In this document: positions 1 to 64,000 of the stretch, one piece after another
How the letters are laid out: each line of letters opens with the position of its first letter
Numbering within the stretch: the stretch's first letter is position 1
Position numbers and translations under genes: made by a program
Source: Phyllobacterium myrsinacearum
GTDB taxonomy: Bacteria > Pseudomonadota > Alphaproteobacteria > Rhizobiales > Rhizobiaceae
Assembly (NCBI RefSeq): GCF_014138285.1
Contig: NZ_JACGXN010000013.1
Location: 62,001 to 126,000 of the forward strand
DNA length: 64,000 bases
Direction of reading: 5' to 3'
Notes under the pieces: generated by a model
What the model was told of the DNA's origin: nothing
Database searches by the model: none
What the model saw: only the letters and a program-made list of their open reading frames with translations

Positions 1-2923
1 CACCGCGAATGTCCATGTCATGGCTCGCCAGCTGGAAACCGGCGCCCAGTGTATCGAGAGATTGCAAGACTTTCAGCCTGCGATCAGCCATCTGCGTCAG
101 CATCTTGTTGGCGGGCAGCGTGAACAGTGCAAATGCCCGCTGTTTCGACCGACCGACACGGCCGCGCAGCTGGTAGAGCTGGGCAAGACCGAACATATCG
201 GCACGGTGGATGATCAGTGTGTTGGCCGTCGGGATATCGAGGCCTGATTCTACAATGGTCGTCGACAACAGCACATCATACTGCCCGTCATAGAAGGCAT
301 TCATGATGTCATCGAGTTCGCCGGGCGGCATCTGCCCGTGCGCAATGGCAACTTTCAGTTCCGGCACCTGCGAATCCAGAAAATCCTTGATCTCGCCAAG
401 GTCGGAAATGCGTGGACAGACATAAAAGCTCTGACCGCCGCGATAGCGCTCGCGCAGCAATGTTTCGCGGATAACAAGAGGATCGAATGGCGAGACGAAT
501 GTGCGCACGGCCATGCGATCGACAGGCGGCGTGGTGATCAGCGACAATTCTCGAACGCCCGTTAGAGCCAGCTGCAATGTGCGCGGGATCGGCGTTGCTG
601 ACAGCGTCAGCACATGGACGTCGGATTTGAGATCCTTCAGCCGTTCCTTATGCTTGACGCCGAAATGCTGCTCTTCATCGATAATCAGAAGACCAAGATT
701 CTTGAACTTGATGCCCTGCCCCAGCAGCGCGTGCGTGCCGACGACAATATCGACCTGTCCTTCGGCGATACCCTTCTTGTTCTCCGCCAGTTCCTTGGCG
801 CCAACCAGTCTCGACGCTTGCGCCACATTGACCGGCAACCCCTGAAAGCGCGTGGAAAAGGTCTTGTAGTGCTGGCGCGACAACAGCGTGGTCGGCACGA
901 CGACGGCCACCTGGACACCATTGAGTGCCGCCACGAAGGCAGCGCGCAGCGCCACCTCTGTCTTGCCGAAACCGACATCGCCGCAGATCAGCCGATCCAT
1001 TGGCTTGCCGAGCGAGAGGTCGTCAATGACGGCTTCAATGGCCCGGTCCTGATCTTCCGTCTCCTCATAGGGGAAACGGGCGGCAAACTCGCCATAAAGC
1101 CCGTCGGGTGGCGTGAGCACAGGAGCACCGCGCATCTGCCGCTCGGCGGCAATCCGGATCAGGTGACCGGCAATTTCCAGCAGGCGCTTCTTCAGCTTGG
1201 CCTTGCGGGCCTGCCAGGCACCGCCGCCCAGCTTATCGAGGACTGCCGTAGAGCTCTCCGAGCCGAATCGTGACAGGAGTTCGATATTCTCGACGGGCAG
1301 GAACAGGCGGTCATCGCCCGCATAGTGGATTTCCAGACAGTCATGCGGCGCACCGGCCGCTGTAATCGTCCGCAGGCCAATGAACCGGCCGATACCATGG
1401 TCCACATGGACCACGATATCGCCCGCGTTGAGTGCAGCCACTTCGCTGATGAAATCCTGATCACGCTTGCGGCGCTTGGAACGGCGAATGAGCCGGTCAC
1501 CCAAAATATCCTGTTCAGCCACGACAACGAGATCGCCTGCATCAAAGCCGGTTTCCAGCGACAGGATACCCGCTGTGATCTTGTCGCGGGCAAGCGCCTT
1601 CACTGTACGCAGGTCTTCGACCAGCTCGATCTTCTCGAGGCCATGCTCGTTCAGAACCTGTATGAGCCGGTCGCGCGAGCCTTCGCTCCATGCTGCAAGC
1701 AGCACCTTTTTGCCGGCTGCCCGTTCATCAGCAATATGTTTGACCACACTGTCAAAGACGTTGGCGTCCTTGGCTGTACGTTCCTCGACAAATGTGCGCC
1801 CGCGATGAGCGCCAGCATGAATGACGGAACGGCCAGTGGCAAAGGGCGCATCAAACGGTGAGAAATCGACGCGCATACCAGAGCCAATTGCCGCTGCTTC
1901 CACCTCTGCCGGTGTCAGATAAAGCGAACCCGGCTCAACAGGTTTGTAAGGCACGGAATCGCCCGGTTCCGTGCCATCCGACTGCTTCTTGCGCGCCTCG
2001 TAGTGATCAACCACCATCTTGTGGCGTTCGGCCATCGCTTCATGCGCCAGATGATCGAATATGATAGGCATCCGGCCTGCATGGTCAAAAACGGTTTCCA
2101 TGCGCTCGTAGAAAAGCGGCAGCCAGTGCTCCATACCCGCAAATCGGCGGCCTTCCGATATCGCCTGATACAGCGCATCGTCACGCGACGGAGCGCCGAA
2201 TTTCTGCACATATTGCGAACGGAACCGGCTGATCGTCTCCGGCGAGAGCGTGATTTCGCTCATCGGCTGCATGGAGAATTCGGTTTTCTGGCTGGACGTA
2301 CGCTGGGATGCGGCATCGAATGTCCGGATGGACTCCAATGTGTCCCCGAAGAAATCAAGCCGCAGCGGCTCTTCAGCACCGGGCACGAACAGATCAAGAA
2401 TACCGCCGCGCACAGCATACTCACCCACGTCCCGCACAGTCGAAACGCGCTCAAATCCATTGTTTTCAAGTCGTTGAACAAGGGAGTTCATGTCAATTCT
2501 ATTGCCTGGCTTCGCCAGGAACAGTTGCTCGGCCAGGACTTTTCGTGGCGGAAGCTTTTGCAGCACCGCATTGGCAGTCGCGAGAATCACGCCGGGGTGT
2601 TTCTGGTCGCGCAGTGCCTCAAGGCCAGCCAGTGCCGCCAGCCGCCGCGCCGCCGTATCGGAACCAGGCGACACGCGGTCATAGGGCAAGCAGTCCCAAG
2701 CGGGCAGTTGCAGCACCGGCAGGTCGGGCTGAACGAAACTAAGCACCTGTTCGATATCAGCCACACGCTGACCGTCACTGGCGATGAACAGCACTGGGCC
2801 GCCTGCTCCGGCCTCGGCAACCACTTTGGCAAGCGCAAATGCTTCATATCCATCGACAACGCCGTCAATGACGACGTGTCCATTGATGTCAGGTTTCAGT
2901 CCGAGTTTGGAAAAGGCAGTCAT
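1..2923 (-). CDS. mfd: Transcription-repair coupling factor Mfd (C-terminus cut by window edge)
   Basis: ATP-dependent translocase that displaces RNA polymerase stalled at DNA lesions and recruits UvrA. About 974 codons are visible; the family is usually near 1150-1170 residues, so the last ~200 codons lie beyond position 1. I read MTAFSKLGLKPD at the N-terminus, a UvrB-like N-terminal region, the RNA-polymerase-interacting segment (DIVVHVDHGIGRF), then the RecG-like helicase core: Walker A GDVGFGKT, DEEQHFG and SATPIPRTL. The visible end reads LASHDMDIRG, which normally precedes the last motifs. The ATG at 2921-2923 lies six bases after the sdhE stop, suggesting co-transcription with sdhE. 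Homology is clear; only the missing end is uncertain. Confidence 0.96.
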   Translation of the reverse strand, partial: MTAFSKLGLKPDINGHVVIDGVVDGYEAFALAKVVAEAGAGGPVLFIASDGQRVADIEQVLSFVQPDLPVLQLPAWDCLPYDRVSPGSDTAARRLAALAGLEALRDQKHPGVILATANAVLQKLPPRKVLAEQLFLAKPGNRIDMNSLVQRLENNGFERVSTVRDVGEYAVRGGILDLFVPGAEEPLRLDFFGDTLESIRTFDAASQRTSSQKTEFSMQPMSEITLSPETISRFRSQYVQKFGAPSRDDALYQAISEGRRFAGMEHWLPLFYERMETVFDHAGRMPIIFDHLAHEAMAERHKMVVDHYEARKKQSDGTEPGDSVPYKPVEPGSLYLTPAEVEAAAIGSGMRVDFSPFDAPFATGRSVIHAGAHRGRTFVEERTAKDANVFDSVVKHIADERAAGKKVLLAAWSEGSRDRLIQVLNEHGLEKIELVEDLRTVKALARDKITAGILSLETGFDAGDLVVVAEQDILGDRLIRRSKRRKRDQDFISEVAALNAGDIVVHVDHGIGRFIGLRTITAAGAPHDCLEIHYAGDDRLFLPVENIELLSRFGSESSTAVLDKLGGGAWQARKAKLKKRLLEIAGHLIRIAAERQMRGAPVLTPPDGLYGEFAARFPYEETEDQDRAIEAVIDDLSLGKPMDRLICGDVGFGKTEVALRAAFVAALNGVQVAVVVPTTLLSRQHYKTFSTRFQGLPVNVAQASRLVGAKELAENKKGIAEGQVDIVVGTHALLGQGIKFKNLGLLIIDEEQHFGVKHKERLKDLKSDVHVLTLSATPIPRTLQLALTGVRELSLITTPPVDRMAVRTFVSPFDPLVIRETLLRERYRGGQSFYVCPRISDLGEIKDFLDSQVPELKVAIAHGQMPPGELDDIMNAFYDGQYDVLLSTTIVESGLDIPTANTLIIHRADMFGLAQLYQLRGRVGRSKQRAFALFTLPANKMLTQMADRRLKVLQSLDTLGAGFQLASHDMDIRG

Positions 2924-2929
2924 AGCGAA

Positions 2930-3217
2930 TCAGAATTTCATTGCGTTGCGGGAAGCCAGAATCTTGTGAAAGATCGGCGTATTGTATTCTTCAGGCACGT
3001 CAGCCTCCCCGGTAACCCATTTGAGGAGGTCACGATCGAGCGCTTCCATCAGTTCTTCATACTGGTCCAGTTCCACCTCTGTCAGGCTTTCAATATGTGC
3101 ATCGGCAAACTGCCCGAGAATCAGATCCATCTCGCGCATGCCGCGATGCCAGGATCGGAAAAGGATTTTGCGCTGTCTTGGCGGCAGATCAACTGTTGAA
3201 CGACTGCTTCCGGTCAT
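2930..3217 (-). CDS. sdhE: FAD assembly factor SdhE
   Basis: Small protein (95 aa) that promotes covalent flavinylation of succinate dehydrogenase subunit SdhA. The family signature is present as RGMREMDLILGQFAD near residues 25-39; the RGxxE-type loop is the conserved FAD-transfer site. The ATG has a GGGAG ribosome site seven bases upstream. It is the first gene of a two-gene unit with mfd and is divergent from recG, the usual arrangement in Rhizobiales. No sdh gene is in the window, so its client is encoded elsewhere. Confidence 0.9.
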   Translation of the reverse strand: MTGSSRSTVDLPPRQRKILFRSWHRGMREMDLILGQFADAHIESLTEVELDQYEELMEALDRDLLKWVTGEADVPEEYNTPIFHKILASRNAMKF

Positions 3218-3347
3218 GGACAGTCTCCCTTGAAATATCGTGGAAAGGCTTCGGAGAGCGGGAAGCCAAAGGATTGCGGCTGGGTATAGCGCGCATTGGC
3301 ACCGATGTCAGCCTTGCAACACGCTTTGAAGACGTTAAACCTAAGGA

Positions 3348-5456
3348 ATGCGCCCTTCACTGCTTGATCCCCTTTTTGCTTCTGTTCGCTCGCTGCCCGG
3401 CATCGGGCCGAAAGTGACTAGCTTGCTTGCCACATTGCTGGGAACCCAGCCACCCGGAACAGAACCGCGCGTTGGCAATCTGGTCTACCTGCCGCCAAAC
3501 AGCGTCATCGACCGGCGCAATCGACCCGGCATCGCCCATGCGCCAGAAGGTGCCATCGTCACACTGGAGGTGCGTGTTGACCGGCATCAACCCGCTCCAA
3601 GTGGACGAAGTAACGTACCGCATCGGGTTTTCGCCCACGATGATACAGGCGAAATCGGCCTCGTCTTCTTTCACGCGAAGCTCGCATGGCTTGAAAACAT
3701 CATGCCGGTCGGTGAAACAGTCATCGTCTCAGGCCGCATGGAGTGGTTCAATGGCCGCCCGACCATGGTCCATCCCGATCATATCGCAAGCATTGCCGAT
3801 GCGGCGTCTCTGCCGCTGGTTGAACCGGTCTATCCCTTGACTGCAGGACTGTCACCCAAGGTGCTGGCGCGCGGCGTGCAGGAAGCCTTGGCACGAGCGC
3901 CTGAAATGCCGGAATGGATCGAAGCACCGGTGCTGGTAAAACACGCATTTCCAACGCACCGGCAAGCGCTTGAAACGATTCATCGCCCGCAGGACCCATC
4001 TGACATCGCACTGGATCATCCCGCGCGCCAACGTCTCGCCTATGACGAGTTTCTGGCAGGTCAGTTGGCTCTGGCGCTCGTGCGCCTGAAAACACGCCGT
4101 CTATCGGGCCGCAAGCTGGAAGGTGACGGGAGCCTCAAGGCAAAAATCATTGCAGCATTGCCCTACGCGCTGACGGGCAGCCAGCAGCAGGCAATCAAGG
4201 AGATCATCGCGGATCTGCGCGAACCTGAGAGGATGCTCAGGCTGCTGCAGGGTGACGTGGGATCCGGAAAAACCGTTGTCGGCCTGCTCGCCATGGCCCA
4301 CGCAGCCGAATCCGGTGGTCAATCCGCCCTGATGGTTCCGACCGAAGTTCTGGCGCGACAACATTATGCTACGATCGCTCCTCTTGCCGCAAAGGCGGGC
4401 CTGCGGACAGCCTTGCTCACCGGCCGGGAAAAAGGCCGCGAGCGCGAAGACATCCTCGACGGCCTGCGTTCCGGGACAATCCATATTGTCATCGGGACGC
4501 ACGCGCTCTTTCAGGAAAAGGTGAGCTATCACGACTTAGTCTTTGTAATTATTGATGAACAACACCGATTTGGTGTACATCAACGGCTGTTGCTTCAGTC
4601 CAAGGGTTCCGCACCGGATATGCTGGTTATGACAGCGACGCCCATTCCGCGGACGCTCGTACTGACCGCATTTGGCGATATGGATGTATCGAAACTGACG
4701 GAAAAACCTGCCGGGCGCAGACCGATCACCACCGCTATTCTTCCTATGGAGCGATTGAGCGAGTTGGTAGACCGCATGCGCCGGGCCATTGGCGACGGCC
4801 AGAAGATCTATTGGATTTGCCCGCTAGTCGAAGAATCCGAGCTGGTTGACCTGATTTCGGCCGAAGAGCGCTTCCAGTCATTGCAGCCCATGCTGGGCGA
4901 TCAGATCGGGCTTGTCCATGGCCGCATGACCGGACAGGAAAAAGATGCCGCCATGCTGGCCTTCAAGAATGGCGAGACACGCCTTCTCGTTGCAACGACG
5001 GTGATTGAAGTCGGTGTGGATGTGCCTGACGCAACAATCATCGTGATCGAGCATGCGGAACGGTTCGGTCTCGCCCAGTTGCACCAGTTGCGCGGGCGTG
5101 TCGGGCGCGGTGACAAACCATCAACCTGCCTCCTCCTCTACAAGGGGCCACTGGGTGAAGTTGCCCGGGCGCGGCTGGAAATCATGCGCGAAACCGAAGA
5201 TGGCTTCCGCATTGCCGAGGAAGACCTGAAACTGCGTGGCGAAGGCGAATTGCTGGGCACCCGGCAGTCCGGCACGCCCGGTTTCCGTCTTGCCAGCATC
5301 GAGGCCCATCAGGAGTTTCTGGAGATTGCCAGAAAGGATGCGCGTTATATTCTTGGACGCGATCCGGAATTGCAGAGCGCGCGCGGGGAAGCCTTGCGCG
5401 TTCTGCTTTATCTCTTCGAGCGCGATGAAGCCGTGCGGCTCCTTCGCGCCGGGTAG
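3348..5456 (+). CDS. recG: ATP-dependent DNA helicase RecG
   Basis: Branch-migrating helicase that reverses stalled forks and processes Holliday junctions. The 702-residue protein has the N-terminal OB-fold wedge domain, then the helicase core with Walker A GDVGSGKT (near residue 300), DEQHRFGVHQR (DExH box) and TATPIPRT, then the C-terminal QLRGRVGRG motif VI. Length is normal for the family. It is divergent from sdhE-mfd, and its stop lies two bases from the convergent glmS stop, so no room is left for a separate terminator. Confidence 0.97.
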   Translation: MRPSLLDPLFASVRSLPGIGPKVTSLLATLLGTQPPGTEPRVGNLVYLPPNSVIDRRNRPGIAHAPEGAIVTLEVRVDRHQPAPSGRSNVPHRVFAHDDTGEIGLVFFHAKLAWLENIMPVGETVIVSGRMEWFNGRPTMVHPDHIASIADAASLPLVEPVYPLTAGLSPKVLARGVQEALARAPEMPEWIEAPVLVKHAFPTHRQALETIHRPQDPSDIALDHPARQRLAYDEFLAGQLALALVRLKTRRLSGRKLEGDGSLKAKIIAALPYALTGSQQQAIKEIIADLREPERMLRLLQGDVGSGKTVVGLLAMAHAAESGGQSALMVPTEVLARQHYATIAPLAAKAGLRTALLTGREKGREREDILDGLRSGTIHIVIGTHALFQEKVSYHDLVFVIIDEQHRFGVHQRLLLQSKGSAPDMLVMTATPIPRTLVLTAFGDMDVSKLTEKPAGRRPITTAILPMERLSELVDRMRRAIGDGQKIYWICPLVEESELVDLISAEERFQSLQPMLGDQIGLVHGRMTGQEKDAAMLAFKNGETRLLVATTVIEVGVDVPDATIIVIEHAERFGLAQLHQLRGRVGRGDKPSTCLLLYKGPLGEVARARLEIMRETEDGFRIAEEDLKLRGEGELLGTRQSGTPGFRLASIEAHQEFLEIARKDARYILGRDPELQSARGEALRVLLYLFERDEAVRLLRAG

Positions 5457-5458
5457 AT

Positions 5459-7282
5459 TTATTCCACCGTCACGGATTTTGCCAGATTACGCGGCTGATC
5501 CACGTCCGTCCCCATGAACACGGCCGTATAATATGCCAGCATCTGGATCGGCACGGCATAGACGATTGGCGTAATGATTTCGGGCATGTCAGGCAAAATG
5601 ACCGTATGCATGGTTTTCAACGTGCTGGCTGCTGCACCGCGCTCATCGGTAATCAGGATGATCTTGCCGCCGCGTGCTGCCACTTCCTGCATGTTCGAAA
5701 CGGTCTTTTCAAACCAGCGGTCATAGGGTGCAATCACAATTACAGGCATGGATTCATCGATCAGTGCGATCGGTCCATGTTTCAGCTCGCCGGCAGCATA
5801 ACCTTCCGCATGAATGTAGGAGATTTCCTTGAGCTTCAACGCGCCTTCCAGTGCCAGCGGGAAACTTGTACCTCGGCCGAGGTAAAGCGCGTGCTTTACC
5901 TGCGACAGATCCCGGCTGATCGCCTCCATCTGTTGCTCCAGCTTCAGAGCCTGTGTGGCGTAACGCGGTATCTCGGAAAGCTCATGTACCAGACGGCGTT
6001 CATCTTCGTCGGAAATGGTTCCACGCATCTTGCCCGCAACGACCGCCAGTGAGGCAAGCACCGACAGTTGGCAAGTAAATGCCTTCGTCGATGCAACCCC
6101 GACTTCTGGACCCGCAAGGGTCGGGAAGATCGCGTCCGATTCCCGTGCCATGGTTGATTCCCTGACATTGACCACCGAACTGATGGTCAGCCCCTGCTGC
6201 TTGCAATAGCGCAGCGATGCCAAGGTATCCGCAGTTTCACCGGACTGGGACACAAACAGGGCGAGGCTGTCCTTGGACAACGGCATTTCGCGATAACGGA
6301 ATTCCGAGGCGACATCGATATCGACGGGGAGTCGCGCAATCTGTTCGAACCAGTATTTGCCGATCAGGCCGGCATAATAGGCTGTTCCGCATGCCGATGC
6401 TGCGATCCGGTCGACCTTTGCGAAATCAATGGGCGTTACGTTAGCGCGAATCGTACCCTTGGAAAAATCGAGGTAGTTGGCCAGTGTATGGGAAATGACC
6501 TCCGGCTGTTCATGAATTTCCTTTTCCATGAAATGACGGCGATTGCCTTTGCTGACGAGGAATGCGGTGCCGGCAGATTTCTCAATACGCCGCTGTACCG
6601 TCGCACCGGTCTCATCGTAGATCACCACACCCTTGCGTGTCAGCACGGCCCAATCGCCGTCCTCCAGATAAGACAGGCTGTCGGTGAACGGAGCGAGAGC
6701 GATTGCATCCGAGCCCAAATACATCTCGCCATCGCCATAACCAACCGCGAGCGGTGGGCCATTGCGGGCCGCGATCAGCAAATCTTCTTCGCCCTTGAAC
6801 ATGATGGCGATAGCAAAGGCGCCGCGCAGCTCCGGCAAAGTCTGACGCACAGCTTCGACGGGTGAAAGGCCGCGATCCAGCGCGCGCGTAACCAGATGTG
6901 CAACGGTCTCCGTATCGGTTTCCGTTTCGAAGACATAGCCGTCCTTTTCCAGCATGCGGCGCAATTCGGCGAAGTTCTCGATAATGCCGTTATGGATGAC
7001 GGCAAGCCGCGGCGTGGTATGCGGATGCGCATTGCGAACGGTCGGCGCGCCATGGGTTGCCCAACGCGTATGGCCGATACCGATCGTGCCCGCGAGCGGC
7101 TGATCCTTCAAAAGATTGTCGAGATTGACGAGTTTGCCTTCGGCGCGGCGCCTGTCGAGCACACCCTTGTTCAGCGTCGCGACGCCGGCGGAATCATAGC
7201 CGCGATATTCCAAGCGCTTCAGCGCGTCCACCAGCAATGGCGCAACCTGCTCGCGTCCGATAATTCCTATAATCCCGCACAT
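5459..7282 (-). CDS. glmS: Glutamine--fructose-6-phosphate aminotransferase (isomerizing)
   Basis: Makes glucosamine-6-phosphate from fructose-6-phosphate and glutamine, the first step to UDP-GlcNAc. I chose the ATG at 7280-7282 because the protein must begin MCGIIGIIG: Cys1, exposed after Met removal, is the glutaminase nucleophile. A longer reading frame with 14 extra codons is rejected for this reason. The 607 residues show the N-terminal class II amidotransferase domain and two SIS domains (VSQSGETADT, GRGTSFPLALEGALKLKEISY-type region) ending KSVTVE. It follows glmU with a gap of about 100 bases, so the two precursor genes probably share a transcript. No ribozyme-like leader was recognised. 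Confidence 0.97.
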   Translation of the reverse strand: MCGIIGIIGREQVAPLLVDALKRLEYRGYDSAGVATLNKGVLDRRRAEGKLVNLDNLLKDQPLAGTIGIGHTRWATHGAPTVRNAHPHTTPRLAVIHNGIIENFAELRRMLEKDGYVFETETDTETVAHLVTRALDRGLSPVEAVRQTLPELRGAFAIAIMFKGEEDLLIAARNGPPLAVGYGDGEMYLGSDAIALAPFTDSLSYLEDGDWAVLTRKGVVIYDETGATVQRRIEKSAGTAFLVSKGNRRHFMEKEIHEQPEVISHTLANYLDFSKGTIRANVTPIDFAKVDRIAASACGTAYYAGLIGKYWFEQIARLPVDIDVASEFRYREMPLSKDSLALFVSQSGETADTLASLRYCKQQGLTISSVVNVRESTMARESDAIFPTLAGPEVGVASTKAFTCQLSVLASLAVVAGKMRGTISDEDERRLVHELSEIPRYATQALKLEQQMEAISRDLSQVKHALYLGRGTSFPLALEGALKLKEISYIHAEGYAAGELKHGPIALIDESMPVIVIAPYDRWFEKTVSNMQEVAARGGKIILITDERGAAASTLKTMHTVILPDMPEIITPIVYAVPIQMLAYYTAVFMGTDVDQPRNLAKSVTVE

Positions 7283-7386
7283 ACAAAGCTCCGATGGCTC
7301 AGGGTCTCGATTAGTCTCGCCCACGGTGAACTTACGCCGACAAGAAGGCTACTTACAATTCAGTCCTTAGCATGAAGCAGGACGCA

Positions 7387-8748
7387 CTATTCCGCCTTCT
7401 TGGCGTTTTTCTGAGCGGCATAGCGGGCGCGCAATTCCACGGCCCGGCCTTCTTTGACAACCTGATGTGCCCGGCCAAAAGCCAGAGCGTCAGCAGGTAC
7501 GTTCTGGGTAATCACACTGCCCGATGCCACATAGGCATTGTCACCGACAGAAAGCGGGGCAACGAGTGACGTGTTGGAACCGATAAAGGTACCTGCCCCG
7601 ATCTCTGTCAAAGCCTTGTTATAACCGTCATAGTTGCAGGTAATCGTACCGGCTCCGATATTCGTGCCCGCACCAACGGTTGCATCTCCAAGATAGGTCA
7701 GATGGCCGACTTTGGCGCCCATGCCAATTTTGGCATTCTTTACCTCGACAAAGTTTCCGACCTTCGCCTTTTCCGCAAGATCAGCGCCTGGGCGCAAACG
7801 AGCGAACGGCCCGACCTCGGCCTTCGGACCAATCCTTGCACCTTCCAGATAAGAAAAGCTGTGAATGACCGCGCCTGAAGCAATCGAAACGCCCTGACCG
7901 AAAACAATATTGGGCTCCAGAGACACGTCTGCCTCAACCAGCGTGTCATGGGCGAAAAATACCGTCTCAGGAGCTTGAATGCTTACACCGGCCAGCATCA
8001 TGGCGCGCCGCCTGCGAGTCTGCCAAATGGCTTCGGCTTCAGCGAGTTCAACACGCGTGTTGATACCGATGACACTATCGACTGCAATTTCGATAGCGAC
8101 GACCGACTTTCCCATTGCGTTGCCGATTTCCACCACGTCGGTCAGATAGTATTCGCCTTTGGCATTTGCATTGGTAACTTTGTCCAGCAGCTGCAGAGCA
8201 CCAGCACCGCGCAAAGCCATGAGACCGCCGTTGCAGAAACCGATCTTTTTCTCGGATTCGCTGGCATCCTTGTCCTCGCGAATCGCGATGAGCTTGCCGT
8301 TCTTCTCGACAAGACGGCCGTAACCAGCGGGATTGGCGGGCCGGAAGCCCATAACCACAACATCAGCGCCATCAGCGAGCCTTGCCCGGGCCTGATCCAG
8401 CGCAGCCGTTTCGATAAGGGGTGTATCCCCGAACACGACGAGAATATCGTCATAACCGCGCGCAATGGCATCGCGTGCCGCAAGTACAGCGTGAGCAGTG
8501 CCGAGCCGCTCCTTCTGTTCATGTACCGTTACATTTGAAACCACGGACTTCACCGCGTCACGCACCGCATCGGCGCCACGACCGACAACGAGGGCAATGT
8601 CACTACCACCGGCGCTATGAACCGCCTTGGCCACATGGGCAACGATAGGCAGTCTGGCAATAGGATGAAGCACTTTCGGCAGCGCTGATTTCATGCGCGT
8701 GCCCTCACCGGCGGCAAGGATAACCGAGAGGCAGGTACGTGATGTCAT
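7387..8748 (-). CDS. glmU: Bifunctional UDP-GlcNAc pyrophosphorylase / GlcN-1-P acetyltransferase
   Basis: Catalyses the last two steps to UDP-GlcNAc. The N-terminal nucleotidyltransferase opens with [15 protein letters not shown]; the C-terminal half is a left-handed beta-helix of hexapeptide repeats (for example [23 protein letters not shown]) carrying the acetyltransferase site. I placed the start at [11 protein letters not shown] (453 aa), which fits the family better than an in-frame ATG 11 codons upstream. It sits upstream of glmS on the same strand. Confidence 0.95.
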
Positions 8749-8841
8749 TGGCAGAATTCCGAATCCATTTTCGCTCAACACAGTCTCATGCCCGATCGTG
8801 GCATAATCCCGGTTGCCAATACATGAACAATTTCCGTTTCC

Positions 8842-9588
8842 TTAGCCGAGTTGGCCCAGGATTGGAAATGTTTCAAGCAGCCAAAAAGAGAATGTCTGCA
8901 AGCCGCCTGTGAGGAACAGGACACCCGTTACCACAAGAAGCCCGCCCATCACCTTTTCCACCTTGCCCAGATGCATGCGGAAACGCGTCAGGAAACGCAT
9001 GAAATAGCCTGAGAACAATGCAGCTATGATGAAAGGAATGCCAAGGCCCAGCGAATAGACCGCAAGCAGCAATGCACCGTCCGAAACCGTGTCGCGACCA
9101 CCCGCAAGGGCGAGAATTGGTCCCAGAACCGGACCGATGCAGGGCGTCCAGCCAAATGCGAAGGCAAGCCCCATCACATAGGCAGCCAGCGGATTTGCCG
9201 GCTTGCCCTTGGTCTGAAATCGCGCTTCACGCGACAGAAAGGCAAGACGAAACACACCGAGGAAATTCAAACCCATCAGGATAATGACGACACCGGCTGC
9301 AATGGCGATCTCCTGCTGCCACATGCGCAACAACCCGCCAATAGTCGAAGCTCCCGCCCCGAGCAGCACGAACACGGTCGAAAAACCAAGTACGAAACAA
9401 AATGATGAAAGCAACAGGGCCTGCCGCACCGGAGAAACGCGGGCTGCGGGCTGATCCGAGCGAAAATCCTCCACGGTCACGCCAGCCATATAGCAGAGGT
9501 AAGGCGGTACGAGTGGCAGCACGCAGGGAGACAGGAAGGACAGTGCACCGGCACCGGCAGCGGTCAGATAGGATACATCAAGCGCCAT
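8842..9588 (-). CDS. ccdA: Cytochrome c biogenesis / thiol-disulfide protein CcdA
   Basis: Inner-membrane electron carrier that passes reducing equivalents from cytoplasmic thioredoxin to periplasmic thiol proteins used in cytochrome c maturation. The 248-aa protein has six predicted membrane segments and both conserved cysteine motifs, SPCVLPLVPPY near the N-terminus and GWTPCIGPVLG near residue 150. AAGGAG lies five bases upstream of the ATG. It is followed after about 90 bases by glmU, with no functional link apparent. Confidence 0.92.
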   Translation of the reverse strand: MALDVSYLTAAGAGALSFLSPCVLPLVPPYLCYMAGVTVEDFRSDQPAARVSPVRQALLLSSFCFVLGFSTVFVLLGAGASTIGGLLRMWQQEIAIAAGVVIILMGLNFLGVFRLAFLSREARFQTKGKPANPLAAYVMGLAFAFGWTPCIGPVLGPILALAGGRDTVSDGALLLAVYSLGLGIPFIIAALFSGYFMRFLTRFRMHLGKVEKVMGGLLVVTGVLFLTGGLQTFSFWLLETFPILGQLG

Positions 9589-9877
9589 ATGCGCTCCTTA
9601 TGTGGCATTTCAATCGTGGTTGGGGTGCCATAGGCCGAATCTGTCGCAAATTCCAATCACCTTTTCGCCAGCCTTGCGCTCAAACCCTGCCTTGCAGCGT
9701 TTCTCGCCCACCATTTTCGCCTTCAATTTGCGTGCAACGGTCAGAAAAATCGTGGAACAGGCAAAAACATGGCTTATTGTCGCAAAAACTCTGCACAATA
9801 GCTGTTGACCGATGGCGAAGTCATCCCTATGTTCCGCCGCATTCCCGAGGGTAGCGCCAAGCGTTTCCCCCGCAAGG

Positions 9878-9953
9878 GAGCGCGTAGCTCAGCCGGTAGA
9901 GCAACTGACTTTTAATCAGTAGGTCCGGGGTTCGAACCCCCGCGCGCTCACCA
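9878..9953 (+). tRNA. tRNA-Lys (anticodon UUU)
   Basis: A complete cloverleaf can be drawn by eye: acceptor GAGCGCG with CGCGCTC, D arm GCTC/GAGC, anticodon stem ACTGA/TCAGT with loop CTTTTAA giving anticodon TTT, a T arm containing GGTTCGAACCC, discriminator A, and encoded CCA at 9951-9953. It marks the start of the accessory region that follows, but no direct repeat of its 3' end was noticed downstream, so there is no evidence of an integrated element. Confidence 0.97.
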
Positions 9954-10308
9954 TTTTCAAAGCACGGATTTCATTGGAATTTTCACCTGACGACTCAGGC
10001 CGCCAACGAAATTGGCGGTAGTTTCCCGCAGTGTGACATTCTTGCGTTATTGAGTATCCCTCCTGCATCAAAATCTATTGTCGTTGACCTGAGCGGTAAA
10101 TCGCGCGCCTTTTGCAGAAATGCCTCGATTCCATGTTCAAATTAGCTGCAAACCCTGCCTGCTGCGCGAACGCCTTTGGCCATGAACCCGGAATGCTTTC
10201 ACACTGTGCAATAGGGACACACGTGGGCCTATACCTGCCAATCAGGTCGGATTAAGATGGGGGCTTGGTGCCGTCAATCAAACGGCAACCGGGGGACACA
10301 GACAAAAA
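9954..10308. other. Intergenic stretch after tRNA-Lys
   Basis: No convincing gene. It contains one hairpin, CCGCCAA-cgaaa-TTGGCGG at 10000-10018, without a clear T-run, which could end or process the tRNA transcript. The remainder is unremarkable and leads to the NTF2-like gene. Confidence 0.5.
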
Positions 10309-10779
10309 ATGAACGGGAACACGACGGACAACAACCGAGCGCTGATCAGGCTCGTATACGAGAAAACACGAGACGGCGGACCGCAATCAACAGCAGCATT
10401 GCTGGACAGCGAATTTGTCGCTCGTATTGGCGACAGCGTGCCTTGGGGCGGCATTTATCAGGGCCCCGATCACTATCTGGGTACGTGCGTGCGTCAGTAT
10501 TCGCTTTATCTTGAGCCAACCTCAGTCGTCTACGAAACCCTGAATTCCCAGGACGACGAAGTGCACGCTCTCGTTCACCTCAAAATGCACGAAGGTGATG
10601 CGACAGTGCCCTTCCTCCACACATGGACAATTCGGGACGACAAGGTCATCCGCTTGAATTCCGTATGCTTGCAGCCCGGCCTCCTGATAACACCACTATC
10701 GACGGCTCGGCGGAAGCGATCGAAACGTCTGAAACTCTATGAACGCCTCATGCTGATAAAACGGCGGCAGACCGTTTGA
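10309..10779 (+). CDS. NTF2/SnoaL-like domain protein
   Basis: A 156-aa protein with the layout of a SnoaL-like/NTF2 fold: an N-terminal helix (IRLVYEKTRDGG), an Asp/Trp-containing region (SVPWGGIYQGPDHY) and beta strands ending near HTWTIRDDKVIRLNSV. Such domains form small cone-shaped pockets that bind or convert varied small molecules, and the substrate cannot be read from sequence. The C-terminal ~25 residues are basic (RRKRSKRLKLYERL) and outside the usual fold. The ribosome site is weak, so the start is provisional. It stands alone between tRNA-Lys and an acetyltransferase. Confidence 0.7.
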   Translation: MNGNTTDNNRALIRLVYEKTRDGGPQSTAALLDSEFVARIGDSVPWGGIYQGPDHYLGTCVRQYSLYLEPTSVVYETLNSQDDEVHALVHLKMHEGDATVPFLHTWTIRDDKVIRLNSVCLQPGLLITPLSTARRKRSKRLKLYERLMLIKRRQTV

Positions 10780-10915
10780 AATCACCACGGCGCTGGTACT
10801 GCATCGCGCCGTGAACGATGTTCCGTTGAAAATCTCTCAAACACCCCTGTCGGTTTGCCTGCGGGTGATTTAACTTCACGAGCGAAAACACGGTTGATCC
10901 AATACAGGAATAAAA

Positions 10916-11377
10916 ATGACCGACGCTCTCTCGATCCGTCCCGTCACCCGTCAGGATTATGATCAGTGGCTCCCCCTCTGGGATGGCTATAACGCTTTCT
11001 ATGGCCGTTCTGGCCCGACGGCTTTGGCACCCGACATTACGCGGATGACCTGGGAACGCTTCTTTGACGCCTATGAGCCGGTGAATGCCCTCGTCGCCGA
11101 GGTTGACGGAAAACTCGTGGGCCTGACACACTATATTTTTCATCGCAGCACCACATCGATTGCGCCAAACTGCTACTTACAGGACCTGTTCACCAATGAG
11201 GCAGCCCGCGGCAAAGGCGTTGGCAGGGCGCTGATCAACGGCGTCTACGAACGGGCACAGCTTGCGGGATCACCACGTGTTTATTGGTTGACGCATGAAA
11301 CCAACCACACCGCCATGGAACTCTACAACAAGGTAGCCGAACACTCCGGATTCGTAGTTTACCGAAAATTTCTATGA
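10916..11377 (+). CDS. GNAT family N-acetyltransferase
   Basis: A 153-aa single-domain acetyltransferase. It opens with SIRPVTRQDYDQWLPLW and carries the acetyl-CoA pyrophosphate loop as AARGKGVGRALING near residues 98-111, followed by the C-terminal strand with HSGFVVYRKF. The acceptor substrate is unknown. Its stop codon overlaps the stop of the convergent ureohydrolase gene by six bases, so the two 3' ends share coding DNA. Confidence 0.88.
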   Translation: MTDALSIRPVTRQDYDQWLPLWDGYNAFYGRSGPTALAPDITRMTWERFFDAYEPVNALVAEVDGKLVGLTHYIFHRSTTSIAPNCYLQDLFTNEAARGKGVGRALINGVYERAQLAGSPRVYWLTHETNHTAMELYNKVAEHSGFVVYRKFL

Positions 11378-12292
11378 CAATGCGTCATCAATGAATGAAA
11401 CGAGAAACTTTGCCAGCTTGCCATCCGGATCCAGATCCGGATCGAAGATGGTGACGTTCATACCTGCGCATCGCGTATCGCCAAGCAATGTTCTGATGAT
11501 CACGACAAGCTCATCAGGATCGATCCCCGGACTGCCGGGGGAATCGACCGCCGGCATGATGGACTGATCAAGAACATCAACGTCCACGTGCACCCAGAAT
11601 CTCCACTCGGGCTTACGATCCAGAATCTGATTGATCCGCGTGAGCACCGCTGATGGACCAAGTTCACGGGCGGCAAAGACATCGATGAGCGTAATGGCCG
11701 TATTGTTGATATCACCCCATGTGTAATCCGGATCGCGGTTCTCACGCTCTCCAAGCTGGACAGTCTGTTCCTCTGGAACCAGAGGGCCCGAGATTCCCGG
11801 CCATTCAGTCAGAACCGTATCCCCGTGGCCCGTTGCCAGAGCCAGATCCATGCCTGCTGCCCCGCCGACACCAGGCGCGAATTCGTCATTACCCGGATGG
11901 CGGAAATCGCTGTGTCCATCAATATGAACAAGGGAGAGTTCAGAGAGTCGCCGGGTTCCGGCCAGCGAACCAAGCAATGTGGTGCAGTCGCCGCCAATGA
12001 CCAAAGGAAAGAAACCATTGCGGACAGCGGTTTCCACTTTATCGGCAAGATCAAGATTGAAGGCCCGGATGGCATCGCCATTGCGTATTCTGGTGTTGGG
12101 TTGAGGCTCGGACACGTAGGTCGGCGGCTCGAGTTCCATGATCTCGTGCGGTTGCAAAACCTCGACCAGCCCAGCTTGAATCAGTGCCTCGGGTGCGCGC
12201 CATGTTCCGGGAATATGCCCGGGTCGCAAAGGTCTCAGACCAAGATTGATGGGAGCCTTGATCAGACAAAGTTTCCTGCTTGTATCACCCAT
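11372..12292 (-). CDS. Arginase/agmatinase-type ureohydrolase with Cys in the first metal motif
   Basis: A 306-aa member of the ureohydrolase fold, whose members hydrolyse guanidino or formimino groups with a two-Mn centre. The metal motifs are present as HIDGHSDF (D125, H127, D129) and HVDVDVLDQ (D237, D239). The first motif, normally GGDH, reads GGDC (Cys103), so one His ligand is replaced. A variant metal site or a different substrate is possible. A GAGGAGG ribosome site lies just upstream of the ATG. It is convergent with the acetyltransferase and followed in the other direction by the LysR gene. Arginase, agmatinase, guanidinobutyrase and formimidoylglutamase cannot be told apart here. 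Confidence 0.85.
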   Translation of the reverse strand: MGDTSRKLCLIKAPINLGLRPLRPGHIPGTWRAPEALIQAGLVEVLQPHEIMELEPPTYVSEPQPNTRIRNGDAIRAFNLDLADKVETAVRNGFFPLVIGGDCTTLLGSLAGTRRLSELSLVHIDGHSDFRHPGNDEFAPGVGGAAGMDLALATGHGDTVLTEWPGISGPLVPEEQTVQLGERENRDPDYTWGDINNTAITLIDVFAARELGPSAVLTRINQILDRKPEWRFWVHVDVDVLDQSIMPAVDSPGSPGIDPDELVVIIRTLLGDTRCAGMNVTIFDPDLDPDGKLAKFLVSFIDDALS

Positions 12293-12399
12293 GAGATCCT
12301 CCTCGTTTTTTAAGCGCGAGGTGAGATGACCGGATGACCGGTGTCAAGCATTGGCAGCTCCGGTCGCACCATCAAACAGACAGCTCCTGACACGGCGGA

Positions 12400-13251
12400 T
12401 CATTGCACAAGTTTCTCTCGCAGAAAAAACCCGAGCTCCTTGACGATCTTGGAGGGTTCCCTGGCCATGAACAGACCAAAATCTGCATTTGGCGCTTTCG
12501 GAAGCCGCCCTCCGCTGTCAAGCGTTTCGCAATCGGATGGTATGCTTTCAGGCAGCATGAGGCTGTATCCAAGCCCGGCACGCAAAGCGCCGATCAGCGC
12601 GCCGTAGCTGGACACACGGCATGCCACCGACCATTCAACGCCTGCACTGGCAAAAGCCACGGTTGTCTTGTCCTGCCAGGTGCATGAGCCCTCGAACACG
12701 ATGAGAGGTATCGCATCGCCCTCACCCATATCGATCATGCGGCTGCCGCTCCAGACCAACTGCCGGGACCAGTGGAAAAACGGTACAACCGTAAACCGTG
12801 CCGGATCTGCAAAAACAAGATCCAGATTCCCACTTTGAAGACCCTGCCCCAGTTCGCCGCTGTGTGCCGTGACAAGGTCAAGTTCTATCTGTGGAAACCG
12901 CTTGCGAAATTCCGCCAGCAGAATTGGCAATCGCGTCACCACCAGATCTTCGACCAGACCCAGCCGCACGCGGCCGACAAGCTGCCGTCCTTCGATTTGC
13001 TGGCGTGCGTCCTCCCCGAGCGCGATGAGCTTTCTCGCATAAGCCACGAGAATCTCGCCTGAATCGGTCAGTGACACGCCGCGCGATGTGCGTTTGAAAA
13101 GCTGCGTGCCGAGATCAACTTCCAGCCGCTTGATCTGCATGCTGACTGCCGCCTGCGTGCGCGCCAGGCGCTCGGCGGCGCCACTCACAGTGCCGGTTTC
13201 AGCGACGACAATCAATGCCCGCAAGAGATGCGGGTCGAGATTCATATCCAT
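12400..13251 (-). CDS. LysR-family transcriptional regulator
   Basis: A 283-aa regulator with an N-terminal winged helix (DPHLLRALIVVAETGTVSGA, then RTQAAVSMQIKRLE) and a C-terminal periplasmic-binding-protein-like effector domain. I chose the ATG at 13249-13251 because a GGA ribosome site lies six bases upstream; a TTG one codon earlier and another ATG two codons later are alternatives. It is divergent from the RidA-SDR-NTF2 genes across an 86-92-base gap containing a classic LysR-type dyad, so it most likely controls that operon and itself. Confidence 0.92.
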   Translation of the reverse strand: MDMNLDPHLLRALIVVAETGTVSGAAERLARTQAAVSMQIKRLEVDLGTQLFKRTSRGVSLTDSGEILVAYARKLIALGEDARQQIEGRQLVGRVRLGLVEDLVVTRLPILLAEFRKRFPQIELDLVTAHSGELGQGLQSGNLDLVFADPARFTVVPFFHWSRQLVWSGSRMIDMGEGDAIPLIVFEGSCTWQDKTTVAFASAGVEWSVACRVSSYGALIGALRAGLGYSLMLPESIPSDCETLDSGGRLPKAPNADFGLFMAREPSKIVKELGFFLREKLVQ

Positions 13252-13265
13252 CAATAATCCTTATA

Positions 13266-13284
13266 TTGATATAAGAAATATCAA
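13266..13284. promoter_or_regulatory. LysR-type binding dyad
   Basis: TTGATAT-AAGAA-ATATCAA is a perfect 7-bp inverted repeat that contains the T-N11-A core of LysR regulators. It lies between the divergent LysR gene and the RidA operon. A second dyad, CTTATA-ttga-TATAAG at 13260-13275, overlaps it. Assignment to the adjacent LysR is inference from position and form. Confidence 0.65.
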
Positions 13285-13343
13285 GATACATTATCATACG
13301 TCAATATGCCAAGAAGTGACCCTCAGCATAAGGAGAGGTGAAC

Positions 13344-13808
13344 TTGACCACATTCCGCGACCGTTTTGAGCAACTCGGCTACGCCTGGCCGGATATTGTG
13401 CCTGCCAGCTTGCCATTCCTCCCGGCCACTCGCATCGACAAAACAGTCTATGTCTCGGGTCAAATACCGGAGACCGGAGAGCACATTGCGTTTACAGGCA
13501 AAGTCGGTGATGCGGTCAGCATTGAAGATGCCCAAAAGGCTGCAGAGATTTGCGCGGCCAATATTCTGTTCTGGCTCAGCAGAGAACTTGACGGTGATAT
13601 GGACCGCGTTGTGCAGGTGGCCAGGATTACGGTTTACATCAATGCGGTGGCGGGCTTCAGCGATTTTTCCAATGTAGGCAACGGCGCGTCTGAATTCCTC
13701 CTGAACGTGTTGGGCGACAAAGGCAAACATACTCGCGCAGCGATCGGCATGGCGGGTCTTCCCCTCAATGTTCCGGTGGAAGCCGATGCCATCATTCATG
13801 TCCGCTGA
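13344..13808 (+). CDS. RidA/YjgF-family protein
   Basis: A protein of about 154 aa in the Rid family, whose archetype hydrolyses reactive enamine/imine intermediates. The core reads TVYVSGQIPETG near the N-terminus and HTRAAIGMAGLPLNVPVEAD near the C-terminus. The Arg of HTRAA aligns with the catalytic Arg105 of RidA, while the second acidic position of VEIEA-type motifs is Asp. It is longer than RidA itself (~130 aa), typical of other Rid subgroups. AGGAGAGG at 13331-13338 favours a TTG start at 13344; a GTG at 13338 would overlap that site. First gene of an operon with an SDR and an NTF2-like protein. Confidence 0.82.
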   Translation: MTTFRDRFEQLGYAWPDIVPASLPFLPATRIDKTVYVSGQIPETGEHIAFTGKVGDAVSIEDAQKAAEICAANILFWLSRELDGDMDRVVQVARITVYINAVAGFSDFSNVGNGASEFLLNVLGDKGKHTRAAIGMAGLPLNVPVEADAIIHVR

Positions 13809-13835
13809 TTGGCTGACAACAACAGGAAGATCGTC

Positions 13836-14624
13836 ATGAACCTTGGACTGGATGGAAAACGTGCTCTTGTGCTGGGCGGCAACAAGGGGCTCGGCCTTGG
13901 GGTAGCCAGAGCACTCGCTGAAAACGGAGCCACGGTCGCCATTGCCGGGCGTGATGAAGCAGCATTGATGACAGCGTCCGATGAACTCCGGTCGCACTCG
14001 CCCGGATCGTTTACAGTGAATGCTGATCTTGCCGACCCGGTGGCCTTGGCAGCCATGCTTGATCGCGTTGACCGGGAAATGGGCAGTGTCGATATCCTGC
14101 TTCTGAACGGGGGCGGACCGCCGCCCTTCGCGGCGGCGGCGCTCAATATCGTACAATGGAGAACGCAGTTTGAGACCATGTTTCTCTCCGGCGTGCGCAT
14201 TGCCGCGCATTTCCTGCCGAGAATGCGCGAGCAGCGCTGGGGCCGTATTCTCGTGGTGTCGTCCACAAGCGTGCGTGAACCGATTGCGGGCCTCACTGCA
14301 TCCAACGCATTGCGCGCTGCCGTTGCTGGCTGGGCAAAAAGTCTGGCCAGTGAAGTGGCAGCTGATGGGATAACAGTTAATCTGCTCCTCGCAGGTCGCC
14401 TTGCCACGGCACGCACCAGCAAGCTGGATCTCATGGACGCCGAAACACAGGGTGTCGATGTTTCAGTCATTGCGGCACAAAGCCAGGCGGAAGTACCGGT
14501 CGGCCGCTACGGGACACCGGATGAGTTCGGCGCGGTGGCCGCCTTTCTTGCCAGTGAACGAGCCGCCTATGTGACAGGAACGGCAATCCCGATTGATGGA
14601 GGCTTGTCGCGCTCGATGATCTAG
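13836..14624 (+). CDS. SDR-family oxidoreductase lacking the Tyr/Lys catalytic pair
   Basis: A 262-aa Rossmann-fold protein with the cofactor loop GGNKGLGLG (residues 14-22), a strand ending LLLNGGGPPPFA, a Ser region (SSTS) and a C-terminal GTAIPIDGG, all characteristic of short-chain dehydrogenases. At the place of the usual YxxxK it reads SNALR, so Tyr becomes Ser156 and Lys becomes Arg160. Either it catalyses by another route, as in a recognised subgroup with ALRAA at this point, or it is not a reductase. The ATG follows AGGAAGA; an in-frame start nine codons earlier has no ribosome site. It lies 27 bases after the RidA gene. Confidence 0.85.
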   Translation: MNLGLDGKRALVLGGNKGLGLGVARALAENGATVAIAGRDEAALMTASDELRSHSPGSFTVNADLADPVALAAMLDRVDREMGSVDILLLNGGGPPPFAAAALNIVQWRTQFETMFLSGVRIAAHFLPRMREQRWGRILVVSSTSVREPIAGLTASNALRAAVAGWAKSLASEVAADGITVNLLLAGRLATARTSKLDLMDAETQGVDVSVIAAQSQAEVPVGRYGTPDEFGAVAAFLASERAAYVTGTAIPIDGGLSRSMI

Positions 14625-14720
14625 AGCAAGCTTTGTTTATACGGAGCCGGAGTTGTGTCATGCACTGGTGCACCATACCTCCCATACCTGCAAAAACCAT
14701 CCAATCGAAGGAATAGTCTC

Positions 14721-15098
14721 ATGCCGGAACGAAGCCGCGTCGATGCTTTTGTAGCAACCGTTGTCAGTGGCGATCATGTAAAAGCGATTACCGATTTCTA
14801 TCATGAAAATGCATCCATGCAGGAACCCGGCAAGGAGCCTCGCCGTGGTCGTGACCTGTTGGAAAACCACGAACAGAATACCCTTGACCGGCTCGAACGC
14901 ATGTACACCCACCCTGCCCGTGCTGTTCTCATAGACGGAGACAATGTTGTTATTCAGTGGGTTTTCGATGCGACAGCCAAGGACGGTGTGACCCGGCGTC
15001 TGGAAGAACTTGCACTGCAGCGTTGGCAGGGAGATCGCATTATCGAAGAGCGCTTCTTCTATGACACTGCTTCAGCTTGGACCGTTGTGCAGCCATAA
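14721..15098 (+). CDS. NTF2/SnoaL-like protein
   Basis: A 125-aa protein with an NTF2-like pattern: FVATVVSGDHVKAITDFYHE, then MQEPGKEPRRGRDLLENHE, and beta strands through RWQGDRIIEERFFYD. Related proteins act as isomerases, hydrolases or binding proteins for small ligands. The ATG at 14721 has AAGGAA upstream; a longer frame opening at 14655 lacks a ribosome site. Third gene of the LysR-linked operon, so it presumably handles the same substrate as the RidA and SDR proteins. Confidence 0.75.
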   Translation: MPERSRVDAFVATVVSGDHVKAITDFYHENASMQEPGKEPRRGRDLLENHEQNTLDRLERMYTHPARAVLIDGDNVVIQWVFDATAKDGVTRRLEELALQRWQGDRIIEERFFYDTASAWTVVQP

Positions 15099-15114
15099 TA
15101 GTACAATCATATTG

Positions 15115-15153
15115 ACGAGCAATCCGGCCGGTTTGACCGGATTGCTCGTTTCC
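15115..15153. terminator. Bidirectional terminator between NTF2-like and MFS genes
   Basis: A perfect 13-bp inverted repeat, ACGAGCAATCCGG/CCGGATTGCTCGT, with a nine-base loop, followed on the plus strand by TTTCC. It lies between convergent genes and probably serves both. Confidence 0.8.
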
Positions 15154-15170
15154 GGAGCGAACTCCGCAAA

Positions 15171-16652
15171 TCAGGTTCTGCCGGCCCGAGTTGCAACCTT
15201 GATCGCCATCGCCGTGAGCATCAACATGGCCGAAGCCACGAGGATAACCGACGTGAATGCCCTTTCGAAAGCATCCCGTGCAAAGCCAATCAGAGCAGAC
15301 GCAGCATCCGGGGCAAGACCGTGCGCATAGATCAACGCCTCATCGAGGCTGTCATAAACCATCAGTGACGCATTCATGCTGTCAGGCACGGTCAACGTTA
15401 TGCTGTAGATCGTGGACATGAGGCTACCGAGCAATGCAACCCCCATTGCACCGCCGAGCTCATAGGAAACTTCCTCAATCGAAGCCACTGTACCGGCGCT
15501 TTCCTCCGGTGTGTTGAGCATGATGGCGCTCGATGCCGCCGTCATGGCCGCGCCAAACCCAAAACCAAGAACCACAAGGCTTGAAATCTGCACGAGAGGC
15601 TTTGCGTCGTAGACATAGAGCAGACTGGCCACGCCAAGCCCCGCTGCGGCGAGACTGGCCCACATGATGGATTCCGATCCAAGGCGCGGCAGCGCCAGTC
15701 CCGCGAGCGGCCCGGCTATAAAGGCTGCCAGCGGTACAGGGAGGATGAGCAGCCCCGCTTCAAGCGGTGACAGGCCCATAACGAGCTGAAATCTTTGGCT
15801 CAGCACCAGCTCCATGCCCACGAGTGTGAGAGAGGCAATGAAGGCAGTCGCAACACCGGATGAGAATCTCCGGTTTCGGAACAGCTTGAAATCGATCATC
15901 GGTTGCGCTGAGCGTCCTTGACGCTGCACAAACAACCACAGGAAGATAACCCCGATTACGGTAGCAATCAGCGCGGCTTCATAGACGGGGTGCTGCTTGG
16001 CGAACTCTTTGATCGCATAGGTCACACCAACCAGCCCGACCATGATCTGAGCCGATGCTAAGAGATCCCAGGGTCGTGTCTTGTCACCCGCGCGGTTCGG
16101 AATAATCCAAAGCGTAAAGGCAAGCGCTGCGACCACGATCGGTACATTGATCAGAAACACAGAGCCCCACCAGAAATATTCGAGCAGCACGCCGCCGAGA
16201 ACCGGCCCGATCGCCGCACCGCCAGACGCGATCGCTGCCCAAATGCCGATGGCAAAAGCCCGTTCGCGCTCGTTGGCGAATGTCTGCCGGACGATAGAAA
16301 GCGTCGCCGGCATCATCATGGCGGCTCCGACGGCAAGCAATGCACGCGCAGCGATGAGGACACCGCTGGTCGGAGAAAAGGCGGCTGCCAGCGAAGCCAG
16401 GCCGAATACTGCAAGGCCGGCGGAAAACAGCCTCTTGTGGCCGATCCGGTCACCCAGTGCACCGGCTCCGGGCAGCAGACCAGCAACAACCAGGGGATAA
16501 GCATTGACGATCCACAACTTGGCCGACGCCGAGGCATGAAGATCATGGGTCAGGCGCGGTAAAGCCGTATAAAGCACTGTCATGTCAATGACGACGAGAA
16601 ACAGAGCGCTGGAGACAATCGCAAGGACGAGCCAGCGGTTTTGGGGTAGCAT
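15171..16652 (-). CDS. MFS multidrug exporter, DHA2/EmrB-QacA type
   Basis: About 493 aa with 14 predicted membrane segments, the DHA2 layout of proton-coupled drug antiporters. I see LPRLTHDLHASASAKLWIVN in the first loop, GALGDRIGHKRLF (motif A) and the motif C-like segment GAAIGPVLGGVLLEYF. I placed the start at MLPQNRWLVLAI immediately before the first membrane helix; 38 extra upstream codons in frame look non-coding and would run through the operator. It is divergent from a TetR regulator, which is expected to repress it. Substrate unknown. Confidence 0.87.
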   Translation of the reverse strand: MLPQNRWLVLAIVSSALFLVVIDMTVLYTALPRLTHDLHASASAKLWIVNAYPLVVAGLLPGAGALGDRIGHKRLFSAGLAVFGLASLAAAFSPTSGVLIAARALLAVGAAMMMPATLSIVRQTFANERERAFAIGIWAAIASGGAAIGPVLGGVLLEYFWWGSVFLINVPIVVAALAFTLWIIPNRAGDKTRPWDLLASAQIMVGLVGVTYAIKEFAKQHPVYEAALIATVIGVIFLWLFVQRQGRSAQPMIDFKLFRNRRFSSGVATAFIASLTLVGMELVLSQRFQLVMGLSPLEAGLLILPVPLAAFIAGPLAGLALPRLGSESIMWASLAAAGLGVASLLYVYDAKPLVQISSLVVLGFGFGAAMTAASSAIMLNTPEESAGTVASIEEVSYELGGAMGVALLGSLMSTIYSITLTVPDSMNASLMVYDSLDEALIYAHGLAPDAASALIGFARDAFERAFTSVILVASAMLMLTAMAIKVATRAGRT

Positions 16653-16735
16653 TTTTTTCACCGTTGGAGCGTTCTTCGCTCCCGTTATATCTGCAGTAAG
16701 GAACCGATTGCCGATGGATCCATTGCACATATATA

Positions 16736-16749
16736 AATACGAACGTATT
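16736..16749. promoter_or_regulatory. TetR operator candidate
   Basis: AATACG-AA-CGTATT is a perfect 6-bp inverted repeat with a two-base centre in the gap between the divergent MFS and TetR genes. Its size and location suit a TetR dimer site overlapping the promoters. Confidence 0.65.
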
Positions 16750-16771
16750 GAAATGAAAGAGGGCAAGTGAT

Positions 16772-17317
16772 TTGGGCCGTAAACGCACGATTGATCGGGG
16801 AAAAGTTCTCGACGCGGCGGAAGCCGTGGTGAGCAAGGTTGGCGCTGCAGCGCTGACCATTGATGCGGTTGCGAAGGCTGCCGGGATCACCAAAGGCGGT
16901 GTGCAATATTGCTTTGGCACCAAGGGCGCGCTCATAGACGCCATGCTGGATCGTTGGGGGCAAGACTACGATACGGAAGTCGTGAAACTGACTGAAGATA
17001 CCCTCATATCGCCAATAGAAGCGCATCTGGAAGCCACGCGCAGAGCGGACGAAAGCTCCAACGCCAAGGCTGCCAGTCTCATGGCATCCCTCATCCAGAC
17101 CCCGGAACATCTCGGCAGTACGCGCGAGTGGTATAAAACCAGAATGGCGGATTTCGACTTAACGACTGAAGCTGGCCGACGGGCAAAAATAGCTTTTATT
17201 GCCACGGAAGGCGTTTTTATGCTGCGCTTCTTCGGCTTCATGGAAATCAGTGAGCATGACTGGAATGCCATATTTGATGACATTGAGTCGTTCGTGCTGA
17301 CCAAGAAGGAAGGGTGA
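16772..17317 (+). CDS. TetR-family regulator next to MFS exporter
   Basis: A 181-aa regulator with the N-terminal helix-turn-helix (ALTIDAVAKAAGITKGGVQYCF, near residues 27-48) and an alpha-helical ligand-binding C-terminus. It begins with TTG preceded by GAGGGC at a suitable distance. It is divergent from the MFS exporter and probably represses both genes until a transported compound binds. Its stop touches the convergent sensor-kinase stop (one-base gap). Confidence 0.88.
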   Translation: MGRKRTIDRGKVLDAAEAVVSKVGAAALTIDAVAKAAGITKGGVQYCFGTKGALIDAMLDRWGQDYDTEVVKLTEDTLISPIEAHLEATRRADESSNAKAASLMASLIQTPEHLGSTREWYKTRMADFDLTTEAGRRAKIAFIATEGVFMLRFFGFMEISEHDWNAIFDDIESFVLTKKEG

Positions 17318-17318
17318 G

Positions 17319-18734
17319 TCAGGCTGCGAGAGGAATTCTGAGTTCCGCCCTCAAGCCTCCTTCGGGATCATTCTCAAGCTTGATATCGCCACCGCAGCGC
17401 CGGGCGATATTGCGGGCGATAGTAAGCCCAAGACCGAAGCCACCCGTTTGCCGGTTGCGCGAACCTTCAACGCGTCGAAACGGCTGAAAGACCTCATCAA
17501 GTTTGGCTTGCGGAATCCCGGGCCCTTTGTCCTTGATAGTGAGAATAATATCATTCTCGATCGGTTTGAGGCTGACGGTAGCCGTTTCACCATAGGCAAT
17601 CGCATTGTCGATCAGGTTGGTGATACAGCGACGCAGAGCAATCGGCCGACCAAAGCAGATGAGCTTGCGCGATGCGGCGCTTTTCTTTTCAAACGAGACA
17701 TCCGGATAATTATCAACAATCGAATCGACAAGGGACCAGAAATCGATTTTCTCCTGCTCCTCATCGACCACCTCGTAAGTAGCGAAATCGATGACCGAAC
17801 GCGATATTGCTTCGATATCATTGAGATCCTGCATTAAAGACTGGCGCAGTTGTGATTTCCGCAGAAGTTCGAGCCGCAAGCGGATGCGGGTCAACGGCGT
17901 CCGCAAGTCGTGAGCCAATGCCGCTGCCAGTTGTTCACGGTCGGCCACATACTCGCGCAACTGTGTTTGCATGGCATTCACGGCCCGGGCGGCTGATTTG
18001 TATTCTGAACTGCCAAATTCGGGCAGCGGAGGAATTTTCACATCCTCGCCGATGCGTTTGACCGCACTCTCCAATGCCCGGTATGGGGCCGTCAGCCGGC
18101 GCATGGCCCAGATCGACAGGATGATAACGACAGCTGCAACCGATCCGAACAACGGAAGGGTCTGCGCCGTGAGAATTGGATCAATCGGCGAAACGGGTGT
18201 GACAAAGTTCAGCCATTGCCCATCATTGAATTCAATCGATGCGGCCAGACCACCACTCTCACTGAAATCCTGCGCGAGATCCGAAAGCTGCTTTTCCACA
18301 ACCCCGACATCAGGATTGAGGGCGTTGGTGCTTATCGCGGTTCCTGGCGTAATCTTGTTGGGCAAATCACGGCGAACCCGGGCATCCGTTACGCCAAATG
18401 CCGAGAACCGTGCAACAAGCACGTCTTCAAGTTCCGCCAGATTGTCATCGGACGCAATCGCCGACGTCACAGCCGGATCATCTGACATGTAAAGCGGACT
18501 GGATGCGTTCGACATGGCCGTGGCAAGGCGGATCCGTTCAGGCGGAGGCGCCGCATACAACAGCTTGACGAGCGTATAGGCACGTTCGCTCAGCCGGAAC
18601 AATTCAAGGATATTATTGCCTTCATTGCGGTCGCGCGAGACGATGGACAGCGTGGCAATCTGCGTGGTGATAAGCCCCGCAATCAGAATCAGCAGGATCC
18701 AGCTTGGCAAGGACTGAGGTAAAAACCGTTTCAT
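17319..18734 (-). CDS. OmpR-class sensor histidine kinase
   Basis: A 471-aa membrane kinase: first membrane helix at residues 12-32, a periplasmic sensor of ~160 residues, second helix near 194-212, HAMP linker, then a dimerisation domain with the phospho-acceptor His275 (LAHDLRTPLTR), and the ATPase domain with N box NLIDNAIAYGE, G1 KDKGPGIP and G2 GFGLGLTIARN. Its start overlaps the response-regulator stop by four bases (ATGA), so the pair is translationally coupled. The signal is not known; the periplasmic part has no domain I recognise. Confidence 0.92.
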   Translation of the reverse strand: MKRFLPQSLPSWILLILIAGLITTQIATLSIVSRDRNEGNNILELFRLSERAYTLVKLLYAAPPPERIRLATAMSNASSPLYMSDDPAVTSAIASDDNLAELEDVLVARFSAFGVTDARVRRDLPNKITPGTAISTNALNPDVGVVEKQLSDLAQDFSESGGLAASIEFNDGQWLNFVTPVSPIDPILTAQTLPLFGSVAAVVIILSIWAMRRLTAPYRALESAVKRIGEDVKIPPLPEFGSSEYKSAARAVNAMQTQLREYVADREQLAAALAHDLRTPLTRIRLRLELLRKSQLRQSLMQDLNDIEAISRSVIDFATYEVVDEEQEKIDFWSLVDSIVDNYPDVSFEKKSAASRKLICFGRPIALRRCITNLIDNAIAYGETATVSLKPIENDIILTIKDKGPGIPQAKLDEVFQPFRRVEGSRNRQTGGFGLGLTIARNIARRCGGDIKLENDPEGGLRAELRIPLAA

Positions 18735-19447
18735 TCCGCGACGACTTCCGGCACGAACTGATAGCCGCCGCCACGGATTGTCAGAATCAGTTTGGGTGAC
18801 CGCGGATCATCTTCCATCTTGCGGCGAAGGCGGCTGATCAGGATATCGATGCTGCGATCATAGCCATATGCCACATTGTTTCCCGCCAGTTCCAGAAGCT
18901 GATCGCGGCTGAGCATACGCTGTGCGCTCTTCACCAATGTCTCGAGCAGGTTGAACTCACCACTCGTCAGTTCCACACGCACATTATCGGGCGAGACAAG
19001 CCTGTGCCGTGAACAATCCATCGTCCACCCGGCAAATCTGTAAACCTGCGGTTCAAGACGGCGGTCCATGGCCGGACCGTCAAGGCGCCGCAGGACAGCC
19101 CTCACCCGCGCCAGCAGTTCCCGCGGATCAAACGGCTTGGATACGTAGTCATCCGCGCCCATCTCAAGCCCGACAACCCGATCGGTGGTTTCGGTGATAG
19201 CCGTCAGCATGATGATCGGCACGCGCGAATGCATGCGAATGTCCCGGCATATCTCCATGCCGCTCTTGCCCGGCAGCATGACATCCAGAATCAGCAGGTC
19301 AACAGGCGTGCGCGAGAAGATGACCTGCATCTCTTCACTGTCCCTGGCGACGGATACACGCATGCCGCGTTTTTTTAAAAACTCATGCAGCAAATCGCGA
19401 ATGGCATCGTCGTCATCGACAATCAGAATGTGCGGCTCGGATTTCAT
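18731..19447 (-). CDS. OmpR-family response regulator
   Basis: A 238-aa regulator with a receiver domain (acidic pocket DDDD at 11-14, phospho-acceptor Asp55 in LLILDVMLPGKSG, Lys in DDYVSKPFDP) and a C-terminal winged helix (ELTSGEFNLLETLV ... RSIDILISRLRRKMEDD). It precedes and overlaps the kinase gene. It faces two small secreted-protein genes across a gap with 11-bp-spaced direct repeats, the spacing bound by OmpR-type dimers. Confidence 0.94.
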   Translation of the reverse strand: MKSEPHILIVDDDDAIRDLLHEFLKKRGMRVSVARDSEEMQVIFSRTPVDLLILDVMLPGKSGMEICRDIRMHSRVPIIMLTAITETTDRVVGLEMGADDYVSKPFDPRELLARVRAVLRRLDGPAMDRRLEPQVYRFAGWTMDCSRHRLVSPDNVRVELTSGEFNLLETLVKSAQRMLSRDQLLELAGNNVAYGYDRSIDILISRLRRKMEDDPRSPKLILTIRGGGYQFVPEVVAE

Positions 19448-19568
19448 GCGAATCTTTCAACAATGGCGGGCTTTGATCTGCTTATCCGGCAACAGGATAG
19501 TGTCCGAAATCCGCATTGACCAGTCAGACATATACAGTTCCCGGTGATTTAGCGCCGCCTCCCGATTT

Positions 19569-19588
19569 CAGAAACAATCCAGAAACAA
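19569..19588. promoter_or_regulatory. 11-bp-spaced direct repeat, OmpR-type site candidate
   Basis: CAGAAACAA-TC-CAGAAACAA gives two identical nonamers with an 11-bp period, one helical turn, as bound head-to-tail by OmpR/PhoB-type regulators. The core GAAACA recurs as an inverted pair TGTTTC-acgatt-GAAACA at 19649-19666, nearer the secreted-protein genes. Assignment to the adjacent response regulator is inference. Confidence 0.5.
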
Positions 19589-19688
19589 AACTCTACAGAG
19601 TGGAAAAACGCCCGCAATAGTGATGCCCGATAACAGTCACATCGGTCCTGTTTCACGATTGAAACAAGACAAAACTTCGAAGGGTCCT

Positions 19689-19982
19689 ATGCGTAACGTT
19701 CTGACCATATCGACAATCATTCTGACCGGCGCGCTTTCTATCGCCGGGCCGATGGAACAGTCCATGGCCGATGAGACGCTGACCCGTACCGAGCTTTGCG
19801 GCAAACTTCAGCAGCAAACTCAACAAGCCATCACCGAACACGCCGAGGCAAAACGGGCAGCCAAGGCGAGAGCGCTTCAACGCAAGGCAACCAGATTTTG
19901 TGCCAGCAACAAGCAGGCACAAGGCATCAGAACGTTCGCACAAGCGTTGAAACTGCTCGGTGTGCAGCCGATTGATGACTGA
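19689..19982 (+). CDS. Small secreted protein of unknown function
   Basis: A 97-aa protein with a signal peptide (MRNVLTISTIILTGALSIAG, cleavage likely near SMA-DE) and a mature part of about 70 residues rich in Ala, Lys and Gln, helical in appearance, with two cysteines (ELCGKL and RFCASN) that could form a disulfide. I chose the ATG at 19689 because AAGGG precedes it and the signal peptide starts there. It is the first of two small exported genes divergent from the two-component system. No family recognised. Confidence 0.7.
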   Translation: MRNVLTISTIILTGALSIAGPMEQSMADETLTRTELCGKLQQQTQQAITEHAEAKRAAKARALQRKATRFCASNKQAQGIRTFAQALKLLGVQPIDD

Positions 19983-20024
19983 TCGACTGTGTCCCACGAG
20001 CCCATATCAAAAGGAAACTGACCT

Positions 20025-20222
20025 ATGAAAAAGTCCCTCTACACAGCTCTCGGCCTTGCCATCGCTCTTGCTGTTTCGGCTCCAGTTCTGACAGCTTCCA
20101 GCGCCAACGCAGCAGCTGCAGCAACAACAACTGCCGTTAAGCACACTGCAAAGGCAAAGCATCACGTCAAGAAGACACACAAGCACAAGGCTCACAAGAA
20201 GGCCGCTGCTAAGAAGGTTTAA
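20025..20222 (+). CDS. Secreted Lys/His/Ala-rich small protein
   Basis: A 65-aa protein: a clear signal peptide (MKKSLYTALGLAIALAVSAP, likely cleavage after SANA) and a mature part of ~36 residues made almost only of Lys, His, Ala and Thr (for example VKKTHKHKAHKKAAAKK). This composition resembles the mature acid-shock protein Asr of enterobacteria, whose gene answers to a two-component system, but no homology is claimed. It has an AAAGGAAA ribosome site, lies 42 bases after the previous gene and ends before a strong terminator. Possible roles are periplasmic buffering, anion or metal binding. Confidence 0.72.
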   Translation: MKKSLYTALGLAIALAVSAPVLTASSANAAAAATTTAVKHTAKAKHHVKKTHKHKAHKKAAAKKV

Positions 20223-20256
20223 TCTTCTTATTGCGCAATTCTTGAATTGTCTGAAA

Positions 20257-20296
20257 CTATGCCGGTCATGGGAAACCACAGCCGGCATAGCTTTTT
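20257..20296 (+). terminator. Rho-independent terminator of the secreted-protein genes
   Basis: CTATGCCGG and CCGGCATAG form a 9-bp perfect stem with a 16-base loop, followed by CTTTTT. Confidence 0.85.
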
Positions 20297-20566
20297 GCGC
20301 TTGCTGTCTTCTCTCCACCGTTTTCTGTGAACTGGAAAAAGCTCAATGATTTCCGGGCCGTAGTTTGGCCACCGCCGCCAGAAGCGTATCCAAAACTAGA
20401 TATTGTGGCTTTCACCTGCCACCCATACAAGTTTAGTTATCCAAAATGCATTTCCCATCGTAGAATCCTCCTGATGATTCTACGGCCGGTCACGGATCGC
20501 CCATGAAGAGCGGCATCCACGGTCTACAGGACCATCGTAACGCAACCGGCATGTGGAGAGACGACT
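20297..20566. other. Intergenic stretch with one perfect hairpin
   Basis: No gene seen. A perfect 9-bp inverted repeat, CGTAGAATC-ctcctgat-GATTCTACG, lies at 20459-20484, upstream of the GlsB-type gene. It could be an operator or a leader hairpin. No general-stress (GGAAC-N16/17-CGTT) promoter was found. Confidence 0.4.
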
Positions 20567-20821
20567 ATGGGTGGAGAATCACTTCTTATTTTCCTGTTAG
20601 TGGGACTGATCGCAGGGTGGCTAGCGAGCCAGCTTGTCCGAGGGGGCGGTTTTGGCCTCATTGGTGATCTGATCGTCGGCGTTATCGGCGCTTTCATAGC
20701 GGGATATCTCTTTCCGCGTCTGGGCATATCGCTGGGAGCCGGGCTTCTGGGTTCCATCATCGCAGCCACGATCGGTGCTGTAATATTGCTCGTCATTCTT
20801 CGCGCCGTTAAGCGGGCCTGA
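20567..20821 (+). CDS. GlsB/YeaQ/YmgE-family membrane protein
   Basis: An 84-aa hydrophobic protein of the 'transglycosylase-associated' stress family with three predicted membrane helices and the typical Gly-rich pattern (LVGLIAGWLASQLVRGGGFG, then GVIGAFIAGYLFPRLG). The biochemical role of the family is unknown; related genes are often stress-induced. AGAGACG lies upstream of the ATG. A strong terminator follows. Confidence 0.85.
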   Translation: MGGESLLIFLLVGLIAGWLASQLVRGGGFGLIGDLIVGVIGAFIAGYLFPRLGISLGAGLLGSIIAATIGAVILLVILRAVKRA

Positions 20822-20847
20822 CGATACGAGCCATTCACAACGACAAA

Positions 20848-20884
20848 GCCTCCGAACCTGACATGGTTCGGAGGCTTCTTTTTG
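20848..20884. terminator. Terminator after GlsB-type gene
   Basis: GCCTCCGAACC-tgacat-GGTTCGGAGGC, a perfect 11-bp stem, followed by TTCTTTTT. It stands between convergent genes. Confidence 0.9.
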
Positions 20885-20900
20885 ACGGGTCTTCAGCCGA

Positions 20901-23900
20901 TCACGAATGAACTGGTTCCGGATCCCCACTTGACGCCGGTGTCACCGGTTTCTCCACCTTGTCATCCCTGTGGGAAATGAAGGTGTAGAACATGGGCACC
21001 ACGAAGAGCGTAAAGATCGTGCCGATCAAGATTCCGGAGAAGATCACCAGACCAATGGAATAACGGGCTGCTGCGCCGGCACCGGTCGCGGTGATCAGCG
21101 GGATAACGCCGAGTGCCATGGCCGCTGTCGTCATCAGGATCGGGCGCAGGCGTGTCTTGGCCGCAAGAATAATCGCGTCATGCCGCGATATCCCGTGCAG
21201 TTCACGCTGCTGGTTGGCAAATTCCACCATCAAAATACCGTGCTTGGTAATCAGTCCCACGAGGGTGATCAATCCAACCTGCGTATAGATGTTCAGTGTA
21301 CCAAGCCCCATATTGAGCGGAACAATCGCACCGAAAATCGACAGTGGAACCGACATCATGATGATGAACGGGTCGCGGAAGCTTTCGAACTGTGCCGCAA
21401 GCACAAGGTAGATCACGACAACGGCAAGCACGAAGGCAATCAGGATCGTGCTTCCCTGCTCGATTTCAAGACGCGACTGACCGGAATAGTCCAGGAAGAA
21501 GCCATTTGGCAGCAGTGGACGCGCCGTATCAACCACAGTCTGCAAACCTTCACCTGTCGTAACGCCCGGCATGGGAAGCGCAGAAATCGTTGCCGAGTTC
21601 AGCTGATTGAACTGCTCGATCGCAGCCGGAGACGCATTCTCGGTGACTTTGATGACTGCTGACAACGGCACCATGTCGCCCGACGCACTTTTGACGAAGT
21701 ATTTGCCAAGGTTTTCCGGATTGGAGCGGAAGTCCTGCGGCACTTGCGGGATGATGTCGTAGCTGTTGGAGTCACGATCAAACTTCGCGATCTTGCCGCC
21801 ACCGACCAGAAGCCCGAGCGTCTGACCGATTTCACTGACTGGGACACCCAGAGCCGACGCACGGTCGCGATCAATCGTGACCGTAACCTGCGGTGCGTTG
21901 AAGGACAGCGAGTTCTGCACAATGATAAACTTGCCTGATGCCTGCGCCTTGTTCTTGATGTCCTCAGCCACTTCGAACACCTTGTCGGCCGGACCGGTCG
22001 ACTGGATGATGATCGAAATCGGCAGACCGCCACCTGTTCCAGGCAAAGTCGGCGGTGCAAAAATATAGGCCTGCGCACCGGCCATCGGGCTGATGATGCC
22101 TTGCAACTCCTGCTGCAGCTGTTTCTGTGACTTATCGCGTTGCGTCCAGTCCTTGAACACCCAGATCGCAAATGCCGAGTTCGTCGTACCCAGGCCGAGG
22201 ATGTTGAACCTGGCTTTGATCTCAGGAAGATCCTTGGTCAATGCGTCGATCTGGTCGGCATAAAGCTTGGTGTAGTCAGACGTGGCATATTGTGGTGCAT
22301 TGACGACTGCGAACAGAGCGCCTGAATCTTCCTCGGGAGCCAGTTCGGACGACGTCTTGGTGAACAGGAATCCTGTCAACGCCACAAGCGTGATAACGAT
22401 CAACAGGGTTAGCGGACGAAAACTCAGCGATCCTGCCACACGTCGTTCATAAAAACCTTCCAGCCAACTGAAGCTATTATCAACAATCCGCTGGAAACGG
22501 CTGTGATTACCACTTTTCAGCAGCAAGGCGCACATCATTGGTGAGACCGTCAAGGCGGCAACACCCGAAATAATAACCGCACCGGCCAGTGTGAAGGCAA
22601 ATTCACGGAAGAGCGCGCCTGTGAGGCCGCCGGTAAAACCAAGCGGCGCAAACACAGCAGCCAGTGTAACGGTCATCGCCACGATCGGGCCGGTGATTTC
22701 TTTCATTCCCTTCAGCGCGGCATCGACCGGTTTGAGTCCCTCTTCGATGTGACGATGGATGTTTTCAAGCACCACGATCGCATCATCGACGACAAGACCG
22801 ATCGCCAGAACCATCGCCAGCAGTGAAAGCAGATTGATCGAATACCCAAGCAAGAACAGGAAGAAACATACACCAACCAATGAAATGGGAATGGTGACAA
22901 CCGGAATAATGACGGAACGGAACGATCCGAGGAACAGCAGGATCACCGCAACAACGATGAGAACCGCTTCGCCGATGGTCTTGAACACTTCATAGATCGA
23001 CGAACTGATCTGCTCTGTCGAATCGTAAAGCATATAAATGGACATGCCTTCCGGAAGCGTGGCCTGAATCGATGGCAATTCCTTGCGCACGGCAGCCGTC
23101 ATATCGATCGGATTGGCGGCAGGCGTCGGGAAAATACCGAGAAATGTGCCGCTTGACCCATTGAACGTAACAACCGTGTCTTTGTTGACCGCACCGAGCT
23201 CAATGCGTGCAACATCGCGCAAACGCACAATATTGGCGCCGTCAGACTTGATCGGCATAGCGCCAAAAGCCTCGGGCGTTTGCAAGGTGGTCTTCAACGT
23301 GATGGGCGACGCGACGTAGAGATTTTCGATCTTGCCCGGTGCAGACAGGAAGTTTGATTGCTGGATTGCTGTCAATACTTCCGACGCCGTGGTCTTGCGT
23401 GCAGCCAACTGAATTGGGTCGATCCACACGCGCATCGAAAACACCTGACCACCCAGGATCTGCGCATCGGCAACGCCCTGAATTGTCGACATGCGCGGCT
23501 GGATAACGCGTTCCAGATACTCGGTGATCTGCTCGCTGCTCATGTTCGGGTTTTGCACGGCCAGATACATGGTCGCGAAATCCTGACCTGTACCTTTCTT
23601 GATAACCGGATCATCGGCTTCTGTCGGCAGGTCACCACGGACCTGATTCACCTTGGAAAGAACTTCGGTCAGCGCCGCGTCCGGATCAGCACCCAGTTTC
23701 ATCTGCACGGTAACCGTGCTCGATGACGGTGCCGATGACGAGGTGACGTAGTCGATGTTTTCAGTCGTGGTTACAGCCTTCGCGATCGGTGAAGAGATAA
23801 ATCCCTGCATCAGATCCGCGCTCGCGCCGGCATAGGTTGTTGTGATCGTGATGACCGTTTCTTCGACCTTGGGATATTCGCGAACCGCAAGGTTCGACAG

Positions 23901-23984
23901 TCCCTGGGCACCAAGCAGGATGATCATCAGAGCGACTACCGTCGACAGAACTGGACGGCGAATGAATATTTCTGAGAAATTCAT
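20901..23984 (-). CDS. RND multidrug efflux permease (HAE1 type)
   Basis: A 1027-aa inner-membrane proton antiporter of the AcrB/MexF type. It begins MNFSEIFIRRPVLSTVVALM, has the proton-relay pair in TM4 (GLVVDDAIVVLEN), Lys in TM10 (LITKHGILMVEFAN) and Arg in the TM11 region (TRLRPILMTTAAMALG). Two periplasmic halves of normal size are present. Its ATG overlaps the adaptor stop by four bases (ATGA), so the two are translated together. No outer-membrane channel gene is in the operon; it presumably borrows a TolC-like protein encoded elsewhere. Substrates unknown. Confidence 0.95.
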   Translation of the reverse strand: MNFSEIFIRRPVLSTVVALMIILLGAQGLSNLAVREYPKVEETVITITTTYAGASADLMQGFISSPIAKAVTTTENIDYVTSSSAPSSSTVTVQMKLGADPDAALTEVLSKVNQVRGDLPTEADDPVIKKGTGQDFATMYLAVQNPNMSSEQITEYLERVIQPRMSTIQGVADAQILGGQVFSMRVWIDPIQLAARKTTASEVLTAIQQSNFLSAPGKIENLYVASPITLKTTLQTPEAFGAMPIKSDGANIVRLRDVARIELGAVNKDTVVTFNGSSGTFLGIFPTPAANPIDMTAAVRKELPSIQATLPEGMSIYMLYDSTEQISSSIYEVFKTIGEAVLIVVAVILLFLGSFRSVIIPVVTIPISLVGVCFFLFLLGYSINLLSLLAMVLAIGLVVDDAIVVLENIHRHIEEGLKPVDAALKGMKEITGPIVAMTVTLAAVFAPLGFTGGLTGALFREFAFTLAGAVIISGVAALTVSPMMCALLLKSGNHSRFQRIVDNSFSWLEGFYERRVAGSLSFRPLTLLIVITLVALTGFLFTKTSSELAPEEDSGALFAVVNAPQYATSDYTKLYADQIDALTKDLPEIKARFNILGLGTTNSAFAIWVFKDWTQRDKSQKQLQQELQGIISPMAGAQAYIFAPPTLPGTGGGLPISIIIQSTGPADKVFEVAEDIKNKAQASGKFIIVQNSLSFNAPQVTVTIDRDRASALGVPVSEIGQTLGLLVGGGKIAKFDRDSNSYDIIPQVPQDFRSNPENLGKYFVKSASGDMVPLSAVIKVTENASPAAIEQFNQLNSATISALPMPGVTTGEGLQTVVDTARPLLPNGFFLDYSGQSRLEIEQGSTILIAFVLAVVVIYLVLAAQFESFRDPFIIMMSVPLSIFGAIVPLNMGLGTLNIYTQVGLITLVGLITKHGILMVEFANQQRELHGISRHDAIILAAKTRLRPILMTTAAMALGVIPLITATGAGAAARYSIGLVIFSGILIGTIFTLFVVPMFYTFISHRDDKVEKPVTPASSGDPEPVHS

Positions 23985-25201
23985 TTTGTTGGCAGTCCCG
24001 CATCTGTGGTGTTGGCTGGATTGACGGCGTTGGCAATTGTTACAGCTCCACCGGCGTTCAAACGATTTTGACCTGCCGTCACAACGACATCACCCTTTTT
24101 GATACCCTTGGTAATCTCCACCAGAAGACCTGAACGGCGTCCCGGGGTGACAAAAACCTGTGCAAGAACGAATCTCTCTTCTTTCTTGGCAGCAGGGTCA
24201 GCTGGTTTTGCAGCATCGGCTGGCTTGGCTGTGTCTGCAGGCTTGGCGGCATCGGCTGCTTTTGCAGGATCTTCTTTCTTTTCTTCAGGACGAAGAACAA
24301 AAATGTAGTCGCCATAAAGGCTCGAGACGAGCGCAGTCTGCGGCAAGGTGTAGACGTTGTCCTCCTTGGGCAGCGTGACCCGAACCTGAGCGAACTGGCC
24401 GGGACGCAATTTACCGTCGGCATTCTCCACCTTTGCCCGGACGGAAACCAGCCGCGTCGCGGGGTCGATACGAGGCTCGATAGCAGTGATCTGGCCAGCA
24501 TAGGTCTCATTCGTGTCCGCAAGGCTGATCGTGATCTGTTGATCGATGTGAATCTGGTTGAGGTTCTGTTCGTTGACCGTAAAGTCCACGCGCATGGTGG
24601 ACAGGTCCTGCAACGAGACGACAACCGTGCCCGGCGATAGATACTGACCCTGCTCGATCTGCGGAATACCGACCGTGCCCTTGAACGGCGCCTTCAGCAG
24701 CTTCTGTTCCATGACGGCCTGCAATTTGGCTATTTCAGCCTTCTTGGCGAGCGATGCAGCCTGCGCTGTGTCCACGTTTGATTCCGCACCAACACCGCGG
24801 GTATTCAACGTACGGGCGCGCACCAATGTCTGGTCATTGAGGACATCCTGGGCTTTGGCGGCCACGATATCGGCCTTTTCGATGGCATCATCGAGCTGCA
24901 AAAGCGCGGCGCCCTGCTCCACGATCTGGTTGGCTGTGAATGGAATCTCCTTCACAATGCCAGCGACTTCAACGGCCAGATTCACGCCCTGAATGGCGCT
25001 GACAGACCCGATAGCCTCGATATTCGGCGTCCATACACCCGGTTCGACAGTATAGGTCGAAACAGGTGACGCCGGCTGCTGCATGGTGGCGAAGAACTGC
25101 TTGATCATTCCCTCGCGGAAATAATTGAACCAGACTAGTCCTCCAGCAAGCACCACGACCAAAAGCAAAATGATCACGGGTAGAATGTAGCGCTTTATCA
25201 T
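23981..25201 (-). CDS. RND periplasmic adaptor subunit (membrane fusion protein)
   Basis: A 406-aa adaptor linking the permease to an outer-membrane channel. It has an N-terminal membrane anchor (residues 5-26), the biotinyl-lipoyl halves (VEVAGIVKEIPF and KLLKAPFKGTVGIPQIEQGQ), a short coiled-coil hairpin (about 100-165), a beta-barrel and the membrane-proximal domain. An unusual Ala/Lys/Pro/Asp-rich insert at about residues 306-342, with repeats of AKPAD, interrupts the C-terminal part. First gene of the operon and divergent from a TetR regulator. Confidence 0.93.
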   Translation of the reverse strand: MIKRYILPVIILLLVVVLAGGLVWFNYFREGMIKQFFATMQQPASPVSTYTVEPGVWTPNIEAIGSVSAIQGVNLAVEVAGIVKEIPFTANQIVEQGAALLQLDDAIEKADIVAAKAQDVLNDQTLVRARTLNTRGVGAESNVDTAQAASLAKKAEIAKLQAVMEQKLLKAPFKGTVGIPQIEQGQYLSPGTVVVSLQDLSTMRVDFTVNEQNLNQIHIDQQITISLADTNETYAGQITAIEPRIDPATRLVSVRAKVENADGKLRPGQFAQVRVTLPKEDNVYTLPQTALVSSLYGDYIFVLRPEEKKEDPAKAADAAKPADTAKPADAAKPADPAAKKEERFVLAQVFVTPGRRSGLLVEITKGIKKGDVVVTAGQNRLNAGGAVTIANAVNPANTTDAGLPTK

Positions 25202-25299
25202 GGGGAACCGCTCCGGAACAAAACAATGGCCAGCAAAGTTCGTTGCCAGCCTGTCAAATGAGAATAACGTGATGTGGACTTGATTGCCACGGCCACTTT

Positions 25300-25323
25300 A
25301 CTGTACCGTCCGGACGGTAAAGT
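25300..25323. promoter_or_regulatory. TetR operator upstream of the RND operon
   Basis: The core TACCGTCCGGACGGTA (25304-25319) is a perfect 16-bp palindrome; adding ACT/AGT on both sides gives 12-bp half-sites with one mismatch. It lies between the divergent adaptor and TetR genes, where the adjacent TetR protein would be expected to bind. Confidence 0.75.
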
Positions 25324-25373
25324 CAATAGAAACGGGATTCCTTATGGGACTAAAGTTTTAAAGAAAGAGCAGA

Positions 25374-25952
25374 ATGCGGGCGGCCGTTCTCACTACAAAA
25401 GATAAAATTCTGCAGGCAGCTGCGGAAATTGCCATGGAGGTTGGCCCGGTCCACCTCTCCCTTGATGCGGTCGCACGCCGAGCGGGACTCTCAAAAGGTG
25501 GATTGCTTTACACATTTCCGACCAAGGCCAAGTTGCTGGAAGCGCTTGTCGAGCACCATGTGGCCGAGTTTGACGAATCACTGCGCATGCAGGAGGCCAA
25601 GCGAAACCACAAGGTGAACAGTGTGGTTCAGGCCTGTATCGAGGTTTATCGTGCAGAGTTCGTTTTGAACGAGCCTGAGCCGTCAGGCATTCTGGCTGCC
25701 ATCGCCAACGACCCGAGTTTCATTGATCCGATCCGGCGCTACAACAAACAATTGCTGGACCGCATGAAAGAGAACTCGGAGGACCCGACCATGGCCCTCA
25801 TCGCTTTTCTGACCATAGAGGGTCTGCGCAGCCTGAAGCTGTTTGATATGGATACCCTCACCCACGAAGACCAGATTACGGCGATTGACGGGCTGCGCCA
25901 ACTTTTTGCGCCGTGTGACCCCGACAAGACTTGCCAACCCGCAACGGGATGA
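25374..25952 (+). CDS. TetR-family repressor of the RND operon
   Basis: A 192-aa regulator with an N-terminal helix-turn-helix (HLSLDAVARRAGLSKGGLLY, then TFPTKAKLLEALV) and a TetR_C-type ligand domain. It is divergent from the adaptor-permease operon, with a strong palindrome between them, so it is probably the local repressor, released by a pump substrate. Its stop abuts the convergent tgt stop with no spacer. Confidence 0.9.
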   Translation: MRAAVLTTKDKILQAAAEIAMEVGPVHLSLDAVARRAGLSKGGLLYTFPTKAKLLEALVEHHVAEFDESLRMQEAKRNHKVNSVVQACIEVYRAEFVLNEPEPSGILAAIANDPSFIDPIRRYNKQLLDRMKENSEDPTMALIAFLTIEGLRSLKLFDMDTLTHEDQITAIDGLRQLFAPCDPDKTCQPATG

Positions 25953-27086
25953 TCAAGCAAGGAGCGGGATATCGCCCTGGGCCCAAGTCCCCTGGGTTTC
26001 TTCACTGAATGCCTCGAAACGCTTCGCTTCAATGGCACCACGGATACCCTGCATAAGTTGCTGATAGTAGGCCAGATTGTTCCACGTCAGCAGCATGCCG
26101 CCCAGCGCTTCACCCGATTTGACCAGATGATGCAGATAGGCGCGGCTGTAGTCGCGCGCGGCAGGGCATGAGGATTCCTCATCCAGCGGGCGCGGATCAT
26201 CCGCATGGCGCGCATTGCGCAGATTGACCTTTCCGCGGCGGGTAAAGGCGAGGCCGTGCCGCCCTGCCCGTGTCGGCATCACGCAATCAAACATGTCGAT
26301 GCCACGTGCGACAGATTTCAGGATGTCATCGGGTGTGCCGACGCCCATGAGGTAGCGGGGTTTTTCCGCCGGAAGCTCCGGACAGGTCACATCAAGCATA
26401 TCGAGCATGACTTCTTGCGGCTCGCCGACCGCCAGACCGCCAACCGCATATCCCTTCAGATCCATCGCCTTCAGTGCCTGTGCCGAACGAATGCGCAGAT
26501 CCGGCACATCGCCGCCCTGTACAATGCCGAACATGGCTTTCCCGGGCTGATTGCCAAAGGCCGTCTTGCAGCGCTCCGCCCAGCGCAGCGACAGCTCCAT
26601 GGCACGCTGGATATCTTTCGGCGTTGAGGGCAAGGCAACACATTCATCCAGCTGCATCTGGATATCGGAATCCAGCAGCCCCTGTATCTCGATGGAACGT
26701 TCCGGGCTCATCTCATAGGCGCGCCCGTCAATATGGGAACGGAAAGTCACGCCCTTTTCATCGAGCTTGCGCAACTGCGCCAGCGACATGACCTGAAAAC
26801 CACCGGAATCCGTCAGGATCGGTCCAGGCCAACGGGCAAAATCATGCAACCCGCCCAGTTTCGCGATGCGTTCGGCGCTCGGTCGCAGCATGAGGTGATA
26901 AGTATTGCCAAGAATGATATCGGCGCCGAGATCCGCAACCTGATCCATATACATGGCCTTGACCGTTCCGGCTGTACCCACCGGCATGAAGGCTGGCGTG
27001 CGGACAGTGCCGCGCGGCATGGTTATTTCACCACGCCGGGCCTTGCCATCGGATGCGATCAGTTTGAATTCAAAGTTTTCTGTCAT
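25953..27086 (-). CDS. tgt: Queuine tRNA-ribosyltransferase
   Basis: Exchanges guanine-34 for preQ1 in tRNAs with GUN anticodons. 377 aa from MTENFEFKL. Diagnostic segments include [25 protein letters not shown] (catalytic Asp region), GGLAVGEP and the second Asp in [15 protein letters not shown] chose the ATG at 27084-27086 because it overlaps the queA stop as ATGA, which implies translational coupling with the next enzyme of queuosine synthesis; an ATG five codons upstream is the alternative. Confidence 0.96.
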
Positions 27087-28162
27087 GATGCCGATCGCCA
27101 TAACAGGCTTGCATCGCCATAGGAATAGAAGCGGTAGTGATTTTTGATCGCATGAGCATAAGCCGCATGCATGCGCTCGAAACCGCTGAAGGCTGACACC
27201 AGCATGAACAGGGTTGACCGTGGCAGATGGAAATTGGTCATCAGCAGATCAACCGCACGGAATTTATAACCCGGCGTGATGAAAATATCCGTTGGACCTG
27301 ACCAAGCCTTGACTACACCGTCTTCGCTCGTCGCGCTTTCAAGCAGACGCAGCGAGGTAGTACCCACAGCGACAACACGGCCACCCCGCGCCTTGACGGC
27401 GTTCAATGCGTCTGCCGTCCTCTGGTCCACATGACCGATTTCCGCATGCATCTTGTGGTCCGTCGTATCGTCAGCCTTAACAGGGAGAAATGTACCCGCG
27501 CCCACGTGCAGCGTAACGAAATGTTCTTCGATGCCGCGCTTTTTCAAATCATCCAGCAACGCGGGCGTAAAGTGCAGGCCCGCCGTAGGGGCAGCGACAG
27601 CACCTTCCTCGCGGGCATAAACAGTCTGATAATCTTCTTTATCGCGGCCATCCTCGGCTCTTTTTGATGCGATATAGGGTGGGAGCGGAATATGGCCGAC
27701 GGCCGCTATCGCCTGATCAAGATCGGCACCACTGAAATCAAACACCAGCAGCACTTCGCCCGCATCGCCCTTTTCCGCGACTGTTGCCTGCAACGACCCC
27801 AGAAGACAGGCATTGTTGCCGTGACCGAAATCGATCCGCTCACCCTGCCTGACCCGTTTTGCCGGGCGCAGGAAGGCTTTCCAGCGATCCGGACCCGTGC
27901 GCATATGCAGCGTCGCGCTGATCTGGGCTTTCACGCCCTCACGCTCGCGAAAACCTTCAAGTTGTGCGGGTATCACTTTGGTATCATTGAAAACCAGCGC
28001 ATCACCCGGGCGCAGAAAATCAGCCAGATGGCGGACACTGCTATCCTCAAATCCGGAAGCATCCGCCTTCACAAGCAAAAGCCGCGCGGAATCGCGCGGC
28101 TCTGCAGGTCTCAATGCGATGTTTTCTTCCGGCAGATCAAAATCGAAAAGATCAACACGCAT
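27083..28162 (-). CDS. queA: S-adenosylmethionine:tRNA ribosyltransferase-isomerase
   Basis: Converts preQ1-34 in tRNA to epoxyqueuosine using the ribosyl group of SAM. The 359-aa protein begins [19 protein letters not shown] and contains [29 protein letters not shown] and the C-terminal [17 protein letters not shown], all family hallmarks. It is coupled to tgt downstream and preceded closely by a cyclophilin gene. Confidence 0.96.
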
Positions 28163-28179
28163 GGTATATCAAGGCGATC

Positions 28180-28689
28180 TTATTTGACGTCTGCAGCAAC
28201 GCGCATGGAAACGATCGAATCCGGATCCTGCACAGGCTCGCCGCGCTTGATCGTGTCAACGTTGTCCATGCCTTCAATGACCTGGCCCCAGACCGTGTAC
28301 TGACGGTTCAGGAAGGCTGCATCGTCGAAGCAGATGAAAAACTGGGAATTGGCGGAATTAGGGTTCTGCGAACGGGCCATCGAGCAAGCGCCACGGCCGT
28401 GGTTGGCGTTGGAAAACTCTGCTTTCAGATCAGGCTTGTCGGACCCACCCATGCCGGCGCGTGACGGATTGAAGGACGAACCGCCCTGCTTGCCAAACTT
28501 CACGTCGCCGGTCTGAGCCATGAAACCATCGATGACGCGGTGGAATACAACGCCATCATAAGCGCCTTCGCGTGCCAGTTCCTTGATCCGCTCGACGTGG
28601 CCGGGTGCCAGATCAGGGTAAAGTTCAATGACAACATTGCCCTTGGTGGTTTCGAGCAAAATCGTGTTTTCTGGATCTTTATAAGCCAT
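28180..28689 (-). CDS. ppiB: Cytoplasmic cyclophilin-type peptidyl-prolyl isomerase
   Basis: A 169-aa cyclophilin without signal peptide. The active-site segment FHRVIDGFMAQTGD is present, as are MARSQNPNSANSQFFICF and YTVWGQVIEGM. I placed the start at MAYKDPEN because the AGGAG site lies about ten bases upstream; an ATG three codons earlier directly abuts that site. It forms a pair with the secreted paralogue just upstream and precedes queA. Confidence 0.94.
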   Translation of the reverse strand: MAYKDPENTILLETTKGNVVIELYPDLAPGHVERIKELAREGAYDGVVFHRVIDGFMAQTGDVKFGKQGGSSFNPSRAGMGGSDKPDLKAEFSNANHGRGACSMARSQNPNSANSQFFICFDDAAFLNRQYTVWGQVIEGMDNVDTIKRGEPVQDPDSIVSMRVAADVK

Positions 28690-28713
28690 TTCCGGCATCT
28701 CCTGTTGTGTGTG

Positions 28714-29298
28714 TTATTTTGCCGAACCGACGGTAACCTTGACCATCTTATCCGGATTATCGACAGCGCCGTTCTGCGCCTCGTTGCCTTTTTTGATCTT
28801 GTCGACGTTTTCCATGCCGGTCGTCACCTTACCGACAACCGTATACTGGCCATTCAGGAATGACCCGTTGTCGAACATGATGAAGAACTGGGAATTGGCC
28901 GAATTGGGGTTGGATGAACGTGCCATGCCAACAGTGCCGCGCACGAATGGTTCCTTCGAGAACTCGGCAGGCAGGTCCGGACGCTTCGAACCACCGGTTC
29001 CAGCGGCGGCCTGATTGTAGCCCTTCTCGGTGTTGCCATACTGCACATCGCCTGTCTGGGCCATGAAACCTGGAATGACGCGGTGAAACACGACGCTGTT
29101 ATAAGCGCCTTCCTTGGCGAGCGCCTTGATCTGCTCGACATGCTTGGGAGCAAGGTCGGGGCGCAGTTCGATCTTGACGTCGCCATCCTTGAGCTTGATC
29201 GTCATTGTGTTCGCATCATCGGCCCAGCTTGGGCTCAGCGATGCAAAAGACAGGGAAGAAACGGCCGCCACAAGAAGCGCAGTGCGAAATACGGACAT
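28714..29298 (-). CDS. ppiA: Secreted cyclophilin-type peptidyl-prolyl isomerase
   Basis: A 194-aa cyclophilin with an N-terminal signal peptide (MSVFRTALLVAAVSSLSFAS, cleavage probably after SWA). The catalytic FHRVIPGFMAQTGD and MARSSNPNSANSQFFIMF are intact. GGAG lies six bases upstream of the chosen ATG. It is a tandem duplicate of the next gene, one copy exported and one cytoplasmic, and follows coaD. Confidence 0.93.
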   Translation of the reverse strand: MSVFRTALLVAAVSSLSFASLSPSWADDANTMTIKLKDGDVKIELRPDLAPKHVEQIKALAKEGAYNSVVFHRVIPGFMAQTGDVQYGNTEKGYNQAAAGTGGSKRPDLPAEFSKEPFVRGTVGMARSSNPNSANSQFFIMFDNGSFLNGQYTVVGKVTTGMENVDKIKKGNEAQNGAVDNPDKMVKVTVGSAK

Positions 29299-29333
29299 GA
29301 AAGTCTCCAACGGATCGGGATTAGAAGAAAGCC

Positions 29334-29825
29334 CTATTTGAATTTGGCCTTGAGCGCCTCGGCGACAAGAGCGGGAGCAAAGTGCTGGACTTCACCACCC
29401 ATGGCCGCAATCTGGCGGACCAATGTGGCAGTAATCGTGCGAACGGAAGGATCAGCCGGCAGGAATACTGTTTGCAGTTCCGGCGCCATCTTGCCGTTCA
29501 TCCCGGCCATCTGCATTTCATAATCGAGATCAGTACCGTCACGCAGGCCCCGCACCATCAGCGAAGCCCCGTACTTGCGAGCTGCATCGATCAGCAATCC
29601 ATCAAAAGAAATGACTTCGAGCCGTTCACTGTCCTTGCCGAAAACATCCGCAGCCACCCGATTGATCAGGTCCACGCGTTCGGCAAAGGAAAACAGCGGC
29701 GCCTTGCCCGGATGAATACCGATAGCAACGAAAACCTTGTCGGCAAGGCGCAAGGAACCCTGCAGGACATCCATATGTCCATTGGTGATCGGGTCGAAGG
29801 ATCCGGCATAAATTGCGATTGTCAT
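29334..29825 (-). CDS. coaD: Phosphopantetheine adenylyltransferase
   Basis: Penultimate step of coenzyme A synthesis. 163 aa beginning [20 protein letters not shown], with the nucleotidyltransferase motif SFDPITNGH, then [14 protein letters not shown] and the SSR-like adenine-binding C-terminus ([14 protein letters not shown]). Length is typical. First gene of the run coaD-ppiA-ppiB-queA-tgt on the minus strand. Confidence 0.96.
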
Positions 29826-30018
29826 ACCGTCTCCTAGCCGTTTTATCGGGCGCTTTCAATGGTTGGAAACGCCAGCCTTTATTTCTTACATGAATGGAAG
29901 ATGAACGGGGCAATCAGCAAGCATTCAGTTGCCGTTAACTATAAAGACCTCTGAAAATGAAACCTTTTGGCTCTCGGGGCGTTGTTAACCATAAGAAAGC
30001 CGAAGATTGAAGGGACCA

Positions 30019-30177
30019 ATGATGTTTATTCTTCTTAGCGTCGGCATGATGATCGCGATGATGGTTTCCGCTGTCGTCATGATGATGGAAGAAAACAGAA
30101 AGCGGGAAGCCAAAGTAAAGACATCCCGCTTTGGTGTTTATCCCATGAATGGTCATAGTGACCGCCAGCGGTTCTAA
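30019..30177 (+). CDS. 52-aa putative single-pass membrane micro-protein
   Basis: A short reading frame with two in-frame ATGs preceded by AAGGGA (30010-30015). It encodes a Met-rich hydrophobic helix (FILLSVGMMIAMMVSAVVMM) followed by a basic tail (EENRKREAKVKTSRFGVYP) ending DRQRF. The architecture, N-terminal helix with a charged cytoplasmic tail, suits a small membrane protein. Its stop overlaps the convergent gyrA stop by four bases. No family recognised; the ribosome site, composition and position support it, but it could be chance. Confidence 0.5.
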   Translation: MMFILLSVGMMIAMMVSAVVMMMEENRKREAKVKTSRFGVYPMNGHSDRQRF

Positions 30178-32984
30178 CCTTCGTTAGAACCGTTTTCCGG
30201 AGTTGCTATCTCCGCTCCGGCTTCATCAGTCGCTACTGCCTCGAGTTCTTCGTCATCGCTGTCCGTTTCCGAAATTCGCTCGACTGAAACAACCTTCTCG
30301 CCATCGGCCGTATTGAAGATCGTCACGCCCTTTGTGGAGCGTCCGGCGACGCGAATGCCGTTGACCGGTACGCGGATCAGCTGACCGCGATCGGATACAA
30401 GCAGTATCTGATCCGACGCCTCGACGGGGAACAGCGAGACAAGCTTGCCGATTTCATCTGTCTTCGATGTATCCGTTGCGCGAATACCCTTGCCGCCGCG
30501 TCCGGAAACGCGGAACTCGTAGGATGACGAGCGTTTGCCATATCCATATTCGCTGACTGTCAGGACGGTCTCTTCACGATCCCGCAGTTCCGCATAACGC
30601 TCGGCGTTGAGATCAGCTACATCGGTGGCCTCTTCACCAACCAGCGCGATTTCCTCAACATCATCCGCACCCTGTGCACGCCGGTCCGCAGCTGCCTGCT
30701 TGAGATAAGCAGAACGTTCAGCCGGGCTTGCATCCACGTGGGCAAGGATTGCCATTGAGATAAGTGTATCGCCCTTGGCCAATGTAATGCCGCGAACACC
30801 GATGGAGTTACGACCAGCGAAGACACGCACGTCGGTAACCGGGAAGCGAATGCACTGGCCGCCGGCAGCGGTCAGAAGCACATCGTCAAACTCGTCACAG
30901 GTATCGACGCCAAGAATTTCATCGCCCTCTTCTTCCAGCTTCATCGCAATCTTGCCGTTGCGATTGACCTGAACGAAATCGGACAGCTTGTTACGGCGCA
31001 CGGTACCGCGCGTCGTGGCGAACATGACATCGAGATTGGTCCAGCTTGCCTCATCTTCAGGCAAAGGCATGATTGTCGTGATGCGCTCACCCTGTTCAAG
31101 CGGCAGCATATTGATCAATGCCTTGCCGCGTGACTGCGGCGTACCGATCGGCAGGCGCCAGACCTTTTCCTTGTAAACAATACCGCGGGAGGAGAAGAAC
31201 AACATTGGCGTGTGGGTATTGGCCACAAACAACCGTGTGACGAAATCCTCGTCCTTCATGGTCACACCGGAACGGCCCTTGCCGCCGCGGCGCTGTGCGC
31301 GATAGGTCGTCAGTGGAACGCGTTTGATATAACCCGCATGGCTGACGGTCACGACCATATCTTCCCGGGCGATCAGATCCTCATCATCCATATCCGCGCC
31401 GCCATCGGTCAGTTCCGTGCGGCGTGGCGTACCGAATTCGTCCCGAATGGCAGCGAGCTCGTCCTTCACGATGGTCATGATGCGCAGGCGCGACGCGAGG
31501 ATTTCGAGGTAATCCTTGATTTCAACGCCGATCTTATTGAGTTCATCGGCGATTTCATCACGGCCGAGGGCCGTCAGGCGCTGCAGACGCAGATCGAGAA
31601 TGGCACGCGCCTGCTCTTCCGACAGGTTATAGGTGTTGTCGTCATTGAGTGTATGGCGCGGATCAGCGATCAGCGTGATCAGCGGTGCCACGTCGTTGGC
31701 AGGCCAGCGGCGCTCCATCAACTGATCGCGCGCTGTTGCCGGATCGGGTGCCCGGCGGATCAGTGCGATAATCTCATCGATATTGGCAACGGCGATGGCC
31801 AGACCAACCAAGACATGCGCGCGGTCACGCGCCTTGCGCAGCAGGAATTTCGTCCGGCGGCTGACGACTTCCTCGCGGAAGGCAACAAACGCGCGCAAAA
31901 TGTCCATCAGGTTCAACAGACCCGGCTTGCCGCCATTGAGCGCCACCATGTTGGCGCCGAATGACGACTGCAGCGGGGTAAAGCGATAGAGCTGGTTGAT
32001 GATGACGTCAGCAACGGCATCACGCTTCAACTCGACGACCACGCGATAACCGTCACGGTCCGACTCATCGCGGATATCGGAGATACCCTCGATGCGCTTT
32101 TCACGCACAAGGTCGGCCATCTTTTCAATCATCGTCGCCTTGTTCACCTGATAAGGCACTTCGGTGATGATGATAGCTTCGCGATCGTTGCGCATGGCCT
32201 CGATAGCGACCTTGCCGCGCATCAAGATTGAGCCGCGGCCGGTGCTGTAAGCGGAATGAATGCCTGAACGGCCGAGAACAATGCCGCCTGTCGGAAAGTC
32301 CGGGCCCGGAATGATTTCCATCAGTTCCGGCAGATCAATCAGCGGATTGTCGATCAGGGCAATACAGCCATTGATAACTTCAGCCAGATTGTGCGGCGGA
32401 ACGTTGGTCGCCATACCGACGGCAATACCACCGGAGCCGTTGACCAGAAGATTTGGAAAACGAGCGGGAAGAACCACCGGTTCCTGTTCGCGGCCGTCAT
32501 AATTGTCCTGAAAGTCGACGGTTTCCTTGTCGATATCCTCAAGCAGGGATTCCGTCACTTTTTCAAGACGGCATTCGGTGTAGCGCATCGCCGCCGGTGA
32601 ATCGCCATCGATAGAGCCAAAATTGCCCTGCCCGTCGACCAGCGGATCGCGCAGAGACCAATCCTGCGCCATGCGCACAAGCGCATCATAAATCGAGGCA
32701 TCGCCATGCGGGTGGAATTTACCCATGACTTCACCGACGACACCGGCTGATTTACGGTAGGATCTGTTCCAGGACAGGCCCATTTCGTTCATCGCATGCA
32801 GGATGCGTCGATGTACCGGCTTCAGACCGTCGCGCACGTCGGGCAACGCGCGGCTGACAATCACGCTCATGGCATAGGAGAGATAGGAGCTTTGCATCTC
32901 CTCGATAATGGAAATTGGCTCAATACCAAAATTTCCGCCTGGTTTATCGTCTTCTGGGCCGGATGGTGGGGTTAGTTCAGACAC
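30174..32984 (-). CDS. gyrA: DNA gyrase subunit A
   Basis: The breakage-reunion subunit of gyrase. 936 aa with the catalytic Tyr135 ([11 protein letters not shown]), the quinolone-determining stretch [10 protein letters not shown] at residues 91-100, where Ala96 stands at the position of E. coli Ser83 and Asp100 at Asp87, the GyrA box ([10 protein letters not shown]) and six C-terminal beta-pinwheel blades (for example [12 protein letters not shown]). It ends in an acidic tail typical of the family. It is followed by coaD beyond a ~190-base gap that holds the micro-ORF on the opposite strand. Confidence 0.97.
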
Positions 32985-33213
32985 GAGGCACTCATCTTTC
33001 GTATAGAATCAATCTTCATCTTATAGCGGCTTTTCAACGCAAAAGCCAACCGGAGGCACCGCAATACACAGCTGAAAACCCTTTGTTTTCAATAGGATAC
33101 AACAGTTCATTTCAATCGGTGAAAAACTTGGTTGCAAAATCCCAACTTTATCGACGCTTAACCCCGAATCCGCTATTCTCGCTCAGCTTCAATCAGAGAA
33201 GAAAAGCAAAATC

Positions 33214-33843
33214 GTGGCGCTTTATGACACCCTCCTCAATGCGCTCGTTACCTTGATGGTAACGATCGATCCACCGGGACTGGCGCCGCTCTTTCTGGCA
33301 CTGACTCGCGGCATGAATCGCAAGGAGCGCGGCCAGGTTGCCTTGCGCGCCAGCATCACCGCTTTCATCGTGCTGACGATCTTCGCCGTGGCGGGTGCGC
33401 AGATTCTGGCGCTGTTCGGCATTACCATCGGGGCCTTCCGCATTGCCGGTGGTCTGCTCCTGTTCTGGATCGCGTTCGAGATGATCTTCGAAAAGCGGCA
33501 GGAGCGCCATGAGAAGAGTGCCACCGTTGCCATCACGAAGGATCATATCCGCAATATCGCCGCCTTTCCGCTCGCCATTCCGCTGATTGCCGGACCCGGC
33601 GCGATCTCAGCGACCATCCTGCTTGCGGGCACATTGTCCGAGCCGACATCGCGGCTTGCGCTGATCGGCATCATCCTGATCTGTATAGCGGCTTCTTACG
33701 TCGTATTTTTCCTAGCTGAACGCGTTGACCGTTTTTTGGGTGAAACTGGCCGTTCGATCCTGACGCGCCTTCTGGGCGTCATCCTCGCGGCATTGGCAGT
33801 GCAATTTGTGGCAGACGGTATCAAAACCTTCATCGCCACATAG
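33214..33843 (+). CDS. MarC-family integral membrane protein
   Basis: A 209-aa protein with six predicted membrane helices, the MarC/UPF0056 fold: LVTLMVTIDPPGLAPLFLAL in the first helix, then FPLAIPLIAGPGAISATILL. The role of the family is not established (an older link to multiple antibiotic resistance was not upheld). It begins with GTG. It is divergent from gyrA and nearly touches the convergent NDH-2 gene. Confidence 0.88.
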   Translation: MALYDTLLNALVTLMVTIDPPGLAPLFLALTRGMNRKERGQVALRASITAFIVLTIFAVAGAQILALFGITIGAFRIAGGLLLFWIAFEMIFEKRQERHEKSATVAITKDHIRNIAAFPLAIPLIAGPGAISATILLAGTLSEPTSRLALIGIILICIAASYVVFFLAERVDRFLGETGRSILTRLLGVILAALAVQFVADGIKTFIAT

Positions 33844-33849
33844 ATTATA

Positions 33850-35145
33850 TTATTTCAGGTGATCTTCTTCCGCCGCGTCCTTTTGCGTGATCAGGCGTGC
33901 ACTGCGCGCACCGCTGACTGAAATCCACAACCAGCTCATGGCGACGGCAAGACGATTGCGTACGCCAATGAGGAAGTAGATGTGTGCCAGTCCCCATAAC
34001 CACCAGGCAACATAGCCCTTGAGCTTGATCCAGCCGAAATCCGTCACCGCAGCGCGCTTGCCGATGGTCGCAAGATCGCCCGCATGGCGATAATGAAAAG
34101 GTTTTGGTGCGGTGTCACCGGCCAATCTCGCCCTGATGGTTTTGGCGACATGGATACCCTGTTGTTTGGCAGCAGGTGCAATACCCGGAACCATGCCCTT
34201 ATCGCCATTTTTAACCGTTGCCGTATCGCCGACTACGAAGATTTCAGGATGGCCGGGAGCAGTCAGATCGTCATTGACCACGACACGCCCTGCCCGGTCA
34301 GCCTGCACATCAAGCCATTTGGCAGCCGGAGATGCCTGAACCCCGGCGGCCCAGATGATCGTTCCGGCGCCCACGGATTTACCGGCATATTCCACGCCAT
34401 CCGCATGACACTTCGTCACCGGATTGCCCAGATGCACCTGAACGCCGAGCTTTTCCAGGGCCCGCTGTGCGTAGGCGGAAAGGTCAGGCGCAAAGGCACC
34501 AAGGACGCGCTCTCCACCTTCAATGAGGATGACCTTGGCTGTTGCAGGATCGATGACCCGGAACTCACCTTTGAGCGTATCCCTGGCCAGATCGGCAATC
34601 GTTCCGGCGACTTCGACACCCGTGGGTCCTGCACCAATGATGACAAATGTCAGCAAAGCCGCACGGCGTGCCGGATCAGGCTCGCGCTCGGCCTTTTCAA
34701 ATGCAGTGAGAATACGCCGGCGGATTGTGGTGGCATCTTCAAGTGTCTTCAGTCCCGGCGCAAAAGGTTCCCAGTCATCGTGGCCGAAATAGGCATGACG
34801 CGCACCCGTTGCCAGCACCAGCGTGTCATAGGGAATGACCTCGCCATCCGCCGTGGAAACGGTTCGCGCTTTCGTATCAACACTTTCAACAGTTCCAAGC
34901 AATGTCTTGATATTACTGTATTTACGCAAGAGATGCCGGATAGGCCATGCAATTTCAGAGGTCGCCAGCGTCGATGTTGCGACCTGATAGAGCAAGGGCT
35001 GAAAAAGATGGTGATTACGCTGGTCGATGATGGTCACGTCAGCGCCGGTCTTGCGCAACGAATTTGCCGCTTCCAGCCCGCCAAAACCCGCCCCGACGAT
35101 GACCACCCGATGCGCCGCATTTGAAGGTGTTCGTGTATCTGTCAT
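33850..35145 (-). CDS. ndh: Type II NADH dehydrogenase
   Basis: Non-proton-pumping NADH:quinone oxidoreductase at the cytoplasmic membrane. 431 aa with two dinucleotide motifs, VVIVGAGFGGLEAA (FAD) and FVIIGAGPTGVEVAG (NADH), the segment FVVGDTATV near the FAD contact and a hydrophobic C-terminus (WWLWGLAHIYFLIGVRNR) that anchors the protein. AAGGAG lies six bases upstream of the ATG at 35143-35145; an in-frame start six codons earlier would cover it. Confidence 0.92.
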   Translation of the reverse strand: MTDTRTPSNAAHRVVIVGAGFGGLEAANSLRKTGADVTIIDQRNHHLFQPLLYQVATSTLATSEIAWPIRHLLRKYSNIKTLLGTVESVDTKARTVSTADGEVIPYDTLVLATGARHAYFGHDDWEPFAPGLKTLEDATTIRRRILTAFEKAEREPDPARRAALLTFVIIGAGPTGVEVAGTIADLARDTLKGEFRVIDPATAKVILIEGGERVLGAFAPDLSAYAQRALEKLGVQVHLGNPVTKCHADGVEYAGKSVGAGTIIWAAGVQASPAAKWLDVQADRAGRVVVNDDLTAPGHPEIFVVGDTATVKNGDKGMVPGIAPAAKQQGIHVAKTIRARLAGDTAPKPFHYRHAGDLATIGKRAAVTDFGWIKLKGYVAWWLWGLAHIYFLIGVRNRLAVAMSWLWISVSGARSARLITQKDAAEEDHLK

Positions 35146-35206
35146 GTCGGGCTCCTTGAGCACAGGCTATACCGTTCAACTATCACGGCTGACGCAAAGG
35201 TCAAAT

Positions 35207-36076
35207 TTATTGACTGGCCGCTGTCAGCGCCGCCCAGCGGCCGGGCGTCATCCCAAAGGCTTTCTTGAACTGTCTGTTGAGATGGCTCTGGTCGGTAAAA
35301 CCCGTCTCTGCGGCTATTTCAGCCAGAGGCTCCCCCTGCTTCATCAGTTCCTTGGCGCGCTGAAGGCGGCGCATCAACAGGAAGCGATGCGGGCTCGTAG
35401 CATAGAGGGTACGGAAATGCCGCGACAGGGCATAACGATCAAGACCGCTGACGGCTTCCAGTTCCTGCGAGCGCACCAGCCGCAGGGCATTATCCGCAAG
35501 ATAGTCACGCGCCATACCGGCCTGCCTGACTGCAGGCCTGCCCATGGGCTTCAGCGGCTGCTTCGCATGACGTGCCAGACCCTGCGTCAGCCGCGATACG
35601 ATGTCATCGACCAGCAACTCATCCATTTCCTCGTCCAGATTGCCGAACGCCGCTGAAATGACCGAGACGAGCGGGGTATCGGCGAAGACAGGCTCCCGGA
35701 CGAATGGTAGAGCGCCGTGATTGTCGCCAAGTGCCTCTATTGCCAGTGCCGGTTCGAGATAGATCATCCGATAACGCAAACCGTCATCGGTACCGGCTCC
35801 TCCATCATGCACCTCGTCGGGATGCAGAACCATGACGTTGCCGGGGAGGCTCTGCCGCTTTTCACCGCGATACCGGAATGTCTGGACGCCATGCAGTGTG
35901 ACGCCAATGGCGTAAGTGTCATGCCGGTGCGGTTCAAACGCATCGCCGGTAAAGCGCGCTTCCATACGCTCCACGCCCGGATTGGATGGCGCTGACGTGA
36001 TCGCATCGCGCACCGGTCTTTCGCACAAACGTCCAAGACCGCGCAGCGCTTCCTCGCCTAGACTCTCAACCGTCAT
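35207..36076 (-). CDS. AraC-family transcriptional regulator
   Basis: A 289-aa regulator with an N-terminal cupin-like arabinose-binding domain (EPHRHDTYAIGVTLHGVQTF) and a C-terminal double helix-turn-helix (LRLVRSQELEAVSGLDRYAL, then PLAEIAAETGFTDQSHLNRQ). GAGAG lies six bases from the chosen ATG (36074-36076); an ATG six codons upstream is possible. It is divergent from the DUF2000 gene with start codons only 17 bases apart, so the two share a control region and the DUF2000 gene is the likely target. Confidence 0.9.
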   Translation of the reverse strand: MTVESLGEEALRGLGRLCERPVRDAITSAPSNPGVERMEARFTGDAFEPHRHDTYAIGVTLHGVQTFRYRGEKRQSLPGNVMVLHPDEVHDGGAGTDDGLRYRMIYLEPALAIEALGDNHGALPFVREPVFADTPLVSVISAAFGNLDEEMDELLVDDIVSRLTQGLARHAKQPLKPMGRPAVRQAGMARDYLADNALRLVRSQELEAVSGLDRYALSRHFRTLYATSPHRFLLMRRLQRAKELMKQGEPLAEIAAETGFTDQSHLNRQFKKAFGMTPGRWAALTAASQ

Positions 36077-36092
36077 TCGACACTCTCGACCC

Positions 36093-36521
36093 ATGAATGG
36101 AGACCTAGATTTGGTGTTTGATACGAAAATTGCAATCGTTGTTCGCGATGATCTGGCGACATGGCAGAAACTCAACGTCTCGTCATTCCTGACAAGTGGC
36201 CTTTTCGCCCAGGCTCCCGGATTGATTGGTGAGCCCTATGTAGACCGTGCGGGTTACCACTACCATCCCTTACCCATTCAGCCGTTGATCGTACTCACGG
36301 CGGACCAGGCAACTCTGTCAACTATCCATCGCCGCTCGCTCGAACGCGAGGTTAAATCCTGCCTTTATATCGAAGAAATGTTCTCAACCGGATACGATCA
36401 GGCCAACCGTGCCGTATTTTCCCGGTTTGCCCCGGATGATGCCAAAGTTGTGGGAATCGCCTTGCGCGGGGAGAAGAAGCTGATCGACAAGATCACCAAG
36501 GGCGCAAAGATGCATCCGTAG
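36093..36521 (+). CDS. DUF2000-family protein
   Basis: A 142-aa protein of the DUF2000 type, recognised by the opening DTKIAIVVRDDLATWQKLNV and by HYHPLPIQPLIVLTAD and the C-terminal VGIALRGEKKLIDKITKGAK. The family resembles peptidyl-tRNA hydrolase 2 folds; its function is unknown. It is divergent from an AraC regulator, a pairing that suggests ligand-dependent control. It ends three bases from the convergent yqaA-like gene. Confidence 0.78.
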   Translation: MNGDLDLVFDTKIAIVVRDDLATWQKLNVSSFLTSGLFAQAPGLIGEPYVDRAGYHYHPLPIQPLIVLTADQATLSTIHRRSLEREVKSCLYIEEMFSTGYDQANRAVFSRFAPDDAKVVGIALRGEKKLIDKITKGAKMHP

Positions 36522-36524
36522 CCT

Positions 36525-36962
36525 TTACCAGCCTGATACCAATGCGAATACAACAAGATACCGTACAGTCTTAGCAATGGATACCAGAAGCACAAAACTC
36601 CATAGCGGCTCGCGCAATACTCCGGCAATCACAGTCAGCGGATCACCAATGACCGGCACCCAGCTCAAAAGCAGCGTCCATTTGCCATAATGCTGATACC
36701 AGCGCGAGGCGCGGTCCAGCTGCGCCTCGCTTGCCGGGAACCATTTGCGGTGCCGAAACTGGTCAATGCCGCGCCCGAGCAGCCAATTGACCACGGAGCC
36801 AAGGATGTTGCCGACGCTGGCAACAGCAATCAATGCGAACGCCGGGTATGAATGGGTGAGAAGCAGTCCGGCAAGCAGTGCCTCGGATTGCATCGGCAAG
36901 ATGGTTGCGGCGATAAGGGCAGCCGCGAACAACCCGGCATACATGCCCAGATCAACAAGCAT
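36525..36962 (-). CDS. YqaA/DedA-like small membrane protein
   Basis: A 145-aa protein with three to four membrane helices and the SNARE-associated/VTT-type core (AVASVGNILGSVVNWLLGRG, then LLSWVPVIGDPLTVIAGVLR). The family is linked to membrane lipid handling, but YqaA itself has no defined role. The start MLVDLGMYAGL is plausible. Convergent with the DUF2000 gene. Confidence 0.85.
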   Translation of the reverse strand: MLVDLGMYAGLFAAALIAATILPMQSEALLAGLLLTHSYPAFALIAVASVGNILGSVVNWLLGRGIDQFRHRKWFPASEAQLDRASRWYQHYGKWTLLLSWVPVIGDPLTVIAGVLREPLWSFVLLVSIAKTVRYLVVFALVSGW

Positions 36963-37082
36963 GATCAGGCAATTTCCCAGGCGAAGAGCCTCGAACTAAC
37001 GGTTGAAATTTCATGGTACAGGGCAAGCCAAAGTCAGAAACAAGCATGATTGGCAGTCTGATGGTGCCCGGTGCGATCTGTG

Positions 37083-38150
37083 TCAAGTTTTTGGCGCCGC
37101 GGTGCTGCCTCTCTCGATCAGTTTCACCTCGATGATCTCGCGTTCCGTCGGTATCGCATCGTCCAGAATGGCATGGACGGCGCGGACGGCGAGCTCTTGA
37201 AACGGCTGCGCCATTGTTGTCAGGCCCGGCTTGACCATGCCGCCCTCCGGCACTCCGTCAAATCCGACAATGGAAATATCAACGGGAACATTCAGCCCGT
37301 GATCGGTGAGCCAAGCCATTGCCAGCATTGCAATATTGTCAGACATGGCAAGAATTGCGGTCGGACGCTCGGCGGTAGAAAAGACCTGCTCCAGACAGGC
37401 ATGGACGCTTGGCCGGTCATTTTGGGTCTCGAACACCGGAACCACTTCGCGTGCAATGCCAACTTCTGCCAGTGCGTGCCAGTATCCGACCGCACGATCG
37501 CGGGAAGTCGAGTAAACATCGCCGCGTTCGATTTCCGGCGCACTGATACGACCCACATGATCGTCTGTGAATTCGGTCGCCAGGATCACAAAGCGCCGGT
37601 GTCCCAGCCGGGTCAAATGGCGCGCAGCAGTTGCAGCGCCGTCAATATTGTTGACACCGATTGCCGGAATGGACTGGTCGTCGCTGCCCAATGCGAGGCT
37701 GATGAAGGGCAATTGACGTTCCCGCGTCAGTTCGACAAGCCGTTCGCCACCTTCGACGCATAACAGTATAAATCCGTCGACCAAGGCGCTCTGGATATTC
37801 CAGCTCAATTTTTGCTGATTCCTGGCAGAAACGAGCGTGAGGCCCGTTCCCTTCGCATCGCACACATCGGCAAGTGCCGCCAGAAATGCCCGCGCCCATG
37901 GATCATCAAAAAAGTATGCCAGAGGCTCAATCGCTGCCACACCTATTGCATTGACTTTTCCGGCCCTCAGAAGCCTGCCAGTCACACTCGGACCGGCATA
38001 ACCGAGGTCTCTGGCCACCGCCAGCACATGCTCACGCACTTCGTCTCTGACCACTTCCGGCCGGCTGAAGACGTTGGATGCAGTTCCTTGGGACACTCCC
38101 GACGCCCTGGCAATATCCGCAAGCCTGACTTTACCCTTTGACAAAAGCAT
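37083..38150 (-). CDS. LacI-family transcriptional regulator
   Basis: About 355 aa: an N-terminal LacI helix-turn-helix (VRLADIARASGVSQGTASNV, then FSRPEVVRDEVREHVL) and a periplasmic-binding-protein-type effector domain that would bind a sugar or related ligand. GGGAGG directly abuts the ATG at 38148-38150; a TTG two codons later (38144) has better spacing and may be the true start. Three near-identical operators lie in the divergent gap, but the facing gene is only a short remnant, so the regulated pathway seems to be lost or elsewhere. Confidence 0.9.
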   Translation of the reverse strand: MLLSKGKVRLADIARASGVSQGTASNVFSRPEVVRDEVREHVLAVARDLGYAGPSVTGRLLRAGKVNAIGVAAIEPLAYFFDDPWARAFLAALADVCDAKGTGLTLVSARNQQKLSWNIQSALVDGFILLCVEGGERLVELTRERQLPFISLALGSDDQSIPAIGVNNIDGAATAARHLTRLGHRRFVILATEFTDDHVGRISAPEIERGDVYSTSRDRAVGYWHALAEVGIAREVVPVFETQNDRPSVHACLEQVFSTAERPTAILAMSDNIAMLAMAWLTDHGLNVPVDISIVGFDGVPEGGMVKPGLTTMAQPFQELAVRAVHAILDDAIPTEREIIEVKLIERGSTAAPKT

Positions 38151-38184
38151 CCTCCCAATGATCGGGAATGAGCCTAGCACAAAG

Positions 38185-38198
38185 TTGTATCGATTCAA
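38185..38198. promoter_or_regulatory. LacI operator 1
   Basis: TTGTATCGATTCAA, 14 bp, one base short of the perfect palindrome TTGAATCGATTCAA. It is the copy nearest the LacI gene and may serve autoregulation. Confidence 0.65.
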
Positions 38199-38231
38199 TT
38201 AAACTTGACAACCAAACCGTCCGCGCTAATA

Positions 38232-38245
38232 TTGAACCGATTCAA
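38232..38245. promoter_or_regulatory. LacI operator 2
   Basis: TTGAACCGATTCAA, identical to operator 3, with a central CG as in LacI-family sites. It lies 47 bp from operator 1. Confidence 0.7.
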
Positions 38246-38266
38246 AATTCACCGTCCGTCAAAGTA

Positions 38267-38280
38267 TTGAACCGATTCAA
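38267..38280. promoter_or_regulatory. LacI operator 3
   Basis: TTGAACCGATTCAA, 35 bp after operator 2 and directly before the ribosome site of the short plus-strand reading frame, so binding here would block its expression. Confidence 0.7.
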
Positions 38281-38293
38281 ACGGAGAGAACAA

Positions 38294-38500
38294 ATGATAC
38301 CGGCAAGTTATCTCTTCAGGGATATTTACCGCCAGCATTGGGGTGATCCATGTGATATGAAGCCGCTCGACCTATCACATCCGCGGCCCGGCAATGGCAA
38401 GGGATACCTTGCCCGTGCTTACAGCTCTGTAATGACACTGTTTGTACGTCCAGCGCCGTCAACTCCGATCATGCCGAACTGTTCAATGAGCGGCCGGTAA
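38294..38500 (+). pseudogene. Short, probably truncated LacI-controlled gene
   Basis: A 68-codon frame with a strong GGAGAG ribosome site five bases upstream of the ATG and a LacI operator immediately before it, so the 5' end looks genuine (MIPASYLFRDIYRQHWGDP). The C-terminal half (VRPAPSTPIMPNCSMSGR) looks like non-coding or antisense sequence, and no continuation is evident in other frames. I read it as the start of a lost operon; a real small protein is not excluded. No family recognised. Confidence 0.4.
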
Positions 38501-38781
38501 ATCGCTCTTGGGGCGTGAAACCAGCCTTTCCCGGATGCGCGGGCAGTGGCTGCGCCGCAAACGGCGTCTTGAAGAACGCGATCGTGCGAATTCAAATCGC
38601 GGAGCGCTATGGCGAATTGCAAAGGTTGGCGTCAACAGACACGATTACCATGCAATCACTGCGTCTGCATTTTTCGCACCCGTAAAAATGCAGACGCCTG
38701 CACGGGTTTTCCATGCAGGCGAAATACTCTTTTCACATCGTATGTAGAGTACCTGATATATTGGTACGTTGATGTTTCCGA
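38501..38781. other. Gene-free stretch with two hairpins downstream of ssb
   Basis: No supported gene. Hairpin A (38661-38697) is GCGTCTGCATTTTT/AAAAATGCAGACGC with loop CGCACCCGT. Hairpin B (38696-38720) is GCCTGCA/TGCAGGC with loop CGGGTTTTCCA. They are adjacent and share two bases. ACCCGT in loop A is complementary to ACGGGT at the loop of B. They lie about 60-120 bases after the ssb stop and may terminate or stabilise its mRNA, or belong to a separate RNA. Confidence 0.55.
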
Positions 38782-39309
38782 TCAGAAAGGAATCTCGTCG
38801 TCGAGGTCACGTGAGAAATTGCCGCCTGCATTGCTGCTGCTACCCGATGGCGATGCGCTGGAACGACCGAAATCCGAACCATAATCACCATTGTCGGAAA
38901 CCTGACCACGGCTCGAACTGTCGAACGAACGTCCGCCGCCAGCGCCGGCACCCTCGCCGCGTGAATCGAGCATCTGCAATTCACCACGGAATTTCTGCAG
39001 AACGATTTCCGTCGTATAACGCTCGTTGCCGGTCTGATCCTGCCACTTGCGTGTCTGCAAGGCGCCCTCGATATAGACCTTCATGCCTTTTTTCAGGTAC
39101 TGCTCCGCAACCTTGGCCAGGTTATCATTGAAAATGACGATATTGTGCCACTCGGTCTTTTCCTTGCGCTCGCCGCTGTTCTTGTCGCGCCAGCTTTCCG
39201 ATGTCGCAATGCTGAAACTGACGACAGGGTCGCCCGAGCCCATTTTCCGGACTTCCGGATCCTTGCCCAGATTACCAACTAAAATTACCTTGTTGACACT
39301 ACCAGCCAT
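38782..39309 (-). CDS. ssb: Single-stranded DNA-binding protein
   Basis: A 175-aa SSB with an N-terminal OB fold ([20 protein letters not shown], then [20 protein letters not shown]), a Gly/Ser-rich disordered linker (about residues 115-165) and the acidic C-terminal tip DLDDEIPF that docks repair and replication partners. GGAG lies seven bases upstream of the ATG at 39307-39309. It is divergent from uvrA across a gap with an SOS box. Confidence 0.96.
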
Positions 39310-39744
39310 AAAAATACTCCACAAAATTAGCTTTTCGATTTTGCGCCATCATACAGTACCAGCTCACCTAGAGGGTAACTGTCTGGCTCTATCCACAAAA
39401 TACTGCTCGGCGTGACCTCTGAAACCGTCAGCCTCCTGACAATTCAGTGGCAACTGACACTCTCCTGACAAATCTGTCAGTAGGCTTGAGCACCTGCATT
39501 ATCGGCTTACTGCAATATCTTGTATACACACGCATCGCAGGCACGGCAGCATTGGGTTTTGTACCGGTTTCCACGTCGCCTGCAATATTTGTTCTTTTTT
39601 TGTTCTATCACTTGCTCTATGGATGTCAACATGGCTATGGTGATTCCAACTCAGGTACGGCCTCGTAATTTGCTGGAAACTTTCTAAATAAGGGAAAGAC
39701 TCCGGCCAGCGAGCCAGTTCCTCCCCCATAACGGCGTGACAGTC
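39310..39744. other. ssb-uvrA divergent control region
   Basis: About 435 bases without a credible gene. It holds the SOS box described separately and an inverted repeat CTGACA-aatc-TGTCAG at 39465-39480, with two further CTGACA copies upstream at 39436 and 39454. The purpose of the CTGACA cluster is unknown. Confidence 0.5.
39591..39605 (+). promoter_or_regulatory. Alphaproteobacterial LexA (SOS) box
   Basis: GTTC-TTTTTTT-GTTC matches exactly the direct-repeat LexA site GTTC-N7-GTTC of alphaproteobacteria. It lies upstream of uvrA and between it and divergent ssb, genes known to be SOS-controlled in this group. Confidence 0.85.
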
Positions 39745-42666
<2,922 letters not shown>

Positions 42667-42671
42667 CAGAC

Positions 42672-42699
42672 AAACCCGCCGGAGACGGCGGGTTTTGTT
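42672..42699 (+). terminator. Terminator of uvrA
   Basis: AAACCCGCC-ggagac-GGCGGGTTT stem followed by TGTTT, directly after the uvrA stop. Confidence 0.88.
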
Positions 42700-42744
42700 T
42701 ATGTACAGGTTGGAATGAATAAGGATTGACGGGAGGAAACCATC

Positions 42745-43545
42745 ATGACCGCAAGCGGAACGATCAGAACAGGGATTGGCGGCTGGATTTTCGAGCCGTG
42801 GCGGGGCACGTTTTATCCCAAGGGTCTATCGAAAACCAAAGAGCTGGAATATGCCGGGCAACACCTGAGCACCATTGAAATCAACAGCACCTATTACGGC
42901 ACACAGAAGCCGGAAACCTTTGCCAAATGGGCAAGTTCAGTGCCGAACGGCTTTATTTTCTCGGTCAAGGGCAATCGGTTTGTTACCAATCGCCGTGTTC
43001 TTGCTGAAGCTGGAGAGTCGATGGAACGTTTCATCAAATCCGGCGTAGCGGAACTTGCCGACCGGCTTGGCCCGTTGCTCTGGCAGTTTGCCCCGACCAA
43101 GAAGTTCGATGCGGAGGATTTCGGTGCGTTCCTTGATCTCCTGCCGCAGAAGGAAGGCGGTATTCCCCTACGTCACACCGTCGAGGTGCGCCATCCATCC
43201 TTCATCGACCCTGATTTCATCGCGCTTCTGCGCAAGAAGAATGTGGCCGTGGTCTACGCCCATCACTTCGATTACCCTGAGATCGCCGATGTAACCGCCG
43301 ATTTCGTCTATGCCCGATTGCAGAAAGGCGATGATGCCATTGAGACCGCTTACCCGGCCAAGGAGCTCGATCTGTGGGCAGAGCGGGCCAAACTCTGGGC
43401 AAAGGGCGGCCAGCCGGATGATCTGCCCCTGGCCGCTCCCTCGGTCAAACCGGATAAGCAGCCGCGTGATGTTTTTGTCTATTTCATTCATGAAGGCAAA
43501 GTGCGCGCTCCGCAGGCAGCGCAAGCTCTAAAAGATCGTCTCTGA
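42745..43545 (+). CDS. DUF72 (YecE-like) family protein
   Basis: A 266-aa TIM-barrel-like protein of the DUF72 family: IRTGIGGWIFEPWRGTFYPK, then STIEINSTYYGTQKPETFAK and FSVKGNRFVTNRR, with EVRHPSF near the middle and DVFVYFIHEGK at the end. These match the family pattern throughout. The function is not established. It stands alone after uvrA with a GGGAGG ribosome site. Confidence 0.88.
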   Translation: MTASGTIRTGIGGWIFEPWRGTFYPKGLSKTKELEYAGQHLSTIEINSTYYGTQKPETFAKWASSVPNGFIFSVKGNRFVTNRRVLAEAGESMERFIKSGVAELADRLGPLLWQFAPTKKFDAEDFGAFLDLLPQKEGGIPLRHTVEVRHPSFIDPDFIALLRKKNVAVVYAHHFDYPEIADVTADFVYARLQKGDDAIETAYPAKELDLWAERAKLWAKGGQPDDLPLAAPSVKPDKQPRDVFVYFIHEGKVRAPQAAQALKDRL

Positions 43546-43728
43546 CGCGTCATGCGATAATTCTCAAGGATTGCCGCATAAAATATAATCATACTGCATA
43601 TATTTTAATCACATCACCGCTTCTGAGTTTTCCATTTCGCAGGCAAAACAGCAGGGAGTTGAGGAAACTCCCTGCTCCGCCATCGGTAAAATCACATTCC
43701 GCGAATTAATTCATTTTAGGGGTCGACT

Positions 43729-43744
43729 TGGCATGCTTCCTGCT
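43729..43744 (+). promoter_or_regulatory. Sigma-54 promoter of glnB-glnA
   Basis: TGGCATGCTTCCTGCT matches the -24/-12 form, with GG and GC separated by exactly ten bases. The predicted start is about 50 bases upstream of the glnB ATG. This implies NtrC-dependent induction under nitrogen limitation, as known for glnB-glnA in rhizobia. Confidence 0.75.
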
Positions 43745-43788
43745 TTTTGTTGAGGCAAGCGGGCAAGAGGCCCGCTCGCCATACATAG

Positions 43789-44142
<354 letters not shown>

Positions 44143-44217
44143 TCCTGCTATCCAATTGCTTGCGCACCATACGCGCCAGCCATCCGTTATCATCGTCGCT
44201 GAACAAGGAAAACTGAC

Positions 44218-45627
44218 ATGACGACCGCAAAAGACATTCTCAAACAGATCAAGGACAATGATGTAAAGTTCCTTGACCTTCGTTTCACGGATCCGAAGGG
44301 CAAGCTACAGCATGTGACGATGGACGTTGCCGAAGTCGACGAAGACATGTTTGCCGATGGCGTCATGTTTGACGGCTCCTCCATTGCCGGCTGGAAGGCC
44401 ATCAATGAATCCGACATGGTTCTCATGCCTGATACCGACACGGTTCACATGGACCCGTTCTTCGCACAGTCCACCATGGTCATCCTCTGCGACATCCTCG
44501 ACCCGATCTCGGGCGAAGCCTACAACCGCGATCCACGCGGCACTGCCAAGAAGGCAGAAGCCTATATGAAGGCGGAAGGTGTCGGCGACACGATCTTCGT
44601 TGGCCCGGAAGCTGAATTTTTTGTCTTCGACGACGTGAAGTACAAGGCTGATCCCTACAACACCGGCTTCAAGCTCGACTCCACCGAATTGCCGTCCAAT
44701 GACGACACCGACTACGAAACCGGCAACCTTGGCCACCGTCCGCGCGTCAAGGGCGGCTATTTCCCGGTTCCTCCGATTGATTCCTGCCAGGACATGCGTT
44801 CGGAAATGCTCACGGTTCTGACCGAAATGGGCGTCCGCGTTGAGAAGCACCACCACGAAGTGGCAGCAGCACAGCACGAACTGGGTATCAAGTTCGATGC
44901 CCTCACCCGCAATGCCGACAAGATGCTGATCTACAAGTACGTTGTGCATCAGGTTGCAAATGCCTACGGCAAGACAGCCACCTTCATGCCGAAGCCGATT
45001 TTCGGCGACAATGGTTCCGGCATGCACGTGCATATGTCGATCTGGAAGGACGGCAAGCCGACTTTCGCGGGCAATGAATATGCAGGTCTCTCCGAAAACT
45101 GCCTGTTCTTCATCGGCGGTATCATCAAGCACGCCAAGGCAATCAACGCATTCACCAACCCGTCGACCAACTCCTACAAGCGTCTGGTTCCAGGTTACGA
45201 AGCTCCGGTTCTGCTGGCTTACTCCGCCCGCAACCGTTCGGCATCCTGCCGTATTCCGTTCGGCTCTTCACCGAAGTCGAAGCGTGTTGAAATCCGCTTC
45301 CCGGATCCGACAGCCAACCCGTATCTCGGCTTTGCCGCCATGCTGATGGCCGGTCTCGACGGCATCAAGAACAAGATCCATCCCGGCCAGCCAATGGACA
45401 AGGACCTCTACGACCTTCCTGCAAAGGAACTCAAGAAGATCCCGACTGTCTGCGGTTCGCTGCGTGAAGCGCTTCAGAGCCTCGATAAGGATCGCGGCTT
45501 CCTCAAGGCTGGCGGCGTTTTCGATGACGACCAGATCGACAGCTTCATCGAACTCAAGATGGCTGAAGTGATGCGCTACGAAATGACCCCGCATCCGGTC
45601 GAATACGACATGTACTACTCGGTCTGA
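44218..45627 (+). CDS. glnA: Glutamine synthetase type I
   Basis: Condenses ammonium and glutamate to glutamine in a dodecamer. 469 aa with [10 protein letters not shown], the ATP-binding [11 protein letters not shown], the Asp/Arg active-site segment [10 protein letters not shown] and a C-terminal DLYDLPAKE containing the Tyr that is adenylylated in the type I-beta enzymes. It follows glnB after 75 bases with AAGGAA upstream. A strong terminator follows. Confidence 0.98.
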
Positions 45628-45650
45628 TCAGACCGATTTGTCGACAAGGA

Positions 45651-45675
45651 AACCCCGGGCATGCCCGGGGTTTTT
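45651..45675 (+). terminator. Terminator of glnB-glnA
   Basis: AACCCCGGGCA directly opposed to TGCCCGGGGTT gives an 11-bp arm palindrome followed by TTT; it will fold as a GC-rich stem with a tight loop. Confidence 0.88.
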
Positions 45676-46179
45676 GCGTTAGACCAAGGTATGGTCTTTA
45701 AAATGCATGGAAGAATGATATATTGGCCTTGGAGTGAGAGGCGAGCATTCGCCCGCCTCCCTCTTCCTAGATGATGAACCGAACCCGGAGCAAGATTTGC
45801 CAGCTCGTCCGGGTTCGTTTCATTTCCAGGGTGATAACAAGCGGTTTAAACCACATCGTTTCACCTCCAAGTTCAAAGGCAAGGCCATTGGCCCTTGCGT
45901 GATCTGAAAATCAGAATGATTTTCGAAGAGATCACGCAAAATCTAAGTTTTGCAGCGTCCTTTACGCGCCTGTAGCGCGTGGCGCTGCATGTCGGAAGGC
46001 CTATCTTTCCGACGCGCTGCTGGCACAGCGCATACTGCTTCGCCCTTGAAACTCTGTACTGAAATTATTGCCCCCTGCTCTGGTAAAGGCAATAAACGTA
46101 CAGTTGAATCAATGCGATACAGTGAGATGTTAGCAATATTTACCGGAAGAAAATGATGCTTTGGTCCAACGCCGGGCGA
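45676..46179. other. Long gap after glnA with several hairpins and a micro-ORF
   Basis: Apart from the 29-codon minus-strand frame listed separately, no gene is supported. Hairpins: GAGGCG/CGCCTC at 45738-45759; a perfect 10-bp stem CGAACCCGGA/TCCGGGTTCG at 45780-45817, followed by a T-rich stretch on the plus strand; GAAAATCA-gaa-TGATTTTC at 45906-45924; and a composite stem TGCAGCG/CGCTGCA enclosing ACGCGC/GCGCGT at 45951-45989. The last two look like a dispersed palindromic element. A 68-codon plus frame from 45950 was judged non-coding. Confidence 0.5.
45767..45856 (-). CDS. 29-aa micro-ORF with a strong ribosome site
   Basis: GGAGGTGA lies at ideal distance from an ATG (45854-45856) that opens a frame encoding MWFKPLVITLEMKRTRTSW and a basic/hydrophobic end (LLRVRFII). 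The N-terminus loosely recalls the MWxKPxV start of PqqA-type precursor peptides, but the Glu-x3-Tyr crosslink motif is absent and no partner enzyme is near. It could be a leader peptide, a small peptide gene, or chance; the ribosome site is the main support. Confidence 0.4.
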   Translation of the reverse strand: MWFKPLVITLEMKRTRTSWQILLRVRFII

Positions 46180-46977
46180 TTACACCGCGATTGCCTGAAG
46201 CACCTTCACGGCGGCAATCATCTCGCGCTCACGCAAAGCGCGCCGGGCAGCCGCTTCCGCATCCTCGCCCCACTGCTCGATGGTCCAGTCTTCATCGACA
46301 TGCGCCAAGGTCCACGCTTCTTCCCCGGAGACACGTCCTTTGGCTACGGCAAGCGCCAGAATGGCGGATCCGGTCAGTGTGGTGATCGTATGCAGCGCGG
46401 CGACCGCAAAGGCATCCTTGAATTGCCCGAGATGTACGCCGAGAGCGGCAAGCGTCTCGCGCGGCTGCTCCACATACATGACGCCTTCTGCCAGCACAAA
46501 CCGGGCACCGAGGTCGGACGCTGCCCAATCAATCACAGGATCCCAAAGTTCTGTCTGGCGATTGACCAGCCGTTCTGGCGAGCCGGCGCGATAGCACAAC
46601 ATGTCCGAGGAGGCAAAACGCAGCACATCTTCGAGGACAACTTGAGGGTCGCTGACGACCCCGTCGATCGCGGTGTTGGCCAGACGGGTGACCGGCATTT
46701 TCGCCGGGACGATGTCCTTGTCCTGTGCAGCGAATTCGTCAGCAATCATCTGTGCAAGCGCGCGGTTGGGTAGCGACAGGTTCTGGCGTGCCGGCGTCTT
46801 GACGCGCTTGCCGTCAAGTTCAACCGCAAACTGACCATCCCGTTCAACAACATCGACAGCTTTATAGAACCGTTTAGGAAACGGCAGATTTGACTGGACT
46901 TGTGCCCGGCGAACCGGATCTGCATCCGAAGGACCTTCCGGCGTATCCATATTGAAAAGGTCGTTGTTCATCGTCAT
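46180..46977 (-). CDS. ATP12-family F1-ATPase assembly chaperone
   Basis: A 265-aa homologue of the mitochondrial chaperone Atp12, which binds the F1 alpha subunit before hexamer assembly. Family stretches include RFYKAVDVVERDGQFAVELD, RVKTPARQNLSLPNRALAQM and the conserved C-terminal SGEEAWTLAHVDEDWTIEQW. Such genes are typical of alphaproteobacteria. An ATG two codons downstream is an alternative start. It follows rluC with a ~50-base gap. Confidence 0.9.
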   Translation of the reverse strand: MTMNNDLFNMDTPEGPSDADPVRRAQVQSNLPFPKRFYKAVDVVERDGQFAVELDGKRVKTPARQNLSLPNRALAQMIADEFAAQDKDIVPAKMPVTRLANTAIDGVVSDPQVVLEDVLRFASSDMLCYRAGSPERLVNRQTELWDPVIDWAASDLGARFVLAEGVMYVEQPRETLAALGVHLGQFKDAFAVAALHTITTLTGSAILALAVAKGRVSGEEAWTLAHVDEDWTIEQWGEDAEAAARRALREREMIAAVKVLQAIAV

Positions 46978-47024
46978 CGTCCGTATGCTTGGTCAGATTG
47001 ATGCAGGTTCCCGCTCAGCCTGTT

Positions 47025-48017
47025 CTAATTGTCTTCGTCGCCATCGCTCTCATCGAGCCCCAACAGGTTCCACGTCTGCACCATATGCGGCGGCAAAGGT
47101 GCCGTGACATCAATAATGCCGCTGCCGGATGGATTGGGCACGCGGATGCGGCGTGCATGCAGATGCAAGCGGTTCTGAATGCCACCGGGGAACGACCAGT
47201 TGGTATCCGCCTCGAAATATTTGGGATCGCCAATGATCGGGCAACCGATATGGGCTGCATGAACGCGAAGCTGGTGGGTGCGGCCCGTATAAGGCTCCAT
47301 TTCGAGCCACGTCAGCACCTGCCCCGCGGATTCGATCACCCGATAATATGACACTGCGTGATCGGAATCCGGTTCTCCGTGCTGCGCGACCCGCATCCTG
47401 TCACCATCGGGGGTAGTTTCCTTGACCAGCCAGGTTGTGATCTTGTCCTCGCGCTTGCGCGGAATGCCTTTGACAAGTGCCCAATAGGTCTTCTTGGTCT
47501 CGCGCTCGCGGAATGCCGCTGTCAGCGCCTGTGCAGCGCTGCGTGTGCGCGCAACCACAAGAACACCTGACGTATCGCGATCAAGCCGATGCACAAGCCG
47601 CGGCTTCTCGCCCTTCTTGTTGCGCCAGGCTTCCAGCATATCGTCCACATGGCGATTGACGCCGGAACCGCCCTGCACTGCCAATCCTGCAGGCTTGTTG
47701 AAAACGAAAACCTTGGGGTCTTCATAAAGCAGCATCTGGGAAAGAACGTCGCCATCTTCGCGGCCACGAATACTTTTGCCGGTCAAATGCTGGTTTTCAG
47801 ACTTGGCATCAACCGCCAGCGGCGGGATGCGAATGGTCTGGCCGGCCTGTAACCTGGTATCGGATTTGGCGCGCGATCCATCGACGCGAACCTGCCCGGA
47901 CCGCAGCAATTTCTGCAGCGGCCCGAAGCCCAAACCCGGATAATGTACCTTGAACCATCGATCAAGGCGCATTTCCGCCTCGCCCGTGTCAACTGTCTTC
48001 TGTTCTACCGCTGCCAT
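47025..48017 (-). CDS. rluC: RluC/RluD-family 23S rRNA pseudouridine synthase
   Basis: A 330-aa enzyme with an N-terminal S4 RNA-binding domain (RLDRWFKVHYPGLGFGPLQK) and the catalytic domain containing Asp in HRLDRDTSGVLVVA and the later GRTHQLRVH motif. The specific uridines modified cannot be fixed by sequence alone; RluC is more likely than RluD by the S4/linker layout. It follows crcB and precedes the ATP12 gene on the same strand. Confidence 0.88.
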   Translation of the reverse strand: MAAVEQKTVDTGEAEMRLDRWFKVHYPGLGFGPLQKLLRSGQVRVDGSRAKSDTRLQAGQTIRIPPLAVDAKSENQHLTGKSIRGREDGDVLSQMLLYEDPKVFVFNKPAGLAVQGGSGVNRHVDDMLEAWRNKKGEKPRLVHRLDRDTSGVLVVARTRSAAQALTAAFRERETKKTYWALVKGIPRKREDKITTWLVKETTPDGDRMRVAQHGEPDSDHAVSYYRVIESAGQVLTWLEMEPYTGRTHQLRVHAAHIGCPIIGDPKYFEADTNWSFPGGIQNRLHLHARRIRVPNPSGSGIIDVTAPLPPHMVQTWNLLGLDESDGDEDN

Positions 48018-48053
48018 AACTCATACCTTGTCTAGTCAGGCCTGCGCTTAGCA

Positions 48054-48431
48054 CTAAGCGACTGCTCTTGCGAGCCATAATCCTAAAAACAGCGCTCCAA
48101 TGCTCAATATCACGCTCAGGAGGACATAAATCAGTGCTGTAATGACCTCACCACGCTCCCATAAAAGGGCAACATCCAGCGAGAATGACGAGAACGTGGT
48201 GAAGCCGCCCATAATCCCCACAGCCACAAACAGGCGCAACTCGTTCGAACCATCGAAACGGCGGGCTAGAAGTTCGATGAACAGCCCCATCAACAGCCCG
48301 CCAACCACGTTCACGGTTAACGTTCCATAGGGGAAAGATGCGCCAAAAACCCGGGTCATCAGGATGCCGACAAGATATCGGGCAACCGAACCGATCGCTC
48401 CGCCTGATGCAACCAGTAGTATTGCGTTCAC
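48054..48431 (-). CDS. crcB: Fluoride ion exporter CrcB/Fluc
   Basis: A 125-aa dual-topology fluoride channel with four membrane helices. The signatures VASGGAIGSVARYL, TVNVVGGLLMGLF (the conserved Asn) and GGFTTFSSFSLD (the Phe track) are present. No fluoride riboswitch was recognised upstream. It is divergent from ndvA and is the first gene of a run crcB-rluC-ATP12. Confidence 0.93.
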   Translation of the reverse strand: MNAILLVASGGAIGSVARYLVGILMTRVFGASFPYGTLTVNVVGGLLMGLFIELLARRFDGSNELRLFVAVGIMGGFTTFSSFSLDVALLWERGEVITALIYVLLSVILSIGALFLGLWLARAVA

Positions 48432-48462
48432 TTTACATTGCCTCCGGCGGTTTATTCTGTGA

Positions 48463-48478
48463 AGTCAAATATTTGACT
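48463..48478. promoter_or_regulatory. Perfect 16-bp palindrome between crcB and ndvA
   Basis: AGTCAAATATTTGACT is a perfect palindrome 31 bp upstream of crcB on one side and about 160 bp upstream of ndvA on the other. It has the size of a dimeric regulator site; the regulator is unknown. Confidence 0.5.
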
Positions 48479-48636
48479 CATCACGGGACGTTAACAAACG
48501 TAGAAAAATGTTCCTTGAACAGACGCGGAACTGACACAACTTTAGAGCATTGAATATTGCAGCGCACAAGCACCTCATGCAGAGTCAAAAAATGAGGAAT
48601 GTGCGCAGAAGCGGGCATAACGAGCGGAGTGGCAAA

Positions 48637-50415
48637 GTGTCATTGATACAGATCTATTGGAAATCTCTCCAATATCTCGGGGCGGAAAAACGTGCGACCA
48701 CGTTTATCTGCCTGGTCAACGTTGCCTTGGCCCTGACAATGCTGTTTGAGCCTGTACTTGTAGGGCGCGTCATTCAGGCTATTTCGACCAAGACAGCCAT
48801 ATGGCCTCCACTGAGCCAGTTGGCTGGTGTTGGTCTGTTTCATATCGTCGCCAACGTTCTGGTTTCGCGTGAAGCCGACAGGCTTGCCCATCGGCGCAAG
48901 CTGTCGGTACTGACGGAATCGTACAATCGCGTCATCAGCATGCCGCTCGCGTGGCATCATCAGCGCGGCACATCCAATGCCATGCATACACTTTTGCGCG
49001 CGATTGAAACCCTGTTCAGCCTCTGGCTCGAATTCATGCGCACCCACCTGGCAACAACCGTTGCCCTGGTAGGCCTTGTTCCTCTGGCTTTGGCACAGGA
49101 TTGGCGTTTGGCGTCGGTTCTGGCTGTTCTCGGTGTTATCTACGTAATCGTCAGCCGTGTCGTTACGACCAAGACAAAAGACGGTCAGGCTGAAGTTGAG
49201 CGTCACCACATCACTGCCTTCAGCCACGTAACCGACTCGATGGGCAATATCTCTGTTCTGCAGAGCTATAACCGCATCGATGAAGAAACACGCGCCTTGC
49301 AGGGTTACACAAAGCAGTTGCTGGACTCCCAGTATCCGGTTCTCAACTGGTGGGCGCTCGCTGCGGGTATCAACCGTATGGCTTCCATCATTTCGATGGT
49401 CGTGATCCTGTTCCTGGGTTCCTATTTTGTCGTACACAACCAGATGAACGTCGGCCAGGTCGTTGCTTTCACGGGTTTTGCTGCCCTGTTGATCGGCCGG
49501 CTTGATCAGCTCAGTGCCTTCGTCAACCAGATTTTTGCTGCTCGTGCCAAGCTCGAAGATTTCTACGAGATGGAAGCATCGGCTGCTTATCAGGCTGAAC
49601 CAAAGGACGTGCACGATATCGACAATGTCAGCGGTGAAGTTGAGTTCCAGAATGTATCGTTCGACTTTGCCAAGTCCACACAGGGCCTGAAGAACGTCTC
49701 GTTCAAGGCCAAGGCTGGCGACACGATTGCCATCGTGGGTCCAACGGGCGCTGGCAAGACAACCCTGATCAACGTGCTGCAGCGTGTTTACGACCCGAAG
49801 GAAGGCCGCGTGCTGGTCGATGGTATCGATACGCGTACAATCAGCCGCCGTTCGCTGCGCAATGCGATCGCAACGGTGTTCCAGGATGCGGGCATGTTCA
49901 ACCGCAGCATCGAGGAAAACATCCGTGTTGGCCGTCCGAAGGCGACCGATGAGGACGTTGCTGCCGCAGCAGCCGCTGCAGATGCCAGCGACTTCATCCT
50001 GTCGAAATCAGCCGGTTTCGATACGATGGTTGGTGAGCGTGGCTCGCAGCTCTCCGGCGGTGAACGCCAGCGTGTTGCCATTGCACGCGCCATTCTGAAG
50101 GATGCACCGATCCTGGTTCTTGACGAGGCCACCAGTGCTCTTGATGTGGAAACGGAAGCACGCGTGAAGGCTGCCGTCGACAAGCTGTGCCAGAACCGCA
50201 CGACGTTCATCATTGCCCACCGTCTGTCGACGGTCCGTGATGCCGATCTCGTGCTCTTCATGGATCGTGGTGAAATCGTTGAGTCCGGCAGCTTCGATGA
50301 GCTTGCTCACCAGAACGGCCGTTTCTCCGCCCTGCTCAAGGCTGGTGGTCTTAAGCTTGACGATGATACAACCAATGTGACGCCATTCCCGCGCAAGCCG
50401 GAAGCCGCAGCCTGA
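48637..50415 (+). CDS. ndvA: Cyclic beta-1,2-glucan ABC exporter (NdvA/ChvA/Cgt type)
   Basis: Half-transporter that exports cyclic beta-1,2-glucan to the periplasm, needed for osmotic adaptation and host interaction in rhizobia and Brucella. 592 aa with six membrane helices and an ATPase domain: Walker A GPTGAGKTT, signature LSGGERQRVA, Walker B ILVLDEATSALD. I chose the GTG at 48637 because GGAG lies seven bases before it and the protein then starts SLIQIYWKSLQYL, as in NdvA/Cgt; a longer frame would add 29 non-conserved residues. The glucan synthase partner is not in this window. Confidence 0.88.
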   Translation: MSLIQIYWKSLQYLGAEKRATTFICLVNVALALTMLFEPVLVGRVIQAISTKTAIWPPLSQLAGVGLFHIVANVLVSREADRLAHRRKLSVLTESYNRVISMPLAWHHQRGTSNAMHTLLRAIETLFSLWLEFMRTHLATTVALVGLVPLALAQDWRLASVLAVLGVIYVIVSRVVTTKTKDGQAEVERHHITAFSHVTDSMGNISVLQSYNRIDEETRALQGYTKQLLDSQYPVLNWWALAAGINRMASIISMVVILFLGSYFVVHNQMNVGQVVAFTGFAALLIGRLDQLSAFVNQIFAARAKLEDFYEMEASAAYQAEPKDVHDIDNVSGEVEFQNVSFDFAKSTQGLKNVSFKAKAGDTIAIVGPTGAGKTTLINVLQRVYDPKEGRVLVDGIDTRTISRRSLRNAIATVFQDAGMFNRSIEENIRVGRPKATDEDVAAAAAAADASDFILSKSAGFDTMVGERGSQLSGGERQRVAIARAILKDAPILVLDEATSALDVETEARVKAAVDKLCQNRTTFIIAHRLSTVRDADLVLFMDRGEIVESGSFDELAHQNGRFSALLKAGGLKLDDDTTNVTPFPRKPEAAA

Positions 50416-50439
50416 GCGACAATCAAGTAACCTGACAAT

Positions 50440-50469
50440 AAAGGCCGCTTCGTTTGAAGCGGCCTTTTT
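50440..50469 (+). terminator. Terminator of ndvA
   Basis: AAAGGCCGCTTC-gttt-GAAGCGGCCTTT, a perfect 12-bp stem followed by TT. Confidence 0.9.
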
Positions 50470-50509
50470 CTTTGATCTGGATCATGAAGCGAATACGCTT
50501 GGCGGAACT

Positions 50510-51820
50510 TTATTCACCGCGTTCGGCTCGCAGCCGGTTCCAATATTCGATGCGCTTGCGGATTTCGCGCTCGAAGCCCCGCTCGGGCGGATTGTAAAAG
50601 GTCTGGCGACCAAGAGCATCAGGGAAATAGTTCTGACCGGAAAACGCGTCAGGCTGGTCATGATCATAGGCATAGCCTTTGCCATAGCCCTCGCCCTTCA
50701 TCAGCTTTGTCGGCGCATTCAGGATGTGTTTTGGCGGCACAAGCGAGCCGTTCTCCTTGGCCGCCCGCATCGCCGCTGCAAACGCTGTATAGACAGCATT
50801 TGATTTGGGTGCCGTCGCCAGATAGACACAAGCCTGCGCCAAAGCCAGTTCACCCTCTGGTGAGCCGAGATAGTCATAGGCGTCCTTGGCGGCATTACAG
50901 ATCACGAGCGCTTGCGGATCGGCCAGACCGATATCTTCACTTGCCATGCGCACCAGACGCCTGCCGATAAACAGGGGGTCCTCGCCTGCATCAAACATAC
51001 GGCAAAGATAGTACAGCGCCGCATCGGGATCGGAGCCGCGCACGGATTTATGCAGGGCGGAGATCAGATTGTAATGCCCGTCCTGCCCCTTGTCATAGAC
51101 CGGAGCCCGCCGCTGCACGATTTGCTGGACCCGCTCGACATTGAAAATTTCGCCCTCGCGCGCCGCGCGCCAGACTTCCTCTGCGAGCGTCAGGATTGCA
51201 CGCCCGTCTCCGTCGGCCATGCGCACAAGGCTTGCCCGCGCTTCATCATCCAGTGGCAATGGCTTGCCTTCATGTTCCTCGGCACGTTGCAGCAGCGCCA
51301 GCAGGCTGGCTTCTTCGTGCGGATGGAAGACAAGGACGCGCGCGCGCGACAGAAGAGCGGCATTGAGCTCGAAGGAGGGATTTTCGGTTGTGGCGCCGAC
51401 GAGAACAATCGTCCCGTCTTCCATCACAGGCAAAAAGGAATCCTGCTGGGCCCGGTTGAAGCGATGAATCTCGTCAACAAAGAGCAACGTCTGGCGACCG
51501 GACATTTTCCGGGCGCGCGCCATTTCGAAAACCTTCTTCAGATCGGCAACGCCTGAAAAAATCGCGGATATCTGCTCGAAAGCAAGATTTGTCTCGCCAG
51601 CAAGCAAGCGAGCCACGGTGGTCTTGCCCGTACCGGGCGGTCCCCAGAAGATCATGGATCCGAGCGAACCCGATTCGATCATGCGGGTAAGCGCTCCCTC
51701 AGAACCGGTCAGATGCTCCTGACCGGTGACCTCACCAAGAGAACGCGGACGCAAACGGTCAGCAAGTGGCCTGCTCCGGTCTGATGCCGGGTCGTCCTTT
51801 GCTGCAAACAGATCCGTCAT
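50510..51820 (-). CDS. rarA: Replication-associated recombination protein A
   Basis: AAA+ ATPase (MgsA/WRNIP1 family) that acts at stalled forks. 436 aa with Walker A GPPGTGKTTVARLLAG, Walker B FVDEIHRFNRAQQDSFLP, sensor region VGATTENPSF and the C-terminal tetramerisation part (LGRQTFYNPPERGFEREI). It lies 17 bases after the Do-protease gene, so the two probably form one transcript. Confidence 0.94.
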   Translation of the reverse strand: MTDLFAAKDDPASDRSRPLADRLRPRSLGEVTGQEHLTGSEGALTRMIESGSLGSMIFWGPPGTGKTTVARLLAGETNLAFEQISAIFSGVADLKKVFEMARARKMSGRQTLLFVDEIHRFNRAQQDSFLPVMEDGTIVLVGATTENPSFELNAALLSRARVLVFHPHEEASLLALLQRAEEHEGKPLPLDDEARASLVRMADGDGRAILTLAEEVWRAAREGEIFNVERVQQIVQRRAPVYDKGQDGHYNLISALHKSVRGSDPDAALYYLCRMFDAGEDPLFIGRRLVRMASEDIGLADPQALVICNAAKDAYDYLGSPEGELALAQACVYLATAPKSNAVYTAFAAAMRAAKENGSLVPPKHILNAPTKLMKGEGYGKGYAYDHDQPDAFSGQNYFPDALGRQTFYNPPERGFEREIRKRIEYWNRLRAERGE

Positions 51821-51837
51821 TGCCCAACCTGTCTCAT

Positions 51838-53265
51838 CTATCGGATAATCTGCCGGATGATTGCACCATCCCGTTCAAACTCGAATCGCCACAGCACCGG
51901 CTTGGTTGCCATCACAGCAGCCAGATCGGCCGCTGTGGCAATGTCACGCCCGTTGACTTTGCGCACGATATCTCCCGGTTGCAATCCAATGCGTGCTGCC
52001 GGCGTATTGGCGAAAATCTTTTCCACGGCAACGCCCGTCGTTTCTCCCGCCAGATGCAGTCTCGTGGCGCTGCTCGGCGTCAGTGTAATGACCTGGGCGC
52101 CGGAAAGCGGGTTCTTGCCCTGGATCACCGTCTTGTTGGCAGGATCGTCCGGCCGTGGCTTCTCCAGAACGAGAGAGACCACCTTCTCCTTGGAACGGCT
52201 GAGAACACCGAGTTTGACCGTCTTGCCAATCCCCGCAGTGGACAGGCGATATCCCAGCCCGTCAAAATTCTCGATGCGGAAATCATCCACGGACAGCACA
52301 ACATCGCCGACCAGAAGGCCACCCTTTTCCGCAGGTCCGTCCTTTGCAACATTGGTGACCAAGGCACCGTAGGGCTGCTTCATCCCGAGCCCCTCGGCCA
52401 CATCTGACGTCACATTCTGGAAGGTTGCGCCAATATAAGGCCGCTCGAACTTGTCACCGCCCTGCTTTGCCGTGTCGACAACGGCACGCACCATATTGGA
52501 CGGAATGGCAAAGCCGATACCAACCGAACCACCCGAGCGCGAAAAAATGGCGGTATTGATGCCAACAAGCTTGCCGTCCATCCCGATCAGGGCACCGCCG
52601 GAATTACCGGGATTGATTGCTGCATCGGTCTGGATAAAGAAATCAAAATCGGAGATACCCACTCGGGTACGCGCCTGCGCGGAGACAATGCCGCTGGTAA
52701 CGGTCTGGCCCACACCAAATGGATTGCCGATAGCCAAAACAAGATCACCAACCTCTACCTTGTCCGAGTCCGCCAATTGCAGGACAGGAAACTGTTCGGT
52801 GGCGTCGATCTTCAAAATGGCGAGATCCGTCGATTCATCTTTCAGCAGAACGCGCGATTCAAACTCACGGCCATCCGACAGGGCAATCTTCACGGTCTCC
52901 GCGTCGCGGATCACGTGATTATTGGTAACCACAATACCCGTGGGATCGACGATTACGCCGGAACCGAGCGATGACTGAATGCGCGGCGGGCCGTTGAACT
53001 GGCCGCCAAAGAACTGTTCGAAAAAGGGGTCGCCGGCAAAGGGCGAGCGCTGCTGCACTTCCCGGGCAGCGTAGACATTGACGACCGCACCGGCGGTCTG
53101 CTTGACGAGCGGCGCAAACGACAATTGCGTGTCCACACGCGATACCGGAACCTGCTTCGTCGTATCGACAGCTGTCTGCGCGTAAACCGGTACAACCATG
53201 GCGGAAACAAGTGCCGAGCTTACAAGCAGCACCCGGGCCGATTGCGCGATTTTGGAACAACTCAT
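51838..53265 (-). CDS. degP: Do-family periplasmic serine protease/chaperone
   Basis: About 475 aa: signal peptide (VLLVSSALVSAMVVPVYA, cleavage after VYA), a trypsin-like domain with the His of NNHVIRD, Asp of STDLAILKID and Ser of INPGNSGGAL, and two PDZ domains. It degrades or refolds damaged envelope proteins. AGGAG lies six bases before the ATG at 53263-53265; a frame with 34 extra codons upstream would hide the signal peptide. A small inverted repeat, ACTGAT-ga-ATCAGT, lies just upstream at 53279-53292. DegP, DegQ or MucD cannot be separated by sequence alone. Confidence 0.92.
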   Translation of the reverse strand: MSCSKIAQSARVLLVSSALVSAMVVPVYAQTAVDTTKQVPVSRVDTQLSFAPLVKQTAGAVVNVYAAREVQQRSPFAGDPFFEQFFGGQFNGPPRIQSSLGSGVIVDPTGIVVTNNHVIRDAETVKIALSDGREFESRVLLKDESTDLAILKIDATEQFPVLQLADSDKVEVGDLVLAIGNPFGVGQTVTSGIVSAQARTRVGISDFDFFIQTDAAINPGNSGGALIGMDGKLVGINTAIFSRSGGSVGIGFAIPSNMVRAVVDTAKQGGDKFERPYIGATFQNVTSDVAEGLGMKQPYGALVTNVAKDGPAEKGGLLVGDVVLSVDDFRIENFDGLGYRLSTAGIGKTVKLGVLSRSKEKVVSLVLEKPRPDDPANKTVIQGKNPLSGAQVITLTPSSATRLHLAGETTGVAVEKIFANTPAARIGLQPGDIVRKVNGRDIATAADLAAVMATKPVLWRFEFERDGAIIRQIIR

Positions 53266-53451
53266 GTCGATCTCCTGAACTGATGAATCAGTAAAGCTTG
53301 CCAATCCAATGTGCTGAATTTCAACGGAGATACCAGCCATGAAACAAAGCAAATTTGAGACATTCAAATCAGCTTCGTCATCGCCCCCAGATTCTCACCC
53401 GCTTCAGCAAACTACGGTCCAAGGTATAGATGGTGGCGCCGTGATAAAAGT

Positions 53452-53486
53452 CGAGCAAAAAGCAGAAAGGGGCCCGTAAGGGCCCC
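53452..53486 (-). terminator. Terminator of the ribosomal/alpha operon
   Basis: Read on the minus strand, GGGGCCC-ttac-GGGCCCC is followed by TTTCTGCTTTTTG, about 30 bases after the rplQ stop. Confidence 0.85.
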
Positions 53487-53518
53487 CATCCTCAAATCCA
53501 TCGATGCTGAAGTGCAGA

Positions 53519-53947
53519 TTATGCAGCTTCGGCTTCGCTTGCCTGTTCAGCAGCAACGCGGGCCAAATCCTTGGAACCCTTGGCGCTGACATCACGATCA
53601 ACGAATTCGACAACTGCGAGCGGTGCATTGTCACCGGTGCGGAAGCCTGCCTTCATGATGCGGATGTAGCCGCCATTGCGCTGGCCATAACGTGGGGCAA
53701 GCGTGTCGAACAGCTTTGCTACGAGCTTGGCGTCGCGGATAGCCGAAATGGCCTGACGACGAGCGTGCAGATCACCGCGCTTGCCGAGTGTGACAAGCTT
53801 TTCAACGATCGGACGAATTTCCTTGGCCTTGGGCAGCGTTGTAACGATCTGCTCATGCTCAATCAGTGATGCGGCCATATTGGCAAACATCGCCTTACGA
53901 TGGCTGGCAGTCCGGTTAAGCTTGCGGCCTGAATTACCGTGGCGCAT
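53519..53947 (-). CDS. rplQ: 50S ribosomal protein L17
   Basis: 142 aa; begins [20 protein letters not shown] as L17 does, with the basic core used to contact 23S rRNA. Its C-terminus is extended by an Ala/Glu-rich tail ([11 protein letters not shown]). Last gene of the alpha operon, followed by a terminator; 67 bases separate it from rpoA. Confidence 0.97.
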
Positions 53948-54014
53948 GAGCCTTCTCCTTCAATTTCTCAGTTCGGGCTCATTGCCCGGGCTTGGTTGTC
54001 GGGCAGAGCCCGGA

Positions 54015-55028
54015 TTAATATTGGTCTTCGTAACGCTTTGCGAGATCTTCAATGTTTTCCGGCGGCCATGATGGAACTTCCATACCGAGATGGAGACCCA
54101 TGGAAGCCAGAACTTCCTTGATTTCATTCAGCGACTTGCGACCAAAGTTCGGTGTGCGCAGCATTTCTGCTTCTGTCTTCTGAATAAGATCGCCGATGTA
54201 GACGATATTATCATTCTTCAGGCAGTTTGCCGAGCGTACTGAAAGTTCGAGTTCATCGACCTTCTTGAGCAGAGCCGGATTGAACGCAAGTTCAGTGACC
54301 TGTTCCTGCTGTACTTCCTTCTGTGGCTCGTCGAAGTTGACGAAGATCGCCAGCTGGTCCTGAAGAATGCGTGCTGCGTACGCAACTGCATCTTCACCGG
54401 AGATCGAACCATCGGTCTCGATCTGCAGGATCAGCTTATCGTAATCGAGAACCTGACCTTCACGGGTGTTCTCGATCTTGTAGGAAACCTTGCGAACCGG
54501 TGAGTAGAGGCTGTCAACCGGAATCAAGCCGATTGGCGCATCTTCTGCACGATTGCGATCAGCCGGGACATAACCCTTGCCGGTGTTGACGGTGAATTCC
54601 ATACGGATTTCAGCGCCTTCATCGAGCGTGCAGATAACGTGTTCCGGATTGAGGATTTCGATATCACCAACCGTCTGGATGTCGCCAGCCGTTACAACGC
54701 CTGGGCCTTCCTTGCGGACGACCATGCGCTTCGGACCGTCGCTTTCCATATGGATAGCGATTTCCTTGATGTTCAGGACGATGTCAGTCACATCTTCACG
54801 AACACCAGGGATCGAAGAGAATTCATGCAGAACGCCATCGATCTGTACGGCAGTCACGGCTGCGCCGCGCAATGAAGACAGGAGCACACGGCGCAGAGCA
54901 TTGCCGAGCGTCAAGCCAAAGCCGCGTTCAAGCGGCTCAGCGACGACCGTTGCCTTTGTCTTCGAGCCGGAGGTCTGAAACTCGACCTTGTTCGGCTTGA
55001 TCAGTTCTTGCCAGTTTTTCTGGATCAT
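54015..55028 (-). CDS. rpoA: RNA polymerase alpha subunit
   Basis: 337 aa. The N-terminal dimerisation domain ([20 protein letters not shown]) and the C-terminal domain that contacts UP elements and activators ([20 protein letters not shown], then [12 protein letters not shown]) are both present. Length is standard for alphaproteobacteria. It lies between rpsK and rplQ as usual. Confidence 0.98.
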
Positions 55029-55136
55029 CTAGTTTTTCCCTATCCTTGCCTTGCCACCATCCAATCGTGGCAATGAAGCGTGGAAACCGTAGAGGAGCTG
55101 AAATCAGCTCATACGGCCAAATCTTGTCGAAACAGA

Positions 55137-55526
55137 TTAGACGCGGCGACGCTTGCGCGGGCGGCAGCCATTGTGCGGGATCGGTGTTACATCGCGGATC
55201 GATGTAATCGTGAAACCAGCAGCCTGGAGTGCGCGCAGAGCCGATTCACGGCCGGAGCCCGGTCCGCAAACTTCAACTTCGAGCGAACGCATGCCATGTT
55301 CCTGTGCCTTCTTGGCACAATCTTCAGCAGCCATCTGTGCAGCGAAAGGCGTGGATTTACGTGAACCCTTGAAGCCCTGCGCACCCGCGGACGACCAGGC
55401 AATCGCATTGCCCTGCGCATCCGTGATGGTGATCATCGTGTTGTTGAATGTCGAATTAACGTGGGCAACGCCCGACGAAATATTTTTACGTTCGCGACGG
55501 CGAACGCGTGTGGCTTCCTTGGCCAT
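55137..55526 (-). CDS. rpsK: 30S ribosomal protein S11
   Basis: 129 aa with the S11 hallmarks [20 protein letters not shown] and the C-terminal [18 protein letters not shown], which lines the platform near the mRNA exit. The 130-base gap from rpsM and the 108-base gap to rpoA are longer than usual and contain hairpins. Confidence 0.98.
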
Positions 55527-55656
55527 AACAGTCCTTTCAGTTGATCTCGACGCCTCCGTATTTCCAGAGGCTCCACCATGGTTTCAGTTAAAGTGCGAAA
55601 CCGGCACAGTATTCTGCATAAGCAGAACCGGCGCAGCGAACCGCGCCGGCATGATC

Positions 55657-56025
55657 TTACTTCTTCTTGCCGGCGATTGCCTTGGCAGGACCCTTACGGG
55701 TACGCGCATTGGTATGCGTACGCTGGCCGCGAACCGGCAGGGAGCGACGATGACGCAGACCGCGGTAGCAGCCCAGATCCATCAGACGCTTGATGTTCAT
55801 CGAAACTTCACGACGCAGATCACCCTCAACGTGGTAATCACGATCGATCGTTTCACGAATCTGCAAGACTTCGGCATCGGTCAACTGATTGACACGACGC
55901 TCCGCAGGAATGCCGACTTTAGCGACGATTTCCTGTGCAAACTTTTGACCAATCCCATGAATGTACTGAAGCGCGATAACAACGCGCTTGTTCGTCGGGA
56001 TGTTGACGCCAGCAATACGAGCCAC
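55657..56025 (-). CDS. rpsM: 30S ribosomal protein S13
   Basis: 122 aa, starting at GTG (56023-56025) with AAGGAG seven bases upstream to give [20 protein letters not shown], the standard S13 N-terminus; a frame opening 13 codons earlier is rejected. It ends in the basic tail that contacts P-site tRNA ([13 protein letters not shown]). Confidence 0.97.
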
Positions 56026-56236
56026 GTCTGTTCTCCTTGTTAACCGGCAGAGCTGGGCAATCAACGCGACTGGCCAGATGACGGGATGAAAATGATATCC
56101 GGGACAAACACAAACGATCAGCCCCGAACCTGCTTTACCGGATCGGCGCCGATCGCTTCATATCCAAGCGAATTTCCGCCGTCTTTGAAGGAATCGCTCC
56201 GAAAAGTCAACTCCTTCCGTACATTTTTGTCGGAAT

Positions 56237-56887
56237 CTAAAGTTCCGCCAAAATCTTTTCGATTGATGCTGTGACTTCTTCGAAGTCCGCCATGCCATCA
56301 ACCTTCTTCAACTTGCCTTTGGCATAGTAATAGCCGATCAGGGGCGAAGTCTGTTTATAATATGCTTCAAGCCGCGTGCGGACAGTTTCAGCATTGTCAT
56401 CGGGACGCCGCTTGAACTCCGTCGAGCCACATTTGTCACACACACCCGGTACCTTGGGCTGCTTGTTCGTGTCGTGATAACCGGTGCCGCACTTGGCGCA
56501 GGTATATCGTCCGGAGATTCGCTCGACGAGCACGTTGTCGTCAACCTCAAGCTCGATGACACAATCAAGCTCAAATCCCTTGTCCGACAGCATGTCCTCC
56601 ACGGCATCTGCCTGAACGAGAGTCCGCGGATACCCGTCAAGAATAAAGCCATTGGCTGCATCGGGCTGGTCAATGCGCTCGGACACGATCGCATTGACGA
56701 TTTCGTCGGATACCAGCTTGCCGGCATCCATGACAGCCTTGGCGCGCAAACCGACATCGGTTCCGGCTTTGACCGCATCCCGCAACATATCCCCGGTGGA
56801 GAGTTGCGGTATCCCTAGTTTTTCTACCAAGCGCTGAGACTGAGTTCCCTTACCTGCCCCCGGTGGTCCGAGAAGTATTAATCTCAT
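56237..56887 (-). CDS. adk: Adenylate kinase with a Cys4 lid
   Basis: 216 aa; [16 protein letters not shown] carries the P-loop. The LID contains four cysteines (C130, C133, C150, C153) in CxxC-x16-CxxC form, a structural metal site typical of Gram-positive enzymes but reported also in Paracoccus. Its ATG overlaps the secY stop as ATGA, so it is translationally coupled. Placement between secY and rpsM is normal for the spc-alpha junction. Confidence 0.97.
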
Positions 56888-58224
56888 CTGTTCCGCTTCC
56901 CTCCACGGAGCTTAGACTTCTTGATAAGCCCCTCATATTGATGCGCAATCAGGTGACCCTGAATCTGCGCAACTGTATCGAGCGTAACGCTCACGACAAT
57001 CAGCAGCGATGTACCGCCGAGATAGAAAGGAACGCCAGCCCAGGAAATCAGGAACTCCGGCAGCATGCAGATCAATACGAGATAGGCTGCGCCGAACACC
57101 GTAACGCGGGTCAAAACGTAGTCGATATATTCCGCTGTGCGCTCGCCTGGGCGAATGCCGGGAATAAAGCCGGAATGCTTCTTCAACTGGTCGGCGGTGT
57201 CCTTCGGATTGAAGACAAGCGCCGTGTAGAAGAAGGCGAAGAACACGATCATCGCAGCGTAGGAAGCCATGTAGAGCGGCTGACCATGACCAAGCGAAGA
57301 GAGAATTGTCGTGGCCCAGCCGGGAAGATTCTCGTTGCGTGCAAAGCCGGCAATGGTTGCAGGCAGGAGCAGCAACGAAGATGCGAAGATCGGAGGAATG
57401 ACGCCTGCCGTATTGAGCTTCAAAGGCAGATGCGATGTGTCACCCTGGAACATGCGGTTGCCGACCTGGCGCTTCGGATACTGGATCAGAAGGCGGCGCT
57501 GCGCGCGTTCAACAAAGACGATGATACCAATGACGGCAATCGTCAGAATAATGATCGCCAGGATAACAGGTGTCGACAAAGCACCGGTACGGCCAAGTTC
57601 GAGTGTGCCGGAAATGGCCTGCGGCAGGTTTGCGACAATGCCGGAGAAGATGATCAGCGAAATACCGTTACCGATACCGCGCGCAGTGATCTGTTCACCC
57701 AGCCACATCAGGAACATGGTGCCGCCGACGAGTGTGATAACGGTCGAGAACAGGAAGAATGGTCCCGGATTGGTCACGATACCCTGACTGCCCTGAAGAC
57801 CAACAGCGATCGCATAGGCCTGAACGGTCGCCAGAAGCACTGTTCCATAGCGCGTGTACTGGTTAATGACCTTACGGCCCTGTTCGCCATCTTTCTTCAA
57901 CTGCTCGAGAGCCGGGATGACCGATGTCATCAGCTGAACAATGATCGACGCGGAAATGTAAGGCATGATGCCGAGCGCGAAAATCGCCATACGGGCTACA
58001 GCACCGCCGGCAAACATGTTGAACATGCCGAGAATGCCCTGCGCCTGATGGTTGAAGGCCTGGGCATATGCGGCAAGATTGATACCCGGAAGCGGGATAT
58101 AGGTGCCGAGCCGGTAGACGAGCAACGCGCCAAGCGTAAACCAAATACGCTTTTTGAGCTCTTCGGCTTTCGAAAAAGCAGAGAAATTGAGATTAGAGGC
58201 GAGCTGTTCAGCGGCTGATGCCAT
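56884..58224 (-). CDS. secY: Preprotein translocase subunit SecY
   Basis: 446 aa with ten membrane helices, the pore-forming subunit of the Sec channel. Diagnostic pieces include [16 protein letters not shown] in TM2, the cytoplasmic loop [12 protein letters not shown]-type region and [16 protein letters not shown] near TM8-9. A 205-base structured gap separates it from rplO, which is unusual. Confidence 0.97.
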
Positions 58225-58429
58225 AAGTAGTCTCCGGTCTGCGCCCGTCAGGCATTGACGGTCCTACCCAGATATGTGCCGTTACTGTGCCGTGTATCCT
58301 CGTGGACACACCAGCACTTCAGTACCCATCATATTTGCCAAAGAATCGGTACGGGTTTTTTGGTAAATATGATGCGGGACGAAAAAGTACAAGCGGCGAC
58401 CTGAAAGGCCGCCGCTTATTAAAGCAGAT
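58225..58429 (-). other. Structured rplO-secY gap (leader or attenuator candidate)
   Basis: In the transcript direction it shows, in order: the terminator-like hairpin listed separately; a 48-base inverted repeat at 58327-58374 with 16-nt arms (CATCATATTTACCAAA/TTTGGCAAATATGATG, one mismatch); a hairpin GTGTGTCC-acga-GGATACAC at 58292-58311; and CCGTCA-atgcc-TGACGG at 58245-58261, just before the secY ribosome site. Four consecutive stems in an essential operon suggest regulation rather than chance. Confidence 0.6.
58391..58417 (-). terminator. Terminator-like hairpin between rplO and secY
   Basis: On the minus strand AAGCGGCGGCCT-ttc-AGGTCGCCGCTT forms a 12-bp stem whose only non-Watson-Crick position is a G-U pair, followed by GTACTTTTTC. 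It sits about 12 bases after the rplO stop and would end or attenuate transcription before secY. Confidence 0.65.
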
Positions 58430-58906
58430 TTATTCTGCAGCTGCTTTAACAGCAGGAAGCTTGACGGAACCGCCAGCCTTTTCGATCTTTTCGATCGCGG
58501 CCTTGGAGGCGCCGGCAACTTCGACTGTTACTGCAGTTGTGATCTCGCCACCGGAAAGCAGACGAACACCGTCTTTAGCGCGGCGGATAATGCCGGCGGC
58601 CTTCAGGGTTTCAATCGTGATCGCAACTTTGGCATCGAGCTTCTTGGCATCGATAGCAGTCTGGATACGGCCAACAGATACTTCATTGAAATTCTTCATG
58701 AAGATGTTGGTGAAACCGCGCTTTGGCAAGCGACGGTAAACTGGCATCTGTCCGCCTTCGAAGCCATTGATGGCAACGCCGGAACGGGACTTCTGACCCT
58801 TCACACCGCGACCAGCAGTCTTGCCGGAACCGGAACCGATACCACGGCCAACGCGCTTGCGAGCTTTGGTGGCGCCTGGGTTTTCACTCAGATCATTGAG
58901 TTTCAT
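58430..58906 (-). CDS. rplO: 50S ribosomal protein L15
   Basis: 158 aa; [20 protein letters not shown] and the Gly-rich extended N-terminal segment ([16 protein letters not shown]) are diagnostic. Followed by a terminator-like hairpin before secY. Confidence 0.98.
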
Positions 58907-58926
58907 TTGATCAATCTCCGGAGTTC

Positions 58927-59127
58927 TTAAGCCTCGTCCACAACGCGGACGAGATGCTGAACTTTCGCAATCATACCACGCACGGAAGGTGTATCTTCCA
59001 GAACCCGGCGACGATGCATCTTATTGAGGCCCAGGCCGATCAGCGTTGCGCGCTGCTCTGCCGGACGGCGGATAGGGCTACCGATCTGTTCGACCGTAAC
59101 CGTCTTACCCTTCTTCTTCTCAACCAT
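58927..59127 (-). CDS. rpmD: 50S ribosomal protein L30
   Basis: 66 aa with the L30 core [20 protein letters not shown] and [20 protein letters not shown]. Twenty bases from rplO and 66 from rpsE. Confidence 0.97.
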
Positions 59128-59193
59128 GACTTATATCCTTTAGTCTACAGCTAGCGGGATCAAGATCCCTGCCCTGCTGCGCCAGCTTCTGGC

Positions 59194-59760
59194 CTATTCT
59201 TCCGAACCGACCACGTCGCGGCGACGAGCCTGCAGTGTGGAGTACTTGATACCGCGCTGGGCAGCGATGTCCTTGGGGTGCATCTGGTGCTTCAAGGCAT
59301 CGAATGTCGCACGAACCATGTTGTATGGGTTCGACGAGCCGAGCGACTTGGCAACGACGTCCTGGACGCCAAGCGTCTCGAAGACAGCGCGCATTGGACC
59401 ACCGGCAATGATACCAGTACCAGCAGTTGCTGCACGAAGCAGAACCTTACCGGCGCCATGACGGCCATGAACATCGTGATGAAGGGTACGGCCCGAACGC
59501 AGTGGTACGAAAATCATTTCGCGCTTGGCAGCTTCTGTTGCCTTACGGATAGCTTCCGGTACTTCACGTGCCTTGCCATGACCAAAACCAACGCGGCCTT
59601 TCTGATCGCCGACAACGACGAGAGCAGCAAAACCAAAACGCCGGCCGCCCTTGACGACCTTGGCGACGCGGTTGATGTGAACAAGCTTGTCAACGAATTC
59701 GCTATCGCGCTCTTCGTTGCGGCCACCACGATCGTCGCGGCCTCTCTTTTCCTGTGCCAT
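59194..59760 (-). CDS. rpsE: 30S ribosomal protein S5
   Basis: 188 aa from [20 protein letters not shown]; the core has [20 protein letters not shown] and [21 protein letters not shown] chose the ATG at 59758-59760, matching family N-termini; an open frame extends 56 codons upstream through the rplR-rpsE gap but is not S5-like. AGGAG is very close to the ATG. Confidence 0.96.
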
Positions 59761-59904
59761 GCTCCTAATTCCTTTTTCTTTTCCGGTAGCACGAATAAAA
59801 TTACTGCGCCGTGTCTCTGATTGGATCCACATAGAGCGCGGTAACAAGTTAGAAGCGCATATACTATTCCAAAACTCAAAGTTGATTTTCGGCGATATGC
59901 ACTG

Positions 59905-59950
59905 CGAAGTCCGGCTTACAAGAGACAAGCCCTTGTAGTCCCGGACTTCG
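59905..59950 (-). other. Two-tier hairpin in the rplR-rpsE gap
   Basis: A perfect 10-bp outer stem CGAAGTCCGG/CCGGACTTCG encloses a 6-bp inner stem TACAAG/CTTGTA with a nine-base loop. It lies in a 214-base gap between rplR and rpsE, where the operon normally has only a few tens of bases. A short GCCTT-ct-AAGGC hairpin at 59959-59970 lies just upstream in the transcript. Confidence 0.6.
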
Positions 59951-59974
59951 ATAGTTTTGCCTTAGAAGGCGATC

Positions 59975-60337
59975 TTAGAAACTAAGACCAGCTTCGCGGG
60001 CAGCTTCTGCAAGTGCCTTTACACGGCCGTGGTAAATGTAGGCACCACGATCAAAGACAACTTCCTTGATGCCAGCCTTGACGGCGCGCTCTGCAACGAG
60101 CTTGCCGATCAGGGCAGCAGCATCCGAATCTGCACCAGTCTTCAGCTTGCCCTTGAGGTCAGCTTCGAGAGTGGATGCGGATGCAATTGTATGTCCACGC
60201 GCATCGTCGATGACCTGCGCATAGATATTCTTCGAAGAACGGTGGACGCTGAGCCGCGGACGGTCACCGGCAACCGCCTTGAGCTGGCGGCGAACACGCG
60301 AAGCGCGACGCTGAATGATTTCTTTCGGCGATGCCAT
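59975..60337 (-). CDS. rplR: 50S ribosomal protein L18
   Basis: 120 aa with [20 protein letters not shown] and the C-terminal [20 protein letters not shown], which form the 5S rRNA-binding protein. Follows rplF by 12 bases. Confidence 0.98.
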
Positions 60338-60349
60338 GACACGAATTCC

Positions 60350-60883
60350 TTACTTCTTCTTACCTTCTTTACGAACGATCTTCTCGCCCGCATATTTCAC
60401 GCCCTTGCCCTTGTAGGGTTCTGGACCACGGTATTCGCGGATCTCAGCGGCAACCTGACCAACCTGCTGCTTGTCGATGCCAGTAATGACGATTTCCGTC
60501 GGCTTCGGCACTGCAACTGTAATACCTTCCGGTACCTGGTAGACCACTTCGTGGCTGAAACCGAGCGACAGCTGGACATTCTTGCCCTGCATAGCCGCAC
60601 GATAACCAACACCATTGATCTCGAGACGCTTTTCAAAACCGTCCTTAACACCTGTGAAGATGTTGACGATCATCGTGCGGCTCATGCCCCACTTTGACCG
60701 TGCGGTCTTGCTGCTGTCACGCGGATCAACGCGAACGGCGTTATCTTCGAACTTGACCAGAACTTCGTCATTGGCGACGAAGCTCAGTTCACCTTTAGGG
60801 CCCTTGGCCTTAACGGTCTGGCCGTCAACGCTGGCTGTTACACCCTGCGGGACTGCCACTGGTTTTTTACCGATACGAGACAT
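60350..60883 (-). CDS. rplF: 50S ribosomal protein L6
   Basis: 177 aa; [15 protein letters not shown] start and the C-terminal [20 protein letters not shown] are typical. Two related alpha-beta domains as in all L6. Confidence 0.98.
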
Positions 60884-60907
60884 TTTTCAAACCTTTTCAA
60901 GCAGCGG

Positions 60908-61306
60908 TTAGAATATACGGCAGAGCAATTCGCCGCCGACATTCTGTTCACGTGCCTCGTGGTCTGCCATCACGCCTTTCGGCGTCGACAGGATCGAAAT
61001 ACCAAGACCGTTTGCAACCTGCGGGATCGACTTGACCGAAACGTAAACGCGACGGCCAGGCTTCGAAATACGGGTAATCTCACGGATTACTGGTACATTC
61101 TCAAAATACTTCAGTTCGATTTCGATCTCGGACTTGCCGTTTTCAAAATCAACCTGGCTGTATCCGCGGATATAACCTTCGGACTGAAGAACATCCAGAA
61201 CGCGTGCGCGCAGCTTGGAGGCAGGCGTAGAAACCTTGCCCTTCTTGCGCATGATTGCGTTACGGATACGTGTCAGCATATCGCCGAGAGGATCTGTCAT
61301 AGACAT
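60908..61306 (-). CDS. rpsH: 30S ribosomal protein S8
   Basis: 132 aa; [20 protein letters not shown] and the C-terminal [20 protein letters not shown] are diagnostic. The ATG at 61304-61306 has GGAG seven bases away; an ATG two codons later (61300) would begin [10 protein letters not shown]8 is the usual translational repressor of the spc operon in E. coli; no S8-like site was recognised here. Confidence 0.97.
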
Positions 61307-61318
61307 CTGTCTTCTCCC

Positions 61319-61624
61319 TTACCAGCTCGACTTCACGATGCCAGGCACCTGGCCGAGCGAACCCAGCTGGCGCAATGCGATACGCGACATTTTCAGTTTG
61401 CGGTAATAACCGCGCGGACGACCCGATATTTCACAACGATTGCGAATACGAACCTTGGTGGAATTGCGTGGCAGTTCTGCCAGCTGGATGGTTGCGCGGA
61501 AGCGCTCATCCAGAGGAAGCGACTGATTCATCACGACTGCCTTCAAACGCGCACGCTTTGCAGCATACTGCTTGACGAGCAAACCACGGCGCTTGTTCTT
61601 TTCGACTGCGCTAGTCTTTGCCAT
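61319..61624 (-). CDS. rpsN: 30S ribosomal protein S14 (zinc-free type)
   Basis: 101 aa from [20 protein letters not shown], ending [20 protein letters not shown] and SW. It lacks the CxxC pairs of zinc-binding S14. I placed the ATG at 61622-61624; the frame is open for another 67 codons upstream, through rplE, and that part is not S14. Confidence 0.97.
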
Positions 61625-61649
61625 TTCAAATACCTCGCTACGCTTGCCG

Positions 61650-62213
61650 TTACTGGCGGAAGGGGAAGTTGAAGGCGCGCAAAAGAGCGCGTGCTTCGTC
61701 GTCCGTCTTCGCAGTCGTGCAAACGATGATGTCCATGCCCCAGATCTGATCAACCTTATCGTAGTTGATTTCCGGGAACACAATGTGTTCCTTGATACCC
61801 ATGGCAAAATTGCCACGACCATCAAAGCTCTTTGGGTTCAGACCGCGGAAATCTCGAACGCGCGGTAGCGCGATCGTGATCAGGCGATCCAGAAATTCGT
61901 ACATACGTTCTTTACGAAGGGTAACCTTCGTGCCGATCGGCATATTCTCACGTACCTTGAAGGTAGCGATTGAATTACGCGCCCGGGTAATAACCGGCTT
62001 CTGACCAGCAATCAATGCCAGATCTTCAGCTGCGACAGTTGGCTTCTTGGAATCAGCCGTAGCTTCACCAACGCCCATGTTGAGAACAACTTTGGTGATG
62101 CGGGGAATCTGCATCTCGTTGTCATATTTGAACTGCTCGAGAAGATCTTTGCGTACCACTTCAAGGTACTGCTTCTTCAAGCGCGGTTCGATCTTTGCAG
62201 CTGGATTAGCCAT
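61650..62213 (-). CDS. rplE: 50S ribosomal protein L5
   Basis: 187 aa; 5S rRNA-binding protein with [20 protein letters not shown] and [20 protein letters not shown]. Its start overlaps the end of rplX by eight bases, implying coupled translation. Confidence 0.98.
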
Positions 62214-62520
62214 CGATCAGATCTCCTGAACGCTTTGCTACACGTACCTTGTCGCCATTTTCAAGGACTTTGAAGCCAACGCGGGTCGGCTTGCCATCCT
62301 TGGGATCGGCGACAGCGAGGTTTGACAGATGGAGCGGCGCTTCTTTCGAAATGATGCCGGCTTCCTGGGTCTGTGTCTGCTTCTGGTGACGCTTGACAAG
62401 ATTAACGCCGCGAACGAGCGCCTGCTCGTCCTTCGGCAAAACTTTGATTACTTCGCCGGTACGACCCTTGTCCTTACCAGCAAGAACGACAACGCGGTCG
62501 CCTTTACGGATTTTCTGCAT
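62206..62520 (-). CDS. rplX: 50S ribosomal protein L24
   Basis: 104 aa; [20 protein letters not shown] is the KOW motif used in early 50S assembly. Ends inside the start of rplE. Confidence 0.97.
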
Positions 62521-62531
62521 CGTCTGCTCCT

Positions 62532-62900
62532 TTAGAGTACTTCTGGAGCCAGCGAGATGATCTTCATGTGGTTCTTTGCGCGAAGTTCGCGCGGAACCGG
62601 TCCGAAGATACGCGTGCCGATAGGCTCTTTCTTGTTGTCGATCAGGACAGCTGCGTTCTTGTCGAAACGAATAACGCTACCATCTGCGCGACGGATGTCT
62701 TTGGCTGTACGAACAACCACAGCCTTCATCACGTCACCCTTTTTTACACGGCCGCGCGGAATTGCTTCCTTGATCGAAACGACAATAATGTCGCCGACCG
62801 AAGCATATTTCCGCTTCGAACCGCCCAGCACCTTGATGCACATGACACGACGGGCGCCGGAATTATCCGCGACGTCGAGGTTTGTTTGCATCTGAATCAT
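62532..62900 (-). CDS. rplN: 50S ribosomal protein L14
   Basis: 122 aa; [20 protein letters not shown] and the C-terminal [20 protein letters not shown] are diagnostic. Eleven bases before rplX. Confidence 0.98.
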
Positions 62901-62984
62901 GACTAGCCGCCTTCTTCTTGTTCAACCGGACTGGGCTTTCCTTGCCCCTCGCGATTGTTGCGTACTTACATACAGATATTAATA

Positions 62985-63227
62985 TTAACTTGCTGGGGCG
63001 TCAGTTACGACAACCCAACGCTTGTCTTTCGAGATTGGCTTCGATTCCTGGATGGAAACGGCATCGCCAACCTTGAACTGGTTATTCTCGTCGTGCGCCT
63101 TGTACTTCTTGGACTGGCGAACAGTCTTCTGGAGTAGCGGGTGCGAATAGCGCCGCTCGACCTTGACCACGACGGTCTTGTCGTTTTTGTCGCTGACGAC
63201 AACGCCCTGCAGAATGCGTTTAGGCAT
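62985..63227 (-). CDS. rpsQ: 30S ribosomal protein S17
   Basis: 80 aa; [20 protein letters not shown] and [20 protein letters not shown] are typical of this 16S-rRNA-binding OB-fold protein. An 84-base gap separates it from rplN. Confidence 0.97.
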
Positions 63228-63237
63228 GGTTTTTTCC

Positions 63238-63438
63238 TTAAGCCTTGCTTACGACCGCTTTCTGGCGGGCGACTGTCTTGATGCGCGCGATATCACGGCG
63301 AATCTGCCGGACACGTGCGGTTTTCTCCAACTGGCCAGTCGCCTTCTGGAAGCGCAGGTTGAACTGCTCTTTCTTCAGCGTAGCCAACTCTTCATTCAAC
63401 TGATCGAGGCTCAAAGCCCGAACTTCTGCGGATTTCAT
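63238..63438 (-). CDS. rpmC: 50S ribosomal protein L29
   Basis: 66 aa from [20 protein letters not shown] with [20 protein letters not shown] at the end. GGTGG lies five bases before the chosen ATG; a start three codons upstream is less likely. Nested between rplP and rpsQ with gaps of about ten bases. Confidence 0.97.
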
Positions 63439-63450
63439 AACATCCACCCC

Positions 63451-63864
63451 TTATTCTGCGATGCGCTGAATAAAGCGCGTCTTGACCGAAAGTTTTGCCG
63501 CTCCGAGGCGAAGAGCCTCACGAGCCACTTCTTCCGAAACGCCGTCGAGCTCAAACATGACGCGGCCTGGTGCTACACGAGAAGCCCAGTAGTCCACCGA
63601 ACCCTTACCTTTACCCATGCGGACTTCGGTAGGCTTCGATGTTACTGGCACATCCGGGAAAATCCGGATCCACACACGGCCGGCACGCTTCATGTGACGG
63701 GTAATTGCACGGCGAGCGGCCTCGATCTCACGCGCGGTAACGCGGTTCGGCTCGAGGGCCTTCAGGCCGAAAGCACCAAAATTAAGATCCGTGCCGCCTT
63801 TCGACGCGCCGTGGATACGGCCCTTGAACTGCTTGCGGAACTTTGTGCGCTTAGGCTGCAGCAT
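63451..63864 (-). CDS. rplP: 50S ribosomal protein L16
   Basis: 137 aa; [20 protein letters not shown] and the conserved [20 protein letters not shown] plus [15 protein letters not shown] identify L16, which contacts the A-site tRNA elbow. Confidence 0.98.
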
Positions 63865-63905
63865 TGTTCTCTACTCCAAAATTCTCTTTCCGGAAAGACG
63901 CTATT

Positions 63906-64000
63906 TTAAGCGTTTTCGCGGCGACGGTTCTGACCCTGATGACCATCACCTTCAACAGCGCGACGTTCAGAGGCCATTGGGTCATGCTCAAGGATCTCGC
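63906..64000 (-). CDS. rpsC: 30S ribosomal protein S3 (C-terminal end only)
   Basis: The last ~31 codons read EILEHDPMASERRAVEGDG and end in a basic tail (QNRRRENA), matching the end of alphaproteobacterial S3, directly upstream of rplP as in all S10 operons. The rest lies outside the window. Confidence 0.85.
   Translation of the reverse strand, partial: EILEHDPMASERRAVEGDGHQGQNRRRENA

Follow-up and report, generated by a model that had tools for sequence, protein, structure and literature searches.

Downstream of glnA, in the 64,000-nucleotide stretch of Phyllobacterium myrsinacearum DNA analysed here (the window), lies a copy of a family of unannotated peptides, whose mRNA is structured and whose opposite strand carries a promoter-like site, a description that we regard as secure on sequence grounds. 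The best explanation is that this is a new multi-copy type I toxin-antitoxin family that operates as aapA/IsoA does, and we put the probability of that reading at roughly three in four. The 29-codon open reading frame (ORF) of the original prediction, its Shine-Dalgarno (SD) sequence seven bases from the ATG (counted from GGAGG in the window copy) and the perfect 10-bp stem within the coding part are all present (Table 1). The ORF lies on the minus strand, a point left unstated in that prediction, and the element extends well beyond it, to roughly 45697-46092. It is flanked by glnA (plus strand, ending at 45627) and by a minus-strand gene ending at 46180, which we take to encode an ATP12-type chaperone.

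Table 1. Features of the element in the window (positions count from the first letter of the 64,000-nucleotide stretch).
Feature	Position	Strand	Remarks
Peptide ORF, 29 codons, stop included	45856-45767	minus	Translation MWFKPLVITLEMKRTRTSWQILLRVRFII, then stop; frame kept across copies
Shine-Dalgarno sequence GGAGGTGA	45868-45861	minus	Read from sequence; conserved in alignment A6
Perfect 10-bp stem inside ORF, CGAACCCGGA with TCCGGGTTCG	45780-45789 with 45808-45817		Read from sequence
ORF stem as probable terminator stem of opposing RNA and part of mRNA fold	45780-45817	plus	Tail TTTCATTT to 45825; covarying helix, G-U bias
Palindromic insert in leader, about 100 nt	45896-45995		Peculiar to the window copy and a few others
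Presumed opposing-RNA promoter TTTAAA-N16-TATATT	45697-45724	plus	Conserved promoter-like site
Presumed opposing (antisense) RNA, about 96 nt	45731-45826	plus	Ends putative; fold z -4.39
Presumed mRNA, about 331 nt in the window copy	45727-46057	minus	Both ends putative; fold z -11.45 for 45725-46057
Helix closing coding domain, SD side CTTGGAG	45865-45871	minus	Window fold and covariation
Helix closing coding domain, 3'-end side CTCCAAG (anti-SD)	45728-45734	minus	Window fold and covariation
mRNA 3' hairpin	45736-45761	minus	Window fold; A6 helices 11-13
Helix P1 (closes leader domain), 3' side	45872-45882	minus	Window fold
Helix P1, 5' side	46040-46050	minus	Window fold
Tentative mRNA promoter TTGCCT-N17-AATAAT	46064-46092	minus	Not enriched across the family

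Several other features of the locus were also observed. A strong terminator-like hairpin (ACCCCGGGCATGCCCGGGGTTTTT, 45652-45675) follows glnA and stands about 20 bp from the opposing promoter. The presumed mRNA is longer in the window copy than the roughly 240 nt usual in the family because its leader carries the palindromic insert. This insert is present three times in the window's own genome (100, 91 and 86% identical); the two besides that of the window also lie inside copies or remnants of the peptide family (L031 and L036), and in L044 a different palindromic insert occupies the corresponding leader site. Finally, a block like CAACCCTGCGTTCGTTGC is kept upstream of the presumed mRNA start in many Phyllobacterium copies and may be a regulator site; the version in the window (46085-46115) is looser.

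The family was surveyed at both the DNA and the peptide level. A DNA search with positions 45640-45960 as the query found copies in all 20 Phyllobacterium genomes (1-10 per genome, the window's own genome counted) and in none of 39 genomes from other genera. A peptide profile search detected relatives in 66 of 297 genomes, representing 29 of the 109 genera of the family examined. Annotation has missed these peptides, although one genome can hold up to 13 matches. Sampling 385 genomes across the class gave just two matches besides the window's own genome, both marginal (E 8.0e-4 and 8.9e-4). One copy outside the order, in a metagenome bin named Maricaulis (L109), reflects either a mis-binned contig or a transfer.

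Copies also occur on mobile replicons. With the consensus peptide and a lax limit (E up to 10), tblastn matched 44 plasmid records, with hosts that include Sinorhizobium, Roseibium, Labrenzia, Agrobacterium, Microvirga and Ancylobacter; no annotated gene lay beneath any of the 40 matches listed, in a gene table that is incomplete and for some records empty. At the same limit 16 phage records were matched, the weakest of them doubtful, with no annotated feature beneath the 10 listed, and a scan of viral contigs gave four loci. Genes of the rep or par type lay within about 2.3 kb of a copy in three of 11 contexts, two of the 11 being unannotated; these three lie on plasmids, with repC or a ParB-type gene nearby (L189, L190 and L192). 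The copy at L189:3001-3084, on an Agrobacterium plasmid, is on the same strand as repC and about 560 bp before it. On a freshwater phage contig, two neighbouring copies (L194:3001-3490) lie between the portal and terminase genes, and the whole phage record has three copy sites.

In genomes, the copies are dispersed and often in tandem, as would be those of a small mobile (MITE-like) repeat whose palindromes mimic genes. We consider such a repeat extremely improbable, as the codon constraint, the compensating changes and the conserved promoter-like site described below would be unexpected in a neutral repeat. Constant ends flanking a diverged centre occur in some tandem pairs (L010, L025 and L137); as a general property this pattern was rejected because, of 33 neighbour pairs, only 5 had the ORF region as their least similar part.

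The original prediction proposed a peptide gene and named conservation of the frame in relatives as one of its tests, and the frame has survived that test. Copies for the coding analysis were found by nucleotide profile and aligned as DNA, which avoids choosing them by their peptide. Among the 83 that were less than 90% identical, the start column was ATG, GTG or TTG in 72, and the ORF frame was open over 27 codons in 67 and not open in 16; given that the region is a multi-copy family, the ORF thus goes beyond chance. The other same-strand frames were open in 5 and 19 of the 83, and the opposite-strand frames in 40, 35 and 2. Identity at the three codon positions was 0.63, 0.72 and 0.58 (65 DNA-found rows with a start and an open frame). 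In the peptide-found set (77 copies less than 85% identical), pS was 0.54 and pN 0.28 in frame, and pS/pN in the other frames was 0.36/0.34, 0.24/0.37, 0.36/0.34, 0.45/0.31 and 0.25/0.37; one opposite frame therefore also leans towards pS>pN, less strongly than the peptide frame. Translation from the expected start gives 28-30 aa in 158 of 182 elements and exactly 29 aa in 120. These comparisons indicate that the peptide is under selection and that the family possesses the small peptide gene under coding constraint (typically <60 aa) that characterizes type I systems.

The structure of the presumed mRNA was derived from an alignment (A6) in which 156 full-length elements were reduced to 87 sufficiently different ones with both landmarks, and then to 75 of ordinary length by excluding 12 with a long span. 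RNAalifold divides these mRNAs into two domains, a leader that P1 closes around three hairpins, and a coding domain closed by pairing of TGGAG with CTCCA at the 3' end, inside which lie a GTGA/ORF helix, a start-codon hairpin, the long ORF stem and the 3' hairpin. Across the alignment 88.8% of cells are paired. Changes on both sides were found at 49 of 67 pairs and in 504 cells, against 166±14 after shuffling and at most 139 after sliding, in a count for which the structure came from the very alignment counted and the shuffles ignore relatedness. This count replaces one of 427 doubly changed cells (139±14 shuffled) from an earlier alignment, A3, which held a stub row and 66 mRNAs hand-picked from the 87, 12 elements having been excluded for their long span and nine of ordinary length without a rule. 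The window copy adopts the same fold (-170.5 kcal/mol, z -11.45), and a Sinorhizobium plasmid copy folds with z -4.94.

Our first reading of the initial alignments was that the plus strand gave a structured RNA, about 350 nt long, and that the ORF was merely the shadow of this RNA. That reading was rejected because apparent A-C mispairs on the plus strand are G-U pairs on the minus strand in several helices, and because the peptide outlasts DNA conservation. In A6 the mRNA strand was the better folder in 67 of 75 cases. Counts of G-U on the mRNA against A-C favour this strand in most helices, with three near ties: 126/47 for P1; 26/12, 21/17 and 8/11 for the leader hairpins; 11/4 for the SD/3'-end helix; 5/7 for the SD/ORF helix; 56/8 for the start hairpin; 90/22 and 45/8 for the 3' hairpin; and 19/12 for a small added helix. 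The related proposal that a plus-strand RNA acts alone, as a multi-copy trans-acting sRNA shadowed by the ORF, could draw on the conserved promoter-like site and terminator-like stem of that strand. We nevertheless think it very unlikely: copies collected at the DNA level keep both the reading frame and the codon-position pattern, the peptide is retained in genera where no DNA similarity was detectable, and by the G-U and A-C counts P1, the start and 3' hairpins and the first of those in the leader belong to the minus strand.

As an mRNA promoter, the TTGCCT-N17-AATAAT of the window, with similar boxes in some Phyllobacterium copies, looked convincing by eye; across 135 copies, however, there was no enrichment (score 5.87 against 5.78 shuffled), and we retain it as tentative.

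The pairing of the SD region with the mRNA 3' end was examined separately. Its core, GGAG with CTCC, is nearly invariant, and GGAG is required as an SD sequence regardless of pairing; the flanking bases, however, covary. Outside Phyllobacterium, positions -1/+1 were paired in 41 of 54 copies (23.6 shuffled; reached in 0 of 1000 shuffles), -2/+2 in 36 (25.5; 0 of 1000) and -3/+3 in 19 (14.1; 30 of 1000), and there was no signal at -4/+4 (10 against 9.5). Within Phyllobacterium, positions -1 to -4 were paired in 87, 74, 54 and 19 of 94 copies, against 84.6, 65.1, 43.3 and 13.3 shuffled. Identical copies had been removed from both sets, with no other thinning for relatedness. At the structural level, the modelled fold would give the family the inert primary transcript with a hidden SD sequence that is expected of a type I system.

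On the opposite strand, a promoter-like site (hexamers scoring at least 8 of 12 in the 50 nt beyond CTCC) was found in 131 of 152 copies overall, comprising 42 of 54 outside Phyllobacterium, against 7.8% of shuffles, and 89 of 98 within it, against 14.1%. These sites end mostly 3, 6 or 7 nt before GGAG, at few fixed distances, and by eye follow the consensus CTTGnAA-N16/17-CTATATT. The family thus appears to have the opposing, overlapping RNA gene of a type I system. A transcript from this promoter could cross first the 3' hairpin, then the ORF stem, and end at the 10-bp stem and its T-rich tail. The stem is probably the terminator of the opposing RNA, although the short T-run makes the position of that end an inferred one. 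The ORF stem is also the sole helix that clearly favours the plus strand (G-U/A-C 25/41), which fits such a terminator. A dual-function RNA, as originally suggested, is therefore not the best description, because the second RNA would come from the opposite strand, with the 10-bp stem best interpreted as its terminator.

The same stem is part of the coding sequence. In A6, where codon n begins at column 136+3(n-1), 47 of the 59 doubly changed ORF-stem cells (helices 9 and 10) fall at pairs 177-210 (30 cells), 180-207 (8) and 183-204 (9), which set third base against third base in codons 14/25, 15/24 and 16/23. The stem thus varies mostly where the peptide need not, and this wobble-against-wobble arrangement is a clear case of one sequence shared by two strands.

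The peptide itself has the consensus M[WR]xxP[LF]SITLx[MV]KRTRT[SG]WQxxxRVxF and, over 149 distinct sequences, a mean charge of +4.8 and a mean hydropathy of 0.10. Both halves show polar/apolar alternation (strand moments 2.4 and 2.8; helix moment 0.6). For a 30-residue natural member from Rhizobium sp. FKL33 (L119), AlphaFold2 predicted a beta-hairpin with strands at residues 6-16 and 19-29 (mean pLDDT 81.3, pTM 0.30), and we predict this form for the peptide. A hydrophobic membrane helix is the usual, though not universal, form of type I toxins; with this hydropathy and charge, and with strands predicted in L119, the present peptide does not conform to it, and a beta-hairpin peptide would broaden the concept of such toxins.

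It was also originally suggested that the start of the peptide loosely resembles PqqA-type precursors, and its MWxKP start does recall PqqA. A role as a modified-peptide precursor (PqqA or another RiPP), or as a leader peptide for a following gene, now seems scarcely credible. The window peptide has no Tyr, and the 30 members searched gave neither an NCBIfam nor a convincing Pfam match. The Glu-x3-Tyr motif is absent: position 11 is commonly E, and four residues further on 136 of 149 distinct peptides have T. No recognisable peptide-modification gene was present in nine gene-listing contexts, in one of which (L192) a 'methyltransferase' adjoins the copy. The leader peptide that was also proposed is unlikely because no gene follows on the minus strand of the window before the convergent glnA.

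According to the type I reading, we infer that the minus strand would give an mRNA for a cationic peptide some 29 aa long, and that the full-length form would be translationally inert through pairing of the CTCCAAG at its 3' end with the CTTGGAG of the SD region across the entire ORF, the leader being closed separately as a three-hairpin domain. Once the 3' end was trimmed, the ribosome site would become accessible. The promoter just outside the mRNA 3' end would meanwhile give the plus-strand RNA, which, through its complementarity to the mRNA's 3' half, would bind the freed mRNA and lead to its destruction. Should this antisense RNA be lost, through plasmid or phage loss or stress, synthesis of the peptide would follow and harm the cell. 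The proximity of plasmid copies to repC or ParB-type genes, together with the phage copies, suggests that the role would be maintenance of the carrying plasmids and phages; the chromosomal arrays may, from the layout, be remnants or countermeasures.

The unenriched mRNA promoter, the copies whose frame is not open (16 of 83), the dissimilarity of the peptide to the usual type I toxin and the short T-run of the antisense RNA all count against this toxin-antitoxin reading. Furthermore, the evidence for coding, structure and an opposing promoter would fit equally well an antisense-controlled, non-toxic small protein, that is, a repeated regulatory or structural micro-peptide under the same RNA control. 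We judge that alternative unlikely, as a hidden ribosome site with an overlapping antisense gene, tandem copies and plasmid and phage carriage are typical of type I systems. To our knowledge, no earlier type I system is known in the order Hyphomicrobiales; no report of such a system was found in the open-licence literature, and an earlier description elsewhere is possible. Should the type I interpretation hold, the family would allow plasmid stability, carriage by phages and persistence to be tested in symbiotic bacteria.

Database searches gave no convincing match to known families. The 30 members gave just two single-member Pfam matches, to unrelated families (best E 0.08), and none in NCBIfam; there was nothing convincing in PADLOC, among PDB sequences or in PHROGs (best E 0.16). 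At the gathering score of Rfam 15, the window gave only a tRNA elsewhere and 20 loci with copies gave no match, and the hits that Rfam gave within an E limit of 10 were below the gathering scores.

Ibs/Sib and Ldr/Rdl of E. coli combine repeated chromosomal copies, a very small peptide gene and an opposing RNA, and the present family is similar in having a repeated tiny peptide gene with a (here predicted) opposing strand gene. However, the Ibs/Sib and Ldr/Rdl peptides are hydrophobic, whereas the present one is cationic, alternates between polar and apolar residues and has no Pfam match. Plasmid carriage and an antisense RNA, in the present family a presumed one, are common to the family and hok/sok. 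In the Hok/Gef systems, as outlined in the relevant passages of PMC6733600, the SD sequence is concealed by a downstream anti-SD, as it would be in the present fold; unlike hok/sok, the 30 members have no Hok/Gef match in Pfam. The repABC ctRNA of rhizobial plasmids, in the portion of PMC10194956 that describes it, is a small antisense RNA of 55-59 nt that controls repC. The present family likewise has a small, presumed antisense RNA on rhizobial plasmids, with the Agrobacterium copy about 560 bp before repC; it differs in that no peptide is described for the ctRNA in that portion, and in that the present element is also found in chromosomes and phages.

The proposed mechanism parallels that of aapA/IsoA of Helicobacter pylori which, in the passages of PMC6733600 devoted to it, has several chromosomal copies, a small toxic protein and a cis-overlapping antisense RNA; its primary mRNA is inert through 5'-3' pairing that hides the SD sequence, 3' trimming activates the mRNA and the antisense RNA captures the active form. 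Compared by description, the present family is analogous in its predicted hidden SD sequence, its several copies, its presumed cis-overlapping antisense gene and, on the type I reading, its small toxic peptide. It is different from aapA/IsoA in its leader, which forms a closed three-hairpin domain, in the location of the opposing promoter at the mRNA 3' end, in the predicted beta-hairpin of its peptide and in its Hyphomicrobiales hosts.
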